Positions 1 to 64,000 of a stretch of 64,000 nucleotides of DNA are shown piece after piece. The notes below the pieces were generated by a model. It was not told where the DNA came from. It did not search any database and worked only from the letters and a program-made list of their open reading frames with translations. The stretch covers positions 81,124-145,123 of the forward strand of contig NZ_KN882176.1 in NCBI RefSeq assembly GCF_000934755.1. The letters run 5' to 3'. How positions within the stretch are numbered: position 1 is the stretch's first letter; each line of letters starts with the position of its first letter. The DNA comes from Desulfonatronovibrio magnus (GTDB taxonomy: Bacteria > Desulfobacterota > Desulfovibrionia > Desulfovibrionales > Desulfonatronovibrionaceae). Made by a program: the position numbers and the translations under genes.

Positions 1-66
1 AAAACCTGTCACCCACAAGTGAGCCTAAGCGACCGAAGCAATCTGTAAGGTAAAACCATAATGCTC
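1..66. repeat. Rep-G dispersed repeat, partial copy at window edge
   Basis: The first 66 bases, starting aaaacctgtcaccc and running through gcctaagcgaccgaagcaatc, match a stretch inside 52353-52420 (same orientation) and the reverse complement of 37975-38032. The copy is cut by the window start. It is followed at about 100-107 by agttacttgtaag, the end motif of the Rep-A element. Non-coding dispersed repeat. Confidence 0.8.
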
Positions 67-227
67 TGAATTTATTACATATACATTTGTAGTTACTTGT
101 AAGGGCGAGTTTAGTTGTCACTAAATATTTTTTTGTCTGTTAACCATTCAAATTATATTTTTACAAAATTGTAATGATGGATATGGCTTATTTTAACTTC
201 TTCTTTTAAATCAATATGTTACAGCTT

Positions 228-243
228 TGGCATTGTAGTTGCA
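228..243 (+). promoter_or_regulatory. Sigma-54 (RpoN) promoter for the amtB operon
   Basis: TGGCATTGTAGTTGCA matches the RpoN consensus TGGCAC-N5-TTGC: GG at 229-230 and GC at 241-242 with ten bases between, exactly the -24/-12 geometry. Transcription would start near 254. An RpoN promoter ahead of amtB-glnK is the usual arrangement for nitrogen-limitation control by an NtrC-type activator. No activator gene is in the window, and I did not find a clear upstream activator dyad. Confidence 0.8.
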
Positions 244-289
244 TATGAGATTGCGTCGCAATTTGAAAAATTAATCAAGGAGGATGTGT

Positions 290-331
290 ATGGAAAATTA
301 CTGCTTTTGCTGTCAACATAATATCGCGTGA
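290..331 (+). CDS. 13-aa cysteine-rich leader peptide (putative)
   Basis: A perfect Shine-Dalgarno AAGGAGG (277-283) sits six bases before an ATG that opens a 13-codon ORF, MENYCFCCQHNIA, ending in TGA at 329-331. It lies between the sigma-54 promoter (228-243) and amtB (444), so it should be the first ORF on that transcript. Three of its 13 residues are cysteines. It is too short for homology, so translation is inferred only from the ribosome site and its placement. It could be a leader peptide coupling amtB expression to translation, a small protein in its own right, or chance. Confidence 0.45.
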   Translation: MENYCFCCQHNIA

Positions 332-443
332 AATAACGTTTCTTGAGGGTGTTGACTGATTGTCCGCGTAGTTTACCCGGATACCTTGTCTTGATTGATT
401 AAAATACTTTTTTACAAAATTGAATATTAAAGGAGGAATTGAG

Positions 444-1697
444 ATGGAACAGCTGCTTGAAATCAGTTATGCTTTAGACACATTTTATTTTCTAATTTCC
501 GGTCTTCTGGTTATGTGGATGGCTGCAGGATTCACAATGCTGGAATCCGGTCTGGTGCGATCTAAAAATACAGTGGAGATTCTGACCAAGAACATCTCAC
601 TGTATTCCATAGCCTGTATTATGTACATGATAGTTGGTTATAATATCATGTATGGAAGCGGTGGTTCCATAATTCCCGGCATCAGTCTGTTTGTTGGAGG
701 CGATAATGCTGTAGCTGATGTTGTTGCTGGTGGCGAAGATGCACCATATTATTCAGATATTTCCGACTTTTTCTTTCAGGTGGTATTTGTAGCTACAGCC
801 ATGTCTGTGGTTTCAGGTGCGGTAGCTGAACGTATGAAACTTTGGGCCTTTTTGCTTTTTGCAGTGGTAATGACCGGCTTTCTTTATCCTGTTCATGGAT
901 ACTGGACATGGGGCGGTGGCTTTTTGGACGAGCTCGGTTATGCAGACTATGCTGGATCCGGAATTGTCCATATGGCTGGTGCTGCAGCTGCCTTGGCTGG
1001 GGTCATACTGCTTGGGCCCAGAAAGGGTAAGTATGGTCCAGGTGGAAAAATTAATGCCATTCCAGGTGCCAATATGCCATTGGCTACCCTCGGTACATTT
1101 ATTCTCTGGATGGGCTGGTTTGGATTCAACGGCGGTTCAGAGTTGAAGGTGTCTGATGTTGAGTCTGCCAATGCAGTGGCCATGGTTTTTGCTAATACAA
1201 ATCTGGCAGCTGCATCGGGCATGGTGCTGGCTCTGCTGACTTCACAGATAAAGTTCGGTAAGGCTGATCTGACTATGGGACTTAACGGTGCCCTGGCCGG
1301 TCTGGTAGCTATTACAGCAGAACCTAGCATGCCTTCCATGCCACTGGCCTGCCTTATAGGCGGTATCGGTGGAATTATTGTAGTTTTCTCCATTGTGGCC
1401 TTGGATAAGCTTAGAATAGATGATCCTGTTGGTGCTATCTCTGTCCACGGCGTAGTAGGTATATGGGGACTGCTGGCAGTCTTGTTCTCCAATTCAGACG
1501 CAACCATAGTGGGTCAGCTGGCCGGAATAGGTGTGATTTTTGCCTGGATGTTCGGCACCAGTTTGATTGTATGGGGAATAATCAAAGCAGTCATGGGCAT
1601 TAGAATTGATGAAGAAATGGAATACCAGGGTATGGATATGGCTGAATGCGGAATGGAAGCTTATCCAGAGTTTGTCAGGTCCAAGGGTTCCAAATAA
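444..1697 (+). CDS. amtB: Ammonium transporter AmtB
   Basis: Trimeric inner-membrane channel of the Amt/Mep/Rh family that conducts ammonium into the cell. The 417-residue product is hydrophobic throughout, with about 11 membrane spans. The pore twin histidines are visible: His176 (in GSGIVHMAGA) and His335 (in GAISVHGVVGIWG). The C-terminal tail that docks onto PII is present. I chose the ATG at 444 because AAAGGAGG lies just upstream at 429-436; an in-frame TTG at 420 would add eight residues but lies before that ribosome site. Followed 183 bases later by glnK, the standard partner. Family assignment is certain. Confidence 0.97.
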   Translation: MEQLLEISYALDTFYFLISGLLVMWMAAGFTMLESGLVRSKNTVEILTKNISLYSIACIMYMIVGYNIMYGSGGSIIPGISLFVGGDNAVADVVAGGEDAPYYSDISDFFFQVVFVATAMSVVSGAVAERMKLWAFLLFAVVMTGFLYPVHGYWTWGGGFLDELGYADYAGSGIVHMAGAAAALAGVILLGPRKGKYGPGGKINAIPGANMPLATLGTFILWMGWFGFNGGSELKVSDVESANAVAMVFANTNLAAASGMVLALLTSQIKFGKADLTMGLNGALAGLVAITAEPSMPSMPLACLIGGIGGIIVVFSIVALDKLRIDDPVGAISVHGVVGIWGLLAVLFSNSDATIVGQLAGIGVIFAWMFGTSLIVWGIIKAVMGIRIDEEMEYQGMDMAECGMEAYPEFVRSKGSK

Positions 1698-1862
1698 TCT
1701 GTTAATGATCCATTGACATATTATCGATACACATAGAAAACTATATGAGTACTTGACAATTTGGCCTGGAGCCGGACCTTGAAAACAATCCAAGATTAGG
1801 AGACAAAAATCATGGGCCGGCTCCTGTGGCAAGACAAACTTGAACCGCAATAAAACATCTAA

Positions 1863-2219
<357 letters not shown>

Positions 2220-2343
2220 TTTTCATAGCCATATGATTTAGTGAAAATAACATTATAACGACACTCTGCCTGAAATGATAAGCGGTAATTACTCTTCATG
2301 AGTAAGGCAGCAAGCTCAAGGGTCGTATAATGCTAATAAAGTC

Positions 2344-5010
2344 ATGACCCCTCATTCACCGCAGACCTTTCTTGCCCATAGAAGCGACTCCCTGCTTTCC
2401 CTCCCGGGGCAGGGAAGGTCTGCGGCAAAACAACTTACCCGAATCACTGATCAGTATTTTATTCACAGTTTTGCTCAGACATCCATTGCTCAGTTTAAGA
2501 AAATATTCGTGGTTGCAGTAGGCAGCTATGGAAGATCAGAGCTATGTCTGAAGTCAGATATTGATGTAGTCATTATTGCAAACGACCTGTCAGAAGCTGA
2601 TCAGGCCAGGATTGCGTCTCAGATCTTTCATCCTTTGTGGGACCATGGACTTGATGTGGGGCATGCTTTTCGAGATATTAAAGATTGCCTGAGTCTGGCA
2701 AATAAAGATTATACTGTCATGACCTCTTTGCTGGACTCCAGATTTATTTGCGGTGACCGTGAATATTTCAGCCATTATCTTGAACAGGTGAATAATTGTA
2801 TAGAGGCAAGCCATCAAAAGCTCATGGAGCATCTCATAGCTTCGAGAATGCACAGGAGCAACATTGATACAGCCGACAGCTATATGGAGCCGGACATCAA
2901 GGAAGACCCTGGGGGATTTCGTGATTACAATATAATAGGCTGGCTGAAAAAGCTTAGTAAGATCCGGCATGCTGGAAGTACTTCATTGGAAAGTTCAGAC
3001 AGCACTGCCTTTAACATTACTCCGGCAATGGATTTTCTATTTGATGTAAGAAATGTGCTGCATTCGTTGAGTAAAAGGAAAAATAATCGCCTGCATCTTG
3101 ATCTGCAGCCCGAGGTAGCAGCTATATTGGGGTACAAAGGATCATCTCGAAGCTCGGGCACGGAAATATTTCTTGGACATCTTTTTGACTGTCTGAGTCA
3201 GGTGCGACAGGCTCTGCATTTTTATAGTGAAAAAGCTCAGCTGAGCCTTCCCAATCAATGCGTGCAGGCAATACAGTTCATCCCTGAAAGATCAACTGGT
3301 AATCAGTGCATGGTCCAGGTGACATCATCTGTTGAAGTAAACCGGAATTGGGAAGATCCTGAAACGTCTAATGAGCTTTCTCAGCAAGTTAAATTGTTTA
3401 ATGATAAGTTATATTTTGAACAAAATGACTTAATTGTAAAACAAAGGGATTCCGGTCTTGATCTAAAGTTAGTGAAGCTGATTTTTGAGACTATGTCCAC
3501 CACCGGCGTAGAAATATCCACGCACGCACTTTTATTCATGAAACAAATTGCCAGGTCGAGCTGCAGACACGATGACTTCCTTGCCGGTCTGCGCTCACTT
3601 TTTTTATATTTGTTATTCGGTCCAAGACCTGGACAATGCCTGAAAGCCATGCGCCAGTGTGGTTTTTTAGAACTCCTTGTGCCGGAACTGGAAGAGAAGT
3701 GGTATTTTGTGCAATTTGACGGAGTGCATACTTATCCTCTCGGAGAACATACCATGCACTGCCTGGACCTCATTGCTGGAAATAATTCAAACAGCGGATT
3801 TATGCCGGAGCATCTGAACTTATGTAAGGATGACCATGAACTCCGGCTGGCCGCACTTCTTCATGATATAGGAAAAGGTGCAAGGGATCACAGTCAGGCA
3901 GGTGCGGACATGGCTCTGCGTATTATGGTGAGGTTTGACATAGACCAGCTGACTGCGGACATAGTTGCCTGTCTTATAAAAAACCATCTGCTCATGGCCA
4001 AAACCGCGCTAAAAAGGGACATTGACGAGGAAGACGTGGTGGCTGAATTTGCCAGGAAAATGGGCAATCAGGAAAGGCTTAGGCAGCTGACAATGCTTAG
4101 CTATGCTGACTCTAAAGCAACCGGGCCAAGGGTCTGGAATTCATGGCAACAAAACCTGCTGCGCAAGCTTTATTTTAAGGCGCAAAGGATGTTCTCGAGA
4201 ACAATTCTTGCCGGACATCATGCCGGGCACAGGATGGCAGTGGCGCGTGACAGGATAAGATCACATCCTGATTACTCTCAAAGCTGGGAAAAACTCATGG
4301 ACAGCATGCCCAGCCGCTACCTGCTCAAAGTTCCTGTTAAAGAAGTAATCAAGCATACCCGCCTGGTTGAAAGGTTTCAAAAGTTCGAGAATGAACAGGA
4401 CAAAGCATTGAATGTTATTCTGCTCACTGAAAAGGGGCCCATTGGTGACAGTCAGTATTGGAACCTGATACTAATTTCTAAAAATCAGACTGGCCTTTTA
4501 AGTAAGGTTGCCGGTTGTCTGAGCATGAATCAGATAGAGATATATTCAGCCGGGCTTTTTACCTGGGATAATGGAATAGCCGTAGATATGTTCAAGGTGA
4601 GTCCACCCAGGGACCCCCTTTATGCAAGACAGACCTGGCAGGAAGTCCGCAGAGACCTGAGTGATCTCATGAGCAGCAGAAAGAATGCGGCCGATTTCTG
4701 CATGAGGGCATCTAAGTCTGCACCGGCAGGTTCGCGTTTCAGGATCAACTTAGATAATGAATCTTCAGATTTTTACAGCATTGTAGAAATCATTACGCCA
4801 CGTCACCCTTGTTTGACATGGCAGCTGAGTCAGTGTCTTGCAAATTTAAATCTGGATATATGCTTTTCAGTAATATCAACGCACATGGATCAGGCCTCTC
4901 ATGTCTTTTACCTGCGCACTGACAGAGGGGAAAAATTATTTGGCAATACCAGAGAAGTTGTTAAAATGGTGCATGCTGCTGTCCGCGAGTTATTTCCTGC
5001 AAATAAGTAA
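2344..5010 (+). CDS. glnD: PII uridylyltransferase / uridylyl-removing enzyme GlnD
   Basis: Bifunctional sensor that uridylylates PII when glutamine is low and removes UMP when it is high. It has 888 residues, the length of the enterobacterial enzyme. The nucleotidyltransferase motif is at residues 60-74 (GSYGRSE, then SDID), the HD uridylyl-removing site has His507-Asp508 in HDIGKG, and two C-terminal ACT domains (roughly 700-780 and 815-888) should bind glutamine. There is no good Shine-Dalgarno before the ATG at 2344. A five-codon ORF (ATG at 2330) ends on the glnD start with an ATGA-type overlap, so translational coupling is possible but unproven. Confidence 0.95.
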   Translation: MTPHSPQTFLAHRSDSLLSLPGQGRSAAKQLTRITDQYFIHSFAQTSIAQFKKIFVVAVGSYGRSELCLKSDIDVVIIANDLSEADQARIASQIFHPLWDHGLDVGHAFRDIKDCLSLANKDYTVMTSLLDSRFICGDREYFSHYLEQVNNCIEASHQKLMEHLIASRMHRSNIDTADSYMEPDIKEDPGGFRDYNIIGWLKKLSKIRHAGSTSLESSDSTAFNITPAMDFLFDVRNVLHSLSKRKNNRLHLDLQPEVAAILGYKGSSRSSGTEIFLGHLFDCLSQVRQALHFYSEKAQLSLPNQCVQAIQFIPERSTGNQCMVQVTSSVEVNRNWEDPETSNELSQQVKLFNDKLYFEQNDLIVKQRDSGLDLKLVKLIFETMSTTGVEISTHALLFMKQIARSSCRHDDFLAGLRSLFLYLLFGPRPGQCLKAMRQCGFLELLVPELEEKWYFVQFDGVHTYPLGEHTMHCLDLIAGNNSNSGFMPEHLNLCKDDHELRLAALLHDIGKGARDHSQAGADMALRIMVRFDIDQLTADIVACLIKNHLLMAKTALKRDIDEEDVVAEFARKMGNQERLRQLTMLSYADSKATGPRVWNSWQQNLLRKLYFKAQRMFSRTILAGHHAGHRMAVARDRIRSHPDYSQSWEKLMDSMPSRYLLKVPVKEVIKHTRLVERFQKFENEQDKALNVILLTEKGPIGDSQYWNLILISKNQTGLLSKVAGCLSMNQIEIYSAGLFTWDNGIAVDMFKVSPPRDPLYARQTWQEVRRDLSDLMSSRKNAADFCMRASKSAPAGSRFRINLDNESSDFYSIVEIITPRHPCLTWQLSQCLANLNLDICFSVISTHMDQASHVFYLRTDRGEKLFGNTREVVKMVHAAVRELFPANK

Positions 5011-5056
5011 GAATCATGAGCGTTCAAAGTTCCTGGTTCTTTGTTCCTAGTTGGAG

Positions 5057-5099
5057 TCTCCTCACTTGGGCGGACTGGGACCGAACCTGTTAGTAACTT
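5057..5099 (+). repeat. Rep-A element (divergent copy 1)
   Basis: ctcctcacttgggcgg followed by actgggaccgaacctg and tagtaactt: a diverged copy of the GC-rich Rep-A palindrome (core CCCGGGCGGCCCGGGACC). It forms the left boundary of the Rep-B copy that follows. Confidence 0.75.
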
Positions 5100-5349
5100 T
5101 AAGACTCTGTCACTTTTCGGGAAATTGGGACAGTCCCCGCGAGGTTCTGTAAAAAAGATTGATGCTGCATTGGTTCCTGGTAGAGATTTGTTTCAATGGA
5201 AAAATTTACACAGCGAGGGACAGTCCCTGTGCCAAGTGCAAAGTTCCCATCTTTGACGAAATTTTTCAGGCAAATGTGCATCAATCATAGGCAAAAATCG
5301 TAAAAATGTGAAAACTGTAACAGTCTGATTTTATTTGTAAAACGATTCC
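5100..5349 (+). repeat. Rep-B element, copy 1
   Basis: A roughly 250-bp repeat recognisable by gggacagtccccgcgagg, cagcgagggacagtccct and tctttgacgaaatttttcag. Other copies are at 28205-28482 (inverted) and 51215-51478. Short ORFs in it are not conserved between copies: a one-base indel shifts the frame in the third copy. I regard it as non-coding. It is flanked on both sides by Rep-A. Confidence 0.85.
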
Positions 5350-5404
5350 AGTTACTTGTAAGCTCCTCACCCGGGCGGCCCGAGACCGAACCTATGAGTA
5401 ACTT
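5350..5404 (+). repeat. Rep-A element, copy 2 (near-consensus)
   Basis: A complete copy: agttacttgtaag, then ctcctcacccgggcggcc, then cgagaccgaacctatg and agtaact. The outer ends (AGTTACTTG and its near complement AGTAACT) form an inverted repeat around the self-complementary GC core. Confidence 0.85.
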
Positions 5405-5408
5405 ATAC

Positions 5409-5525
5409 CCCTCGTTCCCAGGCTCCAGCCTGGGGACGTTTTTCTCTTGCGGCTCCAGCCGCTTCTTCAAAATGTGGCTGGAGCCACAAAAAAAGAGGTA
5501 TTCCCAGGCTGGAGCCTGAGAAAAA
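5409..5525. repeat. GGCTCCAGCC palindromic repeat cluster
   Basis: Several nested hairpins built from cgttcccaggctccagcc and its complement, e.g. ggctccagcc/ggctggagcc at 5420-5516. A related set lies at 28641-28701. Repeats of this look (CCCAGGCTCCAGCCTGGG) occur in many bacterial genomes; that is general knowledge, not checked here. Confidence 0.75.
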
Positions 5526-5700
5526 GAGTAAATATACTGAAATTTGTAAGTACCTGAATTTTTTCCCGATACGATTATAGTTGCTTGTAAATAACTGGAT
5601 AACTCGGTTATCAAATAATACTGTTTCTGCTGTTAAAAACTTCGAGCTTTAAATGTTTCACAAAAAAGTAAAAACGTGAAATTTGAGATTGATAAAAAAA

Positions 5701-5721
5701 TAACGTTTTTGTTAAACGTTA
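5701..5721. promoter_or_regulatory. Inverted repeat upstream of the glnA promoter
   Basis: Perfect 8-bp arms TAACGTTT (5701-5708) and AAACGTTA (5714-5721) separated by five bases. It sits about ten bases before the -35 of the predicted glnA promoter, a place where an activator or repressor would bind. The regulator is unknown. Confidence 0.45.
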
Positions 5722-5731
5722 AATGTCGAGG

Positions 5732-5761
5732 TTGGGTTAGGAAGATTGTAGCGCCTATAAT
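5732..5761 (+). promoter_or_regulatory. Predicted sigma-70 promoter of glnA
   Basis: A perfect -10 hexamer TATAAT (5756-5761) lies 18 bases after a weak -35 TTGGGT (5732-5737). It would give a 5' leader of about 240 bases before glnA. I saw no -24/-12 RpoN site between 5011 and 6005, unlike upstream of amtB. Confidence 0.45.
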
Positions 5762-6005
5762 TGTCTGAAATATAAGTAATTTTATTGTTTGGCATGTAAA
5801 GTGAAAGGTAAGATTTTAAGATGGTTTTGCATCTCACAACATTCATAGGCTCCAAGTGAGGTAAATCCCGGAGATGCATTAACTTGTCAGATTAGGGTAA
5901 TAAATGTCTTTTCATGTTTAAAACGAGCTCTTAAGCGATGAGTGCAGGTATTGTATGCAAAGGGCTGATCATTTAAACAATCTTTAACAATTTTGGAGGA
6001 TAAAA

Positions 6006-7352
6006 ATGGCAGACTTTCCAGTATTTAATTGTAAGAACACCGACGATGTTATCAAGGCAGTCAAAGAGTATAATGTTAGCTTTATTCAGTTCTGGTTTGT
6101 TGATGTACTTGGAACCCTCAAGAGCTTTCAGATCACCCCGAGTGAACTAGAAGGAGCCTTTGAAGAAGGCATGGGTTTTGATGGTTCATCCATCCAGGGT
6201 TTTTCCAGAATCCATGAAAGCGATATGGTTGCTTTTCCAGATCCCACTACTTTTCAGATGCTGTCATTCAGGCCTTCAGATAAACCAGTAGCAAGAATGT
6301 TCTGCGATATCAAGAATCCAGACGGCACCCCATATGAAGGCGACAGTCGATATGTACTAAAGAGAGCTTTGGCCAAGGCTGCTGAAAAAGGCTATAATAT
6401 GTTTGTTGGTCCTGAGCTTGAATTCTTCCTTTTTGAAGATTCAACTGCGCCAAAAATTCTTGATGTAGGTGGGTATTTTGATGCACCACCTCTTGATCTT
6501 GCCAACGATATTCGTCGGGATATTATTTTTGCTCTGGAAAAGATGGGTATTGATGTTGAATACAGTCATCACGAGGTTGCACCGAGCCAGCATGAAATTG
6601 ACCTGCGCTACCAGGAAGCTTTGAAAATGGCTGATAACGCCATAACTTACAGGGTTATTGTTAAAGAGATTGCCCGTAAACATGGATGCTACGCCACTTT
6701 CATGCCCAAGCCTTTGTTTGGCGAAAACGGCAGTGGAATGCATGTGCATCAGTCCCTTTTCAAAAATGGCAAAAACGTGTTTTTTGATCCCAAGGGTGAC
6801 TACAATCTGAGTCTCGAAGGTAAGCAGTATATTGCCGGTCTTTTAACTCACGCAAAAGAATTGACAGCAATATGTAACCAGTGGATCAACTCATACAAAC
6901 GTCTTGTGCCAGGATATGAAGCACCTGTTTATGTAGCCTGGGCTAGAAGAAACCGCTCATCTCTCGTCAGGGTGCCCATGTACAAGCCTGGTAAGGAAGC
7001 AGCTACAAGGGTTGAGCTCAGGTCTCCGGATCCAGCATGCAACCTGTACCTGGCCTTTGCCAGCATGCTCGCTGCTGGTCTTAAGGGAATTGAGGGCGGT
7101 TATGAACTCCCCAATCCGGTGGAAGAAGATATCTTTGAAATGAATACTGAAGAAAGAGAAAAATACGGCATTGAAAGCCTGCCTGGAAGTCTTTTTGAGG
7201 CGGTTACAGAATTGTCACAGAGTTCAGTTATAAAAGAGGCCCTTGGTGATCATATATTCAATAAGTTTATTGATAACAAAAAGATCGAGTGGGATAACTA
7301 CAGAATTCAGATTACTGAGTATGAAATTAAGAAGTACCTCCCAGTGCTTTAA
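6006..7352 (+). CDS. glnA: Glutamine synthetase type I
   Basis: Catalyses ATP-dependent glutamate plus ammonia to glutamine; cytoplasmic dodecamer. It has 448 residues, with metal and substrate motifs in order: GPELEFFLF near 137, NGSGMHVHQ near 241, NSYKRLVPGYEAP near 294, and RSPDPACN near 340. The region where GSI-beta enzymes carry the adenylylated tyrosine (NLYDLPPEE type) reads DIFEMNTEEREKYG, so that site is absent. Length and loop resemble GSI-alpha, regulated by feedback and protein partners rather than by GlnE. Strong ribosome site GGAGG at 5995-5999, and a good terminator follows at 7401. Confidence 0.96.
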   Translation: MADFPVFNCKNTDDVIKAVKEYNVSFIQFWFVDVLGTLKSFQITPSELEGAFEEGMGFDGSSIQGFSRIHESDMVAFPDPTTFQMLSFRPSDKPVARMFCDIKNPDGTPYEGDSRYVLKRALAKAAEKGYNMFVGPELEFFLFEDSTAPKILDVGGYFDAPPLDLANDIRRDIIFALEKMGIDVEYSHHEVAPSQHEIDLRYQEALKMADNAITYRVIVKEIARKHGCYATFMPKPLFGENGSGMHVHQSLFKNGKNVFFDPKGDYNLSLEGKQYIAGLLTHAKELTAICNQWINSYKRLVPGYEAPVYVAWARRNRSSLVRVPMYKPGKEAATRVELRSPDPACNLYLAFASMLAAGLKGIEGGYELPNPVEEDIFEMNTEEREKYGIESLPGSLFEAVTELSQSSVIKEALGDHIFNKFIDNKKIEWDNYRIQITEYEIKKYLPVL

Positions 7353-7400
7353 AAAATAAAACGCTCCCACCTCCTATTGTTTGGTAGCCTTATGTTCCTT

Positions 7401-7437
7401 GAAAGCCCGCTCCCTCTAAGCGGGCTTTCTCTTTTTC
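7401..7437 (+). terminator. Rho-independent terminator after glnA
   Basis: Perfect 10-bp stem gaaagcccgc (7401-7410) / gcgggctttc (7420-7429) followed by tctttttc. It ends the nitrogen-assimilation block. Confidence 0.85.
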
Positions 7438-7440
7438 TGA

Positions 7441-7550
7441 GGTCCAGGGTCTAAAGTCCAAGGTCCAAAGTCACAAGTCCGAGGTCTCGAGTCAAAGATC
7501 CAAATTATAATACCTTCAGCCTTCAGTCTACAGCCTTTCTCCTTCTTTAC
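7441..7550. repeat. Degenerate 7-bp tandem repeats
   Basis: About nine imperfect units of the type aaGTCCA/aGGTCCA (7441-7503), followed by ccttcagccttcag units (7515-7535). The period is seven bases, as in the arrays at 12564-12632 and 30440-30584. Confidence 0.65.
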
Positions 7551-7559
7551 AAAACCTGA

Positions 7560-8918
7560 TTAGTCCTGTTTGCTGTGTCTAAGCTGACGCTGGGCAGCCT
7601 GGTACATGAAGGTTCTAATGGCTATGTCGCGGTTGGGCTGAATGGATCCATCATAGGGCGCGTCAAGGTAGGGGACCTTTTTTTCCAAGAGCATGGGTTT
7701 GAGTATGGATGAACAAATTACACTGGGCATGCAGGTAAATGGAAATACATTGACTACGCCATGAAAATTCTCATGAACATATTCCAATGCTCCGCCAATG
7801 CTGATGGCAGCCTCGGTTCCAATATCAAAATTAAAAAGTCTGTCCTTGTCCAGCCTTTCTTCGAGAAGACTTATGGAGTGATCGCCCTGAATATCAAGAT
7901 GTTTGAAAGCCTGGCTGTATACCTGATTTTGACGCCACAGCTGGTATTGTATTTCGATTTTGCTGTCAATCCACTTCCTTGAAGCATCAAACATTCCGGA
8001 AATATCTAAATTTTTCCATGAATTTACCCATGACCTCCTGGTCTCGCGCAAATTAGAATAAGTTACAAAGTTGATCCACTCTCCAAGAGAAGCATCTACT
8101 ACCTCACCGCCATTGGCTTCAATTTCCTTAATGATGTCCTGGTTGGACCTGGGATGGGTTCGCAGGTAAATTTCTCCAATAATGCCTATCCGTGGCTTTC
8201 GAGGCTTGTTTGTATCCATAAGCTCTTTTGCCTCGGCCACTATTTCCGACAGCAATGAGTAAAGAGTCTTAAAGTTTCTGGTTTCAGCAATCCCCTCAAT
8301 GGCCCTTTCCATTCTGATAAGAGCCTGCTCCATGAACTCATCTGTGGAACCCGGCACCTTTTCATATGGTCTTACCCTCCAGACAGTTCTGTCCATAACA
8401 TCAGCGATAATGGTTGCTACATAAGCCAGACGTCTGAAGAGTTTGGATTTTTCAGGAGGAAGAATCATTGAGGACTGATAACCATCTGCTGTGGAAAGGT
8501 AAGTGATGGCAACATTTTCAAATTCAGGGAATTTATCCAGCACTAAACGGTGCAGTTTGTTATACATGCCGAATCGGCATGGGCCATCAGCCTCAGGCAT
8601 GAAATATACATAGTTTTCCGGATTGAATGCGTTTCCCAATCTGTCCTTTTCGTTTTGCAGAAAGTGCAGAACATCTCCCAGGGTAACCTGACATGGGAAA
8701 CACTCCTTACCAGATGTGTACTCTTTACCAAGAGCAAGTCCGGTATAGGTTTCCATTACCTTGGCAGGCACTCCGTAAGCCCGGAATCCTGCAGCGAGAA
8801 GTCTGGACCCAAACGGGGCCATATCAGGGATCAAAAGAGTTTTGCCAGAGAGGTCAAACTGCCCTACATTGGCAGTCAGTCTTTCCTTAAATGAGGAGGT
8901 TTCAGTTGATTTATTCAT
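7560..8918 (-). CDS. 2-hydroxyacyl-CoA dehydratase-like (HgdB/DCCP-type) iron-sulfur protein
   Basis: A 452-residue protein of the HgdB / double-cubane-cluster superfamily, which uses low-potential electrons delivered by an ATP-driven activase. Candidate cluster cysteines are Cys73 and Cys76 (GKECFPCQ), Cys114 (DGPCRFG) and a pair near residues 390-405 (FTCMPSVIC). The activase is encoded just upstream on the same strand (9148-12189). Large single-chain versions with these modules occur in related bacteria; here they are two genes. Substrate unknown. The 229-base gap to the activase is filled with dispersed repeats (8969-9125), which may weaken or break co-transcription. Family confident, function not. 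Confidence 0.8.
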   Translation of the reverse strand: MNKSTETSSFKERLTANVGQFDLSGKTLLIPDMAPFGSRLLAAGFRAYGVPAKVMETYTGLALGKEYTSGKECFPCQVTLGDVLHFLQNEKDRLGNAFNPENYVYFMPEADGPCRFGMYNKLHRLVLDKFPEFENVAITYLSTADGYQSSMILPPEKSKLFRRLAYVATIIADVMDRTVWRVRPYEKVPGSTDEFMEQALIRMERAIEGIAETRNFKTLYSLLSEIVAEAKELMDTNKPRKPRIGIIGEIYLRTHPRSNQDIIKEIEANGGEVVDASLGEWINFVTYSNLRETRRSWVNSWKNLDISGMFDASRKWIDSKIEIQYQLWRQNQVYSQAFKHLDIQGDHSISLLEERLDKDRLFNFDIGTEAAISIGGALEYVHENFHGVVNVFPFTCMPSVICSSILKPMLLEKKVPYLDAPYDGSIQPNRDIAIRTFMYQAAQRQLRHSKQD

Positions 8919-8968
8919 TGTTGGTCCTGAGATATAGTTAATGTCGTACTGTCTTGAGAGTTAAAAGA

Positions 8969-9010
8969 TCCTTACCCGGGCGGCCCGGGACCGAACGTGT
9001 GAGTAACTTA
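8969..9010 (+). repeat. Rep-A element, copy 3
   Basis: ttacccgggcggcccggg, then accgaacgtgtgagtaact: a near-consensus core with a perfect CCCGGG/CCCGGG palindrome. It lies between activase and dehydratase-like genes. Confidence 0.85.
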
Positions 9011-9125
9011 CATTCAACAAAACCTGGATTCCGGCTTTCGCCGGAATGACGGTAATAAGCTACATTTTGCTTTAACCGTCACCCCGGACTCGATCCGGGG
9101 TCCAGTTTTTTTGGAAGTTACTTGT
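9011..9125 (+). repeat. Rep-F element, copy 1
   Basis: Holds two hairpins, ggattccggctttcgccg and caccccggactcgatccgg, joined by aagctacattttgctttaac. The same string of blocks is present inverted at 28538-28640, again beside a Rep-A copy. Confidence 0.85.
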
Positions 9126-9147
9126 AAGCAATACAATTATCTTGTTT

Positions 9148-12100
9148 TTAAGCCTTACCTGATGTCTGCTTCAAGTCCTTGATAATGTTTTTGACTACGT
9201 TGTCATAGGCTTCAATGCGGGTTATTACACCGGCCACAGCGCTGTGTTCATCCAGCTCAAGGATAAGTGGTGGCTTGTGTTTGAGAATATGTTCGTAAAA
9301 ATGCTCGATAAAAGAGTCAGGACCGCATGAAAAGTTTGTCATATGCACAGCAAACCAGCCAGGGGTGTCAGCAATCAGCTTGGCCACGCGCAAAATGCGT
9401 CCTCCCAGCCCCCAATACATTCTTGGAAAATCTGAGAGGTCGATGTTTTCGTGATCGACAAAATCCATGGGCAGAGCACTGATGCCCAGCTTGGCCAGCT
9501 GCTGGCCGATACGCAGATTGAGCCTTTCATCATAGAGGTTATATGGGCGGCCGGTAACAACCCAGACCGGTCTGTTGGGATCCAGAACTTTCAGAATCTC
9601 CCGGCCCTTTGTCTTGAGGGCGGATTTGAAATCCATCTGTTTTTGCCAGGCTATATGGACAGCTTCTTTGAGCCTGGTTTTCCCAGGATTCAGATTTGCA
9701 GGAAGGCTGTCTGACAGGCTTTGAGCTACACTGTCCGGACCTTCGCGCAAAAACATATTGGGCCTGATGATCTTGTTGTCAGGAATTTTGAGAGCTGCCT
9801 TGACCATGTATTGGGAGCTCTCCACCATGGGGCAGAAAAGCCCTCTCTCACCGTCATCATCAACAGGAGTAGGGATGTTAATGGGGTTAGGCAGAAAAAG
9901 ATAGTCATATTCCAGATCCAACAGCCTTTTAACATGTCCATGAAAAATTTTGACTGGAAAGCATGTTTCAGCTGTCATGGACTCAACTCCGGCTGAAGCA
10001 GTAGCCTGGCTGGTGGGTGGAGACAGTCTGATGTTATAGCCGAGATTAGAAAATATTCCGGCCCATAGCACTCCCCACTCCAGAGAATGCAGAGCCATGG
10101 GTATTGCAATGGTTGGCTTACCTGGAACAGGCTTTTTATCCTTTTCATTGACCACGATAAAATCCATGGGCAGAAATGAATCAAATATTTTTTTACGCTC
10201 AAGAAAAAAATTCCCTGTGATGGCCTGTTGACCTGAGGTACTTTCATATCTGCCGCAATCTCCTCCCCAGATACTTTTGCGCTGGCCAAAGCGATAAATT
10301 TTAAGCTTGCATTCATTATGGCAGTTTTTTTCTGCCCGGCATATGGATTCCTTGAAAGTTACTTCAGTTTTTGCCAATTCTGTCAAAGATCTTGTTCTGG
10401 GTTGAATGTCACCATGATTATACATGTCCATCACAGTCAGTGCTGCCCCAAATGCTCCCATGACCTCTCTATGTTTGGGAACTATAATGGGCTTGTTTAC
10501 CACCCTTTCAAAAGCTGCCACAATACCCTTGTTCAGTGAAGGACCGCCAAGAAACATAATTTTATTGCCAATAGGCCGGTTTTCCACAACCCTGTGCAGA
10601 TAATTGCGAACTATGGCAAAGCACAATCCCGCAATCAAGTCGTTGCGTTTTGCTCCTTTCTGGGCATAGCCCACAAGATCAGACTCCATGAACACAGTGC
10701 ATCTTTCAGCAAGGTTGATGGGGTCCTCTGCAGCTAAGGCAATGTCCTGGAATTCACCCACTATATTGATTTTCATCTTGTTGGCCAGTTCATGAAGGAA
10801 GCTGCCTGTGCCTGCTGCGCATATTTTATTCATTACAAAATCCACAGGATAAGAGTCCTTGATGGATATGTATTTGGAGTCCTGACCGCCAATCTCAAAA
10901 ATAGTATCAATGCTGGAATCCACGGCTACAGCACCTTTAGCATGAGCGGTAATTTCATCAATGACCAGATCAGCATCAATAAAGTCACCCACCACATTTC
11001 GTCCTGATCCGGTAGTGGCAACAGCCTTAAGGTCCACTACAGCTCCCATTTCCTGTTCAAGAGTATTGATCAGTTGTTTGGCCACTTCAATGGGTTTGCC
11101 CTTGGTGGCTACATACTGTTTGTGAATGATGCCTGACTTTGTGTCCACAAGACAATATTTAGTAGAAGTAGAACCGATATCCAGGCCCAGAAAGGCAGGG
11201 ATTCTTGCTTCACCGGAATGTTTTACAGGGTCTAAGCTGTTGTCGGGGTTGAACGAGGAAAGTTTCAGGTCAAGCTTCCTGGCTCTGGGAAACTGATACC
11301 CTGTACCTGTGCCAGCTTCACAAAGTTTTGCAAGGTCCACACTGTTGGAGTGATTCTGCTTGATGGACTGCAGAGCTGCACCTATGGCTCCAAGGGAAGC
11401 GTGACGAGGAGGGACTTCAAGCTCAGGATAGTATTTTTGAAATGCCCGGACCTGCAGTTCGTTGGAAGCCATGCCGCCAATAAAGGCCATGGGAGCGTGC
11501 AGTTTGCGGTTGGAGACAATAGTGCTGAGATAGTTGGCTGCAGTGCCGTGGTGCAGACCGGCAATGATATTGCTCAGACTTTCACCTTTATTTTGAAGGT
11601 GAATCATGTCTGACTTGGTGAAGACTGTGCATCTGCAGGCCACAGGAGCAGGGTATGTGCTGTCAAGGCCCAGCTTGATGAAATCTTCAAGAACGCCCTG
11701 CAACTTTTTTTCATCCATTTCAAAGTTGCCGCCGTACATGGCAAAAGCAAGCCTTTCAGCCTGCTGATCGATAAACGAACCTGTGCCTGAGGCGCATGGG
11801 CTGTTCAAATTAAAAGCCTCAAGATACCATTCATCAAATTTATTGTATTCCAGTTGAAAAAGGGCTGCATCCTGACCGCCTATAGCAATGATGGTCCTGA
11901 CACCGGGCATGGCCTGGGTTGTACCCAGCACCTGGGATATGGTTTCAACCTCAAAGGGTGCATCAAGCATTTTGCTAATACTTTGGCCCTGACTTCCTGT
12001 AAAGGAAACTGACTTGATATCGCTGACAGTGAAAGCCTTGAAAATGTTCTCCAGAGTAGCTGAGGTCTCTTCAATGATAAGGCCAAAATGACGTTTATAA

Positions 12101-12189
12101 GGGGCTTCATGGATTACCTGCCCCTGCTGGTCCAGAACAGCACAATTAACACTGACTGAACCTATATCAACTCCCACATGAAGTTTCAT
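9148..12189 (-). CDS. Two-headed BadF/HgdC-type acyl-CoA dehydratase activase with DUF2229 domain
   Basis: A 1013-residue protein. An ASKHA-fold ATPase domain starts at the N-terminus (MKLHVGVDIGS), a second follows near residue 330 (FLGLDIGSTSTKY), and a DUF2229-type region fills the last 350 residues. Each ATPase head keeps the cysteines that bridge the [4Fe-4S] cluster in HgdC relatives: CASGTG plus CRCTVF in the first, CAAGTG plus ERCTVF in the second. Such proteins use ATP to push an electron onto the partner dehydratase or double-cubane reductase, here encoded at 7560-8918. I set the start at 12189, where an AGGAG precedes the ATG and the ASKHA motif begins at once; the longer frame to 12246 adds 19 unlikely residues. 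Confidence 0.87.
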   Translation of the reverse strand: MKLHVGVDIGSVSVNCAVLDQQGQVIHEAPYKRHFGLIIEETSATLENIFKAFTVSDIKSVSFTGSQGQSISKMLDAPFEVETISQVLGTTQAMPGVRTIIAIGGQDAALFQLEYNKFDEWYLEAFNLNSPCASGTGSFIDQQAERLAFAMYGGNFEMDEKKLQGVLEDFIKLGLDSTYPAPVACRCTVFTKSDMIHLQNKGESLSNIIAGLHHGTAANYLSTIVSNRKLHAPMAFIGGMASNELQVRAFQKYYPELEVPPRHASLGAIGAALQSIKQNHSNSVDLAKLCEAGTGTGYQFPRARKLDLKLSSFNPDNSLDPVKHSGEARIPAFLGLDIGSTSTKYCLVDTKSGIIHKQYVATKGKPIEVAKQLINTLEQEMGAVVDLKAVATTGSGRNVVGDFIDADLVIDEITAHAKGAVAVDSSIDTIFEIGGQDSKYISIKDSYPVDFVMNKICAAGTGSFLHELANKMKINIVGEFQDIALAAEDPINLAERCTVFMESDLVGYAQKGAKRNDLIAGLCFAIVRNYLHRVVENRPIGNKIMFLGGPSLNKGIVAAFERVVNKPIIVPKHREVMGAFGAALTVMDMYNHGDIQPRTRSLTELAKTEVTFKESICRAEKNCHNECKLKIYRFGQRKSIWGGDCGRYESTSGQQAITGNFFLERKKIFDSFLPMDFIVVNEKDKKPVPGKPTIAIPMALHSLEWGVLWAGIFSNLGYNIRLSPPTSQATASAGVESMTAETCFPVKIFHGHVKRLLDLEYDYLFLPNPINIPTPVDDDGERGLFCPMVESSQYMVKAALKIPDNKIIRPNMFLREGPDSVAQSLSDSLPANLNPGKTRLKEAVHIAWQKQMDFKSALKTKGREILKVLDPNRPVWVVTGRPYNLYDERLNLRIGQQLAKLGISALPMDFVDHENIDLSDFPRMYWGLGGRILRVAKLIADTPGWFAVHMTNFSCGPDSFIEHFYEHILKHKPPLILELDEHSAVAGVITRIEAYDNVVKNIIKDLKQTSGKA

Positions 12190-12463
12190 ATGTATTTTAA
12201 CTCCTGATTGTGATAATAGTTTTGCACCACGGCGATAGGGATCCATGGGCCCTGGTTTTCACAAGTACATCAGTCATCCAGTTTCGCTGCAGTGTATAGA
12301 ATAATGGTAGCAGCTTAGCCTGTTGGATATGACGCGAAGACTGGCTTCTTACGGGACTCACTTGTCCAGAAATAAAAGCAATTTAACATAGGTTGATGCT
12401 CAACTGGAAGCCAAAGTGTCTGTCCCCTGTTTTTTTATGAACTGAAAAAACTGTTACGAATAA

Positions 12464-12531
12464 TGACTTTACTGTATGCGATTGGTCTGTATAAACATTG
12501 TTTACAGAATTTTCAAGTTACAGTAAAGTCA
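12464..12531. promoter_or_regulatory. Long inverted repeat upstream of the activase gene
   Basis: Perfect 13-bp arms TGACTTTACTGTA (12464-12476) and TACAGTAAAGTCA (12519-12531) are separated by 42 bases. It lies about 275 bases before the activase start and 140 bases after the methyltransferase stop. No T-run follows, so it is not a classic terminator. It could be a pair of operator half-sites or the ends of a small element. The rest of 12190-12673 holds only repeat fragments (gtgtctgtcccctg, and the array at 12564). Confidence 0.5.
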
Positions 12532-12563
12532 AGTCAAAGGAGGGGGATGCTGATGTTAATATA

Positions 12564-12632
12564 CTGAAGACTTCAGGTTAAAGGCTGAAGGTGGAAGGCT
12601 GAAGGCTGAAGGCTGAAGATGGAAGGCTGAAG
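12564..12632. repeat. GGCTGAA 7-bp tandem array
   Basis: Seven to nine units of GGCTGAA with variants (ggtggaa, agatgga), in phase over about 65 bases. The complement (ttcagcc) recurs in short runs at 7515, 15588 and 35645. Confidence 0.8.
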
Positions 12633-12673
12633 AGAAACACGTAATGCTCCCTTAATGTATGGAGTAAGTCCTG

Positions 12674-13408
12674 TCAGGCCCTTGCCTGTTTTTCCAGGGC
12701 AAGCAAGGGCGTTTTAAGTGGTTTGTTGTCAAGAAGTTCAACCCTTGTTCCGATGAATGAGCCTGCAAAGGGTGGCCAGAATGTCTCATTGATGATGTTC
12801 AGAATACATTTGTCCTTCCACATGGATTTGGTTCCAGGCAAAACTGATCTGGAAAAAGCAGGTTTATTGCCAACAGTTTCCAGGAGCATGGCTTTTAATT
12901 CCCTGAAAGTGAACCAGTTGGCTTGGGCCATTACACTTGATGATCCCATGCGCAGTACTTTTTTGCTGAAGTAGTAAAGAGAATTTTTGTTCAGAGTGCA
13001 GACCAGCATCCCTTTTTTAGTAACTCGCAGTGCTTCGCGAAGAACCTGTTTAGGATCTTCACAAAATTCCAGTACTGTAATGATGGCCGAGAAATCAAAT
13101 TCATTGTCATCAAAAGGAAGGTATTGTGCTCTGCCAAGATGCAGGTCTGCCTTGTTGCCCATTTTTTCTCTCGCTCTGGAGAGCATATTGGCAGAGGCAT
13201 CAATACCATAAACATCAAAGCCTGATTCATAAAAAAGCTCTAAAAACACACCAGTGCCGCAGCCAATATCCAGTAAAGACTGTTTACGTCTAGGCCACGA
13301 TGAAACCAGGTGTTGTATAAGCCGTTTTTCCTGTTGGAAGGCAAATTTTCCAGCCTCAGTTTCAAACCAGTGATCATATTGAAGCGCAAATTTATCTGAT
13401 TCAAACAT
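12674..13408 (-). CDS. SAM-dependent methyltransferase, class I
   Basis: A 244-residue cytoplasmic enzyme of the UbiE/Methyltransf_11 type. The SAM-binding motif I, LLDIGCGTGVF, is at residues 45-55, with an acidic residue ending beta-2 (VYGIDAS) near 70 and the post-I motif AQYLPFDDNEFD near 95. The substrate cannot be read from sequence. The C-terminal half carries many Lys and Trp residues and no extra domain. It follows ilvD on the same strand after 30 bases, so the two are probably co-transcribed, although no functional link is obvious. Confidence 0.8.
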   Translation of the reverse strand: MFESDKFALQYDHWFETEAGKFAFQQEKRLIQHLVSSWPRRKQSLLDIGCGTGVFLELFYESGFDVYGIDASANMLSRAREKMGNKADLHLGRAQYLPFDDNEFDFSAIITVLEFCEDPKQVLREALRVTKKGMLVCTLNKNSLYYFSKKVLRMGSSSVMAQANWFTFRELKAMLLETVGNKPAFSRSVLPGTKSMWKDKCILNIINETFWPPFAGSFIGTRVELLDNKPLKTPLLALEKQARA

Positions 13409-13438
13409 GAATTAATTAATATGGAAAAAATCTTAAAG

Positions 13439-15106
13439 TTATGACCGTAAAACAGCTCCTGACGCAGCTGATCCTGCGTCCCGGCTGTATCGTTTAAGAA
13501 ATGACGAGCTGATTTCCTTTACTACGGGTTTGTAGTCCTTTTTTCTCTTACTGATGGTGTTTTCATCTACACAAAGGGTTAAAGCCCCTTTAAAAATATC
13601 TATTTCAATCTCATCTCCTTCCATAACCAGTGCAATGAGACCACCTTCAGCGGCTTCAGGAGAAACATGGCCTATTGCTGCTCCTCTTGTGCCTCCACTG
13701 AACCGGCCATCAGTAATAAGAGCCACATCTTTATCCAACCCCATTCCAGCAATGGCTGAAGTAGGAGTAAGCATTTCACGCATACCCGGGCCGCCTTTGG
13801 GACCTTCATTTCTGATGATGACTATATCCCCCTTGTTGATTCTGCCTGATAAAATTGCCTCCACAGCTTGTTCTTCGCCTTCAAAAACACGGGCATTTCC
13901 TTTCTGAACCATCATTTCCCGTGCAACGGCTGATTGCTTGACCACCGCGCCCTGGGGGGCCAGATTTCCTTTAAGTATGGCAATGCCTCCCTCAGAACTG
14001 TAAGGGTCATCAATGGGCCTTATAACATTATAGTCCAGAACTTTAGTACCTGCTGACTTAATGTACTGACCCCATGTGTTGCCTGTAACTGTAGTGGCAT
14101 TAAGGTCAAAAATATTTTTCCTGGCCAGTTCAGACACAATGGCGGGAACGCCTCCTGCCCGGTGCAGGTCCTGCAGATGATGCGGACCCGCAGGGGAAAG
14201 ACGACAGAGGTTGGGAGTCTTTCTGCTCATTACATCGAAGATATCAAGATTAAGGTCCAATCCGGCCTGTGCAAAAATGGCTGGCAGGTGCAGAACAGTA
14301 TTGGTGGAACATCCAAGGGCCATATCTACAGCCACGGCATTGGCAACGCTTTTGGGAGTGATAATATCTCTGGGCTTAATGTCTTTCTTAAGAAGATCCA
14401 TAACCCTCATGCCTGCAGTTTTAGCCAGCCTGATGCGGGCGCTGGTTACTGCAGGAATGGTTCCATTGCCCGGTAAAGCCAGACCTATGGCCTCAGACAG
14501 ACAGTTCATGGAGTTTGCTGTGAACATCCCGGAGCATGACCCGCAGCCAGGACATGCGTTTTCCTCAAGCAAGCTTAGCTCATCCTCGGTCATTTGACCG
14601 CTTTTTACCTTGCCTACTCCCTCAAACACGGAAATCAGATCAACAGCCTCACCCTTAAATTCTCCTGCCATCATAGGGCCGCCACTGATGATAAGAGAAG
14701 GAATATTGACGCGCAGCATGCCCATAAGCATTCCTGGTACAACTTTGTCACAGTTGGGAATAAGAACCAAAGCGTCAAATGGGTGTCCCATGGCCATTAT
14801 TTCAACAGAATCCGCAATCAGCTCCCGGCTGGGCAGACTGAAACGCATGCCTTCATGGTTCATGGCCAGACCATCGCATACTCCAATGGTGGAAAATTCC
14901 ACAGGAGTACCACCGGCCATTCTTATGCCTGCTTTTACTGCAGCTGATATACGGTCCAGGTTTGTATGTCCGGGGACTATTTCATTGGCAGAGTTAGCTA
15001 CGCCAATTAGAGGCCGGTTCATTTCTTCCTTTGTCATGCCCAGTGCATGCAGGAGAGATCTATGTGGCGCCTTTTCCAGGCCTTTTGTCATTTTGTGGCT
15101 TCTCAT
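13439..15106 (-). CDS. ilvD: Dihydroxy-acid dehydratase
   Basis: Iron-sulfur enzyme of branched-chain amino acid synthesis, converting 2,3-dihydroxy-isovalerate and its homologue to the 2-keto acids. The 555-residue length is typical. Cluster and Mg motifs are visible: [10 protein letters not shown] and [16 protein letters not shown], plus the C-terminal signature [12 protein letters not shown]. The frame is open for another 57 codons upstream, but these read through the Rep-D and Rep-E area. The ATG at 15106 has AAGGA upstream and begins at the conserved N-terminus, so I use that. No leader attenuator was seen. Confidence 0.95.
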
Positions 15107-15204
15107 AAAAATCCTTATTAATTGTTGTGTTACAAAGTCAGATGCGGGCTTTACCCGCAACACTGTTGTCGATTGCCTGTTATCAGTAACTCTCAAGTCT
15201 TTAT

Positions 15205-15345
15205 CACTACAGCGACACTTTGCTTTAATTATTGCCTCAGCCACCGGAGACAGGCACTTTTGCCGACCTAAAATCATAAAAAGGCCGGACTATCCGGCGG
15301 CAAAAGAGCCAGTCCCCTTCCAGCTTAAATTAAGTGTCGCTTTAG
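15205..15345 (+). repeat. Rep-D MITE-like element, copy 1
   Basis: About 140 bp with imperfect terminal inverted repeats: the left end contains CTACAGCGACACTT, the right end AAGTGTCGCTTTAG. An inner inverted repeat is ttttgccg ... cggcaaaa. Second copy at 19886-20030. Confidence 0.8.
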
Positions 15346-15382
15346 TAACTTACCGTTTCAATACTGTAAAAAAACAATTGGA

Positions 15383-15529
15383 GAGTCAAAAGTTCTTGTG
15401 CAACCCCTTGGATTTATTGCCATTTTACAAGCTTTAGATATCCAGACGTTTCCAAAAACTAACCATTTGAAATCATAATGTTTTTTTCTTCAACTAATAA
15501 CAATTAACTGATAACTTTTAACTCTCAAG
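15383..15529 (+). repeat. Rep-E MITE-like element, copy 1 (147 bp)
   Basis: Bounded by GAGAGTCAAAAGTT and AACTTTTAACTCTC, 14-bp terminal inverted repeats with one mismatch. The interior matches the reverse complement of 54183-54331 at roughly 90 percent by eye (e.g. tacaagctttagatatccag is identical). No ORF of note, so it would be non-autonomous. Confidence 0.85.
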
Positions 15530-15635
15530 AAAAACAAGAAATTAATATATTCATGAAAGAGCAATGATACCCAGGATCCTTATTCTTCAGCCTTCAGTCT
15601 TCAGCCTGAAAAGTAAGGTTATCTCCCAAACTTAA

Positions 15636-16727
15636 CTATTCTTGTTTAAATTGGGTTGTGGGCACATCCCGCATTAATGTTATGTAATCCCATGGAATTT
15701 TTCTACCCCTCGGTACGGCTTCCAGATTTAGTGAGTGATGGTAGCCCTTAGTATAAAGCATATGTCCGTACAGGGCTATCATGGCTGCATTGTCAGTACA
15801 CATGGCAATGGACGGCATAATAAGCCTGATCTTTCTTTCCATGGCAAGTCGGCTGATGGATTCTCTGATCATTGTGTTGGCAGCAACACCTCCAGCCAGA
15901 ATGACTTCTTTTACCTCATGTCGGTCTAAGGCCCGTTTGAGCTTGATGCGCAATGAATCAGCAATAGACCAGTTATAGGAAGAGCATACTGTAGCTAACT
16001 CCTCCGAAGGTTTAAAGTCAGGTCCTGTTTCTGTTGGGTTTTGCAAAACAAGCCCGGGGTTGTCCCGAACATGATAGACCATTGCTGTCTTGATGCCGCT
16101 GAAACTGAAATCAAGATTGGTGTTATCTAAGTACGGCCTTGGAAACATCTTGTGGTCAGGCTGGGCAAAAGAGGCAAACCGGTCAATGAAAATTCCACCA
16201 GGATAAGGAATATTCAGCGATTTGGCTGCCTTGTCAAAAGCTTCCCCAGCAGCATCATCCAGAGTTTTTCCCAAAAGCTTGAAGTCAAATGGACTGTTGA
16301 TGAGGTAAAGGCTTGTATGCCCTCCAGATACAAGAAGCCCTATGGCAGGAAAATTCAGTTCCTGTTCCATGCCCGGAGCCATGAGGTGAGCGTGTAAGTG
16401 GTTCACGCCCACCAGCGGAATATTAAGTGAAAGGCATAACCCCTTGGCAAAACTTATTCCCACCAGCAAACAGCCCAATAGACCAGGACCTCTGGCGACT
16501 GCCACAACATTGATCTGATTCTGGCGGATACCGGTATCTCGCAACAGATTCTGATAAAGTGGGGCTACCTTGTTGAGATGTTCACGAGATGCCATCTCAG
16601 GAACAACCCCGCCAAAAACCGAGTGCATGTCCACCTGGGAAAAAGTGAGCTGACCCAGTAAAACAGTACCATCTACCAGGGCAACAGAAGTCTCGTCACA
16701 TGAAGACTCAATGCCAAGACAAATCAT
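15636..16727 (-). CDS. tsaD: tRNA N6-threonylcarbamoyltransferase TsaD
   Basis: Catalytic subunit for t6A37 modification of ANN-decoding tRNAs, acting with TsaB, TsaE and threonylcarbamoyl-AMP. It has 363 residues with the Kae1/Gcp ASKHA fold: N-terminal GIESSCDET (residues 5-13), the metal-binding HLHAH motif with His110 and His114, SGGHTSLY near 137, and the C-terminal AGGVAAN and CTDNAAMIA motifs. It shares one base with the fbp stop codon (TGATG), so the two are translationally coupled. Essential in most bacteria. Confidence 0.96.
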   Translation of the reverse strand: MICLGIESSCDETSVALVDGTVLLGQLTFSQVDMHSVFGGVVPEMASREHLNKVAPLYQNLLRDTGIRQNQINVVAVARGPGLLGCLLVGISFAKGLCLSLNIPLVGVNHLHAHLMAPGMEQELNFPAIGLLVSGGHTSLYLINSPFDFKLLGKTLDDAAGEAFDKAAKSLNIPYPGGIFIDRFASFAQPDHKMFPRPYLDNTNLDFSFSGIKTAMVYHVRDNPGLVLQNPTETGPDFKPSEELATVCSSYNWSIADSLRIKLKRALDRHEVKEVILAGGVAANTMIRESISRLAMERKIRLIMPSIAMCTDNAAMIALYGHMLYTKGYHHSLNLEAVPRGRKIPWDYITLMRDVPTTQFKQE

Positions 16728-17731
16728 CAGTTTTGACCGTATATTTCCTGTACCTTTAGAACGTCATTTTTTGAGCCGATGAATAAAGGAACTCTCTGAT
16801 GAAGTTCAGTGGGCTCAATATCCAGGATGCGGTTGATCCCGTCAGTGGCCATGCCTCCTGCCTGTTCCGCAATAAAGGCCATGGGGTTGGCTTCGCACAT
16901 AAGACGCAGTTTACCAGAGCTCAGCTTGGAGTCTTTGCTGTCTTTGGGGTACATGAAGATTCCGCCATAGATCAAATTGCGATGAAAATCAGATACCATG
17001 GATCCGATATATCTGCCGGTATATGGTTTTTTGCGGCTATTGGAAGGAGACTTGAACCAGGATATCGCCTCACGGGTTTTTTCGTCCCAATATGGATAAT
17101 TACCTTCATTAACTGAGTAGACCTTGCCGCTTTCAGGAATTTTGATGTTCTGGTGAGACAGCAGAAATTCTCCCACGCTGGGGTCAAGGGTAAAGCCATG
17201 CACTCCATCGCCGGTGGTGTAAACCATCATGGTTGACGTGCCATATAAAAAGTATCCTGCTGCAACCTGTTGAGAGCCCTTGCGCAAAACCTCATCAAGG
17301 GAAACCGGTCCGTCCTCTTCAATTCGTCTGAAAATGGAAAATATTGTTCCGATGCTGACATTAACATCAATGTTGGAAGATCCATCCAATGGGTCAAAAA
17401 TTAAAATGTAGTCTCCTCTGCGGAAGTTATCAGGCACCTGGATCAAATCAGCATTTTCTTCGGAAGAAATGGTGCACAGCAGTCCGGATCTCTGCATACG
17501 ATATATCAGAATGCTGTTGGCAAACTCATCAAGTTTCTTGACTTTCTCGCCCTGCACATTGGTCTCGCCAGTAAATCCCAAAACGTTGACCAGACCGGCC
17601 TTGTTAACTTCCCGGGAAATGATCTTGGCTGATAGAATCAACTCATTAAGCAGTCGAGTGAATCGACCGGTTGCCATGGGGCTTTCTTTTTGATGGATAA
17701 GCAGTTGTTCGGTAACTGTAACCTGGGGCAT
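16727..17731 (-). CDS. fbp: Fructose-1,6-bisphosphatase class I
   Basis: Gluconeogenic Mg-dependent phosphatase converting fructose-1,6-bisphosphate to fructose-6-phosphate. The metal-binding loop reads [18 protein letters not shown] near residue 115, preceded by SSEEN, and substrate residues are in the NEGNYPYW and [16 protein letters not shown] region; length 334 residues. I use the ATG at 17731, which has GGGAGG five bases upstream; a GTG two codons earlier is also possible. Sits between the lipoprotein gene (12-base gap) and tsaD (one-base overlap) in a tight operon. Confidence 0.95.
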
Positions 17732-17742
17732 TGGCACCTCCC

Positions 17743-18486
17743 TTAGTTGTCTTGAATAAGATATATTAGCCAGTCTTCTCCAACAGCCCGGGCAAACCAG
17801 AAGAACTGATCATGTTCCAGGCTGATTTTTCCACTGATTCGTCTTGTCAGCTTGTCTTGCCAGTCAATAGGCTGCAGCAAAGGAGTTATATTTTCAAACT
17901 GTCCTGTCCAGGCAATTTCCTGGTCGGTGATAAGAATGATATCTTCAGGACGGTTGCTTTGAGCGATAAATGTTCTGGGATCAAAGTGAACTACAATAAA
18001 CCCTGCAATTTCAAAATTTTCATAGACAGAGCTAATGAGCAGAACTTCCTTGCCAAGCTCTGATTCTTCAATGGCCAGCATAACTCTGCCCTGGCGAAGA
18101 TCAAGCGCCTGGGGGAAAGCAGGAGAAAAAGAAAGATCTTTAATTGAGACTGACGGATATCTGAAGAGAATATTCTGATCAGCATCAATTATGGAAATCC
18201 CATTGAGCCAGAAGTAACGGTTCATCATTCCTGCCATCCACTCGGGTGGGGGGAAGGAATCTCTCACAGACAGGTCTCTTAAGAGACGAGTCATCTGAGT
18301 ATCAATGGGGTAGATGTTCGTGGCCAGACTCTTTTCTAAAGCACTGACATCTTTGCGGTTAGTTTCAATTTCATATTCAGTGGCTCCTATTTCGAAAACG
18401 CGCATTTTTGACTGGAGCTGATCAAATCTGTCACATCCAAATAAAAAAAACAATATACTTATTAACAGGATAATTTTTGCGGGCAT
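17743..18486 (-). CDS. Lipoprotein with a sensor-like extracytoplasmic domain
   Basis: A 247-residue protein with a lipoprotein signal peptide: a charged start, then [12 protein letters not shown] with the lipobox cysteine at residue 18. The remaining 230 residues would lie outside the cytoplasmic membrane. The pattern of strands around [17 protein letters not shown] and [14 protein letters not shown] looks like a PDC/dCACHE small-molecule sensor fold; I infer this by eye. First gene of the lipoprotein-fbp-tsaD operon, with GGAGG before the ATG. No signalling domain is attached, so any ligand signal would have to pass through a partner. Confidence 0.6.
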
Positions 18487-18971
18487 TGTTCCTCCATATA
18501 GAACATATCAGGCAGTGTAAGTAAAGTTGGCTATGGCTACAAACCAGTTGTCAGTTATTTGTTATCAAAAAAATACATAACCTGAGGGTTAAAAGATATC
18601 ACTTATTAGTGCAGGCATCTCCCCTGGCAGCACCTGAATGCTCCCCAGGCAGCCAATGACAAAAGGGCAAATAGTGTATTTGATATTATTTCGTTTTTTC
18701 TATAAATAATTGTGCCTAAGGAAGCAATGTAAAAATTTTGCACTGTCCTGCAGGGGAGCATGTCCTGTTGATAAATGGTCAGGTTGGATCCAGGTCTGAG
18801 ACTTTATGCTTGGCACAGGAACTGGTTCTCCCTATACTATTTTTAATCTGCTTTCTCTTCAAGAAAAAAAGTGTCGTGGTGACTTTCTCCGGCATCAATA
18901 TGGTTCTGTTTACAAACAGGGAATTCTTTCGTTCCGCAGTTTTAGTTGTAGTTTACATAGAGGAGAACTCC
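18487..18971. other. Non-coding divergent intergenic region
   Basis: 485 bases between the minus-strand lipoprotein gene and the plus-strand pair. The frame upstream of 18972 is open back to 18738, but it has no ribosome site and unlikely composition. Fragments resembling Rep-H (ttggcacaggaactggttct, near 18811) and Rep-E ends (gagggttaaaag, near 18589) are the only recognisable items. Confidence 0.5.
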
Positions 18972-19445
18972 ATGAATCCAATGAGTTTGCTTGGATATCT
19001 TTTGATTTTTCTTTTTGTTGCCATAGGCAATGCCGCGATTTACGCCAGGATGAAAGAATGGCGACGCAACAGGCTGAAGTCCCTGGATAATGAATTCAAG
19101 GATCTGGAGCAAAGTTATGCCAAATTGCAAAATGATATCAGGGAGGCTCAGTCAAGAGAGAATCAGATAAAAGCAGAACTGCTCGACTCAAAAAAGACTT
19201 CAATTAGAGAAAGTGAGAATCAGGAAAATGGAAAAAATTCCAAGAAAGGAAAAAAGGCTAAAACCGTTCTGGATATTCTCAAAGAAATGGAACTGGTGGA
19301 CAATGAAAAGCTTGAAAAAGCCAATCATTATCTGGAGCGCAGCGATAACGCCGGACTGAAGATGGAAGATGTTCTTGTACTTCTTGGACTGGTTACATCT
19401 GACCAGCTCAAAAAAGCTCAGGCAGCGCTAAGGAGAAGTGAATGA
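18972..19445 (+). CDS. Membrane-anchored coiled-coil protein with MshEN-like C-terminus
   Basis: A 157-residue protein: an N-terminal membrane helix (about residues 4-22, SLLGYLLIFLFVAIG), a charged coiled coil to about 75, a Lys-rich linker, and a C-terminal segment from about 95 (TVLDILKEMELVDNEKLEKA and GLVTSDQLKKAQ). The end resembles the helical half of the GspE/MshE N-terminal domain, which reads e.g. GLIT..QL..AL; this is inference. The ATG at 18972 has GAGGAG upstream. The gene overlaps the next by four bases (ATGA). Confidence 0.6.
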   Translation: MNPMSLLGYLLIFLFVAIGNAAIYARMKEWRRNRLKSLDNEFKDLEQSYAKLQNDIREAQSRENQIKAELLDSKKTSIRESENQENGKNSKKGKKAKTVLDILKEMELVDNEKLEKANHYLERSDNAGLKMEDVLVLLGLVTSDQLKKAQAALRRSE

Positions 19446-19675
19446 ATTTACTGATATGGGCTGCTCTTCTAATAATTCTGTCTTTCTGGATAATAGGGTA
19501 TTTTTATGTTAAAATGCATGGAGACATTACTGCGAGAGAACATAAATTATCCATGACCAGAACCAAAATGAAGCATCAGATGGCTGGTCTTGAAAGCCAG
19601 AAAAAAAAGCTGGATGAAAGTATTGCCGCCATGCAGAAAGAGATGGCCATGATTCAGAAAGGTCAGGAAGAATAA
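19442..19675 (+). CDS. Small membrane protein with coiled coil
   Basis: 77 residues: one N-terminal transmembrane helix (about 3-22, LLIWAALLIILSFWIIGYFY) and a charged helical tail with heptad-like spacing (about 40-75). Starts inside the stop codon of the preceding gene (ATGA), so the two are coupled and probably form a complex. The shape recalls phage-shock (PspB-like) or divisome accessory proteins, but I recognise no family signature. Confidence 0.6.
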   Translation: MNLLIWAALLIILSFWIIGYFYVKMHGDITAREHKLSMTRTKMKHQMAGLESQKKKLDESIAAMQKEMAMIQKGQEE

Positions 19676-19700
19676 TTTTACAGCGAAAATTAAAAAAATG

Positions 19701-19842
19701 GTAACAGTTTAGCCATTTGCATGTGGCACGGGGACTGGCTCTCCCGGCCCTTGTTTTATTAAATCTGTGTTTTACATCAACAAAAAACAAGGGCTGGGGT
19801 GTCTGTCCCCTGCTTCTCTTAGAAAAGGGCTAAACTATTACA
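19701..19842 (+). repeat. Rep-H long-hairpin element, copy 1
   Basis: About 140 bp that folds on itself: outer arms gtaacagtttagcc / gggctaaactattac and inner arms cggcccttgtttt / aaaacaagggctg. A related copy is at 50441-50580, and end fragments recur at 12412-12456. No coding content. It starts 26 bases after the preceding gene. Confidence 0.7.
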
Positions 19843-19885
19843 AAAAATGATTGATTCAGAAATAACTGATAACTTTTAATTTTTA

Positions 19886-20030
19886 TCACTAATGCGACAT
19901 TTTGTGTTAGTTGTTGCCATGGCCTCCGGGGAAGGGCACTTTTGCCGACCTCAAGCAGCAAAACAGCAGGACTATCCGGCGGCAAAATATCCAGTACCTT
20001 ACCGGCTAAAAATAAAGTGTCCCCGGTGTG
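19886..20030 (+). repeat. Rep-D MITE-like element, copy 2
   Basis: tttatcactaatgcgacatt at the left, the shared block gcacttttgccgacct in the middle, gactatccggcggcaaaa, and ataaagtgtcc at the right: the same order as 15205-15345, with the right terminal repeat more eroded. Confidence 0.75.
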
Positions 20031-20070
20031 TTATATCTGGACACTCAAAAGTCTTATATCCACACGCATT

Positions 20071-21720
20071 TTATTTTTGTTGTTCTGGCTCCTGTGAGCT
20101 TCGAGCTTCCAGCCTGTCAGCCAGGGCCATGAGAAAGTCAACTGCTTCATCCTTTTTTTCTTTTGCAGGCTCCTGGTTATCCTGCTGGTTCAGCTCCTGT
20201 GTTTCTTCTTGAGCTTTTTCGGCCTCTTCCTTTTCAGAGATCTCTTCTGTATCTTGTTTTTCAGACACACTCAAGTTCTCGGGCAGCTCAAAATCATCGT
20301 CGGATGTCGGAATAGTTTCCTGGCCTTCATGTGAAAAAGTAGCCTGTTGCTGACCTGAAGGCTCAGCAGGCTCTTCTATGGGTTGATGGGACTGGTCGAC
20401 GGTATGCTCTTGCTCTAATACTGAATCTTCATGGCCTGCTTCCTGCTCATTTTCCTGCTCGTGTTTCTGCTCGTGTTCATCTTCAGGCTTTTCCTGCGAG
20501 TCTTCCTGTTCAACCATAGCCTGACGGGTTTTGTTTATCATTTCATCAAGATGCTCTCTTTCCTGGCCGGGCAAACTGCTTTTCCAGAGTTCTTCGTAAA
20601 TATCCAGAGCCTTGGCATATTCTTCCTGTCCAAAAAGAATATCAGCCATGGACCTGGTTTTAGCATCGCTTTCCAGATCAAAATCATCCAGTTCTTCCGG
20701 ATCCTCATAAAGTTCTGTCTCACCAGTCGCAGTGCGCTCTAATTGTTCAGGCTGGGCATCCTGTTCCTGAAGCGATTTTTCCAAGTCATCTTCAGGTGTT
20801 TCTTCCAGGCTTTGATCGGGAGTATCCTTCTGAACCTCAGGATCGTCGGGTGTCTCGACTGTCTTTTTATCTTCAGTTTCGAAATTTTCATCAAAGTCGG
20901 CCAGGGGGTCCTGAGTCTCAGAATCCTGACTGTCATCCTCCTGGTCCATAGGCTCAAACATGGCATCCAAATCCAGTTCCTGGTCTTCCTTAGAAAGGGA
21001 AGAAGGGTCTTCTCTGGAAATAAGATCCTGGTCCAAGTCGAGCTGGCCATCTTCTGGATCGGACTTTTCCTGAGGTTCTGAAGCTTCAGAAGGGGTTTTA
21101 GTTTCGGGTAGAAATTCAGTCTCTGTGGGATCTATGTCTTCATCTGCAACAGGAGTTTCTTCAGGGTGCTGTACATGCCGATCTTCGTATGATTGTTCTT
21201 GGGAAGGTTCTTCTTGTTGACTGTCAGGGACAGGCAGCTCTGGTTCCGTCTCTAAAGAACCAGAAGGATGGTGGCTGATGGTTTCCTGGCTTTTGTCATT
21301 TGCTGCATGCGGCATGTTAAGGCTTTTAAGTCCTGACCACATGATGTCCGACCACGTGGCATCCTTTTGCCTGGCAGACATGGAAAAAAATGAAGCTGCC
21401 AGGGCCAGATCGTTTTGCCCATTTTCAGCAAGATCAGTGGCAATACTGTCCCAAAACTCCTGGTTGCTGGAAAATAAAGCAAAAATATCCTGGTGAATAG
21501 CTCTTGATTGTTGGGTATTGCCTGCTTGCTTATGGATGGAAGCTAAAAGCAGTTTGGCTTCCAAATGTTCAGGATACTTTTCAAGGCCTTTGGTAAGAGT
21601 ATTAATGGCAAGTTCAGTATCTTTATTCAGGAAGTAAAGTTTTGCTAAGGGGAAAAAAAGCTTAGAGCCAGGCTCAAGCTCCAGAACCTCTTCATAAAAT
21701 TTTAATTTGTCTTGGGACAT
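20071..21720 (-). CDS. Highly acidic TPR-repeat protein
   Basis: 549 residues. The first 130 form tetratricopeptide-like helical repeats (KFYEEVLELEPGSKLFFPLA, AINTLTKGLEKYPEHLEAKL). The middle and end are dominated by Glu, Asp and Gln (e.g. EHEQKHEQENEQEAGHED near 430), with one more TPR-like island near 355-385 (ILFGQEEYAKALDIYEELW). No signal peptide or membrane helix. The low-complexity part is probably disordered. Last gene of the PilT-containing minus-strand run. A scaffold role is plausible; sequence alone does not say for what. Confidence 0.6.
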   Translation of the reverse strand: MSQDKLKFYEEVLELEPGSKLFFPLAKLYFLNKDTELAINTLTKGLEKYPEHLEAKLLLASIHKQAGNTQQSRAIHQDIFALFSSNQEFWDSIATDLAENGQNDLALAASFFSMSARQKDATWSDIMWSGLKSLNMPHAANDKSQETISHHPSGSLETEPELPVPDSQQEEPSQEQSYEDRHVQHPEETPVADEDIDPTETEFLPETKTPSEASEPQEKSDPEDGQLDLDQDLISREDPSSLSKEDQELDLDAMFEPMDQEDDSQDSETQDPLADFDENFETEDKKTVETPDDPEVQKDTPDQSLEETPEDDLEKSLQEQDAQPEQLERTATGETELYEDPEELDDFDLESDAKTRSMADILFGQEEYAKALDIYEELWKSSLPGQEREHLDEMINKTRQAMVEQEDSQEKPEDEHEQKHEQENEQEAGHEDSVLEQEHTVDQSHQPIEEPAEPSGQQQATFSHEGQETIPTSDDDFELPENLSVSEKQDTEEISEKEEAEKAQEETQELNQQDNQEPAKEKKDEAVDFLMALADRLEARSSQEPEQQK

Positions 21721-21753
21721 TAAAAAGCTCCTGTCCTGATGCTCCTACTTGGG

Positions 21754-22026
21754 TCAGGGTGAGAAAAAATATAAAACTTCATTGTCTTTAACATAACGCA
21801 TTTCTCTGCGGACTGCTTCCATCAGGTAGTCATCATCTTCTCGCAGAGCCATTATCTGACGACTAAGTTCCCTGTTTTCTTCAATCAGGGCATTGTTTCT
21901 CTGCTCTAATTCCAGATAAGATTCATTGATCTCAAGATAATTTAGAACACCGCTTGGAGTCCATATCAACTTATGGATCATAAACGCGTTAAGAATAAGA
22001 AGTAGGATAATGATCAGTCTGTACAT
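21754..22026 (-). CDS. FtsB/DivIC-like septum-formation initiator family protein
   Basis: 90 residues: an N-terminal transmembrane helix (about 3-20, RLIIILLLILNAFMIHKLIW) followed by a coiled coil (about 33-65) and a short conserved tail reading MRYVKDNEVLYFF, which fits the FtsB family pattern (..yi..gE.vy.f). FtsB bridges FtsL and FtsQ in the divisome. Preceded by the 22029-22298 gene with a two-base gap. The family call rests on architecture and tail, not on a search. Confidence 0.7.
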   Translation of the reverse strand: MYRLIIILLLILNAFMIHKLIWTPSGVLNYLEINESYLELEQRNNALIEENRELSRQIMALREDDDYLMEAVRREMRYVKDNEVLYFFSP

Positions 22027-22028
22027 TT

Positions 22029-22298
22029 TTATTGCAACAATCGATCTTTTTCGACTTCAAGATAGGAAATCGGTATTTCAAGTTCACTTAGAAACAGATT
22101 TGTTGCAGCCTCTATGCGGTCCACTTCTTCCTGGCAAAGGCTCATTTCTGAAACATTGGATATAACAGTTCTAAGATGTTGAAACTCAGTGATTATCTCT
22201 GAGTGCATGGCAATTTTGCTCAGCACGGGTTCCAGTTCAACGATGGTCAAAAGGCAGTGTTTCAGCCTGTGCTGGAGTAAAGTAGATTCAATGTGCAT
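22029..22298 (-). CDS. Small helical protein of unknown function
   Basis: 89 residues, predicted all helical from its composition, no membrane segment. I start it at 22298, where GGGAGG precedes the ATG; this start lies inside the last codons of the receiver-like gene (11-base overlap), so the two are coupled. No recognised domain. It stands between a receiver-like protein and the FtsB-like protein in the same operon. Confidence 0.55.
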   Translation of the reverse strand: MHIESTLLQHRLKHCLLTIVELEPVLSKIAMHSEIITEFQHLRTVISNVSEMSLCQEEVDRIEAATNLFLSELEIPISYLEVEKDRLLQ

Positions 22299-22764
22299 TT
22301 TTAACCTCCCGTGCCTGATTCCAGGGTTGGTAATAATCTTCATAACCTTTTAATGCTTGATTAATTAATTCTTTCATACGTTCTAAGTCACCTTTGTTTA
22401 TAAAAAAGTTTGCGCCGGCGATAAATGCTTTTTGTTGATGCAGGCTTGGTGCATCCGAGCCTATAAGTATGAGATTGATATCTCTGCGGATATTGCCGGG
22501 CCAGGTTTTTATTTCATCGTATATGGGTTTGAAGTCGGGCCTGTCTTCCAGAACTATACACTGGTACTGGTTAAGCCTGAGTTTCTGGACAGCAGTACTG
22601 ACACTGGCGGCCCCAGTTGTCAGGTAGCCCTGTTCCTTGAAAATGGTCTGCAGATTTTTGGCTGTATCAGCTTCTGTCAGACAAATAAAACATACATTGG
22701 ATCCAGGTGGGAAAAAATCCGGTTCTACCCGTTTGGTATCAGTGTTTTCCTGTGTTTGGCTCAT
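22288..22764 (-). CDS. Receiver-like (CheY-fold) domain protein
   Basis: 158 residues. Segments VCFICLTEADTAKNLQTIF, QCIVLEDRP, INLILIGSD and AFIAGANFFINKGDLERM follow the strand-helix order of a response-regulator receiver, with the Lys of beta-5 replaced in a KGD context. The phospho-acceptor position reads VLEDRPDF; the acidic residues at beta-1 (LTEAD) are partly kept. It may be a degenerate or non-phosphorylated receiver. There is no output domain. It follows the PilU-like gene after a repeat-filled gap (22815-23035). Confidence 0.6.
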   Translation of the reverse strand: MSQTQENTDTKRVEPDFFPPGSNVCFICLTEADTAKNLQTIFKEQGYLTTGAASVSTAVQKLRLNQYQCIVLEDRPDFKPIYDEIKTWPGNIRRDINLILIGSDAPSLHQQKAFIAGANFFINKGDLERMKELINQALKGYEDYYQPWNQAREVKNAH

Positions 22765-22814
22765 GGACTTCTCATTTTGGTATGGGGTTGGAAGTTACTG
22801 TATTTAAAAAAACA

Positions 22815-23035
22815 GAAAAATTTGAACCGCAAAGGCGCAAAGGACTCAAAGTTAAAGACAATAAAGAAGATATTTTTGAAAATCGGGCATCGGTTTTCAA
22901 AAAGGCTGCCTTATCATTTGCCGCTCCCCGGCAAATGAAAAAATTTCTTTCTTCCTTTGCGCCCTTTGCGTCTTGAGTGAGTCTTCGAACGGGCGGTTAA
23001 AAATATTTTTTTGGGTTGAGGACGAAGCCAGCATT
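22815..23035. repeat. Rep-C element, uninterrupted copy
   Basis: A 220-bp block whose reverse complement lines up with 30010-30370, starting aatgctggcttcg, through aaccgcccgttcg and aagactcactcaagacg, to tcttctttattgtc. Compared with that copy it lacks three short insertions, so it shows the empty sites. It contains a hairpin catttgccg.../...cggcaaatg. Confidence 0.85.
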
Positions 23036-23041
23036 AAATAA

Positions 23042-24205
23042 CTATTTCTTACCGTAATCAACATCAAGTTCCAACCCTTCAATATCCGTAACTTTTTCAC
23101 CCCTCAGCGATTTGACCCGGTCAATCATCTGCTTGAGCCTGGACCGATCCGAAGCATTGAGCATGGCCACGTCTTCAGCAATTATTTCATTTTCATACAG
23201 ATTCATGAGGTACTGGTCAAATGTGGTCATGCCATAAGCATCACCTTCAGCTATAACATTGTAGAATGTTTTTTCATCATCCTCACCGTTAAGGATCAAA
23301 TCTTTAACTCTAAGGTTGTTGCGCATGATTTCAAAGGCAGCAACTCTTCCGCCGCTCTGTCTTAGCATAAGTCGTTGCGAAACAACGTATTTAAGACTTT
23401 CAGCAAGCCTGGATCTTATGAGACGCTCTTCGTTTAGCTCAAACATGCCGATGATGCGGTTGACTGTTTGTCCGGCATCGCTGGTGTGCAGAGTGCCCAG
23501 AACAAGATGTCCTGTTTCCGCAGCCTCTAAGGCGATGGAAATGGTTTCTCTATCTCTGATTTCACCCACAAGTATTACTTTAGGCGCCTGCCGCAGAGCC
23601 GCTCTCAGTCCTGAAGCAAAAGTATTAAAGTCAATGCCCATTTCCCGCTGATTGATAACCGCTCGTTTGTGCTGATGCTGAAACTCCACAGGATCTTCAA
23701 GAGTAACAATGTGTTTATACTCCTGATTGTTAATTTCATCAATCAAAGCGGCCAGAGAAGTAGACTTACCTGTTCCTGTGCCTCCGGTGACCAGAATCAT
23801 GCCGTACTTTTCAGAGGCCATTTCATTGAAGATGGGCGGCAGTTTGAGCTGCTCCATTGAGGGCACTGTCATGGAAAGTTTGCGCATTACTATGGCCAGT
23901 GATCCTTTCTGACCAAATACATTAACCCTGAATCTGGCTTGTCCTGGAAGTTCATAGGACAGATCGCATGATCCGGTATTAAGCTGGTCCTGGTAAAGAC
24001 GCATGTTGCGCCCCATCATGGCCATGGCAACAGCCTCGGTTTGAAAAGGCACAAGAGGCCCAAGTCCGGGCCTGGTTGCAACAGTGATCAGTTTACCATG
24101 AACTTCGGCCTGAATTTTTTTACCCACAGTGAGTATGATATCAGACAGGTCAGGGTAGGCCTGCAAGGTTTGGCTGATGAGGTCGTCCAACTGGGATCTG
24201 AGCAT
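23042..24205 (-). CDS. PilT/PilU-family type IV pilus retraction ATPase
   Basis: 387-residue hexameric secretion ATPase. Walker A GGTGTGKST near 140, Asp box, Walker B VILVGEIRDRET near 208 and the His box TGHLVLGTLHT near 233 are intact; the N-terminal PAS-like domain spans about 1-100. It follows a second paralogue after ten bases. The C-terminus is longer than in PilT (LRGEKVTDIEGLELDVDYGK), like PilU, which assists retraction. Pilus assembly genes are not nearby apart from prepilin peptidase at 28765. Confidence 0.88.
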   Translation of the reverse strand: MLRSQLDDLISQTLQAYPDLSDIILTVGKKIQAEVHGKLITVATRPGLGPLVPFQTEAVAMAMMGRNMRLYQDQLNTGSCDLSYELPGQARFRVNVFGQKGSLAIVMRKLSMTVPSMEQLKLPPIFNEMASEKYGMILVTGGTGTGKSTSLAALIDEINNQEYKHIVTLEDPVEFQHQHKRAVINQREMGIDFNTFASGLRAALRQAPKVILVGEIRDRETISIALEAAETGHLVLGTLHTSDAGQTVNRIIGMFELNEERLIRSRLAESLKYVVSQRLMLRQSGGRVAAFEIMRNNLRVKDLILNGEDDEKTFYNVIAEGDAYGMTTFDQYLMNLYENEIIAEDVAMLNASDRSRLKQMIDRVKSLRGEKVTDIEGLELDVDYGKK

Positions 24206-24215
24206 TGATCAACTC

Positions 24216-25298
24216 CTAAACTTCAGTAAAATCCTGAGGAGGTTCTGACAGAAATTCCTTGAATTTGGATTTGTTTACGGCCTTGTTGTAGGCATCCTCA
24301 GAGTCAATTATTCTTTTTTGCAGATGTTTCATAATGGCATCATCAAGGGGCTGCATGCCGAATTTTTTGCCAGTCTCAATGACAGAATTAATTTGGAAGT
24401 TTTTACCTTCTCTAATGAGATTGCGCACAGCAGGTGTAGCAATAAGAATTTCAAGTGCAGCCACTCTGCCCGGCTTGTCAATGCGTTTAAAAAGGGTTTG
24501 TGCGATAATCGCTCTTAAGGATTCAGAAAGGCTGGACCTGATCTGTCCCTGCATTTCTCCGGGAAATACTTCAATGATTCTGTCAATGGTTTTAGACGCG
24601 GAAATGGTGTGCAGGGTGCCAAAGACCAGATGTCCTGTTTCAGCAGCTTCCAGAGCAAGCTCTATGGTTTCAAGGTCTCGCAGTTCGCCAACCAGTATGA
24701 TGTCCGGGTCTTCCCTCAAGGCACCACGCAGTGCGGACTTGAAGCTTGAAGTGTCTCTGCCCACTTCTCGCTGATTGATCAGGCAATGGACAGGTTCATG
24801 CACAAATTCAATGGGATCTTCAATGGTTAGAATATGATCTTTGCGGGTTTTGTTGGCATAGTCGATAATAGCCGCCAGAGTTGTGGATTTACCACTTCCT
24901 GTGGGGCCGGTCACAAGCACCAGACCTTTTGGGAGCATGGCCATTCTCTTCATGATGGGTGGAAGTCCCAAATCTTCAATGCTTAGAATTTTTTGAGGTA
25001 TTTCTCTGAAAACGGCGGCAACACCACGTCGCTGGAGAAAGAAATTGACCCTGTATCTGGCCAGATTGGGAATTTCATATGAAAAGTCAACATCTCCGCT
25101 TTCTTCAAAAAGTTTGACCTTGTTTTCCGGAGTGATTTCATAAAGCATTTTTTTGAGTTCTTCGTGCTCAAGAGATTTATATTTAATTCTTTGCAAATCT
25201 CCGTGCAGGCGTATGATGGGCTGAGAGCCAGTGGAAAGGTGCAGGTCCGATGCACCGAGCTCGTGCATCATTTTGAAAAAAGCATCTATCTGGGCCAT
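24216..25298 (-). CDS. pilT: Type IV pilus twitching motility ATPase PilT
   Basis: 360 residues, the standard PilT length. N-terminus MAQIDAFFKMMHELGASDLH, with the typical DLHLSTGSQPIIRLHG substrate-fold start; Walker A GPTGSGKST near 128; Walker B IILVGELRDLET near 195; His box TGHLVFGTLHT near 220. It powers pilus retraction at the inner membrane base. First gene of a run with the PilU-like paralogue. The tail carries the EFLSEPPQDF extension instead of the AIRNPE seen in many relatives. Confidence 0.92.
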   Translation of the reverse strand: MAQIDAFFKMMHELGASDLHLSTGSQPIIRLHGDLQRIKYKSLEHEELKKMLYEITPENKVKLFEESGDVDFSYEIPNLARYRVNFFLQRRGVAAVFREIPQKILSIEDLGLPPIMKRMAMLPKGLVLVTGPTGSGKSTTLAAIIDYANKTRKDHILTIEDPIEFVHEPVHCLINQREVGRDTSSFKSALRGALREDPDIILVGELRDLETIELALEAAETGHLVFGTLHTISASKTIDRIIEVFPGEMQGQIRSSLSESLRAIIAQTLFKRIDKPGRVAALEILIATPAVRNLIREGKNFQINSVIETGKKFGMQPLDDAIMKHLQKRIIDSEDAYNKAVNKSKFKEFLSEPPQDFTEV

Positions 25299-25465
25299 TG
25301 GTTACTCCGTTTAGAAAGTGATCCGTAAACTGTTATCTGTTATCAGTTATCTGTTATTTGTCCCGTTATTGGGCAGTCGAAAGTTATCATGCAACATTAT
25401 TAATTATGTTTTTTTAAACTTTACTTTGAGCAGCTGTGATTCAGGATGTTAATGAACATGAGCTT

Positions 25466-26005
25466 TCAGTTCTCAAGCTGTCTGTAAAAGCCGCGAAAGT
25501 AGTTCACACCTGATACCAGGGCCAGAACAAGAGCGATATATATAAGTATCTGGCCTATGATGGTGGGATCAAATCCCCACCATTCATAATGCAAAATAAG
25601 CGGGCACAGGGCTACAACCTGAAAAATTGTTTTAAGTTTGCCGTATTTGTCCGCAGCAATAACCACGTTTTGATCCGCGGCAATGGCTCTGAGTCCGGTT
25701 ACAGTTATTTCTCTGCCAATTATGATGATGGCCACCCAGGCCTGGAGCCAGTCATTGGCTACGAGCATGATCATTACAGACGCTATTAATAACTTATCGG
25801 CCAATGGGTCAAGAAATTTACCCATGTTTGTTACCATATTATATTTTCTGGCTACAATCCCGTCAACCAGGTCGGTCAGGGAAGCCGCGATGAATATGAG
25901 CATGGCCAGTGCTGCAGTCACTTTGCTCGGAAAGTAAAGAAGTGCCACAATTACAGGAATGCAGCCGATGCGGGCAAAGGTCAGGCTGTTGGGAAGATTA
26001 AACAT
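25466..26005 (-). CDS. pgsA: CDP-diacylglycerol-glycerol-3-phosphate 3-phosphatidyltransferase
   Basis: Integral membrane enzyme that makes phosphatidylglycerophosphate, the committed step to phosphatidylglycerol and cardiolipin. It has 179 residues and several membrane helices. The CDP-alcohol phosphotransferase motif D-x2-DG-x2-AR-x8-G-x3-D-x3-D is complete, from LTDLVDGIVAR through GKFLDPLADK (about residues 42-70). Followed upstream on the same strand by the lytic transglycosylase gene, with a 12-base gap. Confidence 0.94.
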   Translation of the reverse strand: MFNLPNSLTFARIGCIPVIVALLYFPSKVTAALAMLIFIAASLTDLVDGIVARKYNMVTNMGKFLDPLADKLLIASVMIMLVANDWLQAWVAIIIIGREITVTGLRAIAADQNVVIAADKYGKLKTIFQVVALCPLILHYEWWGFDPTIIGQILIYIALVLALVSGVNYFRGFYRQLEN

Positions 26006-26017
26006 GAGTTACCGACC

Positions 26018-26629
26018 CTACTTATTTTGTGCGTAAATTTCCAGAACTTTACGCACGTAGTTTTGCGTTTCCCGAAAAGGGGGAATGCCATTATATCTTT
26101 CAACCCTGCCTGGCCCGGCGTTATAGGCGGCAAGGGCCAGGGAAACATCCCCGAATCTGTCGATAAGGTAACGGAAATACCTGGTTCCGGCTTCAATATT
26201 ATCACGAGGATCAAATGGAGTTGTAAGGCCCAGATCTTTTTGAGTCTCCGGCATGATCTGCATCAAGCCCTCTGCTCCGGCATGAGATACTGCCACAGGA
26301 TTGAAGTTTGATTCAACCTGAATCATGGCCTGGATCAAAACAGGATCAATGGAGTAAAGCCTGCCATACCTGTGAGTGAGTTGCACAATATCCTGACTGT
26401 GCGGGTCGCGGGTTCTGAACATCCCAAATGGACGAAACTTGTCTGAGGTAGGCAGATCTGTGAAATGAAAAGTGCCGTTTTCGTCCTGATAATAGTATAT
26501 ACCATTGGCCTGGCTGATGCCGGGAATAAACATAAATAAAATGAAAATCATAGTCACAAGAGTTGTCCAGAATGGAAGTACCGGGTGATCAGATTTGAAT
26601 GTGAGTCTGTTTGTAATGTTATTCATCAT
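26018..26629 (-). CDS. Exported lytic transglycosylase (SLT) with N-terminal DUF4124-like segment
   Basis: 203 residues. A signal anchor or signal peptide (about 18-42) is followed by a short segment GIYYYQDENGTFHFTDLP typical of DUF4124, then an SLT/goose-lysozyme-like domain. Its catalytic Glu is in IQAMIQVESNFNP (about 107), with GLMQIMPETQ near 123 and AYNAGPGRVERYNG near 165. It cleaves peptidoglycan glycan strands with anhydro-muropeptide release in the periplasm. Co-directional with pgsA and mobA. Confidence 0.88.
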   Translation of the reverse strand: MMNNITNRLTFKSDHPVLPFWTTLVTMIFILFMFIPGISQANGIYYYQDENGTFHFTDLPTSDKFRPFGMFRTRDPHSQDIVQLTHRYGRLYSIDPVLIQAMIQVESNFNPVAVSHAGAEGLMQIMPETQKDLGLTTPFDPRDNIEAGTRYFRYLIDRFGDVSLALAAYNAGPGRVERYNGIPPFRETQNYVRKVLEIYAQNK

Positions 26630-26637
26630 ATGCAGCG

Positions 26638-27249
26638 CTAATGCTCTTCAGGGATAGTTTCACCCTTTAAGAACCTGAGGTCGTGGGGATAGTTTACATT
26701 AAAGAAATATTTCTCTTCACGTGTCCCATACTCAATATGACTGCGATAGTCAAAGGGAATGGCTTTACTGAGCTTATAGCAACCATTGCGATATGAATCA
26801 ATAAGCAGATCTAAGCTTTCTGGTTCGTAAATGGCTACAAGAGCTTCGATGTAACCGGTGGATTTTTGATAAAATGTTGTCATACAATGCTTTCCTGGAC
26901 GCTGGCAGCGTTTTTGTATCAGGCGCTGTAAAATATCCTGACGCATGCCTGGCAGATCACAGGCCAATATCAGACATGGTGCCTTAAGATTTTGCAAAGC
27001 GGTTATGATTCCGCCCATGGGACCTATTCCAGGGATTTTGTCCAGCATCCACCCTGAGTTGTTTGCTGAGTCAGGCACTTCCCGGCCCACACAATATGTT
27101 TCAGAGCAGACCATTGCTGCCAGATCCAGCATATTATACAGCAGGGGTTTTCCCTTAACAAGCAGTTGCGTCTTGTCCTGGCCAAGCCTGGTACTCTTGC
27201 CTCCGGCGAGAACTACAGCGCGAATTTCTGTATTGACAGTCTCATTCAT
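26638..27249 (-). CDS. mobA: Molybdenum cofactor guanylyltransferase MobA
   Basis: Transfers GMP from GTP to molybdopterin to make the MGD cofactor used by formate dehydrogenases and other DMSO-reductase-family enzymes. It has 203 residues with the nucleotide-binding start VVLAGGKSTRLGQDKTQLLV (residues 12-31) and the LACDLPGM motif near 95. The gene sits 34 bases after fdhE on the same strand, which makes sense because both serve formate dehydrogenase maturation. Confidence 0.9.
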   Translation of the reverse strand: MNETVNTEIRAVVLAGGKSTRLGQDKTQLLVKGKPLLYNMLDLAAMVCSETYCVGREVPDSANNSGWMLDKIPGIGPMGGIITALQNLKAPCLILACDLPGMRQDILQRLIQKRCQRPGKHCMTTFYQKSTGYIEALVAIYEPESLDLLIDSYRNGCYKLSKAIPFDYRSHIEYGTREEKYFFNVNYPHDLRFLKGETIPEEH

Positions 27250-27283
27250 TAGCTGACGATTCCTGTTAGGAGCTTAGTATCAA

Positions 27284-28168
27284 TTAAAATCCCCACACAG
27301 AAATGGTGGGTCTTGTATAACCCTGCTTGCTGGACATGATATCTAAGGGCAGTGATTCAAGATCATCTACCTGAGGCAGTGATTTGCGGTCCATTTCTCT
27401 GAAGTCAGTGGTTTTGATGTACATTTTGCAGCTTTTACAGACATCAACTCGGAATCCGGGAAATTCTTTCGCAGTGAAGTATTCAAACGATTCACTCTTG
27501 TTGTCGAGACAAAATGGACAGAGCATTCTTTTGAATCGGAATGATGTATGACAGAAAGAACAGTTCATGACCCGGTTACCCTGCTTGCCTTCCAGGTTTG
27601 AGATATAAGGCAGACTGCCGCATGCAGGGCAGCTGCCTGATGTCCATGTCTGGTCAGCAGGAAGAGCCAGCATAACTTTTTGGGCAACACGGGCTATGGC
27701 AGGAGTGATGGAGGACTGGGCAAGGTAGTTTAGTGTTCTGGGGCTGTCCGGAGTTTTTTGTCCAAATGATCTGAAAAAATGATCATCGGCTTTGAGGTAG
27801 CTGGTAAAGGCCTTTTCCCGCAGTTGCGGGTCACTTTCCATTTCGCGGATAATTATTTTTCGAGCCTGCTTGAGATGATCCGGGCATGATTTAAGATTGT
27901 CCATCAAGGTCGTGAAAAGCTGCAAGGCATTTTTCTGGTCATATAGAAATGAGTCGCGAGTGATAACAGGCTTTCCTGCCATGAGCTGATCTAATGGGGG
28001 CAGGTTGAGATCATCCGGCAGGTTCGGCTCAGCCTTGTCAAAAGCTTCAAGTTGCTGTTTAAAAGTGAATTCCACAAGATCCAGCATTTCTGAAGGAAGA
28101 ATGTTTTTCTTAAGCATGACGGCTTTACGTTTTGAAAAAATTTGAAGTGCTTTTTTATTTTTGTACAT
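27284..28168 (-). CDS. fdhE: Formate dehydrogenase accessory protein FdhE
   Basis: 294 residues. The rubredoxin-like C-terminal half shows four CxxC pairs: CPACG near 183, CSFC near 205, CPFC near 218 and CKSC near 243, the FdhE signature for binding iron. FdhE is needed for the maturation of respiratory formate dehydrogenases after cofactor insertion. The ATG at 28168 has AAAGGA upstream. Formate dehydrogenase structural genes are not in the window. Confidence 0.88.
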   Translation of the reverse strand: MYKNKKALQIFSKRKAVMLKKNILPSEMLDLVEFTFKQQLEAFDKAEPNLPDDLNLPPLDQLMAGKPVITRDSFLYDQKNALQLFTTLMDNLKSCPDHLKQARKIIIREMESDPQLREKAFTSYLKADDHFFRSFGQKTPDSPRTLNYLAQSSITPAIARVAQKVMLALPADQTWTSGSCPACGSLPYISNLEGKQGNRVMNCSFCHTSFRFKRMLCPFCLDNKSESFEYFTAKEFPGFRVDVCKSCKMYIKTTDFREMDRKSLPQVDDLESLPLDIMSSKQGYTRPTISVWGF

Positions 28169-28204
28169 ACATATTCCTTTTGCTTTGCAACAAATTGATT
28201 GGTG

Positions 28205-28482
28205 ATCAGTATCTTTTTCTTCTAAGTAACTATAATCGTTTTGATAATAAAATCAGACGGTTACAATTTTCATATTTTTACGATTTTTGTTTATGATTGA
28301 TGCACATTTGCCTGAAAAATTCCGTCAAAGGTGGCAGCTTTGCGCCTGGCACAGGGACTGTCCCTCGCTGTGTAAATTTTTCCATTGAAGCAAATTTCTA
28401 CCAGGAACCAATGCAGCATCAATCTGTTTTATAGTACCTCGCGGGGACTGTCCCAATTTCCAGAAAAGTGACAGACTCTTAA
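28205..28482 (-). repeat. Rep-B element, copy 2 (inverted)
   Basis: Reverse complement of the 5100-5349 block: tttgcgcctggcacagggac, ctgtccctcgctgtgtaaat, cctcgcggggactgtccc in that order on the plus strand. It abuts Rep-A at 28483. Confidence 0.85.
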
Positions 28483-28537
28483 AGTTACTCGCAGGTTCGG
28501 TCCCGGGCCGCCCGGGTGGGGAGATTACAAGTAACTT
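28483..28537 (-). repeat. Rep-A element, copy 4
   Basis: aagttactcgcaggttcgg, cccgggccgcccggg, tggggagattacaagtaact: full-length copy in the minus orientation, with both AGTTACT/AGTAACT ends and a perfect core. Confidence 0.9.
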
Positions 28538-28640
28538 CAAAAAAACTGGACCCCGGATCAAGTCCGGGGTGACGGTTAAAGCAAAGTGTAGCTCATTATC
28601 GTCATTCCGGCGAAAGCCGGAATCCAGGTTTTGATATTAA
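28538..28640 (-). repeat. Rep-F element, copy 2 (inverted)
   Basis: aaaaaactggaccccggatc, ggggtgacggttaaagc, attccggcgaaagccgga: the blocks of 9011-9125 in reverse complement. As there, it stands directly against a Rep-A copy. Confidence 0.85.
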
Positions 28641-28743
28641 GAAGCGGCTGGAGCCGCAAGAACAAAACGTCCCCAGGCTGGAGCCTGGGAACGAGGGGTT
28701 AAGTCACTCACACGTTCGGTCCCGATCCCCCGGACGAGGCGAT
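28641..28743. repeat. GGCTCCAGCC repeat followed by degenerate Rep-A (copy 5)
   Basis: gaagcggctggagccgc and ccccaggctggagcctgg (28641-28696) mirror 5409-5525. A worn Rep-A follows at 28702-28743 (gtcactcacacgttcgg, tcccgatcccccgg, acgagg). With the previous entries, 28169-28764 is repeat-derived from end to end. Confidence 0.7.
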
Positions 28744-28764
28744 TTTATGATCTTCAGCCTGAAA

Positions 28765-29535
28765 CTATCCAAGGTACCATTGCCAGATAGCCTCTCCCCA
28801 CAAAATATAGATTACCGCACCCATGGCGAGAAAAGGGCCAAAAGGAACAGGGGTTTGCATGGAGCCGGAATCTGATTTCTTAAGAAAATAAAGGGATGCT
28901 GCCAGACCACTGGCAGCTGCAGTGAAGATCAGAATGGGCAGCCCCTGCCAACCTGTGAGTGCTCCCAACATCAGCATGAGTTTAATGTCTCCAGACCCAA
29001 GACCTTCAATCTTTTTTATTATGCGGTAGGCCCTTTGCAGCAAAAGAAAAAAACCTGATCCCAGCAAGGCCCCCAAAAGTGCATCCTGCCAGGGAATTGG
29101 CAGGAAAAATGAGGCAGCCAAGGCTAACAGAGCGCCAGGCAAAGTTATGATATCAGGAAGGATAAATATTTCTAAGTCAATGAATGATGCTACGATCAGC
29201 AGCCCCATAAAAAACATGTAAATAAAGTACTCCGGACTCAAACCAAACTGCATTGCCAGCAGCAGGGACAAGAGGCCTGAAAGCGCTTCAATAATTATAT
29301 ATCTTGGGCTTATAGGGGCAGAGCATGACTTGCATTTGCCAAGCAAAATTACGTAGCTGACAATGGGAATATTTTCCCACCATGATAATTTGTATTTGCA
29401 GTGAGGACAGTGTGAGCCTGGAAAAACAATGGACTCGCCGGTGAGGTATCTGTGGACGCAGACATTATAAAAACTTCCAAGGCACAAACCCAGGATTAAA
29501 GCAGAAGTGTACCAGATATAAGCAGGGATTTCCAT
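28765..29535 (-). CDS. pilD: Prepilin peptidase / N-methyltransferase PilD
   Basis: Polytopic inner-membrane aspartic protease that cleaves type IV prepilin leaders and methylates the new N-terminus. It has 256 residues. The N-terminal cytoplasmic loop carries the zinc pairs CPHCKYKLSWWENIP and CKSC, and the two catalytic aspartates are in DLEIFILPD (about 122) and GSGDIKLMLM (about 185). I start at the ATG at 29535; a GTG 11 codons earlier is possible. It presumably serves the pilus system whose retraction ATPases are at 23042-25298. Confidence 0.92.
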   Translation of the reverse strand: MEIPAYIWYTSALILGLCLGSFYNVCVHRYLTGESIVFPGSHCPHCKYKLSWWENIPIVSYVILLGKCKSCSAPISPRYIIIEALSGLLSLLLAMQFGLSPEYFIYMFFMGLLIVASFIDLEIFILPDIITLPGALLALAASFFLPIPWQDALLGALLGSGFFLLLQRAYRIIKKIEGLGSGDIKLMLMLGALTGWQGLPILIFTAAASGLAASLYFLKKSDSGSMQTPVPFGPFLAMGAVIYILWGEAIWQWYLG

Positions 29536-30009
29536 ACTACTCTCGTTGGTTATCAGGTAAAAGGGCACCCGTTCTCTAAGCTTGAGAAAGTGAAGTCTGT
29601 TGAGTCGTGCTGCTGAACTGTACTTGTTAGCCGGGGAAAGGGTATCAAGTCAATACCTGCATTCCTGGTTTCGCTGCAATATTCCAGCTTAATTCTTCCT
29701 GTGTCTTTGTGGGGGGACATGGTCGGCCACACGTAAAACAACTGAACAAACAAAGCAGAATACAGGAATTTCGCCGCTTGAGTAAATTTTTATGAGTGGT
29801 TGAAAATGTGCGATTAAGGATAGAAGACAGCTCCCCGCCAGGGGAGTAATTTTTGCTTGATTTCCATGGCAATACTGTTTAACAATAATATTTTTATTTA
29901 TTTACAGGATTGCCTGATGCAATCTGATCCGTTGGCATTTCAGAATATTTTTTTCCGGTTGCATTTGCAATCAGCCCTTTACGGCTTTACAACAGATTCT
30001 CCCGGCATA
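29536..30009. other. Non-coding region upstream of pilD
   Basis: I see no gene here. Short ORFs on the minus strand lack ribosome sites. A hairpin ctcccc/ggggag (29831-29846) is the only marked structure. Confidence 0.5.
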
Positions 30010-30069
30010 TTTTTCTCTAATGCGGGCTGTGCCCACAACCCAAAAAAAGATATTTTAACCGCCCGTTCG

Positions 30070-30125
30070 CCCCTGTTGAATGGCTGCGCCTACACTTCGT
30101 GTATTTAAATGGTTATCAGGGTAAA
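30070..30125 (+). mobile_element. Mini-P element (56 bp) in Rep-C
   Basis: Inserted between cgttcg and aagactc. It begins CCCCTGTTGAAT; inner hairpins are GGC-TGC-GCC and ACAC-TTC-GTGT; the outer stem is TTGAAT/ATTTAA with one G-T pair. A closely similar element at 52264-52310 occupies the same target motif. Confidence 0.75.
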
Positions 30126-30142
30126 AAGACTCACTCAAGACG

Positions 30143-30196
30143 CCCAGTTAAACCCTGCTGCGCAGGAACGCTTTCAGCGTTGTTAAACCGGGCAGG
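30143..30196 (+). mobile_element. Mini-P element (54 bp) in Rep-C
   Basis: Inserted between gacg and caaaggg. Ends CCCAG and GGGCAGG; outer arms GTTAAAC and GTTAAAC pair with one mismatch; inner hairpins CCTGC-TGC-GCAGG and AACGCT-TTC-AGCGTT. Confidence 0.8.
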
Positions 30197-30240
30197 CAAA
30201 GGGCGCAAAGGAAGAAAGAAGTTTTTCCATTTGCCGGGGA

Positions 30241-30290
30241 ACCCAGTTAAACCCGTCTGCGACGGAGACTACTCCTGTTTAACAAGGCAG
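30241..30290 (+). mobile_element. Mini-P element (50 bp) in Rep-C
   Basis: Inserted between gggga and gcggcaaatg, splitting the loop of the parent hairpin. CCCAG start; outer stem GTTAAAC/GTTTAAC perfect; inner hairpins CCGTC-TGC-GACGG and GGAG-ACTA-CTCC; AAGGCAGG end. Confidence 0.8.
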
Positions 30291-30439
30291 GCGGCAAATG
30301 AAAAGGCAGCCTTTTTGAAAACCGATGCCCGATTTTCAAAAAAATATCTTCTTTATTGTCTTTAACTTTATTTGTTATCTGTTATTTGTTAATTGTTATC
30401 AGGGTAAGGTATTGAATTCAGGCTTTTATTCTTTAACAA

Positions 30440-30584
30440 TTAACTGATAACTAATAACTGATAACTAATAACTAATAACTAATAACTAATAACTAATAAC
30501 TAATAACTGATAACTAATAACTGATAACTAATAACTGATAACTAATAACTGATAACTAATAACTGATAACTAATAACTGATAAC
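30440..30584. repeat. ATAACTR 7-bp tandem array (about 20 units)
   Basis: Runs of ataacta and ataactg, first irregular, then strictly alternating in the right half, which gives a 14-bp higher-order period. Short stretches of the same unit occur at 15501, 25330, 35106, 54201 and 54372. It lies about 100 bases before the PaaK-like gene; no promoter stands out in between. Confidence 0.92.
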
Positions 30585-30683
30585 AATTTATTGTTTTTTA
30601 TGACAGGGTTCCAAGAGTAAGTTACCAATCAGCAGATACGTCACACTGTATTTTTCGCAATCCTGATAAGGAGGACCAGCATA

Positions 30684-31949
30684 ATGACCCGAAAGGACCG
30701 TACCGAGGGTATTTTGACCCGAAAGGAAGTTCTTGATCATTCCGAAAGGAAAAAGTTTTACCAGATACAGCTTAAAGACCTTTTAACCTATGCCTATCGA
30801 TATTCTGAAGATGTAAAGAAGCGCTTTGATCGAGCCCAGTTCAATGTTGACAAATTCAAAACTCTTACCGACCTCAAGCATATTCCCATTCTTAAGAAGA
30901 AAGAACTGATTTTTTTGCAGTCCATGGGACCGCGCCTTGGAGGTCTGCTTACCAAAGACCTTGGAGAGCTTAGACGCATATTCCTGTCTCCAGGTCCTAT
31001 TTTTGACCCTGAAGATAAAAGTGATGACTATTGGGGCTGGACAGAAGGTTTTTATGCTTCAGGATTCAGAACAGGCGATATTGTTCAGGTTACTTTCAAC
31101 TATCACCTGACCCCTGCAGGTCTCATGTTTGAAGAACCTTTGCGCAACATTGCATGTTCAGTTGTGCCCTCAGGCCCCGGCAATACCAATACCCAGCTTG
31201 AAATTATGCAAAAGCTCAGAGTGACCGGGTTTGTGGGCACACCGAGTTATCTCATGCATCTGGCACAAAAGGGTGAAGAAAAAGGCCTTAACCTGCGTAA
31301 AGATCTTTTCCTGGAAGTTGCCTTTGTTACCGGAGAAAAATTTTCAGAAAAAATGCGATCTACTCTTGAGAAAAAGTTTGATCTGATTATGCGTCAGGGG
31401 TACGGTACAGCTGATGTAGGCTGTATAGGTTATGAGTGTTTTCATAAAAATGGCTTGCATGTGGCCAACCGGGCTTACGTGGAGATATGCCATCCTGACA
31501 CCGGCATTTCCCTTAAGGAAGGAGAAGTTGGGGAAATAGTGGTTACCACTTTTAACAAAACTTATCCGCTCATCAGGCTGGCCACGGGTGATTTGTCATA
31601 CATCGATTATACCCCCTGCACATGCGGCAGAACATCTCCGCGTCTTGGCAATATTGTTGGGCGTGTGGATACCACTGCTCGAATCAAGGGCATGTTTGTC
31701 TATCCGCATCAGGTGGAGCAGGTCATGAGTGTTTTTGAAGAAATTAAGAGGTGGCAGATTGAGGTTACCAATCCTGGCGGCATTGATGAAATGATTCTTT
31801 ATGTGGAGGCTTCAACCTTTAAGCGAGATGCTGAGCTTCTTCACTCTTTTAGAGAAAAAATCAAAATCAGACCTGTACTCAAGGTTCTGGCTCCAGGCAG
31901 TTTGCCCCCGCAGATAAGACCCATTGAAGATAAACGGACCTGGGAATGA
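30684..31949 (+). CDS. PaaK-family adenylate-forming (phenylacetate-CoA ligase-like) enzyme
   Basis: 421-residue AMP-binding protein of the PaaK branch. An N-terminal adenylation lobe is followed by the conserved VTGEKFSEKMR (about 217), YGTADVGCIGYEC (about 240), GEVGEIVVTTF (about 285) and the C-terminal lobe CTCGRTSPRLGNIVGRVDT (about 311). Related enzymes activate aryl-acetates or other acids as CoA thioesters; the substrate here is not evident. Strong ribosome site AAGGAGG. Overlaps the ChaN-like gene by four bases. Confidence 0.85.
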   Translation: MTRKDRTEGILTRKEVLDHSERKKFYQIQLKDLLTYAYRYSEDVKKRFDRAQFNVDKFKTLTDLKHIPILKKKELIFLQSMGPRLGGLLTKDLGELRRIFLSPGPIFDPEDKSDDYWGWTEGFYASGFRTGDIVQVTFNYHLTPAGLMFEEPLRNIACSVVPSGPGNTNTQLEIMQKLRVTGFVGTPSYLMHLAQKGEEKGLNLRKDLFLEVAFVTGEKFSEKMRSTLEKKFDLIMRQGYGTADVGCIGYECFHKNGLHVANRAYVEICHPDTGISLKEGEVGEIVVTTFNKTYPLIRLATGDLSYIDYTPCTCGRTSPRLGNIVGRVDTTARIKGMFVYPHQVEQVMSVFEEIKRWQIEVTNPGGIDEMILYVEASTFKRDAELLHSFREKIKIRPVLKVLAPGSLPPQIRPIEDKRTWE

Positions 31950-33100
31950 TCCTTAAATCATTACTGCTGATTTGGGCTGCATTATTTATATTGCTGTCAG
32001 GATGCTCCATTAAGCACCCGTCAACTGCTCCTCACGGGGAGCTGTTGCCGGGTGCTTTTATTTCAGAAACCGGTGCCTTGCTGGATAAAAGCCAGGTGAT
32101 CAAGCATTTTATGGCTCAGGATTTTGTTTTAATAGGCGAGTCCCACAATATGCTCTGTGACCATGAAACCCAGGCAAAACTGATTGATAATCTTGCCATG
32201 TCCGGTCATAGTTTTATTGTGGGTATGGAGATGGTCAGTGTGGAACGACAAGGCATTCTTGACGACTTCAATGCCGGACTGATCAATCTTGATAAGCTGC
32301 AGGAGAATTTGGAGTGGGACCAGAGATGGGGTTTTGATTTTTTCCTGTATGAGCCGATTTTTCGAAAGTGCCAGGAGCATGGTATTGAAATAAAAGCCCT
32401 CAATGTGCCCTCCCAAGTGACCAGAAAAATCAGTCGAGAAGGCATATACAGCCTTGAAAAGACGGATTTTCTTTTCATGCCTGACACTATCATATATCCA
32501 CCGCCTGGACAGATGACAATCCTAGAAAAACAGTTTGATATTCACAGGCAGTTCATGCCTTCCCAACTGGATTATGAAACTGGTCTGGACAAGTTTATCC
32601 TTGCGCAGTCAGTTTGGGATTCCATGATGGCATTTCAGGCAGTTGAAATTAAAAATAAAACTGGCATGCCTGTGGTTATTCTTGCCGGAAATGAGCATGT
32701 AATTAAAGGCAGGGGCATTGAGCATAGAATTCGAATACTTATGCCCCATGCAAGAATATCCAGAATTGTCCCAGTAAGATCAGTTCAAGATATTGCAGGA
32801 GCAGATCCTTTCAATTATTATTGTCCTGCGGTTCAGGAAAGAATGAGGCTGGGAATTGTAGCTTCTGTTGATGATGGATCAGTGGTGGTAATGGCAGTGG
32901 TTGATGGAAGCCTTGCAGAGGCTTCCGGCCTTGAACAGGGTGATGTAATTTTAGCAGCTTCGGGATTGCAGGTAGACTCCATGACTGATCTGCACGATGC
33001 TGCTGTAAAGTCTTTCAGTAGTGGCGAACCTCTTGAGCTCGAGGTACTTCGTGGCGAAGAGGTTTTGATAATTAGTATTTCCACAAATGATAACAGTTGA
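31946..33100 (+). CDS. ChaN-family lipoprotein with C-terminal PDZ domain
   Basis: 384 residues. Lipoprotein signal with lipobox LLSGC (Cys20). A ChaN/TIKI-like domain (about 50-285) contains FVLIGESHNMLCDHETQ and, at the end, VVILAGNEHVIKG; ChaN binds haem or iron at the outer membrane in other bacteria. A PDZ domain (about 305-380, GIVASVDDGS to LEVLRGEEVL) is fused behind it and may bind exposed C-termini. The start codon lies in the stop of the ligase gene (ATGA), so they are coupled. Confidence 0.8.
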   Translation: MILKSLLLIWAALFILLSGCSIKHPSTAPHGELLPGAFISETGALLDKSQVIKHFMAQDFVLIGESHNMLCDHETQAKLIDNLAMSGHSFIVGMEMVSVERQGILDDFNAGLINLDKLQENLEWDQRWGFDFFLYEPIFRKCQEHGIEIKALNVPSQVTRKISREGIYSLEKTDFLFMPDTIIYPPPGQMTILEKQFDIHRQFMPSQLDYETGLDKFILAQSVWDSMMAFQAVEIKNKTGMPVVILAGNEHVIKGRGIEHRIRILMPHARISRIVPVRSVQDIAGADPFNYYCPAVQERMRLGIVASVDDGSVVVMAVVDGSLAEASGLEQGDVILAASGLQVDSMTDLHDAAVKSFSSGEPLELEVLRGEEVLIISISTNDNS

Positions 33101-33121
33101 TTACTGCAAGCAGGAGTGTAT

Positions 33122-33970
33122 ATGCCGGAACTGCCTGAAGTCGAAACCATAGCAAGAGGCCTTAAGCCTTTAATCCTTGGAAAAAAAATCATTCAGACTT
33201 CAATTTTATATTCAGGCATACTACATACGGACAGAAATGATTTTCAGACCAATCTTCCCGGCAGCATGGTTACAGATGTCAGGCGTCGGGCCAAGCTTTT
33301 GATCATCGACCTGGATCAAGCTCGTCATCTAATTTTTCACCTCAAAATGACCGGCAAAGTCTGGATTCCACCTGCGGAATCACAGCCGGACAAGCATACT
33401 CACCTTTTATTCACTTTTGAAGACGGCACCAGAATGTTTTTTCAAGATCAGCGAAAGTTCGGATACTGTGCTCTTTTCGACAGTCCTGGTCTTGAATCCT
33501 GGAAGTTTTTTGCAGGGCTTGGTCCTGAGCCCCTGCTAATATCTGAACAAGAATTTGTAGGTCTCTTCACACCTAAGAAGGCCCGGATCAAAGCTCTGCT
33601 CCTGGATCAGAAACATATTGCCGGCATAGGCAATATTTATGCAGACGAGTCACTCTTCATGGCTGGGATACACCCTGAGACTCCGGCAAATCAGGTCTCA
33701 CTTAAAAGGTTGCGAAAATTATACTTCAGCCTTAAGGAAGTTTTGAGCAGCTCAATACAAGCAGGTGGCAGCTCATTTCGCAACTACCGTGATGCTCAGG
33801 GATATTCAGGGATGTTTCAGGAAAATTTTCTGGTATATGGCAAAAAAGGTCATTGTTGTCCCAAGTGTGATTCCACTCTTGAATCAAGAAAAGTAGCAGG
33901 GAGGTCTTCATGCGTCTGCCCATCATGTCAGTTACTTCACCCGGACTTGGAAGGATCAGAACATGAGTAA
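33122..33970 (+). CDS. mutM: Formamidopyrimidine-DNA glycosylase MutM
   Basis: Base-excision repair enzyme removing 8-oxoguanine, with AP-lyase activity. It has 282 residues starting MPELPEVET, where Pro2 is the catalytic nucleophile after Met removal and Glu3 assists. The helix-two-turn-helix Lys/Asn region KHIAGIGNIYADE (about 161) and the C-terminal zinc finger CPKC...CVCPSCQ (about 248-275) are intact. The GTG two codons earlier is excluded because it would bury Pro2; AGGAG precedes the ATG at 33122. Confidence 0.95.
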   Translation: MPELPEVETIARGLKPLILGKKIIQTSILYSGILHTDRNDFQTNLPGSMVTDVRRRAKLLIIDLDQARHLIFHLKMTGKVWIPPAESQPDKHTHLLFTFEDGTRMFFQDQRKFGYCALFDSPGLESWKFFAGLGPEPLLISEQEFVGLFTPKKARIKALLLDQKHIAGIGNIYADESLFMAGIHPETPANQVSLKRLRKLYFSLKEVLSSSIQAGGSSFRNYRDAQGYSGMFQENFLVYGKKGHCCPKCDSTLESRKVAGRSSCVCPSCQLLHPDLEGSEHE

Positions 33971-35063
33971 TAATAAAGTATGTAATCCATTAAGCTACGA
34001 AGAGCTGTCCAAAACCATTAACCGTCTGGGCATCAAAGATGAATCAGAGTGGCTGAGTATAATTCTCTTTGTGCGCAATCTTGTTTCCAGAATGGATATC
34101 ATTACTCTTGAGCAGAAATACAAGCTGCAGAAAATGGTATTGCAGGCCTTTGAGGAAAAAGATTTTTCTGAAGCTAACCTGGAAGCCATTATCAAAAAAA
34201 TTCAGCAGTGTTTTACTGAAAATATAAAGAATGATATTAATCTTGTGGAGCAGAAGCTCAATAACGAACAGGAATTTACTGAAACCCTCATAAATCAGAT
34301 TCAGGTTCTTGTAGGTGAGTTCAAAAAAAGCGTGAATCGTCAAAGCTCAGAGCTTAATAATTTCAGTGAAAAGACAATAAGTGATATAGAATTGCAGAAG
34401 GATCCAAGTCATATAATCGGTTATATCAAGGGTACCATCAGGAAGATTGTGCTTGAGGCCAGGAAAGAGGCTGTAAGCTGGGAGAATCGTGCCAGGAATT
34501 TGGAAAATATTGCCAAATACGATAACCTGCTGAAAAATCTATACAACAGAAACTATTTTGATGAATATCTCAGCAATGCCGTGGATTCGCATCATTTAAA
34601 TGATATACCATTGTCCTTGCTTATGATTGATGTTGATCACTTTAAAAATATCAATGATGAGTGGGGACATCTCATTGGGGATGATGTGCTGAAAGCTCTG
34701 GCCAAGATCATCAGAAAGCACGCGGACATGCATAATGGAGTTCCCTGTAGATACGGCGGGGAAGAGCTTTGTATCATTTTTGACAATACATACGAACAAG
34801 ACGCTCGGTCCAGGGCTGAAGAACTTAGAAAAGACGTGGAAATGTATAATTTTGTGCCACGAAAAAAATCCGGTCAGCTCGGAGAAGCCATTCGTTTCAC
34901 CATTAGTATCGGAGTGGCCCAGCTCAGATCCGAGTACGACTCCAGCGACCTCATAAGCGCTGCAGACAAGGCTCTTTATATGGCCAAAAACAGTGGCCGA
35001 AACAGAGTTAAGGCTATTTCCAGCGCCAACCCAGAATCAGAGGTCAGCAAAAGCGATTCTTAG
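33963..35063 (+). CDS. GGDEF diguanylate cyclase
   Basis: 366-residue cytoplasmic protein. The N-terminal 190 residues are helical and Glu/Lys-rich (resembling DgcC/YfiN-type N-domains of unknown ligand), then a GGDEF domain (about 195-350). The active-site motif reads RYGGEELCIIF near 263, GGEEL in place of GGDEF, a variant found in active cyclases. The RxxD inhibitory site five residues upstream is absent, so product inhibition at that site is not expected. Overlaps mutM by eight bases. Confidence 0.88.
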   Translation: MSNNKVCNPLSYEELSKTINRLGIKDESEWLSIILFVRNLVSRMDIITLEQKYKLQKMVLQAFEEKDFSEANLEAIIKKIQQCFTENIKNDINLVEQKLNNEQEFTETLINQIQVLVGEFKKSVNRQSSELNNFSEKTISDIELQKDPSHIIGYIKGTIRKIVLEARKEAVSWENRARNLENIAKYDNLLKNLYNRNYFDEYLSNAVDSHHLNDIPLSLLMIDVDHFKNINDEWGHLIGDDVLKALAKIIRKHADMHNGVPCRYGGEELCIIFDNTYEQDARSRAEELRKDVEMYNFVPRKKSGQLGEAIRFTISIGVAQLRSEYDSSDLISAADKALYMAKNSGRNRVKAISSANPESEVSKSDS

Positions 35064-35237
35064 TAACTTACCGCGTCAATCCTGTAGCAAAAAACAAGAA
35101 ATTGTTATCAGTTAATAGTTAAATGTTGAAGAACAAAGGCTGAATTCACTGCCTTCCCCTGATAACAATTAACAGATAACTGGGATGTGGGCACAGCCCG
35201 CGTTAGCCTGTGTATTGATAGTACTCTCCAAACAAGG

Positions 35238-35489
35238 CTACCTTTTCTTCAAAATGGCCTTGGCTACATTAATATCATATAGTTTTGCCGGATTTTCGCC
35301 TTTCTTGTCATACATACCTGCTGCCCGGTTGATGATGTCCATATCTAACCAGCCATGCCTTTCCCATATTTGGGGATGGTCCTGACTCCACAGTCTGAAC
35401 TCAATCACTCCGTCGTTATCTCGAACATACATTCTTTCTCTTTTATGATTAGGGTTGGGATAGTAATAATCACCTTGAGGAACTTTCAA
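35238..35489 (-). CDS. Small conserved-looking protein of unknown function
   Basis: 83 residues, basic and aromatic-rich (GDYYYPNPNHKRERMY), no signal peptide or membrane helix. It starts at a TTG codon with GGAG seven bases upstream. The composition and length look like a real small protein. I do not recognise a named family. The region 35064-35237 before it holds repeat pieces (ttatcagttaatagtta, gtgggcacagcccgc). Confidence 0.55.
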   Translation of the reverse strand: MKVPQGDYYYPNPNHKRERMYVRDNDGVIEFRLWSQDHPQIWERHGWLDMDIINRAAGMYDKKGENPAKLYDINVAKAILKKR

Positions 35490-35710
35490 CTTATTTCTCC
35501 GTTTTGTTTATTGTTACAGCGAACTTCGATAACAGGCATCTGTTTGGTGTTTTGCATGTGGCATGAGGAAGAAATCATGCCGCGGGGAATCCGCAGGGGA
35601 TAAAAGAGGCAATCCCAGGGGCTAATGTGGTAATGTACAAGCTTCCATCCTTCAGCCTTCATCCTTACGATCATTGTTTCAGTTGAGCTGTGGCAGAGTC
35701 TGAATTAGTT

Positions 35711-36649
35711 TCAGGTAAAAATAGTAAAATCCAGGGTCCAGCGCCCCAGGGCAAAAAGAATGAGAAAAAGACCCTCAAGCCTGCCAACTTTAAAGCCGGT
35801 GCGCATGAACAAAGTTACAAATCCCAGCATTAGAAGTAGACTTAACATGCTGGGTATGGCTGTACCGGATATGTTTATGGGATTTAGGATGCAGGTCAAG
35901 CCTAAAACTCCAGCAAAATTGAATATATCGCTACCTATGAGGTTGCCCAAAAGCATATCATTTTTATGACGCATTGCAGCAACCAGGCAGGTGATAAGCT
36001 CAGGCAAAGATGTGCCGGCGGCAACTATAGTCACACCAATGGCCCATTGGCTGACCCCCATAAGTTCAGCGAGAGAGGTGGCTCCATTTACCATGTAGTG
36101 TCCACCGAGGGCAATCATTGCAAAACCTGCCACCAGCTTTATATAGTCTGAAGGTACTGCTTTTCTCTCTGACGGAGCGTCCAGCTCAATGGTCAGCCTG
36201 GCTCCTCTGAAAAATACCATAAAATTATATGAAACAAAGATAAAGACCAGGGCAATGCCGGTCATTCTACTCAGAGTCAGGTCCAGCATCATGACAAGAA
36301 TGAACAATGTAAGCAGAATTAAAAAAAATATATCGCGCCTTATCAGGGTTTTGCTGGCTGGAATGGGTGTGATTACAGCAATAAGCCCCAGAATTATGCC
36401 CAGATTGAATATGTTTGATCCAATAACATTGGACAGAGAAATGTCTCCATATCCACGAATTGCAGCAGTGGCAGTGACCAGAAATTCAGGCAGAGATGTG
36501 CCCAGAGCCACAATGGTCAATCCAATAGTCAGTTCTGACAGGTTGAACTTTCTCGCAATGGCGGATGCGCTTTCAACTATCCATACAGCCCCCGCCCAAA
36601 GCAAAACAGCACTTATAGCCAATAATAAAAGACTGATCAGAATATCCAT
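35711..36649 (-). CDS. Calcium/sodium antiporter (CaCA family, YrbG-like)
   Basis: 312-residue membrane protein built from two homologous halves with about ten helices. Each half has an alpha-repeat: GLTIVALGTSLPEFLV near 43 and GVTIVAAGTSLPELITC near 205, with the following GSNIFNLG and GSDIFNFAG segments. These residues line the ion path of CaCA exchangers. Starts directly on the stop codon of the PP-loop gene (TGAATG), so the two are co-transcribed. Confidence 0.92.
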   Translation of the reverse strand: MDILISLLLLAISAVLLWAGAVWIVESASAIARKFNLSELTIGLTIVALGTSLPEFLVTATAAIRGYGDISLSNVIGSNIFNLGIILGLIAVITPIPASKTLIRRDIFFLILLTLFILVMMLDLTLSRMTGIALVFIFVSYNFMVFFRGARLTIELDAPSERKAVPSDYIKLVAGFAMIALGGHYMVNGATSLAELMGVSQWAIGVTIVAAGTSLPELITCLVAAMRHKNDMLLGNLIGSDIFNFAGVLGLTCILNPINISGTAIPSMLSLLLMLGFVTLFMRTGFKVGRLEGLFLILFALGRWTLDFTIFT

Positions 36650-37729
36650 TCAGTTTACTCGTTCAGTGTGTTTTTCAGAGTATATCTGATGAACCAGGTC
36701 CCTGTCCCAGACAGGCTCAGACCATTGGGCTGTGTGCTCAAGCTCTCCTGGCCATACCAGCAGCTCCCGTGTTTCGCCATTATGACTGACTAAAACATCC
36801 ACCTGCCTGTTAGATTGTCTGGCCTTGGGAGAAAATCTGCTCAGCACTTCACAGGCGCTTGCTACAATTTGTTCAGGCCAGGGCTGATTGTTTAAAATTC
36901 TGCCCAAACCAAGAGGACCGGGAAACATCTTTAGTTTAATAATATAGTCGTTTTCTGTGCTCAGCTCCTCAAGAAATGCATTGTCGTCCTTGTTTCGGCC
37001 AATGGTCAGCCAATAACTGGAACTCCACATTTGTCTGCCGGTATTGGCCAGCATAAAGTCTTCAGGTTTCAGATTAGAAACATGCTGCAGCAAAGGCAGA
37101 TATCTTTTGGAGGATTCTTTTTCCGTGAGCAGGCATCCCCCTGCAGGTGTTGGAACAGGATGGATATTGAATTTTTTGACTAAGCGCATCTGGTCTTTTC
37201 TGCCTCTTCCGGAAATGCTTTCAAGCTTACTCCTGTCTACGATTCCTGCTTCCTCTACAGTAGTGGGCTTTAAATGATGAGCTGAAAGAGGGCGAACAAG
37301 GATACCCTTAACATCAGCCTCGCGTAAAATGATATTCAAGGCATCTCGTCTCTGGGACATTGGCCTTTGTCCAACAACTTCTCCAGATACAATAAATTTA
37401 GTCTGGTACCTGTGCATCAGTTCTCTGGCCTTTTTAAGCATAATAATTTTACAGTCAACGCATGGATTTAGAATTTTTCCAGTTCCATACTGAGGGCCAC
37501 TCTGCACCATACTGATAAACTCTTTTGATATATCAACTTTTTCTACAGGAATATGATACTGTTTTTCCCACTTAGCTATTCTTTCAGGATGACCAAAAAA
37601 AGGAGAGCAAAAGTGCAGGCCAAGGACTTTGAGCCCTTGTTCCTGAATGAGGTGAATCGCTAATATTGAGTCCAGCCCTCCGGAGAAAAGAGCAACGCCA
37701 TCAAAGTTCTGGTTGAGATATTTTGTCAT
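36650..37729 (-). CDS. PP-loop ATPase, MnmA/ThiI-like tRNA thiolation protein
   Basis: 359 residues. The ATP pyrophosphatase motif SGGLDSILA is at 16-24. Cysteines that could carry sulfur are in LHFCSPFFG, NPCVDCK (about 88-93) and PAGGCLLTEKE (about 198). This resembles the MnmA/ThiI PP-loop group, with a C-terminal domain unlike MnmA. Proteins of this kind in sulfate reducers are often labelled thiouridylase, but the tRNA position is not established. The partner exchanger gene gives no clue. Confidence 0.72.
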   Translation of the reverse strand: MTKYLNQNFDGVALFSGGLDSILAIHLIQEQGLKVLGLHFCSPFFGHPERIAKWEKQYHIPVEKVDISKEFISMVQSGPQYGTGKILNPCVDCKIIMLKKARELMHRYQTKFIVSGEVVGQRPMSQRRDALNIILREADVKGILVRPLSAHHLKPTTVEEAGIVDRSKLESISGRGRKDQMRLVKKFNIHPVPTPAGGCLLTEKESSKRYLPLLQHVSNLKPEDFMLANTGRQMWSSSYWLTIGRNKDDNAFLEELSTENDYIIKLKMFPGPLGLGRILNNQPWPEQIVASACEVLSRFSPKARQSNRQVDVLVSHNGETRELLVWPGELEHTAQWSEPVWDRDLVHQIYSEKHTERVN

Positions 37730-37876
37730 GATGATTTAAAATAGCTTATCCTTGTATTTCAAATGGTTGGTGTCACACAATTCTATCATAACTGGCGCAC
37801 AGCAAGGTGTACACCCCTCCTTAGTTAAGGAGGGGTTGGGGGTTATTCGATCTAATTGATCTCTTCCTTATTATCC

Positions 37877-37930
37877 AGTTACTCGCAGGTTCGGACCCGG
37901 GCCGCCAGGGTGAGGATCTTACAAGTAACT
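37877..37930 (-). repeat. Rep-A element, copy 6
   Basis: agttactcgcaggttcgg, acccgggccgccaggg, tgaggatcttacaagtaact: full-length copy with both ends. Confidence 0.85.
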
Positions 37931-37974
37931 GGAAGCGTTTTATTAATAAATTCAGATTATTACGATTTTGCCAT

Positions 37975-38106
37975 ACAGATTGCTTCGGTCGCTTAGGCTC
38001 CTTCGTGTGTGACAGGTTTTCAGCAACTACATTCCTGACACCTCAGGTGTCATTGCGAGCGAGTCTTCGAGCGCGGCAATCTCTAACGTGTTAAGGCTGA
38101 TTTTTT
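37975..38106 (-). repeat. Rep-G element, empty-site copy
   Basis: In reverse complement it reads gattgccgcgctcg, aagactcgctcgcaatgac, acctgaggtgtcagg, then aacctgtcacacacg and gcctaagcgaccgaagcaat. The 52206-52455 copy has a 47-bp insertion between ctcg and aagactc that is absent here. Flanked on both sides by Rep-A. Confidence 0.85.
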
Positions 38107-38140
38107 AGTTACTCGCAAGCTCGGTCCCGGGCCGCCCTGT
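38107..38140 (-). repeat. Rep-A element, copy 7 (one end lost)
   Basis: agttactcgcaagctcgg followed by tcccgggccgccctg; the far AGTAACT end is missing and unique sequence begins. Confidence 0.8.
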
Positions 38141-38178
38141 TATGACGCTTTCCGTTTAAAAAAATGTTCAAATCATTT

Positions 38179-38206
38179 CTTGACAAATATAGAGAGGTTG
38201 GGATAA
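38179..38206 (+). promoter_or_regulatory. Promoter of the tRNA-Ser gene
   Basis: Consensus -35 TTGACA (38179-38184), 16 bases, then GATAAA (38201-38206) as -10, about 60 bases before the tRNA. Confidence 0.55.
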
Positions 38207-38266
38207 AAAGTAAAGTTTCCACGCTGAGTTGATTTTTCTAAGTCAAGTTGGCGTTTTCATGTATAC

Positions 38267-38354
38267 GGAGGGATGGCCGAGTGGTTGAAGGCGGCGGTCT
38301 TGAAAACCGTTGACCCGAAAGGGTCCGGGAGTTCGAATCTCTCTCCCTCCGCCA
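38267..38354 (+). tRNA. tRNA-Ser (UGA)
   Basis: 88 nt with encoded CCA. Acceptor GGAGGGA pairs with TCCCTCC; anticodon loop CTTGAAA gives anticodon TGA, reading UCN serine codons; a long variable arm (GACCCGAAAGGGTC) marks a class II tRNA; the T-arm GTTCGAATC is canonical. The DNA on the 3' side turns accessory (decayed sequence, a toxin-antitoxin pair, a catabolic operon), as often seen at tRNA integration sites, but I found no second copy of the tRNA 3' end in the window. Confidence 0.97.
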
Positions 38355-38923
38355 GACATATAGTGTTTATGGGCATTAACAGAAGGTTAAAATTTTTATT
38401 GTACCATAAGGTGCACCAATAAAAAAATGATATAAAAAATAAAAATATGCCTCCCAAGGGTACTGAAAAAACCGCAATAAGTTCTCCAGCTTCACTTAAC
38501 CCCCCCCCGTGACCAGATACCTCAGGAAAGTTCTCTAGAGTGTAGCCTCGACCCTCCTATGGCTTTAAAATTAAAGATTAATGCAGATATAACTCCTGTC
38601 ATATCAACCTATGGCTATTAGTTCGTGAGGTCCTGCAGCGTAAGTATATCTGTGGGCAAAACAAAAATTATCAAAGTCCCCCCAACAGTAGTCCCTCCTC
38701 TGACTTCATTTTCAAGCACTGCAAACAAAATTATGTTGACCGGCTTCCATGTGTGCCATGGTGAATATTTTCGAAGAAAGTTTGTGGACAAAGGGCAGGA
38801 ATTAGGGGCAGGAAGGATTAGTAGGGGGCAGATGTAGTCTTCATTTTAAGCAGAACCAGACTTTTATGCACGTAGGGTTCACATAGGAAGTTAAAAAAAG
38901 GCAATGACTTCAAACAGGAATTT
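38355..38923. other. Apparently non-coding DNA downstream of tRNA-Ser
   Basis: No intact gene or terminator recognised. Includes a run of nine C residues (38510-38518) and broken frames. It could be eroded integrated DNA. On the far side lies the PIN/RHH pair. Confidence 0.5.
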
Positions 38924-39331
38924 TCAGAATTCCCGGCAGAAGATATCAGGAGTAATAATACGGGTTTGCCCATGGCTGCCTATCTGCAAAAGGCTGGAGC
39001 GCTTGTCCCCTGTGATGAGGAAGTCCGCTCTACCAGCCTGGGATAGTCCCAGCAGAAAAGCATCATCCGGATCATTGGCTTGCATGCCCATAGGCAGTTT
39101 TTCAACAAGGTTGCCACGGCTAAGGTGGTTAATCAGGGTTCCCACCCGGTGGCCCTGTAGGATTCGTTGCAATTTGGGGTAACGACTGGCCTGCCGGATT
39201 TCCTCTATCTGTTGGCGGCAGGTGATAAGCTCGAAGCGGCCATCCTGCCAAGCCTGGAAGATTTTGTGAGGAGGAGCGTACGGGGAGATCAGGGCGGAAA
39301 GCAGTACATTGCTGTCCAGTACCACACGCAT
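38924..39331 (-). CDS. PIN-domain toxin
   Basis: 135-residue PIN-fold putative RNase of the COG1569 type. Acidic active-site residues are at Asp6 (VVLDSNVLLSAL), Glu near 44 and the DPDD cluster near 88, with ITGDK near 107. Its start shares one base with the stop of the upstream RHH antitoxin gene (TGATG), the classical coupled arrangement. The pair is more GC-rich than the surroundings, which suggests transfer. Confidence 0.88.
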   Translation of the reverse strand: MRVVLDSNVLLSALISPYAPPHKIFQAWQDGRFELITCRQQIEEIRQASRYPKLQRILQGHRVGTLINHLSRGNLVEKLPMGMQANDPDDAFLLGLSQAGRADFLITGDKRSSLLQIGSHGQTRIITPDIFCREF

Positions 39332-39570
39332 CAGGTTTTTCTGCTCCAGTCCAGGGCCTCAGCCACTGCAGATTCAATTTCCTCAGGCGTGGCCTCCAAG
39401 TTCTGCTCTTTGACCGCCTGGGCTGTTTCATTGAAAACGCGCTCACGCACAGCGCCTTCAATAAAGCGGGACAGGTCTCCCTTACGGCCCTGTCCGCAGC
39501 TGGCCAGGAAAACTCGCAAGGCCTTGTCGGTTTCTGCTGATACGGCGACGTTCCAACGCACGGAATTCAT
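39331..39570 (-). CDS. Ribbon-helix-helix antitoxin
   Basis: 79 residues. The N-terminal half MNSVRWNVAVSAETDKALR is a beta-strand plus helix of the RHH/CopG DNA-binding type; the C-terminal half is an acidic helix (EATPEEIESAVAEALDW) that would wrap the PIN toxin. Upstream partner of the PIN gene. A GGAGGT ribosome site precedes it (complement of acctcc at 39577-39582). Confidence 0.82.
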   Translation of the reverse strand: MNSVRWNVAVSAETDKALRVFLASCGQGRKGDLSRFIEGAVRERVFNETAQAVKEQNLEATPEEIESAVAEALDWSRKT

Positions 39571-39906
39571 GGCGGACCTCCATTGGTGTTTATGTGTTTG
39601 TACGCCGATTGATTTAGAAGGTCAAATTTGATTTTTTAGACAAGAGACAAAAGAATTTTTATTATGCGGAGACATGATCTAATAATTATTCTAAAGACTG
39701 ACTGCAAAAGGCTTGATCATTCAGACAGGGTTAAAATTTTATCGAAGCATGTTGCTATGCTTGTCTTCACACCTTTCTTTTCCTCATAAATTACACTTTG
39801 CCTCAAGTCCTGATTAAGTCCGGGCATGAGGCATTCTTTTTTCTCTAAGCAAAAAACAAGTCATTTTCAAAAGCATACTTCATTATAGTTTTTGTTCAAT
39901 ATTTTG
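39571..39906. other. AT-rich intergenic region between TA pair and YheO-like regulator
   Basis: No gene seen. Contains gcctcaagtcctgatt.../...gggcatgaggc, a weak hairpin near 39795-39832, and the start of the AT-rich promoter zone of the next operon. Confidence 0.45.
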
Positions 39907-39941
39907 TTGAAGTTGTCAAAAAAAGTTGTTGACAACTTCAA
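39907..39941. promoter_or_regulatory. Perfect inverted-repeat operator overlapping the -35 of the catabolic operon
   Basis: 13-bp arms TTGAAGTTGTCAA (39907-39919) and TTGACAACTTCAA (39929-39941), nine bases apart, no mismatch. The right arm contains TTGACA (39929-39934), a consensus -35, with AATAGT (39953-39958) as a fair -10 at 18 bases. A protein bound here would block RNA polymerase; the regulator encoded 50 bases downstream is the obvious candidate. Confidence 0.75.
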
Positions 39942-39991
39942 ATTTTTGTTGAAATAGTAAGACAAGTAACGATCAAAGAAGGTAGGCAATC

Positions 39992-40651
39992 ATGAGCGAA
40001 ATAAAAAAATGCATTTTTGAGAATTACATAAGAATGGCTGAGGGCATAGCTGAGCTTTTTGGCCGAAATTGTGAAGTTGTGATTCACGATTTCGAGAAGC
40101 TGCCAAACTCGCTGGTGCATATAGAGGGTGACGTTACTCACCGCAAAATTGGTGCCCCTATCACAGACATGGTGCTTAGAGCAATGCGACGTGAAGGGCC
40201 CAACGTCAAGGACCATAAAAATTATCCCACACTGACCAGCGATGGCCATAAGATGAAGTCCTTCACCAGCTACATACGTGATCCCGAGGGCGAAATCATG
40301 GGTGTTTTCTGCATTAATTTCGATATTTCTGACTTTATCAATTCAATCGGTCTGATAGAAGATTTATGCAGAGTAGCGGATGCAAGTGATGATCGCTCTG
40401 AAACTTTTGCCTCGTCGCTCAACGAGACTGTTGATGCACTCATGGAGCGTGCAGTAAAATCAATGGGGAAGTTGCCTTCCGCCATGACCAAAGAAGAACG
40501 GGTACAGTTCGTGGAATCCTTAGAGGACCATGGTGTGTTTCTTATAAAAGGCAGCGTTGAGCTTGTGGCCCAAGCCATGGGCGTATCCAGATACACTGTC
40601 TACAATTATCTCAAAGAAGTTCATGCCAAGACAGGAAAAGTCATTTCATAG
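39992..40651 (+). CDS. YheO/DauR-family transcriptional regulator
   Basis: 219 residues. An N-terminal PAS-like YheO domain (about 15-125, with NCEVVIHDFEKLPNS and GVFCINFDIS) and a C-terminal helix-turn-helix (about 185-215, VELVAQAMGVSRYTVYNYLKE). DauR of this family controls D-arginine catabolism in Pseudomonas and responds to a ligand. Here it heads an operon for an amino-acid-like substrate, so it probably senses that substrate or an intermediate. Likely autoregulated through 39907-39941. The ATG is preceded by GAAGG. Confidence 0.85.
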   Translation: MSEIKKCIFENYIRMAEGIAELFGRNCEVVIHDFEKLPNSLVHIEGDVTHRKIGAPITDMVLRAMRREGPNVKDHKNYPTLTSDGHKMKSFTSYIRDPEGEIMGVFCINFDISDFINSIGLIEDLCRVADASDDRSETFASSLNETVDALMERAVKSMGKLPSAMTKEERVQFVESLEDHGVFLIKGSVELVAQAMGVSRYTVYNYLKEVHAKTGKVIS

Positions 40652-40698
40652 GGACTGCAAACCTTTCGCAATAGAAATTACAAAAAGGAGAACACCGT

Positions 40699-41088
40699 AT
40701 GAGTAAAAACAAAATTATTGTCAGCACAGACAAGGCGCCGGCAACTATCGGTCCATACTCTCAGGCAGTCAAGGCTGGTTCCCTGGTCTTTGTGTCCGGA
40801 CAATTACCTATAGAATCTGCAACAGGAGAGCTCCTGGAAGATACAATTGATAAACGCATGGATTTAGTTTGCAGCAATGCCCTGGCCGTACTCGAAGCCG
40901 CCGGTTGCGATGCATCTCATGTGGTTAAGACAACAATTTTTTTGACGGATATTGCTGACTTTCAGACCGTCAATAATGTGTACGCAAAGTATTTTGGCCA
41001 GGAACCTCCAGCGCGTTCTGCTGTGCAGGTTGCTGCTCTGCCCAAAGGCGCAAATGTGGAAATGGAACTAATAGCTAACATCAGCTGA
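40699..41088 (+). CDS. ridA: RidA enamine/imine deaminase
   Basis: 129-residue YjgF/YER057c/UK114 protein. It hydrolyses reactive 2-aminoacrylate and related enamines to the keto acid plus ammonia. Signature regions are visible: APATIGPYSQAVKAG at 14-28, VFVSGQLP, and the C-terminal PPARSAVQVAALPKGANVEME with the substrate-binding Arg (PARSAVQV). 2-Aminoacrylate is precisely what the next enzyme would release, so RidA fits as pathway partner and detoxifier. AAGGAG ribosome site. Confidence 0.94.
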   Translation: MSKNKIIVSTDKAPATIGPYSQAVKAGSLVFVSGQLPIESATGELLEDTIDKRMDLVCSNALAVLEAAGCDASHVVKTTIFLTDIADFQTVNNVYAKYFGQEPPARSAVQVAALPKGANVEMELIANIS

Positions 41089-41103
41089 ACAACTGGAGGC
41101 ACT

Positions 41104-42120
41104 ATGCATCTTTCAAGATTCCCTCGTCGAGGGTATGTTAATATTCCCACTCCCATCGAGTTCGCATCTAACCTCACGGAACTCCTTGGCGGTCCTCAAA
41201 TCTACATTAAACGTGATGATCTTCTGCCCGGTGCAGGTGGAGGTAACAAAACCCGTAAGCTGGACTTCTGCATTGCAGACGCTTTGCAACAAGGAGCTGA
41301 CACCCTGATAACCTGCGGAGCGGTTCAGTCGAATCACTGTCGGCTGACTTTAGGCTGGGCGGCCAAGGAAGGTCTGCGCTGCAGGCTGGTATTAGAGGAA
41401 CGTGTGCCTGGAAGCTACAAGCCTGAAGCCAGCGGAAACAACTTTCTCTTCCATCTCATGGGGGTGGACAAGGTCACGGTAGTTCCGGGCGGTTCTAACA
41501 TGGGCGAAGCCATGGAAGAAGCAGCAGAAAATGCCCGCAAGCAAGGGTTAAAACCCTACATAATTCCGGGTGGCGCATCCAATCCGTTAGGCGCTCTGGG
41601 ATATGTGTCATGCGCCATGGAAATGCTGGGGCAGCTTTTCGAGATGAAGCTGGATCTCGACCATGTGGTGGTGCCTTCTGGGAGCGCAGGAACTCACGCC
41701 GGCATGCTCACTGGCTTGTGGGGCGCTAATACCGGCCTGCCTGTCAGCGGCGTCAATGTAAGCAGGACTAAGGCTGAACAGGAAGCATTAGTTCACGGAC
41801 TTACTGAGAAACTTGCAGACACTCTTGGCTTGCGCAGCGCCACTCCAGCGGAAGAAGTGGTTTGCTACGACCAGTATGTCGGCCCGGGCTACTCCCTGCC
41901 CACGGATTCCATGGTAGAGGCCGTTTCCATTCTCGCCAAGACCGAAGCCATCCTGCTGGACCCTGTGTACTCGGGAAAAGCAATGGCTGGCATGATCGAC
42001 CTGATACGCAAGGGCGTTTTCAGCAAAGGCCAGAAGATCTTGTTTCTTCATACAGGTGGTTCACCGGCGCTCTATGCCTACTTAGACACATTCCGTCACC
42101 AAGGGCCTGCCAAGGCTTGA
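41104..42120 (+). CDS. D-cysteine desulfhydrase / L-cysteate sulfo-lyase family PLP enzyme
   Basis: 338-residue fold-type II PLP enzyme of the ACC deaminase family. The PLP lysine is Lys52 (GGGNKTRKL), the re-face Asn-His pair is in AVQSNHCR (near 77), and the phosphate loop is SGSAGTHAG near 197. DcyD converts D-cysteine to pyruvate, sulfide and ammonia; CuyA in the same family converts L-cysteate to pyruvate, sulfite and ammonia. I cannot separate these by eye. The GGGNKTRKL form, with T instead of L, and the dedicated TRAP importer lean toward a cysteate-like substrate. RidA upstream fits either reaction. Confidence 0.85.
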   Translation: MHLSRFPRRGYVNIPTPIEFASNLTELLGGPQIYIKRDDLLPGAGGGNKTRKLDFCIADALQQGADTLITCGAVQSNHCRLTLGWAAKEGLRCRLVLEERVPGSYKPEASGNNFLFHLMGVDKVTVVPGGSNMGEAMEEAAENARKQGLKPYIIPGGASNPLGALGYVSCAMEMLGQLFEMKLDLDHVVVPSGSAGTHAGMLTGLWGANTGLPVSGVNVSRTKAEQEALVHGLTEKLADTLGLRSATPAEEVVCYDQYVGPGYSLPTDSMVEAVSILAKTEAILLDPVYSGKAMAGMIDLIRKGVFSKGQKILFLHTGGSPALYAYLDTFRHQGPAKA

Positions 42121-42198
42121 GGATACTGTAACAAAGTTACCAAGGCTTTTAAATATGGAAACATTTAAACACATTCCAACCATCCAGGAGGACTTAAA

Positions 42199-43218
42199 AT
42201 GAAAATGTTCAAAATCTCTGCCATCGCTATTGCTTGCATGCTTGTTTTTGGCATGACCACGCTGCAGCCGCAGGAGGCGTCTGCTAAAAAAATTGTGATC
42301 AGGCTTGCCCACCCCAATGTCCCTCAACACCCCATGGGGGAAGGCTTTGCATATTTTAAAGAGTTAGTGGAAAGACGCAGTGAGGGACGTATTGAAGTAA
42401 TCCACTATCATAGCAGCCAGTTTGGAAATTTTGACAGTGTAGTACAGGGGCTTCAGACCGGCATGCTCCAGATGGGCTCTGCTTCTACGCCAAATCTGGC
42501 ACCTTTTTCAGACGCTTTTCTAATTTTTGATATGCCTTTTATTATACCAAGCTATGAAGCCAGCGACTTGATCACTGACGGCCCAATAGGACGTCAGGCC
42601 ACCTCTGCTTTGGAAGGTACTGGTATTTTTGGTTTGGGATATATTGAAATTGGTTTTCGCCATCTTTTTAATGGCAGACGTGCAATTCAAAGTCTGGACG
42701 ATGTTCAAAATCTCCGGATTCGTTCTACTGCCAGCAGAGCACATATATCTACCTTGAATCATCTTGGCGCCAATCCCACCCCCATTTCCTGGGGTGAGGT
42801 CTTCACCGCACTGCAGCAGGGTACTGTAGATGGTATCGATATTGATTTAAACTTAGCCTGGTTCAATAACTTTCACGAAGTACAAGATAATCTGACGCTG
42901 GTTGGCAGTTTTTATAGCCCGCATCTGGTTATGATTTCCGAAATTTTTTATAAAAGCCTCAGCCCTGCAGATCAGATGTTGATTACTGAAGCCTTTACTG
43001 AAATGAAACTATTTCAGCGCGCTAAGATCCGCAGTAATGAAGAAATGATTCTTGAGGAGATGCGCAAGAAGGGCGTAGAGATTGTCAGGCTCGATCCAGA
43101 AGAACGTGCACGCTTCCAAGAGGCTACCCAGGCAGTTATTGCTGAGTTTGAAGAACGTGTAGGCAAGGATCTTATCGAACAAGCTCGAGAAACAGTCAGG
43201 GAGTATGAATCTCAGTAA
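42199..43218 (+). CDS. dctP: TRAP transporter substrate-binding protein (DctP family)
   Basis: 339 residues. A cleavable signal peptide ends at ASA (about residue 29). The mature part shows the DctP pattern: IRLAHPNVPQHPMGEG, the GNFDSVVQGLQTGMLQMGSA segment, and Arg in NLRIRSTAS (about 175), the residue that typically salt-bridges the carboxylate of the ligand. It captures the substrate in the periplasm and hands it to DctQM. First transporter gene after the PLP enzyme (78-base gap), with a ribosome site AGGAGG. A strong stem-loop follows it. Confidence 0.92.
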   Translation: MKMFKISAIAIACMLVFGMTTLQPQEASAKKIVIRLAHPNVPQHPMGEGFAYFKELVERRSEGRIEVIHYHSSQFGNFDSVVQGLQTGMLQMGSASTPNLAPFSDAFLIFDMPFIIPSYEASDLITDGPIGRQATSALEGTGIFGLGYIEIGFRHLFNGRRAIQSLDDVQNLRIRSTASRAHISTLNHLGANPTPISWGEVFTALQQGTVDGIDIDLNLAWFNNFHEVQDNLTLVGSFYSPHLVMISEIFYKSLSPADQMLITEAFTEMKLFQRAKIRSNEEMILEEMRKKGVEIVRLDPEERARFQEATQAVIAEFEERVGKDLIEQARETVREYESQ

Positions 43219-43235
43219 AAGTATCAGGAAAGTAA

Positions 43236-43259
43236 GTGCGGGCAGCCTTCTGCCCGCAC
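43236..43259 (+). terminator. Intercistronic stem-loop between dctP and dctQ
   Basis: Perfect 10-bp stem GTGCGGGCAG / CTGCCCGCAC with a CCTT loop, followed by AAAAAATC rather than a T-run. More likely an mRNA-stabilising or partial-termination hairpin that keeps binding protein in excess over the membrane subunits, as in other solute-binding-protein operons. Confidence 0.7.
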
Positions 43260-43286
43260 AAAAAATCATTCATGAGGACCACATAA

Positions 43287-43796
43287 ATGCGTAAATTTTT
43301 TAATTTTTTTAATCGTATTGAAGAGATTCTATCTTCCCTGTTTCTTGGCGGAATGATTTTGATAATAGCAATACAGGTTTTCAATCGATATGTACTGCAA
43401 AGCTCTTTGTCCTGGTCAGAAGAATTGGGGCGGTATCTTTTCATATGGGCGGTATTTATTGGTTGTAGCTATGCGTCCTTAGAAGACAGGCACCTGGCTG
43501 TCACGGTATTAAGAAATTACGTAAGGCCTCGAATAAAAATCTTAATTATTGGACTATCATGTTTATTGACTATCTTTTTTTGTATTTTTTGCGCTTATTA
43601 TGGTATTAAAATGTTGTCTTTGCTAAATGCTACTGGCCAGCAAGCTCAGACCATGGATATTAAAATTTACTATGCTTACCTGTCTATCCCTGTTGGATTC
43701 ATATTGATGGCTTTACGGAACGTCCAATTGATATGGAAATTATTCAAAGGGACGCATCCTGTTTTTTTAAAAGACACAGACGCTGGAACGATCTAA
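43287..43796 (+). CDS. dctQ: TRAP transporter small membrane subunit (DctQ family)
   Basis: 169 residues with four predicted membrane helices (about 14-34, 48-68, 88-110, 127-150). Characteristic SWSEELGRYLFIWAVFIGCSY near 42 matches the DctQ signature region around the second helix. It forms the integral complex with DctM. Start ATG at 43287. Confidence 0.9.
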   Translation: MRKFFNFFNRIEEILSSLFLGGMILIIAIQVFNRYVLQSSLSWSEELGRYLFIWAVFIGCSYASLEDRHLAVTVLRNYVRPRIKILIIGLSCLLTIFFCIFCAYYGIKMLSLLNATGQQAQTMDIKIYYAYLSIPVGFILMALRNVQLIWKLFKGTHPVFLKDTDAGTI

Positions 43797-43819
43797 AAAT
43801 TGTTAACGGAGTAATTTAG

Positions 43820-45091
43820 ATGGATATATCTATAGTGTACGTCATGGTCTCGCTCTTTATTTTCCTGCTCCTTAGCTTACCTATCGGGGTAGCCATCGGC
43901 TTGAGTGTGCTCATAGGTATATGGACAGGCAATATATCATACGCGTTTATAATCCAGAAACTTTTTACTTCCTTAGACAATTTTCCAATCCTGGCAGTGC
44001 CTTTTTTTATTATGGCTGGGGAAATTATGATGAAGGGCGGTATGGCCCAGAGACTATTGGACCTCTCTCGTTGTCTAGTTGGACACATAACTGGAGGACT
44101 GGCACAGGTTACAGTACTTACAAGCATGTTTTTCGGCGCTTTGAGTGGATCCGCTCCTGCTACTACTGCCGCTGTTGGCGGCATCATGATTCCTTCCATG
44201 AAAAAAGAAGGGTATGATCTGCCTTTTGCTACTTCAGTAAGTACCGCTGCTGGATGTGTAGGTGTAATGATTCCTCCCAGTGTGCCCTTAATTATATATG
44301 GTACAACTGCAGGAGTTTCAGTTGGATCTCTCTTTATTGCGGGCATTATCCCCGGCATCTTTGTTGGCTTAGTCTTAATGCTGACATCCTATATATTGGC
44401 CAAGCGTAAAGGATATACAGGGGCAGGGCAATGTTTTGACATTAAAAAGCTACCCCAGGCACTTTTAAAATCTATCCATGCACTCCTGGTTCCAGTTATC
44501 ATCCTTGGTGGTATTTATGGTGGAATTTTCACTCCCACTGAGGCCGGTGCTGTTGCCGTGGTCTACGCGCTTTTTATGGAGGGTCTGATTGTACGCTCAT
44601 TAAGTTTAAAAATATGTTGGGATATTCTACGTAAAACTGCGTTAACTACTGCTTCAATTTTTTTGGTTGTTGCCACAGCAACCGCATTGGGTCAGATTTT
44701 TCTGTTCCATAATGTGCCTGACTTGATGGTAGAATTCTTAATTGGAATTTCTGAAAATAAGTATGTAGTGATACTCATTATTATCGTATTTCTGTTAGTT
44801 ATGGGAACTTTTATGGATGCTTTGGCCAATATCCTTATCTTGACTCCTTTGTTGCTGCCGGTTGTTAAGCATTTTGGGATGGATCCCATCCACTTTGGTA
44901 TAGTTATGATTGTAACTATTTCCATGGGCTTTATTACACCTCCGGTAGGCGTAAACCTTTTCGTGGGCTGTGGTATCAGTAAAATTTCCATAGAGCGATT
45001 AAGTTTTGCAATGCTGCCCTTTCTAATTGCTATGCTCATAGCACTTTTATTTTTGATATTTATTCCTTATTTGAGCTTGGCTCTGCTATAG
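43820..45091 (+). CDS. dctM: TRAP transporter large membrane subunit (DctM family)
   Basis: 423 residues with about 12 helices. Motifs of the family: AVPFFIMAGEIMMKGGMAQRL near 56, GALSGSAPATTAAVGGIMIPSM near 108, GVMIPPSVPLIIYG near 147, and GFITPPVGVNLFVGCGIS near 373. It is the ion-coupled translocation subunit, driven by Na+ or H+. It sits 23 bases after dctQ and 20 before the amidase. Confidence 0.93.
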   Translation: MDISIVYVMVSLFIFLLLSLPIGVAIGLSVLIGIWTGNISYAFIIQKLFTSLDNFPILAVPFFIMAGEIMMKGGMAQRLLDLSRCLVGHITGGLAQVTVLTSMFFGALSGSAPATTAAVGGIMIPSMKKEGYDLPFATSVSTAAGCVGVMIPPSVPLIIYGTTAGVSVGSLFIAGIIPGIFVGLVLMLTSYILAKRKGYTGAGQCFDIKKLPQALLKSIHALLVPVIILGGIYGGIFTPTEAGAVAVVYALFMEGLIVRSLSLKICWDILRKTALTTASIFLVVATATALGQIFLFHNVPDLMVEFLIGISENKYVVILIIIVFLLVMGTFMDALANILILTPLLLPVVKHFGMDPIHFGIVMIVTISMGFITPPVGVNLFVGCGISKISIERLSFAMLPFLIAMLIALLFLIFIPYLSLALL

Positions 45092-45111
45092 ATGAGATGA
45101 GATAAAAGGTC

Positions 45112-46476
45112 ATGTCCACTCTGCTGAGCAATGAGATATTAATGTATGGTTTAAAAGGTTTTGCTAAGCGCCTGCGCTCTGGTGAAACTACCGCTTTGCA
45201 CGTAACTGAGTCATGCTTGACCCGTATCGAAGCCCTGAATCCCAAGCTCGACGCATTTGTCCATATTGCATCTGAGCAGGCCTTAGAGACAGCTCGAGCA
45301 ATAGATTCGCTACTTGCTGCAGGCGTTGACCTTGGCCCCCTCATGGGTGTGCCTGTCGCTGTAAAGGACATCATTGCGGTTCAGGGCATGCCCACCCGTG
45401 CCGGATCATGCATAGATATCGCTGACCTGATCGGCCAGGAAGGCAGGTTCATAAAGACCCTGAAAAGTAAAGGCTGTATAATTCTCGGAAAAACCCGAAC
45501 CATTGAATTTGCTGCAGGAGGACAAAATACCACACACCCAACTCCCTGGAACCCTTGCGACCTGGACGTACACCTAACTCCAGGGGGCTCGAGCAGCGGC
45601 TCGGCAGTAGCCATGGCCGCAGGGCTTTGCGGTTTGGCCCTGGGCTCGGATACCGGAGGCTCCGTGCGCGCTCCGGCGGCCCTTTGTGGCGTCTTCGGCC
45701 TCAAGACTACCTGGGGACTCTGGCCACTGGACGGCATCTTTCCATTATGCCCCAGCATGGATTCCATCGGTCTGCTCTCTGCTACTGCTACCGACGCTGC
45801 CTGTTTCTTTTCAGCCTTAGACTCAAGCGAGTCCTTAAAAATCCCAGATATCCGTGGCCTTAGATTTGGCGTGCCAGAAAACCATTTCTTCGATGACTTA
45901 GACCCCATGGTGCAGAAAACCGTGGAAAATGCCCTTCAGCAAATCCAGGACAAGGGGGCAATACTAATTCCCATTGATCTGCCAGAAGCCCCTGAGGTTA
46001 AGGATATCTTTGCTAAGATGGTCTCCTCTGACCTCCTGGCCAGCATCGGAGAAGAACGCTATCTACGGGAACGTGAAAATATAGATCCTGTGGCTGTCGG
46101 AAGGCTGGATATGGCCAGGGAGACTAAGGCTGCAGAGTACATTACGCTGGCCCGACGCTATGAGGAACTGGGGGAACTCGGCACGAAGCGACTCCATGGA
46201 CTGGATGGGTTTCTTTGTCCAACAACTCCTTTGCTGCCTCAACCGCTCAGCCAATGTCTCACTCCTGAAACTGCCGGTGCTTTTACTGCACGTTCATTAC
46301 ATAATACAAGACCTGGCAATGCTTACAACCTGTGTGCGGCAACACTGCCACTGCAAAGTGGCAGCCTGCCTGTAGGCTTACAGGTGCACTGCTCCCCTGG
46401 AAAAGAACGAAGATTGCTGGAAATCTGCATGGCTTTCGAGAAAATTCTGGATCGTCCACAAACTTGTTCATTTTGA
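45112..46476 (+). CDS. Amidase signature family hydrolase
   Basis: 454 residues with the Ser-cisSer-Lys triad: Lys85 (GVPVAVKDI), Ser160 (PGGSSSGSA) and Ser184 (GSDTGGSVRAP). The family hydrolyses amides or N-acyl bonds; GatA differs in length and partner genes. As last gene of the operon it may open an amide or N-acyl form of the imported amino acid before the PLP enzyme acts. No signal peptide, so cytoplasmic. Local GC is higher than for the transporter genes. Confidence 0.88.
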   Translation: MSTLLSNEILMYGLKGFAKRLRSGETTALHVTESCLTRIEALNPKLDAFVHIASEQALETARAIDSLLAAGVDLGPLMGVPVAVKDIIAVQGMPTRAGSCIDIADLIGQEGRFIKTLKSKGCIILGKTRTIEFAAGGQNTTHPTPWNPCDLDVHLTPGGSSSGSAVAMAAGLCGLALGSDTGGSVRAPAALCGVFGLKTTWGLWPLDGIFPLCPSMDSIGLLSATATDAACFFSALDSSESLKIPDIRGLRFGVPENHFFDDLDPMVQKTVENALQQIQDKGAILIPIDLPEAPEVKDIFAKMVSSDLLASIGEERYLRERENIDPVAVGRLDMARETKAAEYITLARRYEELGELGTKRLHGLDGFLCPTTPLLPQPLSQCLTPETAGAFTARSLHNTRPGNAYNLCAATLPLQSGSLPVGLQVHCSPGKERRLLEICMAFEKILDRPQTCSF

Positions 46477-47979
46477 AAGACAGTTCTATTTGATGACTAT
46501 TTGACACTAAAGGACATGAATTGACAGATATAAGGCTTCTCAAAACGGCATGACTGCTCTCGGTAATAAATTACCGAGCACCCAAGCAGCTTACGCTGTT
46601 AACGTGTCCAGCCCTACACGCAAAATATTTTTAGCTGCGGCGCCCCTCTGTGTAGCCTGCATCCACAAGAATAAACGTGAGTACTGGTAGATAAAGTTTT
46701 CTTAACTCTATTTCCACAGTCAGGACATGTCCGTGATGTATAATGAGACGGAATTGAGATCACGGTTTTTCTTGCCAGGAAAACCTGACTTATATGCGCC
46801 GCACCATGACCAGACCTATATTTGCTTCACCCCCCCTGCTTCATAAGAGGGTGCTGTATCAATTTAGTTGACACCCAGATCAAGAGCTCTAGTATCCGGT
46901 TAAAAGTTCAATAAACACGTCATATTCAGGCATGGCTGTGGTTTTGCCAAGACAGACGAACTTGGTGGACATGTTCCAAAAAATGGACCTGAGAAGGTGA
47001 CCTCTGGACTCAAAATTTGTCAAAAATGTGATAGAGCCTTATACCCTCTGTGCCAATGAGTGAGACACCGACCATTTGAGAGTTTACGAAAGATTGGTGT
47101 AAAAATGGATATAGTAAAGATGAGGATTACGGCTATTTTTCTGGAATGGTCCATCCCCCTGAATTTTGAAGACTACCTGCCTCCCGGAGGTGCTGATCCA
47201 GGGGCCATGCTTTGGGTCAGGCATACTATCCATACGCCAAAATGATCGCCTATGACTCTGAGGGGAAAAGCCTTGGGCCATTCTGGGATGGACCAGAAAA
47301 CTATGGAAAGCCAAAATGATGCGTGAAAAAGGCTGGAGTTACTGTGGACAAATGATTCAATTGTTGCAGAGTCTTGATTACTCAATCACATTGAAAAAGT
47401 GTTTGGGTCAGAGGAATAATCAGAATTTTTAGCTTATGCTAATTGTGAAGACTGGTAAAAGAAAGCTTGACAATTCAGGCAGTTTTGGACTTCTCTCAGT
47501 GAATGCACGTAGTCTTCATTTCAGGCTCTGATTACATAGCATTTTTTTCTTGACTCGAATTAATGCCATGCTTTAAGTCATGTGAAGCATTTCACTCTTA
47601 AAATTTCTCCCTTTAACAAAAAATGAGCAGTGAATGAAAGAAAACTGTCCTGCACAAATAATTCAACTGGATACTTGGTTTTTAAGCCCGGTGCAGGCAT
47701 AAAATGTGGACCGAACATCCAGGGTTGAATATTCACGCCCATCTCCCGCCTACAGGTTGGGGATGGGCTTTTTTTATCTCATGATACGCTGGATCACAGA
47801 ATAGAAAAGAGTATAGCTACCCATTTTTTCTTGTCGAGTAATTTGATCTTACGACTTCCATTTATCTTCTTTCTGAATATCAAACGTGGTATAGCTTTAT
47901 TTGTTTCTATGCTTTGATGTTAATATGTGATTTATTCTATGCTGACCTTTTCATTAATTTTTTGCTCCTGGAGGTTGAA
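46477..47979. other. Decayed, gene-poor stretch
   Basis: About 1.5 kb without an intact gene. An 8-bp hairpin CTCGGTAA/TTACCGAG (46559-46578) lies behind the amidase. Around 47060-47440 several short open pieces in different frames (e.g. a readable FEDYLPPGGADPGAMLW segment) follow each other as if one gene had suffered frameshifts; I do not recognise it. An orphan terminator is at 47737. Confidence 0.5.
47737..47776 (+). terminator. Orphan rho-independent terminator
   Basis: gcccatctccc pairs with ggggatgggc (one bulge), followed by ttttttt. No intact plus-strand gene lies directly before it, which supports loss of a former gene in this stretch. Confidence 0.7.
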
Positions 47980-48594
47980 ATGAAATTTTTACGAAATGTT
48001 ATTTTTGCTGTTTTTTTCATTCTCTATGCTTCGTCCTCTTATGCATATCTTATTCAAGACTTTTCATCCTGGTATAATCAGGATCAATCTTTTACTCATT
48101 CAGGGTCAAGTACGACAGTAAGTGCAAATTACGATGTACACTTAGGTAACAGATTTGACGGCGTGCCTATAGGCATGCTCAGCAAAATTACAGTAAATGA
48201 TTTTTCTCGAGCAGGAGCTGCTGGAATAGGCATGACCTTAGGCGAAATTGACGGTAGAGAAGTTGTCGTAAATATTGGTTTAAGTGCTGCTGAGTATTAT
48301 TCAGAAATATACTATCAAATCAGACTAAAAGAAGGCAACAATTTAGAAGATGTTGCTTATGGCAGATTTGGCGGAGATAACGAACCTGTAGTAGGAAATG
48401 AATTCCATGTGGGGATGGCTCGCTTTGGGGGTGAGATATGGATGTTAGTGGATGGGTATTCTCTGGTTAAGTGGTCTCCCTTGTCACAAATGAATCATAT
48501 TCCAACTAATACATGGCTCTGGGCGTGGGGTAACGAGGCTATTGAAGGTCAAATAAACGCAACATTCAGTGATGTATTTATTATAAATCCATAG
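47980..48594 (+). CDS. Secreted protein of unknown function
   Basis: 204 residues with a clear signal peptide (MKFLRNVIFAVFFILYASSS then YAY, cleavage near 23). The mature part is neutral to acidic, rich in Gly, Asn and Tyr, with strand-like segments (GIGMTLGEIDGREVVVNIGL, FHVGMARFGGEIWMLVDGY) that suggest an all-beta, jelly-roll-like fold. I do not recognise the family. GGAGG precedes this ATG; the frame is open 22 codons further upstream without a ribosome site. Isolated gene between decayed DNA and a transposase remnant. Confidence 0.6.
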   Translation: MKFLRNVIFAVFFILYASSSYAYLIQDFSSWYNQDQSFTHSGSSTTVSANYDVHLGNRFDGVPIGMLSKITVNDFSRAGAAGIGMTLGEIDGREVVVNIGLSAAEYYSEIYYQIRLKEGNNLEDVAYGRFGGDNEPVVGNEFHVGMARFGGEIWMLVDGYSLVKWSPLSQMNHIPTNTWLWAWGNEAIEGQINATFSDVFIINP

Positions 48595-48689
48595 TCTATA
48601 TGATTGTTAGACTGCTTTCTTATTGAATATAAAGTTTAACTCAGTTTATAATCAACTATAGCTGTAACAGTCATTTTATCAAGCATGCA

Positions 48690-48944
48690 GAGAAGCAAAT
48701 TGAGGAAGAGCCCCTGCTAAAGCCCATGCAAAAGGCCTTGGATACTTTCAAAGAGCAAAGGGATAAAATAGCCAGACGCTGGGCATCAAATCATACAAAC
48801 GCCAGGCTTGAGGGTTTAAACAGTCTTTTTCAGTCAGCCAAATCCAGAGCAAGAGGCTATAGAAATGTGAAAACCTTTATTTCAATGATTTACATGATTG
48901 GAGCTCCAATCCAGGAGCTGCTCAAAGATGCAATAAAAGCATAG
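48690..48944 (+). pseudogene. ISL3-family transposase remnant (C-terminal end)
   Basis: Only the last 70-85 codons survive. The stretch RWASNHTNARLEGLNSLFQ followed by AKSRARGYRNVKTFISMIY is the typical end of ISL3 DDE transposases (the E of the DDE triad in ARLEGLNS). No N-terminal zinc or HTH part is nearby. Terminal inverted repeats were not found. It marks past IS activity in this decayed segment. Confidence 0.8.
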
Positions 48945-49236
48945 CCAAAGTTACATTGGTTCTGACTGAATTCCACATGAAACGTCGAAGAGCCATATTG
49001 TTGAGAGGGCTGGAGGAAGCAATCTCAGGATGATCAGCTATGGCTAATACTCGATACGTAACAAGTAAAAGATTAAATACTGCGGCGGATAAGGCTCGGC
49101 AGCATGTCCTGATAATTTTTGATTATACCAGGAATTATTTTTGAAACATAGAATAAAATGCTAATCCGTAACAATATAATCATTGGTTTTTAATTTTCAT
49201 TTGTAGTTTAGTTCCTTCCAGGGTAACATGTAATTC

Positions 49237-50430
49237 ATGGCAACCAGGATGACTAAACATGGATACTCCCTTAGAAATCAGGATGTTGACGCCCTGAAAA
49301 TTCTGGCAGGGGGAATACTGGGTATGGTAGTAGCCATGGGTATCGGGAGGTTTGCTTATACCCCTATTCTGCCTCTCATGCTGCGCGATCTGGAAATGAC
49401 CAATACCCTGGGTGGCTTGCTGGCCAGCTTGAATTACCTCGGATATCTTATAGGTGCTGTAATCTGCACCATCAATCCCCGGATTATCAGTTCTCGAAAC
49501 ATTGCAGGTGTAGCCCTGCTGCTCAGTCTCGCTACAACGATTTTCATGGGCACGACTACCTCTCATGTCTGGTGGGGGGCTATGCGTTTTTGCGGTGGTA
49601 TATCCAGTGCAATATTGTTTATAGTTATTTCTTCTCAAGTTGCCGAAGCCCTTGTCAGGCGCAGCTATGGACATTGGATGGGCGCACTGTACGGGGGCGT
49701 TGGGTCAGGAATAGCTATCAGCGGGCTCATTGTTCCTCAGTTAGACAAGGTCGGAGGATGGAGTTCTGCGTGGACGGGAATGGGTATTATTGCCATAATT
49801 TTTGCTTTGCTGGGTATTGCTCTGGGGTGGAAAAGCATTCAAGCAAAGGTAAGCACATCTGCTCTGCCCAGAGCGTCTGCCGGGCTGGGTAAAATCAGAA
49901 TTTTGGCAGCTGCCTATTTTTTTGAGGGTCTGGGTTATATTGTAACCGCTACTTTTATCGTGACTGTCATTGCCGCAACTCCTGGACTGGAGACTCTGGC
50001 TCCTTACACATGGGTTGTAGTAGGTATTTCCGCCATTCCTTCGACAATTATCTGGACTCATCTGGCGTATCGTATGGGCAACAGAAAGACACTCCTGGCA
50101 GCCTATGCTCTACAGGCCGCAGGCATTCTAATAAGTGTTCGGGCTGAGTCGTCAGCGGAAGTACTGTTTGCTGCAGTTACCTTTGGAGGAACATTTCTGG
50201 GAATTGTGGCAGTGACTCTGGCCGAAGGCAAGTTAAGGATGGGCAGGGAGGGGGGGCGCTCGGTTGCCATTTTAACAGCCAGTTTCAGCGTGGGACAGAT
50301 GATTGGGCCAGTGATAGCCGGAAGACTGGCAGACTGGCAGGGGGGGTTTGATCTGCCCCTGCTGCTTGCAGCCATGAGTGTTATTCTGGGAGGAGTGCTG
50401 ATTACCGTGGATCGTAACTTTTCAACTTAA
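49237..50430 (+). CDS. MFS transporter, YbfB/YjiJ-like
   Basis: 397 residues with about 12 membrane helices. The N-terminal GGILGMVVAMGIGRFAYTPILP with LMLRDLEMTNTLGGLLASLNY and LGYLIGAVICT is characteristic of the YbfB/YjiJ group of sugar-transporter-like MFS proteins. The substrate is unknown. Start uncertain: ATG at 49237 or 49249, neither with a strong ribosome site. Monocistronic; converges on the cytochrome gene, with a long hairpin between them. Confidence 0.85.
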   Translation: MATRMTKHGYSLRNQDVDALKILAGGILGMVVAMGIGRFAYTPILPLMLRDLEMTNTLGGLLASLNYLGYLIGAVICTINPRIISSRNIAGVALLLSLATTIFMGTTTSHVWWGAMRFCGGISSAILFIVISSQVAEALVRRSYGHWMGALYGGVGSGIAISGLIVPQLDKVGGWSSAWTGMGIIAIIFALLGIALGWKSIQAKVSTSALPRASAGLGKIRILAAAYFFEGLGYIVTATFIVTVIAATPGLETLAPYTWVVVGISAIPSTIIWTHLAYRMGNRKTLLAAYALQAAGILISVRAESSAEVLFAAVTFGGTFLGIVAVTLAEGKLRMGREGGRSVAILTASFSVGQMIGPVIAGRLADWQGGFDLPLLLAAMSVILGGVLITVDRNFST

Positions 50431-50440
50431 AAAAACCTGG

Positions 50441-50580
50441 TAATAGTTTCGCACTTTGAATGTGGCATGGAACAGGCTTTAACTGGACCCACTTGCCTCA
50501 AAAATAACATGTATAAAACATCGATAATTGCTCAAGTGGGGCCGGGAGTGCCTGTCCCATGCGTTACTTGTAAGGGATCA
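50441..50580 (+). repeat. Rep-H long-hairpin element, copy 2 (between convergent genes)
   Basis: Arms gcatggaacaggc / gcctgtcccatgc (12 of 13 pair) and ggacccacttg / caagtggggcc (10 of 11 plus wobble). Same plan as 19701-19842. Placed between two convergent genes, it may act as terminator for both. Confidence 0.65.
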
Positions 50581-50588
50581 ACTGTAAA

Positions 50589-50864
50589 TTATAAAGTAAT
50601 CAGATGGTCCAGCAGGGCCTGCCTTTCAGCGTCGGTCAGGGCATTTCCAAACGCACCTTTGCCTTCCATTCTTTCCACAGTATTTTTCCATCCATCAAGG
50701 TCATGTCCAGCTCTTTCAATGCGTCCGGCTCCATGACAGGTGGTACAGCGCTGTTCCAGTACAGTTGAGCCGTCAGCAGCCTGAATTTGTTTAGTACTGA
50801 CTGTGGAGAGCATTAATCCTGCAAGCATGGAGAAGATGATTGTTGCAAAAAATAGTTTTTTCAT
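50589..50864 (-). CDS. Small monohaem cytochrome c
   Basis: 91 residues: signal peptide (about 1-29, ending QAA), then a single haem site Cys40-x-x-Cys43-His44 (EQRCTTCHGAGRI). The GHDLDGWKNTVERMEGKGA segment gives the candidate axial Met at the VERM position. Periplasmic electron carrier, similar to the short c-type domains with an R-x-GHD-x-x-GW pattern. Monocistronic. Confidence 0.85.
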   Translation of the reverse strand: MKKLFFATIIFSMLAGLMLSTVSTKQIQAADGSTVLEQRCTTCHGAGRIERAGHDLDGWKNTVERMEGKGAFGNALTDAERQALLDHLITL

Positions 50865-51097
50865 AATTTGTTCCTTATGAGATTAGAGGTTAAAAAAAAA
50901 TGTAAGCACCTGCCATCTCAGGAATGTTCAACAGTGCCAGTATATTCGAAGTGGTGGTAATAAGGTACTGACAAGGTATCAATATGGCATGGTTGTGACT
51001 AAAAAGTGTTTCTAATAATTTCAATTATTGCACAGCCTTTGATTAATGGCAAGCAAATTTAAAAAAATGATATCTGATATCAGTTTGACTTGTGATA

Positions 51098-51147
51098 TTT
51101 GCAAGCTCCTCACCCGGGGGTGCCGGGACCGAGCCTGTGAGTAACTG
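51098..51147 (+). repeat. Rep-A element, copy 8
   Basis: ttgcaagctcctcacccg, ggggtgccgggaccgagc, ctgtgagtaactg: core slightly diverged. The left end AGTTACT is worn. A GGCTGGAAGCC-type palindrome (51150-51212) and Rep-B follow. Confidence 0.75.
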
Positions 51148-51214
51148 TCTTTAAAGTGGAGCCTGCATCCTGCAGGCTATTTAATTCCAGGCGGCTGGAA
51201 GCCGCCTCCACCTT

Positions 51215-51478
51215 GAAGAACAGTCCCATATCTGGAAATTGGGACAGTCCCCGCGAGGTACTATAAAACAGATTGATGCTCCATTTGTTCTGGAAGAAAT
51301 TTGGTTCAATGGAAAAGTTTACACAGCGAGGGACAGTCCCTCTGCCAAGAGCAAAGTTCCCATCTTTGACGAAATTTTCAGGCAAATGTACGTCAATCAT
51401 AAGCAAAAATCGAAAAATATGAAAATTGTAAACGTCTGATTTTATTAGCAAAACTATTTCAGTTACTTGTAAGCTGAA
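51215..51478 (+). repeat. Rep-B element, copy 3
   Basis: Same blocks as 5100-5349 (aattgggacagtccccgcg, cagcgagggacagtccct, catctttgacgaaattttca), ending in agttacttgtaagc. A one-base indel near 51291 relative to the first copy destroys the short ORF. Together with Rep-A it fills most of 50865-51635. Confidence 0.85.
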
Positions 51479-51635
51479 CAGCACTGGTCAAGGGTGAAAA
51501 GGGCTGAATCGGCGTTCTTGTCAAAAATATCCATTCCATGTAAGTAGGGTTTATGGGAAGGATAGGTATTAAATGAAATATGTTGAAATTTTATAATCAA
51601 ATCTGGATTAACAATCGTAAGTAAAGGAGCTGATC

Positions 51636-52079
51636 ATGAGAAAAGTTGTTTCAATTTGCCTGGTAACATGTTTTTGCCTGTTTTTTTTCAATAGCCTTGT
51701 AAGCGCAGAAGAAAAAAAGGCCGAGACTGAGGCTCAGGAGCCACTTGAGAGCTTGTCAGGCATCTGGTCTTCACCACAAAAAGACTTTAACTACTACTTC
51801 AGTGTGACCCAGAATGGCAATCAGCTTATTGTCATGGGCTTTGATCTGGCAGGATGGGATCGGAACTGGAGCTGGGAGGCATGGTCTGGGACCATTGACG
51901 GCAGACAGGCTGTAATACAGACTATACCAGAGTACAGTATAGTTGATGCTCAATTGAGTATTGATTTTTATGACAGTCACCATGGCACTGCGCATGTTGA
52001 CAGTTGTCTGCCAAGATATAACATGTCTTGGTGTGAAATCAGAAAAGGGCAGGAGTACGAGCTTAAGAGGATTTTTTAG
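51636..52079 (+). CDS. Exported protein of unknown function
   Basis: 147 residues. Signal peptide with a cysteine-containing core (CLVTCFCLFFFNSLVSA, cleavage near 24), an acidic linker (EEKKAETEAQEP), then a compact domain with many aromatic residues (GIWSSPQKDFNYYFSVTQNG, WDRNWSWEAWSGTIDG) that reads as a small beta-sandwich or lipocalin-like fold. Two late cysteines (DSCLPRYNMSWCEI) may form a disulfide. GGAG ribosome site. No family recognised. Confidence 0.6.
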   Translation: MRKVVSICLVTCFCLFFFNSLVSAEEKKAETEAQEPLESLSGIWSSPQKDFNYYFSVTQNGNQLIVMGFDLAGWDRNWSWEAWSGTIDGRQAVIQTIPEYSIVDAQLSIDFYDSHHGTAHVDSCLPRYNMSWCEIRKGQEYELKRIF

Positions 52080-52159
52080 CCTGTGTGTAAGAATCTGCAG
52101 TAAGTAAATCCCCCAGGCTTCTGTCAGCGGTAAACTCGGCATTTCGCAACTGCAATTTC

Positions 52160-52205
52160 TAAGCGCCTCACCCTGGCGGCCCGGGACCGAACCCGCGAGT
52201 AACTT
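52160..52205 (+). repeat. Rep-A element, copy 9
   Basis: taagcgcctcaccctgg, cggcccgggaccgaac, ccgcgagtaactt. It forms the left border of the Rep-G copy that follows. Confidence 0.85.
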
Positions 52206-52455
52206 GAAATAGCCTTAGCGCGCGATTGCTTCGCTTTGCACGCAACAAGGATTGCCGAGCTCGCCCCAGTTGAATGGCTGCGTCTGCACTGCGTGTATTC
52301 AACGTGGTAAAAGACTCCCTCGCAATGACACCTGAGCTGCCAGGGATGTAGTTGCGCAAAACCTGTCACCCACGAGGCAGCCTAAGCGACAGAAGCAATC
52401 TTTAAGGTAAAGCCATAATGTCTTGATTTTATTGTTAATACAATTCCAGCTGCAT
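52206..52455 (+). repeat. Rep-G element, filled copy
   Basis: gattgcttcgctttgcacgc, attgccgagctcg, [insert 52264-52310], aagactccctcgcaatgac, acctgtcacccacg, gcctaagcgacagaagcaat. Aligns with the reverse complement of 37975-38106 once the insert is removed. Confidence 0.85.
52264..52310 (+). mobile_element. Mini-P element (47 bp) in Rep-G
   Basis: Starts CCCCAGTTGAAT; perfect outer stem GTTGAAT/ATTCAAC; inner hairpins GGC-TGC-GTC and CAC-TGC-GTG. It interrupts ctcg^aagactc, the same motif as at 30069/30126. Confidence 0.8.
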
Positions 52456-52471
52456 GTAATAAGGAGGAGCT

Positions 52472-53443
52472 ATGAAGTATACGATGAATAGAAGAAAATT
52501 TATGCATACCACTGCGGGCGTTGCTGCCGGGCTTGGGGTCGCAGGACTGAGCTCCATTGTTGATGCATCCAGGATTATGGCAGCAGGAGGTACTCCTGAT
52601 CATGCCCCAAAAAGAAGGCTCGGTAAAACAGGACATGATGTCTCCCTCTTCAGTCTTGGTGGAGAATCGACAGTTCAAATGACGAGCAAAGCTGACCAGG
52701 CAGTGGAAATTATTGACAGAGCTCTTGATCTCGGCGTCAACTACATAGATACAGCACCTTCTTATGGAGCAGGTGGGAGTGAAACAAATATTGGCCTGGT
52801 CATGTCGCGACGCAGAAATCAGGTTTTCCTCGCCAGCAAAACCCATGATCGAACGTATGATGGAACCATGCGGCTTATTGAACAGAGTCTGGATCGGCTG
52901 CAGACTGACTATCTTGATCTTTATCAGGTACATAACATAAGGACCCATGATGATATCCAGCGTGCATTAAGCAGGAATGGAGCAGTTGAGGCCATGGAAA
53001 AGCTGAGGTCCCAGGGAGTGATAAGACATATAGGAATTACTGGCCACCGAAACTCTGAAGCACTTTTGTATGGCATTAACAATTATGATTTTGATACAAT
53101 ACTAATGGCCCTTAATGCCGGGGATATTTTTTATGATCCGTTTCAGGGTGATTTGTTAAACAGGGCCTTGGAAAAGAGAATGGGCATAATTGCCATGAAG
53201 ATCACTGCTGTAAACAATATTTTTCGAACAAACGGGGTGACAACTATGGATGAGGCTCTGGGATATGCCTTAAGTTTTCCAGTAAGTACAGCCATAGTGG
53301 GAATAACAAGTGTCGATCAGGTGGATGAAAATGTACGGGTGGCAAGGGAGTTCAGACCCATGACTCAAAGCAAACTTGCCAGTATTGAAGGAAAGGTTAA
53401 ACACTACAATGAGCAGGTCAACTTTTTCAAACGCAGTTGGTAG
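52472..53443 (+). CDS. Tat-exported aldo/keto reductase
   Basis: 323 residues. A twin-arginine signal (NRRKFMHTTAGVAAGLGVAG, Arg7-Arg8) predicts folded export to the periplasm. The AKR barrel follows, with the catalytic Asp-Tyr in NYIDTAPSYGAGGSE (about 90-104), Lys in VFLASKTHD (about 123) and His in LYQVHNIRTHDD (about 153). The NAD(P)H site at the C-terminus (VGITSVDQVDENVRVAREF) is present. How an exported AKR obtains its cofactor is an open point. Shares a bidirectional terminator with the RRM gene. Confidence 0.88.
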   Translation: MKYTMNRRKFMHTTAGVAAGLGVAGLSSIVDASRIMAAGGTPDHAPKRRLGKTGHDVSLFSLGGESTVQMTSKADQAVEIIDRALDLGVNYIDTAPSYGAGGSETNIGLVMSRRRNQVFLASKTHDRTYDGTMRLIEQSLDRLQTDYLDLYQVHNIRTHDDIQRALSRNGAVEAMEKLRSQGVIRHIGITGHRNSEALLYGINNYDFDTILMALNAGDIFYDPFQGDLLNRALEKRMGIIAMKITAVNNIFRTNGVTTMDEALGYALSFPVSTAIVGITSVDQVDENVRVAREFRPMTQSKLASIEGKVKHYNEQVNFFKRSW

Positions 53444-53514
53444 CAGTTCAGTAACTTGAAAGCTGGCTGAGCAGGCATGAGCATGAGTTAGAAAGGTTGT
53501 TCGCGGAATAAAAA

Positions 53515-53556
53515 TAAAAAAACCCACCCCGCATTGCGGAGTGGGTTTTTGTTTTG
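53515..53556. terminator. Bidirectional rho-independent terminator
   Basis: aacccaccccgc / cggagtgggtt stem with A-rich flank on the left and tttttgtttt on the right, so it works for the aldo/keto reductase (plus) and the RRM gene (minus). Confidence 0.88.
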
Positions 53557-53571
53557 TCAGTAAAGATATCT

Positions 53572-53826
53572 TTAGTATCTGGATTCTCTTCTGGGTTTGG
53601 CAATATTTACTTTAATACTGCGGCCATCGAGTTCCTGTCCATTAAGATTTTCGATAGCTGCATCAGCACCATCTTCCATTTCAACAAAGCCAAATCCACG
53701 AGAACGCCCGGTTTCCCGGTCCTGGATTATATTGGCTGAATTAACTTCGCCATGCTGAGAAAAAAGGTCTTTAAGCTGGGTTTCAGTTGTGCTCCATGGC
53801 AGATTGCCTACATACAGATTGGTCAT
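53572..53826 (-). CDS. RRM RNA-binding protein (Rbp-type)
   Basis: 84 residues, one RNA recognition motif: RNP2 LYVGNL (residues 4-9) and RNP1 RGFGFVEM (about 42-49). Single-RRM proteins like this are cold- or stress-linked RNA binders in cyanobacteria and sulfate reducers. The ATG at 53826 has CAGGAG upstream; the frame stays open another 35 codons but those lie in the AT-rich leader. The leader contains a long A/T tract region (see 53958-53998). Confidence 0.93.
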   Translation of the reverse strand: MTNLYVGNLPWSTTETQLKDLFSQHGEVNSANIIQDRETGRSRGFGFVEMEDGADAAIENLNGQELDGRSIKVNIAKPRRESRY

Positions 53827-54182
53827 AAAAAAAAACTCCTGAAAAATAAAATAAATAGATAGTTGCCGATCTTTGGCTGATGCACTCCAGCCTTGCACTT
53901 CAAATCGACAAAGTAAATGCCTTGTATACATCTTTTTTAAGAAAGGAAAGCATTATTTTGGCTAAAAATGATTTTTTTAAAAAAAAGTTTTTTTGCCAAT
54001 ATCGTGTACAATGTTTAACTTGAGGGTAAAAAAGTTATCAGCTAATTGTTAACAGGCGCGTATTGGAAATTTCAAACCAGCATGTTGTTTCATTTTCAAA
54101 GAAAGCCAGGAGCTTTTGCCTACGGAACACACGGAAGGTCGTATAAAATACAAGAAGATGTTAATAGTGAATTGTTAAAGAA
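53827..54182. other. Leader and promoter region of the RRM gene
   Basis: Reading on the minus strand, an interrupted inverted repeat ttggcaaaaaaac ... gtttttag-ccaa encloses alternating T and A tracts (53958-53998). A possible -10 TATACA lies near 53926. The remainder is repeat debris (ttatcagctaattgttaac). Confidence 0.4.
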
Positions 54183-54331
54183 CTTGAGAGTTAAAAGTTA
54201 TCAGTTAATAGTTATTAGTTGAAGAAAAAAACATTATGATTTCAAATGGTTAGGCTTAAAAAACGTCTGGATATCTAAAGCTTGTAAAATGGCAGTAAAT
54301 ACAAGGGGCTGCACAAGAACTTTTGACTGTC
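54183..54331 (-). repeat. Rep-E MITE-like element, copy 2 (inverted)
   Basis: Reverse-complement match to 15383-15529. Ends gagagttaaaagtt and aacttttgactgt. Identical blocks include the complement of tacaagctttagatatccag and aaccatttgaaatcataatg. Confidence 0.85.
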
Positions 54332-54435
54332 CAGTTAAAGAACAAAAGACTGAATTCACTGCCTTACCCTGATAACAGATAACAAATAACAGACAAAAAA
54401 CAAATGGCTCATTTTTTGGGATAGGCTTTTCCTGC

Positions 54436-56307
54436 ATGAGCCGTTACCATACCCCATGCAAAGCGCTAAACAGATACTACTGGAACACTGACTTGAAAAT
54501 AGGAATACAGAAAAAATATACAGGCAGCTTCATGTTTTTGACTTTGGGGTTACTGGTGTTGGCTGCAGGGCTGATTTTCCTGACCTGGCAGAGTCTCAGG
54601 CAGCAGCAGGAACATGTGCGTGATCAGATGGAGGTTACTGGCAGAGCCATAATCAGAAGCGTGGAAGCAAATCTTCATAGAGGTGTTTTTCGGAGCATGG
54701 CGCACAGAAGGTGGGATACGGAAGCTGATCCATCCCAATTGACCAGGGAGGTTCTTGAAGAACTGGTAGAAGAAGGAGACGTAGTTTTCTTAGACATTTC
54801 AGGTCCTGCGGGTCGCATGTTCATTGCCCGGGATGAAGCATCTCCTGATGAGTTTGCCTTGAGTGATGAAATGACTGCTGCTGCATCCACCGGTCTATGG
54901 AGCTCTCAGGATGTTTTTATGGGGCGGGATGTTTTTATCATGGGCATACCCGGTACAAGGCCGGAAATATTGCACAGAGGCCGCCATATGATGAGCAGTA
55001 GCGATGATTCAGGGGCAGGCACTGTAATCTTTATTGCTTTGGATATGGCCAGGCATAATGAAGTTTATGCAGGATTCAAGCGCGGTCTTATTATTCAAAG
55101 CGTTGTTACGCTTTTTGCTGTATTTTTGATCTGGGTGCTGCTCATTGCCTATTTGAAGAAAAGAGGGCAGCGCCAGCAATATGATGAGCTAAAGACCTTT
55201 CATTCCAGACTGTTGGATAATATGCCTGACGGTCTGCTCAGTGTTTCAGGTGATGGCATAGTACAGGCAGCCAATCCTGCTGCAAGAGATTTACTTTGTG
55301 TTCAGGGCGAACTGGTGGGCAGTCACATTGATATGGATCTGCTTCCTGAGAAAAGCCAGACATTGAGCCCTGGCTGGAGCCAGGTGGATCTCAAAGGCAA
55401 GGCTCTGGAGATCTTGTCTGTTCCCATCAGTGATGATGATAATTCCTTAATGCTTGTGAGAGACAGGACCAGAATCAGAGAGCTTGAAAAGGATCTTGAG
55501 CATGCCCGGGACCTGGCTACTCTTGGCAGGTTTGCAGCCGGTCTGGCCCATGAAATCAGAAACCCCTTAAGTTCCCTGCGCGGCTTTGCCCAGTATTTTC
55601 AACAAAAATTTGCACAGAACGAACCAGCTCAGTCATACGCCCGGACCATGGTCAGGGAATCGGATAGACTTAACAGAGTGGTTACTGACCTGCTTTATCT
55701 TGCCCGGCCAAGGTCTTTAGAATTACGTGATATTAGTCTGGAAGAAATGATGCTTGAGATTGAAAGGCTTTTACAGCTGGATCTGAAAGAACATGGGTGT
55801 GAGCTCCACCTGCAACTGGATCAGGATAAGGTCCTGGCAGATGGGGATCTCTTGAAACAGGCTCTGATCAACCTTGTGCTGAACAGTCTGGATGCTATTG
55901 ACGGTAAATCCGGGCAGATAACTATCAGTTCCGAGTTAACACAAAACCATGAGTTCAGTAATAAAGAAAATTTGCAATGGGGGCAGACAGAATTTGACCA
56001 GGACGCACTGCTGCATAAGTCTGAAGATACAAAACAGGATAGTCCTTTAAATGTCGTTTCTCAAAGCGCAATGAAAGGCTTACAGGGCAGGGCAGGGGGT
56101 GTGGTGAAAATTACGGTTCAGGATAATGGATGTGGAATGGATGAAAATACTAAGGCCAGAGCCTTAGAGCCCTTTTTTTCCAGCAAGGGTAAAGGAACAG
56201 GTTTGGGCTTGGCCATTGTGCATAGAATTGTCAGAGATCATAAAGGAAGCATAACAATTGATTCAGAACCGGGGAAGGGTACACGGGTTAGTTTGTTTTT
56301 GGGTTGA
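54436..56307 (+). CDS. PAS-containing sensor histidine kinase (ZraS/NtrB-like)
   Basis: 623 residues. TM1 about 33-52, periplasmic sensor domain to about 215, TM2 about 217-240, PAS about 255-345, then HisKA with phospho-acceptor His372 (LAHEIRNPLSSLRGFAQYF) and HATPase_c with N-box NLVLNSLDAI (about 478), DNGCGMD (about 566) and GKGTGLGLAIVH (about 590). The H-box type pairs with sigma-54 activators such as ZraR. A cognate response regulator would be expected next, but a Rep-A copy and an unrelated TA-like pair follow. Confidence 0.92.
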   Translation: MSRYHTPCKALNRYYWNTDLKIGIQKKYTGSFMFLTLGLLVLAAGLIFLTWQSLRQQQEHVRDQMEVTGRAIIRSVEANLHRGVFRSMAHRRWDTEADPSQLTREVLEELVEEGDVVFLDISGPAGRMFIARDEASPDEFALSDEMTAAASTGLWSSQDVFMGRDVFIMGIPGTRPEILHRGRHMMSSSDDSGAGTVIFIALDMARHNEVYAGFKRGLIIQSVVTLFAVFLIWVLLIAYLKKRGQRQQYDELKTFHSRLLDNMPDGLLSVSGDGIVQAANPAARDLLCVQGELVGSHIDMDLLPEKSQTLSPGWSQVDLKGKALEILSVPISDDDNSLMLVRDRTRIRELEKDLEHARDLATLGRFAAGLAHEIRNPLSSLRGFAQYFQQKFAQNEPAQSYARTMVRESDRLNRVVTDLLYLARPRSLELRDISLEEMMLEIERLLQLDLKEHGCELHLQLDQDKVLADGDLLKQALINLVLNSLDAIDGKSGQITISSELTQNHEFSNKENLQWGQTEFDQDALLHKSEDTKQDSPLNVVSQSAMKGLQGRAGGVVKITVQDNGCGMDENTKARALEPFFSSKGKGTGLGLAIVHRIVRDHKGSITIDSEPGKGTRVSLFLG

Positions 56308-56309
56308 TC

Positions 56310-56349
56310 ACAATTTCGGTCCCGGTCCGCTCGGGTGAGGAGTTTACAA
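56310..56349 (-). repeat. Rep-A element, copy 10
   Basis: caatttcggtcccgg, tccgctcgggtgaggag, tttacaaa. It starts three bases after the kinase stop, and its GTGAGGAG end supplies the start region of the DUF4258 ORF. Confidence 0.8.
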
Positions 56350-56568
56350 ATCCAGATCACTTATCATGCTCGGAAGCGTATGGCTGAACGCAGGAACAGC
56401 GAGGAATTACTTAAAGACATTATTGAAACAGGACAGACCCGTTATAAAGATGAGACACGCCTGTGGATTTTCAAGCACATTGAAGGGCGTGATGACAACC
56501 TTATTTGTGCAGCTGTAGTTCTTGAAAAGAAACTTGTGATCAAAACAATTATGCACCATTTTCAGTGA
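56335..56568 (+). CDS. DUF4258 protein (toxin-like)
   Basis: 77 residues: ITYHARKRMAERRNSEELL (about 8-26) is the DUF4258 signature, followed by strands ending in LVIKTIMHHF. DUF4258 is related to RelE/BrnT-type small RNases and often neighbours small antitoxin-like genes. The only start that keeps the conserved N-terminus is the GTG at 56335, inside the Rep-A copy; an internal ATG (residue 15) would remove the signature. The repeat may have replaced the original start. Ten bases before the DUF2283 gene. Confidence 0.72.
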   Translation: MRSLQIQITYHARKRMAERRNSEELLKDIIETGQTRYKDETRLWIFKHIEGRDDNLICAAVVLEKKLVIKTIMHHFQ

Positions 56569-56578
56569 AAGTAAACCG

Positions 56579-56821
56579 ATGAAGGTAATTTATGAAGAAC
56601 GCGATGACATTCTGGTTATTCGGCTATCAAACAAGACTATTGTAAAAGAATCTTCTCAGGACTGGGATACCCATATCAGTTACGCAGAAGACTGCTCTAT
56701 TGTTGAAGTGGTAGTCCTTGATGCTTCCAAAAAAGGTGCATGGCCTTTCGAACTTAATAACGCTGCAAAGCAGTCCACTTGTCAACTCTATTTCCAAGGC
56801 CATATGATATCCTTAAAATAA
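56579..56821 (+). CDS. DUF2283 protein (antitoxin-like partner), altered C-terminus
   Basis: 80 residues. MKVIYEERDDILVIRLSNKT through IVEVVVLDASKKG is the DUF2283 core; such proteins commonly follow DUF4258. After about residue 53 the sequence (AWPFELNNAAKQSTCQLYFQ) leaves the family pattern, and the end runs into the Fe-S protein fragment, so the tail has probably been changed by a rearrangement. Confidence 0.7.
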   Translation: MKVIYEERDDILVIRLSNKTIVKESSQDWDTHISYAEDCSIVEVVVLDASKKGAWPFELNNAAKQSTCQLYFQGHMISLK

Positions 56822-57009
56822 GCGAGGACGCCGGTCTGGTCCATATGGTGAGCAATACGGCAGCCGGTCATAATTTTATCTGCAACTGCTGCAGTTGCTG
56901 CTGCGGGGTTTTAAGAGGGGTGAACCAGTTCGGCGGCGGAGCCAAAGCCGTGAATTCAAATTATTATATAGTGTTTATACTCATCAACTGTGATTTCACA
57001 GTCGTTTAG
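56800..57009 (+). pseudogene. Fragment of a 4Fe-4S protein
   Basis: The frame reads ISEDAGLVHMVSNTAAGHNF then ICNCCSCCCGVLRGVNQFGG, the cysteine cluster of a larger iron-sulfur protein, then stops after about 35 further codons of unrelated sequence. Neither the N-terminal domain nor the following ferredoxin-like CxxCxxC repeat is present. It abuts the DUF2283 gene, so both ends look like rearrangement junctions. Confidence 0.65.
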
Positions 57010-57462
57010 AATTTTGCCAGAGCGAGGGGGCGGGCCACAGCAAGTGCCTGGTATCAAATACTTAATTGTCAATTTTGCCCTTTGAAAGAGTCCTGTATCG
57101 CTTTTTTTGGAGCCAAAAAGAGTTTTTTTTCAGCCCCAGTGTACTGAAAGAAGGTACTCGGGGCAGGTGCGAAATAACACCCCAGTGAACCCCCCTGCGG
57201 GTGCTAATGGCTGAGCAATTTCACACGGCAGGGAAACTGGCAGATAAGGCTTCCGCCGCAGGGCGGGGCTGGATTAGTGGGGATTGGCGGACAGAGAAGA
57301 AGAGTTAGGTCCGCTAATTTGCGCTAATCTGCGCGAATAAGAATGAAGAGGGATTAAATATCTGCTTTGCTGATCGCAAAGACAGATAACTTCACCGCAA
57401 GGCGGGGTTGAATTTACATTGTGCTGTGTCGTTGGCGGACCTCTTATAATGGGATCTTGATT
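57010..57462. other. Repeat-rich non-coding region before rloA
   Basis: Contains a short Mini-P-like hairpin (57135-57167), a full Mini-P element (57181-57232), the downstream block aaactggcagataaggctt shared with 59911-59930, and small palindromes such as gcgctaatctgcgc (57330). No gene seen. Confidence 0.6.
57181..57232 (+). mobile_element. Mini-P element (52 bp)
   Basis: CCCAG start; outer stem GTGAA/TTCAC; hairpin CCC-TGC-GGG; second hairpin TGCT ... AGCA; end CGGCAGG. Its flank on the 3' side (gaaactggcagataaggctt) is the same as that of the element at 59860-59910, so the pair may have been duplicated together. Confidence 0.75.
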
Positions 57463-57492
57463 TTGCTTGCATAAGATCTATTCTCATATTAT
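57463..57492 (+). promoter_or_regulatory. Predicted promoter of rloA-rloB
   Basis: TTGCTT (57463-57468), 18 bases, TATTAT (57487-57492). It would start transcription near 57500, about 47 bases before the rloA start. Confidence 0.5.
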
Positions 57493-57546
57493 TTAAAAGG
57501 CATATTTTCTTTTTTTTCTCTAAAAATGCATTTAAAAGGCAAAAAT

Positions 57547-58899
57547 ATGCTTATTGAATTTACTGTGGAAAATTTTCTTTCCTTCAAAGATTCCAGCACA
57601 CTGAATATGGTTGCTGGAGCACTCAGGGAGCACCCCGCTCACACCTTCAGTTACCGGCCAACACGGGCATCCAGGTACAGGCCTGTCAGCCTGCTCAAGT
57701 CAGCCGCAATTTATGGAGCCAACGCCGGCGGAAAATCCAACCTGATTAAAGCCATTGACCATATGCGGCGCATGGTCATGCACTCATCCAAGGAAAGTCA
57801 GGCAGGCGAACCTTTTCCTCACTTCCCTTTTCTTTTGAATCCCAGGACCTCAGCAGAACCTAGTACAGTGGAGGTCGTGTTTGTCCAGGACAATATCAGG
57901 TACAGATACGGATTTTCAGCTGACAGTGAGGGGGTTGACCTTGAATGGCTGTTTTCCGCACCCAGGGGGCGCGAAGCCAAACTGTTCATCCGCAGGAAGG
58001 ACAAATTTGAATTTGGCAAAGGGATGACCAGGGTTTCCGGTCTGGAAGAGAAAACACGTGAGAACGCCTTGTTTATTTCAGTGGCTGCTCAGTTCAATCA
58101 GCCCGAGGCCAGAAAAATACTGCAGTGGTTTTCCAGCCTGCAAGTGGTTACTGATGATACCCAAAATATCTTTCGCCGTTCAATGGCCATCCTGGATCAT
58201 GCCTTGGAACGAAAAAGGCTTGTGGAATTCATCAGGCTGGCTGATCACTCAATTTCTGAATTAGAGATTGATGAGGCCGACTATCCGCTTTCAGACCTGT
58301 CCGAGGGAATCAGTGAAGCTGTTTCAAAGGATTTGGAGAAAATCGGCAAAAAGGGGGATATGATCAGACTTAAAAAACCAGTTTCTCATCATTACAGTTA
58401 TAGCGATGAAGGGGCGAGAGTTGGCCTGGAAAAATTTGAGCTGGCTATGGAGTCCAAAGGAACCAAAAGAATTTTTGATCTTGCCGGGTTGATCTTTTTC
58501 GCCGTTGATAATGGAAGTGCCCTGATCATAGATGAACTGGAATGCAGTCTCCATCCCAGATTGACAAGATTGATCATCAAGTTGTTTCATTCAGAACAGA
58601 CCAACCCCAGAAATGCCCAGTTGATTTTCGCCACCCATGACCAGACTCTTTTCAGTCGCAAATTTTTTCGCAGAGATCAGCTCTGGATGGTCAGTAAAAA
58701 CGAGTTGGAAAGCTCTGAGCTTTATTCTTTGTCTGATTTCCGGGTCAGGCCGGATTCTTCCTATGACAAGGATTATATGCTGGGTAAGTATGGGGCTGTA
58801 CCGGTGCTGAACGAGCCTGTGACCGCTTTCGGCGCAAGGGATAAGGATACTGAAAAAGGCAAGGCTCAGGAAAAGGACCGGGTAAATGGCCAAGGGTGA
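57547..58899 (+). CDS. rloA: RloA/AbiLi-type AAA ATPase (SMC/OLD-like)
   Basis: 450 residues. It starts MLIEFTVENFLSFKD, the standard opening of this group. Walker A GANAGGKS at 57-64, ABC-type signature-like ISELEIDEA region near 235, Walker B ALIIDELECSLHP near 321 with the Glu, and His switch IFATHDQTLF near 362. With rloB it makes an abortive-infection-type defence pair (AbiL), in which the ATPase is thought to sense infection and the TOPRIM protein to act. I use the second ATG (57547); the first at 57526 adds seven residues. Overlaps rloB by 14 bases. Confidence 0.85.
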   Translation: MLIEFTVENFLSFKDSSTLNMVAGALREHPAHTFSYRPTRASRYRPVSLLKSAAIYGANAGGKSNLIKAIDHMRRMVMHSSKESQAGEPFPHFPFLLNPRTSAEPSTVEVVFVQDNIRYRYGFSADSEGVDLEWLFSAPRGREAKLFIRRKDKFEFGKGMTRVSGLEEKTRENALFISVAAQFNQPEARKILQWFSSLQVVTDDTQNIFRRSMAILDHALERKRLVEFIRLADHSISELEIDEADYPLSDLSEGISEAVSKDLEKIGKKGDMIRLKKPVSHHYSYSDEGARVGLEKFELAMESKGTKRIFDLAGLIFFAVDNGSALIIDELECSLHPRLTRLIIKLFHSEQTNPRNAQLIFATHDQTLFSRKFFRRDQLWMVSKNELESSELYSLSDFRVRPDSSYDKDYMLGKYGAVPVLNEPVTAFGARDKDTEKGKAQEKDRVNGQG

Positions 58900-59521
58900 C
58901 AAATTAAGAAAAGAAGCCTGGCTGAAAAAGAGGAACTCTTTAAAGAGAAAAACAGCTTTCAGAGGCAAGCCTTTCAGAAGAATCCTTATAGTTTGTGAGG
59001 GAGAGAAGACAGAGCCCAATTATTTTCAACGATTCAGGGTGACCTCAGCTGTCATTGAAATTGTGGGCAAAGGATACAACACCCTGTCTCTGGTCAAGGA
59101 GGCTGTCAGATTGAAAGAGCTGGCTCGGGCAAATGATGAGCCCTATGATCAGGTCTGGTGTGTTTTTGACAGGGATTCTTTTCCAAACCACAATGTGGAC
59201 AATGCCTGGCATTTAGCCCGGAAAATGAAGCTCAAGACCGCATTGTCCAATGAAGCTTTTGAACTTTGGTTTCTTTTGCATTTCGACTATATCAACTCAG
59301 CCCATACCAGACAGGAATACCAGGATATGTTGTCTGACAGGCTCGGACACAAATATGAAAAAAATGATGCAAGGATATACGAAAAGTTACTTCAAAGGCA
59401 AAAACAGGCCATAGAAAATGCTGGGAAGCTTATGAGCCAGTATACTCATAGGCAGCCTTCCCAGGACAACCCCTGCACAGAGGTCCATGAACTGGTGATG
59501 GAACTAAACAGGCAGAAATGA
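58886..59521 (+). CDS. rloB: RloB/AbiLii-type TOPRIM-like effector
   Basis: 211 residues. After a basic N-terminus (RKEAWLKKRNSLKRK) the RloB/TOPRIM motif RILIVCEGEKTEPNYF (32-47) gives the catalytic Glu38, and WCVFDRDSF (91-99) gives Asp95 and Asp97. Later SNEAFELWFLLHFD (about 121) is typical of RloB. It is expected to be the nuclease-like effector, possibly acting on tRNA or DNA; its target is not known for this branch. The start lies within the end of rloA, so the two are coupled. Confidence 0.88.
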   Translation: MAKGDKLRKEAWLKKRNSLKRKTAFRGKPFRRILIVCEGEKTEPNYFQRFRVTSAVIEIVGKGYNTLSLVKEAVRLKELARANDEPYDQVWCVFDRDSFPNHNVDNAWHLARKMKLKTALSNEAFELWFLLHFDYINSAHTRQEYQDMLSDRLGHKYEKNDARIYEKLLQRQKQAIENAGKLMSQYTHRQPSQDNPCTEVHELVMELNRQK

Positions 59522-59659
59522 ACCGGATGGTCGATCATCACACAAATGAACCGCAAACCCCTTCACCTACTTTTTTAAAGGACGTGCTGCGCTGCCCACC
59601 TGAGCAAAGCACGAGAAAGAAAGAAAAGAATATTGCCCACGAAACACTCAAAAAAACAC

Positions 59660-59751
59660 CCCAGTGAAACCCAGTGAAATTCGCTACGCTGAGACTTCGT
59701 CTATTTCACAAGGCGGGCACCCCACAGGGGACCCCGGTTTCACGGGGCAGG
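59660..59751 (+). mobile_element. Nested Mini-P elements (one inside another)
   Basis: Outer element: CCCAGTGAAA at 59660-59669, resuming at 59718 with CACCCCACAGGGG and ending GGTTTCACGGGGCAGG at 59751; outer stem GTGAAAC/GTTTCAC. Inner element 59670-59717: CCCAGTGAAAT start, stem GTGAAAT/ATTTCAC, hairpin AGAC-TTC-GTCT, end AAGGCGGG. Removing the inner one restores a complete outer element. Confidence 0.75.
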
Positions 59752-59859
59752 CGAAAGAAGAAATAAGAAAGAAAAAGAAGAAGAGATTTGTCCACGAAAC
59801 ACTCGAAATATCACGAAAAGAAGAAAGAAGAAAAGGATACATTATCTGCCATGTAAAAC

Positions 59860-59910
59860 CCCAGTGAAATCCCTGCGGGTGCTCATGGCTGAGCAATTTC
59901 ACAGGGCAGG
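59860..59910 (+). mobile_element. Mini-P element (51 bp, most regular copy)
   Basis: CCCAG; perfect outer stem GTGAAAT/ATTTCAC; hairpins CCC-TGC-GGG and TGCTCA-TGGC-TGAGCA; end AGGGCAGG. It lies in the non-coding stretch 59522-60114, which otherwise holds AG-rich low-complexity DNA (59755-59835) and no gene. Confidence 0.8.
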
Positions 59911-60114
59911 GAAACTGGCAGATAAGGCTTCGCCGCAAAGCGGGGGAAGAATTTATTTTGCATGTTCAGCGTGTTTAGTGTTCAGAGTTCTCGTACCAGC
60001 AGGGTGGCCCCCACAATATCCGTATCAACTATGCCGCTTTTCCTGAAGGCATAGAGCTTTGAAGTGGTCCTCTGGGGCAGGCACTTTTTCCACATCTAAG
60101 CCTGTAGCGAATGA

Positions 60115-60210
60115 AAGAACAAGAGGTTGATAAATTGCTTTCGCTGGACCAAGGCTGGTGCTGAGGATATTGAAATTGTTAACTACCACTATGAGGTGAC
60201 TCATGCGTAA
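60115..60210 (+). pseudogene. HigB toxin remnant (C-terminal end)
   Basis: About 30 codons remain in frame: INCFRWTKAGAEDIEIVNYH followed by YEVTHA and TAA. This is the typical HigB/RelE-family ending (CFRW..G..DVEIVDYH). Upstream the frame is closed by a stop at 60112, and no HigB N-terminus is seen, so the toxin is non-functional. Confidence 0.72.
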
Positions 60211-60334
60211 TATACATCCTGTAACGCCTGGCGAGTTATTGAAAAAGGATTACTCGTCGTTCAGTCCCGGCCCGCCCGGCTCAAAAGTTCCAAGTAATTG
60301 GCATTCATCTCTATACACCCCTATATCCTTTTAA
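60203..60334 (+). pseudogene. HigA antitoxin remnant, cut off by a Rep-A element
   Basis: The ATG overlaps the end of higB, as in intact higBA operons. Codons 1-16 read MRNIHPVTPGELLKKD, the HigA N-terminus, then the sequence changes to Rep-A (from about 60250) and the frame ends 28 codons later in unrelated residues. The XRE helix-turn-helix is missing. Confidence 0.72.
60250..60299 (-). repeat. Rep-A element, copy 11, at the break in higA
   Basis: attactcgtcgttcag, tcccggcccgcccgg, ctcaaaagttccaagtaatt: both ends (ATTACTCG and AAGTAATT) are recognisable. It starts at codon 16-17 of the higA remnant. Confidence 0.8.
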
Positions 60335-60623
60335 AACAACCTTAATGGTTGTTGACACGCCCTGATTAATAAGCTAATTTTAAAATTTTTGCTAAGCTAA
60401 CCGTTCCAAGCTCAGTATACAAATGAATCACTGTTTCCACACCCTTACAATATCAATTTCATAATGGAACTGTCCTTTGCAGAATCATGCTTATGGCAAT
60501 ATTATAATGCTTCTACCTAACCAGCCTTGACCTTATTTTCAGAAAGGGCACGCGGGTCTGATGCTTGCCTGATGAAAAAAACGCAGTACTCTCAATGTCC
60601 ACTGCTTGCTCAATGGGGAGATT

Positions 60624-61045
60624 ATGAAAAGACGCGGTTTTATCAGCATTCTCAGCACTATTTTGGGGTCACTGGTATTTGGAGGGAAAATTCCGAAGGT
60701 AAAAAATCCAGGGTTGTTCCCAAGCCTGTGTCCCTGTTCAAATGCCATGTGGCAGGATTTCAGTACTATCAGGGGCTGATGTTTTTTTCGCACCTCAACC
60801 TTGGTGTGCAATTGAGGTTGCTGCGAGAGCCTAATAACCATCACGACAGCAAAGCCATTGCCGTATTCACCTCAAACGGCCATAAACTTGGCTATATATC
60901 CAAAACTCACAACCCGCTTCCTGCAAATCTCATGGATAATGGACACATACTCACAGCCAGCCTGAGGTCAGCTTCATCAGATATGGGGGATTATAGCTGC
61001 TTGGATATGGGAGTTTTTGTGAGTGGTGGTAGGCAGGGGGTGTGA
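60624..61045 (+). CDS. HIRAN-domain protein split by a -1 frameshift
   Basis: The first frame opens with ATG at 60624 (GGGGAG upstream) and encodes MKRRGFISILSTILGSLVFG, a signal-like N-terminus, for 27 codons. The HIRAN domain itself (FKCHVAGFQYYQG, LRLLREPNNHHDSKAIAVF, GHKLGYI) is in the -1 frame to 61045. The switch falls at the slippery heptamer A-AAA-AAT (60701-60707), the canonical X-XXY-YYZ form. This could be programmed frameshifting, a homopolymer sequencing error or a recent mutation. Joined, the protein has about 140 residues. HIRAN domains bind DNA ends or occur beside helicases. Confidence 0.72.
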
Positions 61046-61163
61046 TTTTTCGGGGGTTATGGTTTAATTTTGTAGTCAGGATAATGTAATTGCGAAACAG
61101 CTTGTTTCGCAATGCGAAGCAGCTTGCTTTTGAAAAAGTTGATAATCATTAAACACATTGAGA

Positions 61164-64000
61164 ATGCTAAATATCGAACAATCCAATCAGCCTGCTGAAG
61201 ATCTTTCCAGAGTTGTTCAAAGGCACTTAGAGTCAGCAAGGTATCCCCTTACTTCACGTCAGCTTACAAGAAGGATCCGTTCAGAGTATAGTTGTCCTGA
61301 GTATAGAGTTATTCGCGAGTTGAGAAATCTCCTAAAGTCCGGAGAAGTTCTGCAGCACAATGGAAAGTGGCTGGTCAATACTGATGATAAGCCTAAAGAC
61401 GGTCTGCTGTACGTTAAGGAATCAAAACCTGTAATACCCAGACCGAATGTTTCACTTGAAACTGCTGAATTAATCTGGGGTTTTGACCCGACTGTAGAAA
61501 ATAGGTTATCTGAAGAGCAAGATAGAATTCCAAGAAACTGGACTTATTTTCGTAAGCTGCTTTCATATTACCGTGAATGCGTCCGGAATGAAGAAGGCAG
61601 CAAGGCCATGGCGTTTTGCAACCAGCTTGGAAAAACTTTTTTGTTTCTTCATAAGACCAGCAACTGGATGCCTAAATCAGGTACGACCTGGCAGACATTC
61701 ATTCCTCTTGGCCCACATCTGTCCGAATTTGTAAATTCATTGCCCAGGGAAGGTGATGATACATCTCTGGTGCTAGGTTACCCTGTTTCAGCGTTTTACA
61801 AAGAAGAAACACTTGGACCATCTGTGTCCGGCCTGATGCCTGTATTTTTTTACTCAGTGGAATTTTCACTAAAAGACAAAGGTTTAGTTGTACACATATC
61901 AAAACCAGTACCGGAAGTTAATCTTAAATGGCTTGAATATGCCTTTTCCAAAAAAAATGATAGTCAAAACAACTTTTTTTCAGCATGCGGATTCATCAGA
62001 TCAGGCAATGCAGAAAAAACAAATCCTGCGCTTGATAGACATGAATCATCTCCCAGTCTGGAGAATCTGGTCGCAACTTTAAACACTTTTCTGCCTCGTA
62101 AAATTATCGAACCTTTAAATACATTCCTGGTTCCATCTGAACCAATAAAAGAACCTTTCAAGAATGGCATATACAATAGAGCAGTTATCATGCTGGCCAA
62201 AAAAACCAGGTATAGCGCCAGACTGCTTCAAGAACTGAATGCAATTGCATCTGCTTCAGATAATGAGTTAGATAGAACAGCTTTAAGACATGTTTTTTTT
62301 GATGCTGCATTGCCAGATACTGAAAGCCAGGAGACTAACCAAGATCAGGCTGATGAAGAAATTGTTGCTGATGTTTTCACCTTTAATCCTGCTCAGCGCC
62401 GGGCGGTTGCTTCTCTTCTCACTGATCAATTGACCGTTATTACTGGTCCACCGGGAACGGGTAAGAGCCAGGTTGTTGCAGGCTGTACTATAAATGCTTT
62501 ATTTAATGACAAAAGTGTTCTTTTTTCCAGCAGAAACCATAAGGCCATTGATGCTGTGGTTCACCGTCTGACAGATTCTCAGGGAAATCCGTTAATAGTT
62601 CGAGCCAATTCCAAAGAAGACCCCAACCTACGCTTCACCTTTTCCAAAGCAATCAGAAATATGCTGGTAAGTCAGTCTAATCCCTTAGTAAGGGAAGAAA
62701 TGGACAAAGCAAAAATTTATTTGAAGAAACGACTTTCAGAAAGGGGAAAGTCAGCCTTAGAAGCTCGTCATATTGCGCATTGTGCATCTCTGCTGGGGGA
62801 AATCGAAGAAAAAATGTCCTACCTGAAAACAGAAATGGATCAGGAATTGACTGTTTTTCTTGATAGTTATCCAGAGGATTTTCCCAATGATCTGGTACAG
62901 CAAATGAGCAAAAAGATTTCGTCTGCTTCTCCAACCAGTTCAATCCAGGATGAAGCCTGCAAGATTATTGGGGGTCGATTTGCAAAAATTAAATTTCTGT
63001 ATGCATATTTTAAAATTCGCTTTGCCCTGAAAGCACTCCCAGGAATACCGAAGTTGCCTTTTTTACCTACCCAAAAAGCCAGATTCCTCCTTAATAAGGC
63101 AATGCCAGAACTTTCCAGGGCTTCAGAATATTCCGGAATGAAACAGGAAGCCCAGTCTATAGAAAAAGATATCAAAAACCTGCCTCCTTTAGAGAGAATT
63201 GTTCAAAGCTTAGCTGAAACCACAAAGCATCTTGAAGGTCGCTTAGAGGCCATGAAAACTCTGGATATTCAAAGCAGGCAGGGGCTTCCTGATGGTCTTG
63301 ACAGTACAACTCTCGCTGGACTCCGGTCTGGCCTAAACTCATTATTTACAGGATTGCAGGACGGCAAGGTTGACAGAACAGTCCAAAAGACATTGCTACA
63401 GGAGGCTCCCGGAATACTAAAAGCATTTCCGGCATGGGCAGTAACCAGTTTGTCGATAGGTTCCAGAATACCCCTTCTGCCTGGCTTGTTTGATCTGGCC
63501 CTGATTGATGAAGCCAGCCAATCTGATATTCCCTCAGCTATTCCAGTCCTTTTCAGAGCCAAAAGAGCAGGTGTTATTGGCGATCCTCTTCAACTGACAC
63601 ATGTATCAAATCTCAGCCTTTCAAAGGATGCCATGCTCTGGAAAAAAATTGAGAATTCAGAGATTGAAGACTTTCGTTTCTCATACTCCCAGCACTCACT
63701 TTATGATCTTTGTGCCAGTGTGCGTGGAATTGATCCGATTTTGCTAAATATCACCTACCGCGGCTCTGAAGCTATAGCACAGTATTCCAATCATCTATTT
63801 TACGGGGGCAACCTGCAGGTTGGTACTGATCCAGAGGGACTTAATCCGCCCAGTGGAGTGAAGCCCGGCATCCACTGGACAGAACTTTCAGGTGATATTG
63901 CAAGTGCTGGTGGAAGTGGCTGCTATTGCACAGGGGAGATTGAGGGAGTCGTTAAAGTTGTCAGGAATATGCTTGAACAGAATAACTTTAAAGGAAGCAT
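61164..64000 (+). CDS. Large SF1 (Upf1/DNA2-like, AAA_11/AAA_12) helicase, 3' end beyond window
   Basis: An ORF of 945 codons opens at ATG 61164 and is still open at the window edge, which makes it the longest gene fragment on the right side. Walker A GPPGTGKSQ starts at residue 428, motif Ia follows (VLFSSRNHKAIDAVVHRL), Walker B LIDEASQSD has Asp782-Glu783, and motif III reads GDPLQLTHVS near 810; motif IV-VI parts are partly seen (NITYRGSEAIAQYSNHLFYG). A coiled insert separates motif Ia from II (about 520-740). The N-terminal 400 residues show no recognised domain. It is probably part of the defence island with RloAB and HIRAN. Confidence 0.82.
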   Translation, partial: MLNIEQSNQPAEDLSRVVQRHLESARYPLTSRQLTRRIRSEYSCPEYRVIRELRNLLKSGEVLQHNGKWLVNTDDKPKDGLLYVKESKPVIPRPNVSLETAELIWGFDPTVENRLSEEQDRIPRNWTYFRKLLSYYRECVRNEEGSKAMAFCNQLGKTFLFLHKTSNWMPKSGTTWQTFIPLGPHLSEFVNSLPREGDDTSLVLGYPVSAFYKEETLGPSVSGLMPVFFYSVEFSLKDKGLVVHISKPVPEVNLKWLEYAFSKKNDSQNNFFSACGFIRSGNAEKTNPALDRHESSPSLENLVATLNTFLPRKIIEPLNTFLVPSEPIKEPFKNGIYNRAVIMLAKKTRYSARLLQELNAIASASDNELDRTALRHVFFDAALPDTESQETNQDQADEEIVADVFTFNPAQRRAVASLLTDQLTVITGPPGTGKSQVVAGCTINALFNDKSVLFSSRNHKAIDAVVHRLTDSQGNPLIVRANSKEDPNLRFTFSKAIRNMLVSQSNPLVREEMDKAKIYLKKRLSERGKSALEARHIAHCASLLGEIEEKMSYLKTEMDQELTVFLDSYPEDFPNDLVQQMSKKISSASPTSSIQDEACKIIGGRFAKIKFLYAYFKIRFALKALPGIPKLPFLPTQKARFLLNKAMPELSRASEYSGMKQEAQSIEKDIKNLPPLERIVQSLAETTKHLEGRLEAMKTLDIQSRQGLPDGLDSTTLAGLRSGLNSLFTGLQDGKVDRTVQKTLLQEAPGILKAFPAWAVTSLSIGSRIPLLPGLFDLALIDEASQSDIPSAIPVLFRAKRAGVIGDPLQLTHVSNLSLSKDAMLWKKIENSEIEDFRFSYSQHSLYDLCASVRGIDPILLNITYRGSEAIAQYSNHLFYGGNLQVGTDPEGLNPPSGVKPGIHWTELSGDIASAGGSGCYCTGEIEGVVKVVRNMLEQNNFKGS

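Follow-up and report, generated by a model that had tools for sequence, protein, structure and literature searches.

The window analysed here is a stretch of 64,000 nucleotides from a 4.81-Mb draft genome in 134 contigs (G000, the host genome). The host is, by inference, a soda-lake sulfate reducer and a haloalkaliphilic member of the Desulfovibrionales, and the named neighbours of a window gene are Desulfonatronovibrio and Desulfonatronospira metagenome-assembled genomes. The window contains two copies of a repeat, Rep-C, in opposite orientations. A first-pass annotation had proposed that one copy carries extra segments of 56, 54 and 50 bp, each clean at both sides, that the other copy lacks. 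A global alignment of the two copies (30000–30380, plus strand, against 22800–23060, minus strand) returned three clean insertions exactly where the annotation had placed them, and the flanks ran on without an indel on either side of each; the boundary of the 54-bp insert can also be placed one base leftward. These inserts and further units of the same family in the window are as follows.

30010–30370, plus strand: Rep-C host repeat, filled at sites 25, 41 and 86 (aligned with the empty copy; the host genome has 52 BLAST matches)
22815–23035, minus strand: Rep-C host repeat with all five sites empty (alignment to the filled copy)
30070–30125, plus strand: inserted unit at site 25, degenerate, 56 bp (48 bp in other copies; alignment; 11.6 bits)
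30143–30196, plus strand: inserted unit at site 41, 54 bp, consisting of CCCAGTTAAAC, two hairpins and GTTAAACCGGGCAGG (alignment and fold; 66.6 bits)
30241–30290, plus strand: inserted unit at site 86, 50 bp (alignment and fold; 59.3 bits)
52264–52312, plus strand: site-25-type unit within a different repeat, Rep-X (covariance model and repeat listing)
57180–57233, plus strand: weak copy similar to the unit at 59859 (9.7 bits; direct repeat D10)
59659–59752, plus strand: nested pair, with an inner unit at 59669–59718 within an outer unit CCCCAGTGAAA...GGTTTCACGGGGCAGG (covariance model)
59859–59911, plus strand: unit with the outer stem GTGAAAT/ATTTCAC (36.3 bits)

The covariance model that scored the 54- and 50-bp inserts was built partly from the families of those same inserts. 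All three segments had been described as an outer stem around two hairpins; this held for the 54- and 50-bp inserts and failed for the 56-bp insert, whose outer stem is broken: compared with the 48-bp form, its right side carries an 8-bp change (ATTCAACTGGGTAAA to ATTTAAATGGTTATCAGGGTAAA). The 56-bp insert is a damaged member of the family, the other copies being 48 bp long with an intact outer stem. In the named relatives the neighbouring genes align but no alignment is seen for the intergenic sequence upstream of 30684, and therefore the Rep-C copy at 30010–30370 is not shared at this locus.

Several other repeats lie in the window. A tandem array of TAACTGA/TAACTAA heptamers (30435–30598) stands directly beside the filled Rep-C copy. 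Rep-X (52140–52400) is a second host repeat, and a site-25-type unit was present in 30 of the 30 copies read; the search query included the unit, so that any empty Rep-X copies would have been under-sampled and this count is uninformative on filled versus empty sites. A repeat of 54 nt, AGTTACT...AGTAACT, encloses a GC-rich hairpin; it recurs at 5048, 5353, 8958, 28483, 37877, 51096 and 52154, and may be a second family of hairpin units.

Anatomy and fold of the units

The plan of the unit is CCC, a 7-bp outer stem, two hairpins mostly with 3-nt loops, and GGGCAGG, so arranged that the stems meet in a three-way junction without a gap; in the best members no base is unpaired at the junction. 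The 54- and 50-bp inserts follow this plan, with CCC, the 7-bp outer stem, the two hairpins and GGG succeeded by CAGG. Across the family the length ranges from about 35 to 57 bp, and a CC(C) start and a GGGCAGG end enclose one or two short hairpins. A strict parser could split 46 units cleanly, and in these alone 15 sequences of the first hairpin stem and 21 of the second occur in different pairings, and the loop has 3 nt in 39 units for the first hairpin and in 38 for the second.

The stem sequences vary widely but their pairing is almost only Watson-Crick. In 131 distinct aligned rows, 94.9% of the cells at paired positions were paired, compared with 71.9% in shuffles, and two-sided changes numbered 548 against 161 in shuffles; when the partners were slid by one column, the paired cells fell to 43%. 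The percentage is inflated because the structure guided the alignment, which also includes some opposite-strand readings of the same unit. The cells comprised 2361 Watson-Crick pairs, 28 G-U and 57 A-C. Because G-U is rarer than A-C, the opposite of what is expected if selection acted on the RNA of this strand, the structure is most simply one of DNA, and the counts thus point to a DNA-level structure.

Copies, empty sites and the direction of change

A covariance model built from six units served for a genome search of the kind that the annotation had suggested. At a threshold of E up to 1 it gave at least 120 matches in the host genome, and it gave matches in at least 29 of the 61 genomes of the order that were searched, host included; a family confined to this one locus, which would have spoken against inserted units, is excluded by the many copies elsewhere. 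In 82 stretches it gave at least 217 matches, some of them on both strands or in duplicate loci. No units from two well-sampled families of the order were among the matches listed in the 61-genome search. At a stricter threshold, at least 10 of 297 genomes of the phylum, again including the host, contained units, and the distant ones from other families have the same shape with different stems. Viral contigs gave no match to a strict unit pattern, and plasmids gave none to the site-41 unit. Only 2 of 58 unit midpoints fell within open reading frames, against a background of 63%. Some of the copies are due to passenger spread within larger repeats. One tandem pair, made up of two different units, differs hardly at all between the host (L162–L164) and genome G006 (L287), which represent two genera, suggesting transfer or recent spread.

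More filled and empty pairs were found in Rep-C itself. In 40 distinct host copies, units occupy five sites (25, 33, 41, 86 and 172); at each site most copies are empty and some are filled, and in 12 copies all five are empty; a few short inserts scored as filled may not be units. In the relatives, 19 of 34 copies are empty at all five sites, and another family of the order is among the empties. Since the copies are mostly empty, also in other genera and in another family, the short form is likelier to be ancestral, and the relatives thus do not bear out the objection that the long form came first. In G006, sites 25, 33 and 41 hold the same units as in the host, and site 86 in both G006 and G009 holds a different unit of about 37 bp with a single hairpin.

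The direction of change is clearest where units interrupt genes. In G009, an 82-bp unit that itself holds a nested unit splits a Y1-transposase gene before the HIH motif, and intact copies from G009 and the host genome have the empty site CTCGAA|TCATATT; a T stands on both sides of the unit and a single T at the empty site. On host contig C4 (L185, about 2340–2530, reverse strand), units break up a Y1/RAYT-like transposase gene at two positions. As intact paralogues give the exact empty site, the direction of insertion is certain at the interrupted genes. Another unit, of 57 bp, lies in frame in a receiver domain (G009, C1:859331; L215, about 383–470); translated, it would form an extra loop. 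Units were also seen nested within units and in tandem with a 54-bp period, different units joined to each other included, and in G006 one unit type recurs between unrelated flanks. The insertion point is usually between a purine and C, and any target duplication does not exceed 1 bp (a T in one gene, a C elsewhere), its placement being ambiguous. What these comparisons establish directly is clean insertion, its direction in genes, nesting, tandem arrays, conservation of structure over sequence and a mostly intergenic placement.

The annotation's central claim, that the segments are inserted units, is supported by the widespread family and by gene interruptions with intact paralogues, and is qualified by what happens at the Rep-C sites. 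There a given site holds the same unit in different copies, with patchy occupancy, and on the tree of Rep-C backbones filled and empty copies lie intermingled (at site 41, 10 changes against a shuffled mean of 11.1), although sequences this short leave most branches weak (50 of 70 unresolved). With the same unit recurring at one site and its occupancy not following the tree, the filled and empty copies cannot be counted as independent. Several independent insertions at one Rep-C site are improbable. The pattern is better matched by a single insertion and, after it, spread along with Rep-C, gene conversion or precise excision; some of the emptiness may reflect precise loss or gene conversion.

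Known systems, possible movers and rival explanations

REP nucleases cut folded single-stranded REP sequences after C beside palindromes, a 3-nt loop being described in one case (PMC8266576), and excision of REPINs has been reported (PMC3116915). Like REPs and REPINs, the units are short, high-copy, extragenic, non-autonomous palindromes found in tandem clusters, and the cut after C resembles their insertion rule; they differ in having a three-way junction and not one stem. We considered REP membership. The units meet its high-copy, extragenic and palindromic features, but no GTAG or CGTC tag occurs in the listed units and flanks, the unit ends being CCC(C)AGT and GGGCAGG, and no linkage to RAYT genes was found at the Y1 loci read. 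With tag and gene linkage missing, membership fails on the features tested.

The nearest parallel in behaviour is offered by the mitochondrial GC clusters and double-hairpin elements of yeast and Allomyces, mobile palindromic units of about 40–50 nt that occur in tandem, merge and shuffle hairpins, and whose agent is unknown (PMC4478555; PMC5910586, citing Paquin et al. 2000). Unlike these mitochondrial elements, the present units reside on a bacterial chromosome, their hairpins are enclosed by a conserved outer stem, and the duplication is 0–1 bp instead of AG or ACT direct repeats. Cyanobacterial small dispersed repeats (SDRs; Elhai 2008) are reportedly very small units inserted into larger repeats, and shorter and simpler than these units, a likeness of description and not one drawn from sequence. 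Geobacter genomes, from related bacteria, contain multicopy palindromes in intergenic and intragenic positions (PMC2700814, PMC2996986), a resemblance of kind and placement that need not extend to sequence. Integron attC sites have a consensus of RYYYAAC on the 5' side and GTTRRRY on the 3' side. The outer stem GTTRAAY/RTTYAAC fits these consensus letters, but the order of the arms is reversed in the units and the stem variants GTGAAAY and GTAAAAC do not fit, and attC was rejected.

The annotation had also stated that no transposase is encoded. This is correct for the units themselves and not for the genome, which has ten Y1-transposase matches. None of these ten genes has a detected unit within 1.5 kb, the Y1 loci of the relatives gave one unit match in 29 loci, and in 20 Y1 stretches of G009 the only unit matches were in two copies of the interrupted gene plus two weaker ones. 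Across 61 genomes, unit and Y1 counts were weakly correlated, with a Spearman coefficient of 0.27 (p 0.04, uncorrected for kinship); six genomes have at least four units without a Y1 match, and 15 have Y1 without units. Five unit-rich stretches contained no unit-flanked transposase or autonomous gene, and the GC skew of G009 was too irregular for the strand orientation of units to be read against it.

We consider it probable that the units are a family of non-autonomous mobile DNA units defined mainly by structure and moved in trans, most likely by a nuclease of HUH/Y1 type, no enzyme having been tied to them. The unit inserts cleanly with a target duplication of zero or one base, and a completed unit can in turn receive another, so that nested and tandem units result. 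A folded single strand, or a cruciform, is inferred to be what is recognised and moved. The likeliest mover, an inference with weak support, may be a HUH/Y1-type nuclease that recognises hairpins, in the manner known from REP and IS200/IS605 mobility, and later spread is inferred to have made the units passengers of host repeats such as Rep-C, perhaps aided by gene conversion or precise excision. It is a possible but doubtful extension that they constitute a class of mobile element identified by the shape of its DNA, that is, a self-nesting three-way-junction hairpin with inner stems free to change, moved by an undescribed enzyme.

Some of the same features would also be expected of MITE-like remnants of an ordinary double-strand transposase or a short-core recombinase whose full-length element has not been found: the units are non-coding, have near-palindromic ends and high copy numbers, and insert into genes. 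We regard this as unlikely, because the possible target duplication is only 0–1 bp, a transposase that reads terminal repeats would not need the inner stems to covary as well, and no unit-flanked transposase gene was present among the stretches read, although that search was not exhaustive. Less likely again is an origin and spread of the units that needs no enzyme of their own and proceeds by template switching, hairpin-primed repair synthesis and gene conversion between repeats. Such processes would suit the interchangeable hairpins, the recursive nesting, the Watson-Crick-perfect stems and the same unit at the same Rep-C site across scattered backbones; clean, complete units with fixed ends in unrelated targets, coding genes included, are hard to obtain without an enzyme.

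For Rep-C alone, the long form could be ancestral and the short copies could have lost their hairpins by deletion, as palindromes are prone to deletion and near-identical backbones differ in occupancy. This is very improbable, since the copies in other genera and another family are mostly empty, loss by deletion would need exact removal at five sites, and the intact transposase genes prove gain at those places. We give the least credence to structured RNA elements, such as terminators or riboregulators, that only seem mobile. The intergenic placement and stable fold of the units would agree with it, and against it stand the scarcity of G-U pairs relative to A-C mismatches, the interruption of genes, nesting and tandem arrangement, and the absence of an Rfam match to the units: the Rfam search of the window returned only tRNA at the gathering threshold and otherwise weak sub-threshold matches attributable to chance.

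The units are a real and well-evidenced family of very small mobile DNA units whose mobilising agent is unidentified. Bacteria commonly carry very small palindromic repeats, yet to our knowledge direct proof of their insertion is scarce. Here, exact before-and-after pairs are available from interrupted genes with intact paralogues, from filled and empty repeats and from nested units. Because the shape persists although the stem sequences change, and G-U pairs are nearly absent, it becomes directly testable in vitro whether the shape of DNA alone can be read by an enzyme.

Follow-up and report, generated by a model that had tools for sequence, protein, structure and literature searches.

Cysteate uptake and desulfonation predicted for a TRAP-linked cuyA operon of the sulfate reducer Desulfonatronovibrio magnus

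Organization of the operon

The window, a 64-kb stretch of the D. magnus genome, carries seven plus-strand genes in one row at positions 39992 to 46476, with intergenic gaps of 47, 15, 78, 68, 23, and 20 nt. They encode, in this order, a YheO-type regulator, RidA, a PLP-dependent lyase (CuyA), the TRAP transporter components DctP, DctQ, and DctM, and an amidase. The features of the locus are listed below.

38267-38354, plus strand: tRNA-Ser(tga), conserved syntenic landmark 5' of the operon
39907-39941, no strand: perfect 13-bp inverted repeat TTGAAGTTGTCAA-N9-TTGACAACTTCAA, candidate operator
39992-40651, plus strand: YheO-type transcriptional regulator with PAS_6 and HTH_22 domains, 219 aa (Pfam)
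40699-41088, plus strand: RidA family enamine/imine deaminase, 129 aa (TIGR00004, PARS motif)
41104-42120, plus strand: CuyA, predicted PLP-dependent D-cysteate sulfo-lyase, 338 aa (NF052482, tree)
42199-43218, plus strand: DctP, TRAP substrate-binding protein, predicted C3-sulfonate receptor (Pfam, comparison with IseP)
43236-43259, plus strand: strong 10-bp hairpin between dctP and dctQ (-21.7 kcal/mol, z -3.6)
43287-43796, plus strand: DctQ, TRAP small permease (Pfam)
43820-45091, plus strand: DctM, TRAP large permease (Pfam)
45112-46476, plus strand: amidase-signature hydrolase (PF01425, triad motifs)

The family labels of all seven proteins were upheld by Pfam and NCBIfam profile searches, and the seven-gene plus-strand operon described in the first-pass annotation agrees with these results in coordinates, strand, order, and families. 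The encoded RidA, which has no second copy in the 4.8 Mb genome, scored 162.7 bits against TIGR00004 (cut-off 106) and contains the PARS motif with the catalytic R106. Since the sole RidA of the genome lies here and the RidA-CuyA and CuyA-DctPQM orders recur in many genomes, the grouping exceeds chance.

The inverted repeat upstream of the regulator gene overlaps a promoter-like -35 element, TTGACA (39929-39934), which is followed by a -10-like AATAGT (39953-39958). The window holds a single copy of its core pattern, and 100 shuffles yielded no copy; a comparison with the regions in front of five related regulator genes did not show the repeat. The operon would be controlled by the YheO-type regulator, a counterpart of which is also encoded beside RidA-CuyA at loci L041, L076, L078, L080, and L207. 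The regulator-RidA-CuyA order was found in L078 (Desulfotruncus arcticus) and L041, and likewise in L076 with the regulator gene divergent.

Identity of the PLP-dependent lyase

The PLP enzyme passed the NCBIfam CuyA equivalog NF052482 ("D-cysteate sulfo-lyase") with 513.1 bits against a cut-off of 450; Ruegeria pomeroyi CuyA, 49% identical to it, scored 553 bits. It fell short of the models of the related enzymes, namely the ACC deaminase equivalog TIGR01274 (243 bits, cut-off 392) and the DcyD equivalog models (PRK03910; 290 to 307 bits, cut-offs 429 to 610). The enzyme carries the GGNKTRK lysine motif; the VYEGK and HLGG motifs of the aligned ACC deaminases, with the Glu and Leu of their active-site signature, correspond to VYSGK and HTGG in it.

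In trees of 125 homologues, the lyase was placed inside a mostly Desulfobacterota CuyA clade (SH-aLRT 96 to 97), and the set of 119 CuyAs including the characterized R. pomeroyi enzyme received moderate support (SH-aLRT 84). E. coli DcyD and the ACC deaminases fell outside the CuyAs. Clustering with ACC deaminases, named beforehand as the outcome that would speak against the cysteate proposal, was thus not seen, and the suggested placement against CuyA and DcyD put the enzyme with the former and apart from the latter. An ACC deaminase identity is rejected on the TIGR01274 score, the tree, and the active-site signature, and a DcyD identity on the sub-cut-off scores and the tree position.

Recurrence in other genomes

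Among the 119 CuyA rows compared, which include related genomes and two identical pairs and whose TRAP-type loci were in part collected through DctP, so that the counts are nonindependent and the statistics descriptive only, 24 adjoin a TRAP transporter of the window type. In these, RidA lies next to cuyA in 21 of 24, an orphan protein family (here family X) is encoded nearby in 21 of 24, and a racemase in 1 of 24; for the remaining 95 rows the figures are 13 for RidA, 1 for family X, and 36 for a racemase. The ridA-cuyA-dctPQM core is common in Desulfovibrionales, and locus L080, with the order regulator-RidA-CuyA-DctP-DctQ-DctM-X, matches the window operon in six of its seven genes, in unchanged order, and begins with the YheO regulator as that operon does. 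The combination had been put forward as unfamiliar, a claim to novelty that this recurrence takes away.

The ridA-cuyA-dctPQM-X operons of Desulfovibrionales, Desulfobulbaceae, and Desulfobacterales (L043, L056, L063, L080, L165, and L167 to L178) share the RidA-CuyA-TRAP order with the window; they differ in encoding the orphan family X where the window has the amidase and often a GntR-like gene instead of the YheO regulator. In other sulfate reducers, CuyA adjoins HpsN. The cuyA locus on the R. pomeroyi megaplasmid (L032) likewise has a TRAP operon, 1 kb upstream; unlike the window it shows a LysR regulator, a sulfate-exporter-family protein beside CuyA, and an unrelated DctP.

Syntenic locus in the same genus

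Another genome of the genus (G433) shares with the window a flank consisting of an exchanger, a ThiI-like protein, and tRNA-Ser(tga). After the tRNA gene, this locus (L207) encodes regulator-RidA-CuyA, a racemase, and an SDF symporter closest to the glutamate/aspartate-type GltP; DctPQM and the amidase stand in the window where L207 has racemase and symporter. The L207 racemase is 51% identical to a protein at locus L045 whose CuyB score of 273 bits exceeds the cut-off of 190, and homologous racemases beside CuyA in other loci pass the CuyB equivalog. The strongest argument that the operon concerns cysteate and not cysteine is this synteny with a CuyB-type racemase and a symporter.

Vertical inheritance of the window CuyA from the L207 locus was also considered; the pairing of the two CuyAs, chosen after inspection of the tree, was rejected by the AU test (P = 0.0027). 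Judged from the sequences, the window CuyA has likely been replaced or exchanged relative to that of L207.

Transporter and its predicted ligand

With DctP, DctQ, and DctM all present according to Pfam, the TRAP transporter gene set is complete. The best solved relative of DctP is the isethionate receptor IseP (PDB 8t9t), whose ligand residues were taken from PMC11668362. Seven of the ten residues compared are kept (Arg156, Arg177, Ser95, Asn98, Trp200, Ser242, and His244), both arginines being also typical of carboxylate receptors. Since Asp77, Tyr153, and Asn217 of IseP are replaced by Phe, Ile, and Ile, a ligand other than isethionate is expected. The CuyA-linked DctP orthologues have a near-identical residue set, in which Ser95 is often Ala.

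The same TRAP clade together with family X was found at locus L190, between SuyAB-like SAF/GD_AH proteins and a TauE-type exporter. The L190 GD_AH protein shares 75% identity with one from an hpsNO cluster of Cupriavidus pinatubonensis, by which it is very probably SuyB; the NCBIfam profile search gave no SuyB assignment at this locus. The TRAP clade appears tied to C3 sulfonates, which would make DctP a receptor for such a compound, read with the reservation that its two arginines would also suit a carboxylate.

Proposed pathway

Taken together, the operon probably serves this sulfate-reducing member of the Desulfobacterota in taking up and desulfonating cysteate, with enzyme activities predicted from family membership. 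DctPQM would import a C3 sulfonate, most likely cysteate, and CuyA would carry out a PLP-dependent beta-elimination of sulfite, with D-cysteate as the preferred substrate, leaving 2-aminoacrylate. RidA would speed the hydrolysis of 2-aminoacrylate to pyruvate and ammonia, in keeping with the role downstream of a beta-eliminating PLP enzyme first assigned to it and now supported at the level of predicted activities. The sulfite could pass to DsrAB as electron acceptor, and the pyruvate could serve as donor for growth.

The genome contains dsrA (623 bits) and aprA, and the presence of the dissimilatory sulfite reductase gene bears out the assumption of a sulfate-reducing host able to use sulfite. 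Cysteate as a sulfite donor for anaerobic respiration was already described in 1996 work, as cited in PMC6278857, and with dsrA and aprA in the host the idea of combined respiration and fermentation is plausible and, on the strength of that citation, not new. The relative Taurinivorans muris encodes CuyA and did not grow on cysteate (PMC10507020), which counts against the pathway proposed here.

In the CuyB-CuyA dissimilation described in PMC11382572, a CuyA-type lyase likewise yields pyruvate, ammonia, and sulfite from cysteate, which is also the likely substrate in D. magnus; there, CuyB racemizes L- to D-cysteate, the form preferred by CuyA. The window differs in that CuyB is missing from operon and genome and that the operon adds a TRAP importer, RidA, the YheO regulator, and the amidase.

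Possible source of D-cysteate and role of the amidase

No CuyB homologue and no PF01177 (Asp/Glu) racemase was detected in the genome (97.5% complete), and a use of L-cysteate is thus not evident. The initial suggestion of L-cysteate as the substrate is not supported, given this absence and the preference of CuyA for the D-enantiomer. A CuyB orthologue is missing in 15 of the 18 genomes with a TRAP-type CuyA operon; proteins that reach 50% identity to the CuyB query occur among the 18 only in G589, G586 (with one in-frame stop), and G422, and the others encode no CuyB-like protein or distant ones of at most 32% identity.

The amidase scored 257 bits against PF01425, with intact motifs of the Ser-cisSer-Lys triad (K85-S160-S184). 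Its gene begins 20 nt after dctM, in the slot held by family X in related operons. One other strong match was found among 348 genomes of the class at E ≤ 1e-70 (39% identity).

Family X, encoded downstream of dctM in the relatives, comprises proteins roughly 410 aa long that share invariant His, Asp, and Glu residues, and no homologue was found elsewhere in the window genome. Searches of Pfam, NCBIfam, PHROGs, and PDB sequences gave no relevant match, and Foldseek returned no significant match for an AlphaFold2 model (pLDDT 71, pTM 0.75). In a VIA-align comparison based on this model, residues 52 to 182 matched, at a Z of about 11, the N-terminal cap seen in the enolase superfamily, which is too little to name a function.

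Within the cysteate reading, direct import of D-cysteate, with the amidase a passenger of unrelated role, is a reasonable option that we hold tentatively. The lack of a racemase is the rule for TRAP-CuyA operons, and the amidase is a lineage-specific gene. Against direct import, free D-cysteate is to our knowledge not an abundant natural compound.

Import of L-cysteate followed by racemization through an alanine racemase paralogue, as a nonorthologous substitute for CuyB, appears somewhat doubtful. Two Alr-family proteins above the cut-off are encoded in this genome that has neither CuyB nor a PF01177 racemase, but neither gene lies near the operon, and no sulfonate gene was found in the 9 to 10 kb around each. 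More speculatively, the TRAP-linked CuyA operons may form a racemase-free branch that takes up D-cysteate or a conjugate directly, with family X (in the window, the amidase) as an undescribed enzyme that makes the C3 sulfonate usable, for instance a metal-dependent racemase or a hydrolase.

It is rather unlikely that the transporter imports an amide or N-acyl cysteate from which the cytoplasmic amidase would free cysteate before CuyA acts, family X perhaps doing a comparable job. The gene position directly 3' of dctM in place of X and the intact triad would fit such a conjugate, but the amidase is not conserved and the DctP pocket residues are the same as in relatives that have X and no amidase. 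The proposal of an N-acyl or amide form as the natural substrate is therefore a guess, as it depends on the sole nonrecurring gene of the seven.

A D-cysteine or other D-amino acid desulfhydrase operon, releasing sulfide instead of sulfite for detoxification or carbon and nitrogen supply, is very improbable. In its favor, a DauR/YheO-type regulator has a precedent in the catabolism of D-arginine. The lyase shares its fold family with D-cysteine desulfhydrases, which are also its closest solved structures (7ysk and 4d8t), and CuyA can act on D-cysteine too (PMC10507020). Against it, the scores favor CuyA over DcyD, the syntenic locus encodes a CuyB-type racemase and a glutamate/aspartate-type symporter, and the TRAP clade is linked to SuyAB-like genes. 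Of the two substrates originally offered, cysteate is thus favored by the CuyA equivalog, the tree, the racemase in the syntenic operon, and the sulfonate-linked TRAP clade, while D-cysteine, like ACC, is disfavored.

Significance

The predicted cysteate operon represents a known pathway in variant form, not a new system, and TRAP-type clusters could already figure in the gene-neighborhood analysis of the 2024 JBC paper on CuyB. What is unusual here is the absence of CuyB or an Asp/Glu racemase and the replacement of family X by an amidase that lacks conservation across the class.

Cysteate arises by oxidation of cysteine, and sulfite released from sulfonates feeds the production of sulfide in sediments and guts. 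The operons expose a gap: D-cysteate is the reported preference of the lyase, yet the majority of TRAP-type genomes are without the known racemase and instead have the conserved family X, absent from Pfam and NCBIfam. An operon of this type would serve as a recognizable genetic marker of cysteate uptake in sulfate reducers.

An orphan family in TRAP operons

Orphan proteins of about 410 aa, here called family X and marked by the motif GHxGVGHxHSHxGFxQDD, are encoded in CuyA-linked and other TRAP operons. Four loci, among others, have the gene directly downstream of dctM.

Family X genes directly downstream of dctM
L043, 5581-6837
L063, 4250-5479
L080, 14214-15491
L190, 9378-10622

Searches of Pfam, NCBIfam and PDB sequences gave no match to the family; residues 52-182 of its model resemble the enolase-superfamily cap.

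Operon and flanks in the window

A strong GC-rich hairpin (43236-43259, z -3.6) in the dctP-dctQ gap could set the receptor:permease ratio. Upstream of tRNA-Ser, genomes of the genus conserve a ThiI-like PP-loop protein that carries a fused NFACT-R_2 domain (36650-37729 in the window). Between the tRNA and the operon lies a minus-strand ORF judged PIN-like by eye (38924-39331), with no counterpart seen at the syntenic same-genus locus L207. Another protein, of 226 aa (47914-48594), matches nothing in Pfam and may carry a signal sequence.

CuyA loci in other genomes

Halodesulfovibrio-type genomes (L168, L172, L174/L056) carry two neighbouring, highly similar cuyA copies.

In same-family genomes, L205 (3358-15354) and L206 combine HpsN, an alcohol-dehydrogenase-like gene, TRAP, RidA and CuyA, with aldehyde:ferredoxin oxidoreductase and a CuyB-like racemase additionally in L205. 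These gene sets likely represent a DHPS route via cysteate.

Follow-up and report, generated by a model that had tools for sequence, protein, structure and literature searches.

The locus at 52264-52310 of the window (the whole 64,000-nucleotide stretch of DNA analysed here) raises the question of whether a very small, geneless palindromic insert, termed P1, has selected its target. The first-pass annotation had described one insert that splits the repeat Rep-G at CTCG^AAGACTC, another that splits the repeat Rep-C at TTCG^AAGACTC, and a Rep-G copy within 37975-38106 that is continuous at the site. Both splits were reproduced to the base. The continuous Rep-G copy lies on the minus strand at 38049-38080, unbroken as GCTCGAAGACTCGCTCGCAATGAC, and the window also holds an unsplit Rep-C. 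The features at these sites are as follows.

52251..52263, plus strand: left half of the Rep-G core, ATTGCCGAGCTCG, ending in the target half CTCG (52260-52263)
52264..52310, plus strand: P1 mini-element in Rep-G, 47 bp (covariance model R1, 67.9 bits, match 52264-52312)
52311..52330, plus strand: right half of the Rep-G core, the target half AAGACTC (52311-52317) followed by CCTCGCAATGACA
38049..38080, minus strand: empty Rep-G core, ATTGCCGCGCTCGAAGACTCGCTCGCAATGAC, with the motif at 38061-38070 (this exact core recurs in 122 of 138 empty copies genome-wide)
30066..30069, plus strand: target half TTCG in Rep-C
30070..30125, plus strand: P1 mini-element in Rep-C, 56 bp (covariance model R1)
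30126..30132, plus strand: target half AAGACTC in Rep-C
22979..22988, minus strand: empty Rep-C target motif TCGAAGACTC within CCGTTCGAAGACTCACTCAAGACGC

The two inserts had also been taken for each other's closest relatives, which holds inside the window only; across the genome, the 52264 insert falls among those of Rep-G and the 30070 insert among those of Rep-C. The 30070 insert exceeds its sisters in length because 30104-30125 (TTTAAATGGTTATCAGGGTAAA) stands in place of the usual ...CAACTGGGTAAA. The end of the IS110 elements of this genome (L224-L226) matches these 22 bases, which accounts for the extra length as an IS110-like remnant. Next to the same Rep-C copy, 30406-30612 consists of tandem copies of a 14-base unit resembling AACTAATAACTGAT. 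Another large repeat forms a 332-base inverted pair, 87% alike, at 5031-5362 and 28219-28550 of the window.

The genome holding the window is that of a soda-lake sulfate reducer and comprises 4.81 Mb in 134 contigs. Across it the motif TCGAAGACTC occurs 161 times, compared with 16 occurrences of the reversed control, and the full-length P1 pattern found 58 copies, compared with none for its reversed control. A genome-wide search with the left-half pattern brought the P1-like total to 63, the copies beyond the 58 being P1 variants, a single nested one and a decayed one in Rep-C (L212). P1 measures about 49 bp, and its more than 60 genomic copies lie nearly always in one direction at the 10-base motif. 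Every full copy sits, in constant orientation, at TCG^AAGACTC of Rep-G or Rep-C or at a remnant of that site (truncated or rearranged in L026, L052 and L064, a Rep-C/Rep-G chimera in L065); the genome-wide search found no full-length P1 elsewhere. Empty counterparts amount to 138 Rep-G cores and 27 exact Rep-C sites genome-wide. Intact motifs outside Rep-G and Rep-C numbered 1 of 90 in the fetched sequence, and the occupancy figures cover these two repeats. Junctions are precise, orientation is fixed and site use within this genome is near-exclusive. Two checks had been proposed along with the original observation. The census of TCG-AAGACTC sites gave about a quarter filled. The comparison of insert variants with site gave a divided answer: variants track their host in this genome, but between genomes tail variants cross hosts, a weak piece of evidence.

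A flank shared by all filled copies might be the element's own sequence, the core and P1 having moved whole as a longer unit. The 31-base Rep-G core flanking P1 fits such a history in being almost invariant while the outer flanks diverge. Yet no empty copy of either host lacks AAGACTC or its neighbours, and a search of 150 genomes of the order for empty sites and for TCG^CTC found no TCG^CTC state without AAGACTC. Because all P1-free copies of both hosts keep the complete motif, TCGAAGACTC is host sequence; P1 relatives elsewhere do without it. Rep-C and Rep-G also diverge directly beyond the shared stretch, and the outer Rep-G flanks align between copies, so the core does not turn up at fresh locations. 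The shared flank was rejected as part of P1, and we consider movement as a longer unit extremely improbable.

P1 is present outside the window's genome. Among 61 genomes searched it was found in G002, G004, G005, G006, G009 and G014, all from the window's own family; the named ones are Desulfonatronovibrio and Desulfonatronospira MAGs. P1 lies in Rep-G in G004 and G005 and in Rep-C in G006, G009 and G014, at a bond identical to the window's. Relatives of P1 were found in other surroundings as well: at GGCG^CAAAGG of a third repeat in G006 (L200-L205) and, as two copies with the stem altered on both sides, in a further context in G002 (L103/L104; the L103 stem is GTGAAAT/ATTTCAC). Since relatives occupy these further sites, the P1 lineage moves apart from Rep-G and Rep-C. 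The viral contigs searched held no P1. In two genomes another mini-element is nested in the second hairpin of P1, at approximately the same point (L208 and L213).

The distribution of P1 over Rep-G was followed in 48 filled and 77 empty copies with flanks; retrieval of the empty copies by exact motif leads to an underestimate of diversity near the site. On a tree of the right flanks the filled or empty state changed 37 times, versus 38.3 +/- 2.6 when shuffled, and the nearest neighbour of a filled copy was also filled in 16 of 48 cases. Filled copies are thus scattered at random over diverged hosts, and a pair made up of a filled and an empty copy shares 95.8% identity across 313 bp. Polymorphisms in the right flanks are almost unlinked (r2 below 0.08). 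With hardly any linkage the right-flank tree carries little signal; either recombination among the repeats is free or their history is star-like and signal-poor. A left-flank variant 14 bases away divides the copies unevenly (29 filled and 23 empty for type A, 17 and 54 for type B; p=6e-4), and the enrichment of type A among filled copies is a partial subfamily signal. The idea that filled Rep-G copies form a single subfamily was dropped, the filled state being unassociated with the right-flank tree and only partly associated with left type A. Between copies P1 differs by 4.4%, versus 14-28% for the Rep-G flanks. Together with the scattered filled state, this difference suggests a recent spread of P1, possibly with the adjoining core, into repeats that had already diverged; given how nearly invariant the Rep-G cores are (122 of 138 exact), core plus P1 may be the copied unit.

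The events could also have run from filled to empty, with the filled state ancestral in both repeats and P1 precisely lost many times, for example through excision or slippage at the base of the hairpin. Filled cores are slightly more decayed than empty ones (38 of 53 exact versus 122 of 138, p=0.008), as expected were filled copies older, and the decayed filled Rep-C copy L212 exists. However, the direct repeats around P1 are at most 1-2 bp, too little to guide slippage, and that P1 is so much more uniform than its flanks suggests that it spread recently and is no ancient relic. Repeated loss is very unlikely in our estimate.

Whether Rep-G and Rep-C were hit separately depends on how far sequence could have passed between them. 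The original claim that two different repeats had been hit at one motif stands as to the bond, which is identical, and is weakened by the likeness of the hosts around it, 15 of 17 bases being common to Rep-G and Rep-C (CGYTCGAAGACTCRCTC; manual alignment). This shared stretch exceeds what a 4-5-base target needs. One locus is itself recombinant: L065 (G000:C19:37300-39300) runs from Rep-C on its left through a P1 variant at the joint to Rep-G on its right. P1 might have entered one family once and reached the other through recombination over the shared 17-base segment or over P1, short-tract gene conversion then shuffling the alleles; the identical site would reflect descent and not target choice. 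The near-zero linkage in the right flanks, the hyper-homogeneous Rep-G core and the partial association of the filled state with left type A would all suit this history. Against it, filled Rep-C copies retain T at -4 and A at +8, where filled Rep-G copies mostly have C and G. Any tract taken over from Rep-G would therefore have had to stop at most 3 bp to the left and 7 bp to the right of the junction. Empty Rep-C/Rep-G chimeras were absent from the fetched sequence, and P1 relatives stand in two other contexts. Later homogenisation could restore the host bases, so a single entry followed by recombination, though weakened, keeps some probability; we judge it rather improbable. Separate precise insertions are favoured because a transferred tract would need to stop within 3 and 7 bases, and independent hits on Rep-G and Rep-C are likely as judged from these alignments. 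The earlier proposal of site-specific insertion draws support from the identical bond and orientation in both hosts, here and in relatives, and is tempered by the possibility of transfer through recombination.

P1 is predicted to fold as a Y, or three-way junction, with an outer stem CCC.GTTGAAT/ATTCAAC.GGG and two small triloop hairpins. Compared with shuffled sequences the Rep-C form folds well (z -3.45), while the Rep-G form alone does no better than shuffles (z -1.34). In an alignment of 25 forms the covariation score was 0.080 versus 0.054 for shuffled alignments, none of 500 shuffles scoring as high, and 90% of cells were paired versus at most 44% in slid versions; the Y structure covaries. 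Of 20 triloops, 17 read TNC and hence GNA on the other strand; the exemplars may share descent, so the nominal probability makes the case look stronger than it is. GNA loops form extraordinarily stable DNA minihairpins (Yoshizawa 1997, as cited in PMC6479982), and the triloop pattern points to recognition of a DNA rather than an RNA structure. The known RNA families found in the window consist of tRNA alone. An integron attC site was considered, the outer stem GTTRAAY...RTTYAAC resembling core sites, and was dropped because the core sites run in the opposite order.

The covariance model built from P1 also matched other mini-elements, including two in the window, and a sequence-free search for junctions returned mostly members of the same class plus a few chance structures. 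The further mini-elements of the window are listed here.

30143..30196, plus strand: P2 mini-element at GACG^CAAAGG, in the same Rep-C copy as the 30070 insert
30241..30290, plus strand: P3 mini-element at GGGGA^GCGGC, in the same Rep-C copy as the 30070 insert
59669..59714, plus strand: P6, a distant class member (model R1, 29.6 bits, E 5e-6)
59859..59911, plus strand: P7, a distant class member (model R1, 25.7 bits, E 9e-5)

Both P2 and P3 are missing from the empty Rep-C copy near 22800-23060. P6 and P7 lie close together within 59658-59931, one of them with a duplicated left arm, and the interior of P7 has a second copy at 57193-57253. Precise pairs of filled and empty sites were obtained for P2 at GACG^CAAAGG (4 filled, 11 empty), for P4 at GGCG^CAAAGG (8 filled, 9 empty) and for P3 at GGGGA^GCGGC (8 filled and 2 nested, 8 empty). 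The P2 site is occupied by a P3-like element in L096, and mini-elements nest in one another. Overlap at the junctions is 0-2 bp for P1, P2, P3, P4 and P5. The sequence CG^(C)AA marks 5 of 9 lineage/site pairs versus 1.3% of host positions, in a comparison that was framed after the junctions had been seen and whose lineages are not fully independent.

A mobiliser was sought in this genome and in relatives, where statements of absence are limited by the incompleteness of the MAGs. Y1 transposase gave ten matches in the genome, none of which has a mini-element or a P1 end beside it. It was undetected in the P1-bearing G004, G005 and G014 within the limits of those MAGs, and P1-free relatives possess it; with neither proximity to P1 nor co-occurrence, Y1 was rejected as partner. 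IS110 is represented by fragments at contig ends, the single readable end of which is unlike the ends of P1, and its C-terminal half is absent from the assembly; IS110 too was undetected in G004, G005 and G014, as far as these MAGs extend. It stays a lead because insertion into REPs is established for members of the IS110 family, among them ISPpu9, ISPpu10, ISPa11 and IS621 (PMC1525189). A longer autonomous element with P1 ends was rejected, since the left-half search yielded P1 variants and relatives only.

P1 resembles several known systems in part. Like REP/REPIN elements moved by RAYT/TnpA-REP (Y1 HUH), it is short, mostly intergenic, palindromic, many-copied and non-coding, is free of target duplication and has a hairpin that likely matters in single-stranded DNA. 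It differs in that neither a GTAG nor a CGTC tag stands at the foot of its hairpin: among the copies listed, its feet read YTCGCCCC and, on the other strand, CTTGCCC or TTTTACC. Instead of a single stem-loop of 20-40 bp it has a covarying three-way junction of about 45 bp, and whereas a RAYT (Y1) gene is flanked by its repeats, Y1 here lies beside no mini-element copy. The CGTC REP superfamily (Di Nocera 2013, PMC3733652) is described by a CGTC or TGTC tag, an 8-9 bp stem starting with AT and a short loop. By that description the Rep-G target, and neither P1 nor Rep-C, is a candidate member: the Rep-G core (TGTCATTGCGAG...GGCAATC) has a TGTC tag, ATTGC/GCAAT and a stem starting with AT. At 37860-38160 of the window, Rep-G has two REP-like hairpins that face each other and bear TGTC tags; the P1 target is one of them.

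IS110 elements in REPs (PMC1525189) are, like P1, site-specific at one point inside a palindromic repeat; they are autonomous and of ordinary IS length, however, whereas P1 spans about 49 bp, has no gene and has ends unlike the IS110 end found here. An IS200/IS605-derived mini-element would share ends with a resident Y1 element, and no mini-element or P1 end was seen around the ten Y1 matches; the fixed orientation and absent duplication of P1 are compatible with strand-specific excision of a single strand and its insertion 3' of a short target. Cyanobacterial small dispersed repeats (Elhai et al. 2008, as cited in PMC2884548 and PMC3116915) are likewise very small and apparently mobile. They measure about 20 bp, compared with about 50 bp for P1, and belong to an unrelated phylum. 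DDE MITEs are likewise non-autonomous with inverted-repeat ends, but P1 has no target-site duplication beyond the 0-2 bp overlap and keeps a fixed orientation at a specific site.

Taking these results together, we hold it reasonably probable that P1 is an orientation-fixed, site-preferring, non-autonomous mini-element of about 49 bp that was then reassorted among repeats. It would be one lineage of a diverse Y-shaped class in the Desulfonatronovibrio/Desulfonatronospira group, inserting precisely, in one orientation and without appreciable target duplication, at YTCG^AAGACTC inside Rep-G and Rep-C, the class target often being a putative CG^(C)AA. From there, copies would spread through the dispersed repeats or be reassorted among them, leaving filled and empty ones intermingled. 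We infer a transposase-like reaction behind the movement of P1, most likely with single-stranded DNA as its substrate and an enzyme acting in trans. More tentatively, and with considerable doubt, these may be a new class of Y-shaped single-stranded-DNA mini-elements of about 50 nt held together by GNA triloops, whose insertion into other repeats, one another included, would keep a fixed orientation, use CG^(C)AA-type sites and depend on machinery other than a resident Y1 or a DDE transposase. How tiny palindromic repeats spread without a transposase of their own is an old open question. Here a single genome offers filled and empty versions by the dozen, and relatives show the same junctions in the two host families; with these sites, the relatives' junctions and the further sites of P1's kin, target choice, orientation and the order of events become directly testable.

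Follow-up and report, generated by a model that had tools for sequence, protein, structure and literature searches.

Mobile three-way-junction mini-elements in Desulfonatronovibrio magnus share their ends with small GIY-YIG-encoding units

Short repeats whose stems change in sequence while a common fold is kept raise the questions of whether the fold is under selection, whether the repeats move, and what might move them. Such repeats, here called mini-P, occur in a 64,000-nt stretch of Desulfonatronovibrio magnus DNA (GCF_000934755.1, contig NZ_KN882176.1, 81,124-145,123 of the forward strand), hereafter the window. A first-pass annotation had reported six copies, and all were recovered (30143, 30242, 52265, 57181, 59670, and 59860, two of them shifted by one base relative to the earlier numbers); the motif CCCAGTKRAAY occurs six times in the window against 0.24 expected. 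The same annotation had described outer stems that vary while staying paired, and this held for GTTAAAC/GTTTAAC (30242), GTTGAAT/ATTCAAC (52265), and GTGAAAT/ATTTCAC (59670 and 59860), but pairing is imperfect at 30143, where the stem has one mismatch (GTTAAAC/GTTAAAC), and decayed at 57181 (GTGAA/TTCAC). The reported 3′ GGCAGG or GGCGGG is likewise common to most copies but not to 52265, which ends in GGTAAA and has an irregular inner hairpin. Two further members lie in the window beyond the six listed (from 30070 and from 57134), and the 59670 copy proved to be nested inside another member that had been missed (Table 1). When folded as single-stranded DNA, the copies at 59860 and 30143 form three-way junctions (z-scores in Table 1); those at 59670 and 57181 fold no better than shuffled sequences.

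Table 1 Members of the mini-P family in the window, with the basis for each assignment (L numbers are sampled loci).
Position	Strand	Feature	Basis
30070-30125	+	Decayed member, TAAA-tail subfamily (CCCCTGTTGAAT...GGGTAAA)	Clean copies of the composite repeat; their empty site, CGTTCG^AAGACTC, in L013/L028/L021
30143-30196	+	Mini-element CCCAGTTAAAC-CCTGCTGCGCAGG-AACGCTTTCAGCGTT-GTTAAAC-CGGGCAGG	Model match; fold (z = -2.6); empty site CAAGACG^CAAAGGG in L021, 0 mismatches
30242-30291	+	Mini-element CCCAGTTAAAC-CCGTCTGCGACGG-AGACTACTCCT-GTTTAAC-AAGGCAGG	Strict pattern; model; relatives of the composite repeat with an empty site, in L028 and, on the minus strand, at window 22870-22969
52264-52311	+	TAAA-tail member, GTTGAAT/ATTCAAC, irregular inner hairpin	Sequence; homologue L045 997-1044, with a precise empty site in L021
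57134-57167	+	Short single-hairpin member CCCCAGTGTACTGAAAGAAGGTACTCGGGGCAGG	Sequence
57181-57232	+	Decayed mini-element, subfamily of 59860	Model score 20 bits; no three-way junction
59659-59751	+	Outer member CCCCAGTGAAA...CACCCCACAGGGGACCCCGGTTTCACGGGGCAGG, split by 59670-59717	Uninterrupted relatives in L254 and L039
59670-59717	+	Nested mini-element CCCAGTGAAATTCGCTACGCTGAGACTTCGTCTATTTCACAAGGCGGG	Strict pattern; inserted at GAAA^CACC without duplication (sequence)
59860-59910	+	Mini-element CCCAGTGAAAT-CCCTGCGGG-TGCTCATGGCTGAGCA-ATTTCAC-AGGGCAGG	Pattern; model; three-way junction (z = -3.4)

A larger composite repeat (CCCGTTCG...AAGACTCACTCAAGACGCAAAGGGCGCAAAGG...CATTTGCCGGGG...) extends over 30070-30300 and 22870-22987 of the window and is also present in L010, L014, L021, and L038; it is a landing pad for three mini-elements and is found both with and without them.

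The unit is 33-57 bp long and consists of CCC-N-GTKRAAY / RTTYMAC-N-GGG ends (as an end pattern, CCCNGTKNAAY...RTTNMACNGGGTRA) around usually two small triloop hairpins, with a 4-nt tail that reads CAGG, CAAG, TAAA, TGAA, TCAA, CGAG, or TGAG. A strict pattern that leaves the inner hairpin region free (CCCAGTKRAAN{18,45}TTYMACNNGGCRGG) had 39 matches in the host genome, 19 on the forward and 20 on the reverse strand, against none for a reversed control, and a covariance model built from 11 copies (R1) gave 142 matches in the draft host genome at E ≤ 10, with about 120 at E ≤ 0.01; because the element is quasi-palindromic, some loci were matched on both strands. An Rfam search of the window returned no family at the gathering score, its sole match being a tRNA, and no named element was found, in agreement with the earlier impression that the repeats fit no known family.

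That compensatory changes point to selection for a three-way junction had been proposed from the window alone, and a covariation test bore this out, with strong covariation in all three helices. The seed alignment scored 0.507, compared to 0.137 for shuffles and at most 0.093 for slid partners. Among the matches listed from GTDB contigs, 128 were distinct, and in their alignment, which was fitted to the covariance model and hence is biased towards it, both partners vary in 16 of 20 pairs; double-change cells number 516, compared with 173 for shuffles and at most 113 for slid partners, and the covariation score is 0.382 against 0.103. The outer stem keeps its orientation, with GTKRAAY as the 5′ arm, and covariation falls on positions 3, 4, and 7. 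A structural scanner tolerating at most one mismatch counted GTTAAAC 25 times, GTTAAAT 22, GTGAAAT 19, GTTGAAT 18, and GTGAAAC 15; as this scanner demands pairing, its paired percentages are not independent evidence for covariation, and the claim rests on the strict pattern, the seed alignment, the 128-match alignment, and a GTDB pattern scan in which pairing was not required and 60 of the 74 Desulfobacterota-type hits listed are paired at both free outer positions.

The inner loops bear on which nucleic acid folds. Triloops make up 198 of 224 inner loops and 179 are closed by C-G; 109 read TNC and 18 GNA. TNC is GNA when read on the complementary strand, and GNA loops are a very stable type in DNA, so that the prevalence of TNC favours folded DNA, probably of the strand complementary to the one written. 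Together with the absence of orientation bias relative to genes (see below), this leads us to favour an element that acts as folded DNA and not as RNA. At L388, the first hairpins of the members at 13306 and 17914 differ by an inverted loop region (CTTTCAG versus CTGAAAG), a pair whose sequences suggest inversion of a hairpin arm. L054 (~1275-1385), L237, and L243 contain members of ~105-110 bp in which the usual ends enclose another interior (AGCACTCACTTT...AGTGCTGGG).

To detect past insertion, the flanks of each copy were joined and searched against all sampled loci. Paralogous empty sites were recovered for 213 queries, 137 after identical flanks had been dropped, and 35 non-overlapping sites after filtering; no target duplication was seen at these 35 distinct filled/empty pairs. 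The insert starts with CCC, or with CCCC or TCCC where the opposite side is GGGG or GGGA, and ends 8 nt past the outer stem, so that the 4-nt tail follows GGG. The insert is preceded by a purine at 28 of the 35 sites and followed by C at 27, making R^C the usual junction. Nested insertions in L221 and L235 have 0-mismatch empty sites, as does L024, where (L024/L038) a 33-bp member sits in the arm of another member. Head-to-tail arrays with an exact 54-bp period (L160 6582-6797, Desulfonatronospira MAG CSSed11_143) are the expected outcome if GGCAGG^CCC is itself a target. Precise duplication-free insertion at about 35 filled/empty pairs, nesting, and arrays thus identify mini-P copies as mobile DNA elements; selection for the fold and mobility, which the first-pass annotation had raised as a possibility, are both strongly supported.

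Tail-complementary 4-mers (TTTA, TTCA, CTTG, CCTG) are enriched immediately left of elements (32 of 154, against 3.1% upstream), so that a single inverted site may be what is read at either junction; a left target tetra- or pentanucleotide of the IS200/IS605 type was looked for, and the left flank is only weakly conserved. Insertion into hairpin loops gave striking cases, yet no preference above control (p = 0.2 and 0.5). Integron attC sites or empty cassettes (GTTRRRY/RYYYAAC) were rejected because the junctions fall outside the CCC/GGG stem and not at G^TT of the R box. Among the targets, G-rich degenerate arrays (GGAGTCAGG, GCATGGAGCATGG) in L026, L112, L121, L131, and L248-L253 repeatedly host mini-element insertions. 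A Y1 transposase gene in L144 (5690-6300) is broken by mini-elements, and this locus, with L046, L237, and L243, suggests that Y1 genes are frequent targets.

The family is widespread. Within the same order, 28 of 61 genomes were positive, and the matches listed from the GTDB contig scan fall mostly in Desulfonatronospira, Desulfonatronovibrio, Desulfohalobiaceae, and Desulfobacterales MAGs. Bacteroidota MAGs with 142 and 18 matches have the same outer stem and tails around entirely different inner hairpins, and a 0.8-Mb Patescibacteria MAG (18 matches) and a Staskawiczbacteria genome (5 matches) also combine the same stem and tails with other inner hairpins. Copy number is high in both Desulfobacterota and Bacteroidota, and misbinning, which is possible for single contigs, is unlikely for matches spread over many contigs. 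A plasmid BLAST search with one copy as query gave no match, viral contigs gave three pattern matches, two of which are the same element, and no rRNA gene carrying an element was detected by rRNA motifs in the sampled loci. In G009, a genome with 140 model matches, 67 of 92 sampled elements lie outside ORFs, with 65 of the 92 placed between ORFs; convergent gaps are somewhat favoured and divergent gaps avoided, and orientation relative to co-directional genes is unbiased (20 same, 18 opposite). Counts by replication strand were not clearly biased in this genome, where GC skew is too patchy. Across the sampled loci, the genes with elements on both sides were four unrelated ORFs, none of them recurrent.

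A search for widely separated left and right element halves revealed longer units of 283-350 bp with mini-P ends in the host genome (L046) and in L168, L172, L204, L323, and L326. Their sole ORF, read from the CCC-N-GTKAAATAGCTTGAG end, encodes a protein of ~84 aa with a GIY-YIG domain (PF01541, 6.6e-15), whose nearest solved relatives are the UPF0213 proteins 1zg2 and 1ywl; seven such proteins were aligned and are 59-83% identical to the first (where a nested insert interrupts the gene, the insert was removed before translation, for search only). The gene extends into the right end of the element, ...LKSYLTG-stop being TATTTAACCGGG-TAA-A, and the TAAA and TGAA tails therefore correspond to a stop codon followed by A. 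A RAYT gene is interrupted by the long unit in L046 and L003. Intact RAYT relatives in L004, L100, and L277 read ATAGACATGAACATGG and the uninterrupted gene reads ATGAACATGG; the filled site of L046, ATAGACCTTCA[283 bp]CATGG, places the unit at TTCA^CATGG, with an A^C junction and no duplication. The five bases left of this unit differ from the empty site (CTTCA versus ATGAA); mini-element junctions are clean. The available coding copies look mostly dead, given a nested mini-element at the same codon in five of six GIY-YIG genes and an internal stop in the L046 copy. No GIY-YIG gene was found in the ~1.2 Mb sampled of G009, despite ~140 model hits there, and a GIY-YIG query gave no hits among plasmids and three weak ones among phages. 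In terms of sequence, the link between mini-P and the GIY-YIG units is well supported.

An independent replicate of this arrangement comes from a Patescibacteria MAG (G061), of which 388 kb, about half, was sampled. Three 85-aa GIY-YIG genes lie there at unrelated sites within units of 295-296 bp, which have 19-bp inverted ends TCCCACACATAACTTACAC...GTGTAAGTTATGTGTGGGA (TCCC...GGGA) followed by TGAA. As in the mini-P relatives, the stop codon lies within the right end, which in one copy is longer by a base. Non-coding derivatives of 69-206 bp have the same TCCCACACATAAC...GTTATGTGTGGGA termini and TGAA. The end sequence is unlike that of mini-P, but the plan is the same. Not all GIY-YIG genes are alike, since those in L413 and L419 are without such ends. 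The L413 gene (~7990-8330, from a Patescibacteria MAG) is flanked by direct repeats AACAAACGGAGGCGTGGCTGAGCCCTGCCTGCCGATAGGTAGGGGTCG and is possibly another kind of GIY-YIG unit.

From these relationships we consider it rather likely that mini-P copies are non-autonomous derivatives of GIY-YIG-encoding, palindrome-ended elements, and their mobilisation by the GIY-YIG nuclease is probable. The element would form a branched structure, either single-stranded or cruciform; the nuclease would recognise the folded ends and nick where the stem begins (R^C); and the unit, released by excision or copied, would be joined in trans into a cut target. This scheme builds on the observed conservation of the fold, precision of insertion, nested and arrayed copies, occurrence in several phyla, and ends in common with GIY-YIG units, and adds to them cutting by the nuclease, a single-stranded intermediate, and a joining step, which we infer. 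In the neighbouring SLX1 family there are nucleases that cut branched DNA, so selection for a three-way junction would make sense. We know of no GIY-YIG nuclease that joins ends, and joining would therefore need another activity. The chances seem evenly balanced that these units constitute a new class of element, in which an autonomous form of ~285-350 bp, with an ~84-aa GIY-YIG protein (UPF0213/SLX1-like) as its only gene, yields swarms of three-way-junction mini-elements in several phyla. A literature search of open papers found no description of a REP-like three-way-junction family, of a Desulfonatronospira repeat, or of GIY-YIG mobile elements with inverted repeats, and we provisionally regard the mini-P/GIY-YIG family as undescribed.

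The first-pass annotation had looked to a RAYT gene as partner, and mini-P could indeed be REP-like elements moved in trans by RAYT/TnpA-Y1 (HUH) enzymes that work on folded single strands, in which case the GIY-YIG gene would be a passenger or a separate selfish gene with the same ends. The likeness to TnpA-REP is considerable, with no target duplication, a 4-nt tag beside the hairpin, and a dinucleotide-type junction (PMC8266576), and many of the genomes rich in elements also have numerous Y1 genes (10 in G000, 31 in G009). Y1 loci, however, are without adjacent elements and carry their own ends (GGGGACAG, GGGGTCGG, or GCGCTTGACGCG REP), the GTAG/CGTC tag is absent from mini-P ends, and several element-bearing genomes, all drafts, have no Y1 match (G005, G012, G014, G016, G043, G051, and the three small genomes G061, G062, and G065). 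Only one of the 37 Y1 loci checked had a model match nearby and none carried mini-P ends, and the members inside the L144 Y1 gene are insertions, not cognate flanking elements. A RAYT partner is thus unlikely: RAYT loci carry other ends, and it is the GIY-YIG element that shares those of mini-P.

Spread without a dedicated enzyme, in which host replication or repair would copy palindromes by template switching and ectopic joining, would fit the perfect palindromes and the loop inversion at L388, but we find it improbable in view of the fixed ends, the constant 8-nt 3′ extension, the single-base-precise junctions, and the occurrence of the same ends in three phyla, all of which suggest sequence-specific cutting. 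Strong covariation and the mostly intergenic position of elements in G009 are also what a regulatory or processing RNA selected for its fold would show; we give this reading very little credence, as the balanced orientation in G009 and the lack of an Rfam match speak against an RNA or terminator role, insertion polymorphism and nesting show mobility, and TNC/GNA triloops fit DNA hairpins. No conserved transcript, orientation, or gene partner was seen for mini-P. Derivation from IS110, IS91 (Y2), or group II introns is the most improbable: IS110 and IS91 also insert without long duplications, but among the 61 genomes Y2 is present in 3, a group II maturase in 8, and IS110 in 18, all being absent from most element-rich genomes, and these partners were rejected because they are not co-distributed with the elements.

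Mini-P copies, as putative derivatives of GIY-YIG units, resemble several known systems in part. Like REP/REPIN elements with their RAYT (TnpA-REP), they are short, high-copy, palindromic, and mostly intergenic, with a tetranucleotide beside the hairpin and no target duplication; unlike them, they have a three-way junction with two unlike inner hairpins, no GTAG/CGTC tag, no RAYT link, and ends in common with a GIY-YIG gene. Terminal-inverted-repeat tyrosine transposase (TIRYT) elements (PMC3733652/PMC6006769) occur alongside mini-P and are also compact, carrying one gene between GGGG-rich inverted ends, but they encode Y1 and end in GGGGACAG or GGGGTCGG, whereas mini-P reads CCC-N-GTKRAAY...GGG-CAGG; the Y1 genes between GGGG[AT][CG]A[CG] inverted ends that define a TIRYT are present in these genomes, with ends other than those of mini-P. 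Two multi-copy Y1 families of ~187 and ~341 aa, which overlap as a pair in L004 (37-1594) and are found also in L003, L006, L100, L272, L277, L296, L297, and L301, have GGGGTCGG- and GGGGACAG-type inverted ends and are TIRYT-like. In the flanks of L008, L101, and L103, a separate ~317-aa RAYT lies between GCGCTTGACGCG palindromes and probably forms with them a classical REP/RAYT system of these genomes.

MITEs of classical insertion sequences are likewise non-autonomous and have ends in common with a longer coding unit, but mini-P inserts without target duplication, its parent would encode a GIY-YIG nuclease and not a transposase, and its inner arms change freely yet stay paired. The double-hairpin elements or GC clusters of fungal mitochondria are mobile short hairpins with compensatory changes; mini-P differs from them in being bacterial and in having a three-way junction and coding relatives. 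Free-standing GIY-YIG homing endonuclease genes and the GIY-YIG-coding rRNA insertions of CPR bacteria also have a GIY-YIG nuclease as sole gene. In a survey of CPR rRNA insertions, the nearest description that the literature search found, every GIY-YIG protein was encoded in an insertion unlike either type of intron, the sites of these insertions were poorly conserved, and many short insertions were without an ORF (PMC11270868); here, by comparison, palindromic ends, short derivatives, and unrelated dispersed targets are defined.

If the GIY-YIG nuclease does move mini-P, transposition can be driven by a structure-specific endonuclease that has neither a transposase nor a recombinase domain, and selection would be acting on the three-way junction as its substrate. 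Some of the UPF0213/COG2827 GIY-YIG proteins, whose usual annotation is that of repair nucleases, would then be selfish elements, and the non-intron GIY-YIG insertions and short ORF-less insertions of CPR rRNA genes (PMC11270868) would gain a testable origin. The autonomous form would count as one of the smallest known mobile elements of its kind, and it would supply the parent of a bacterial palindromic repeat family present in at least three phyla.
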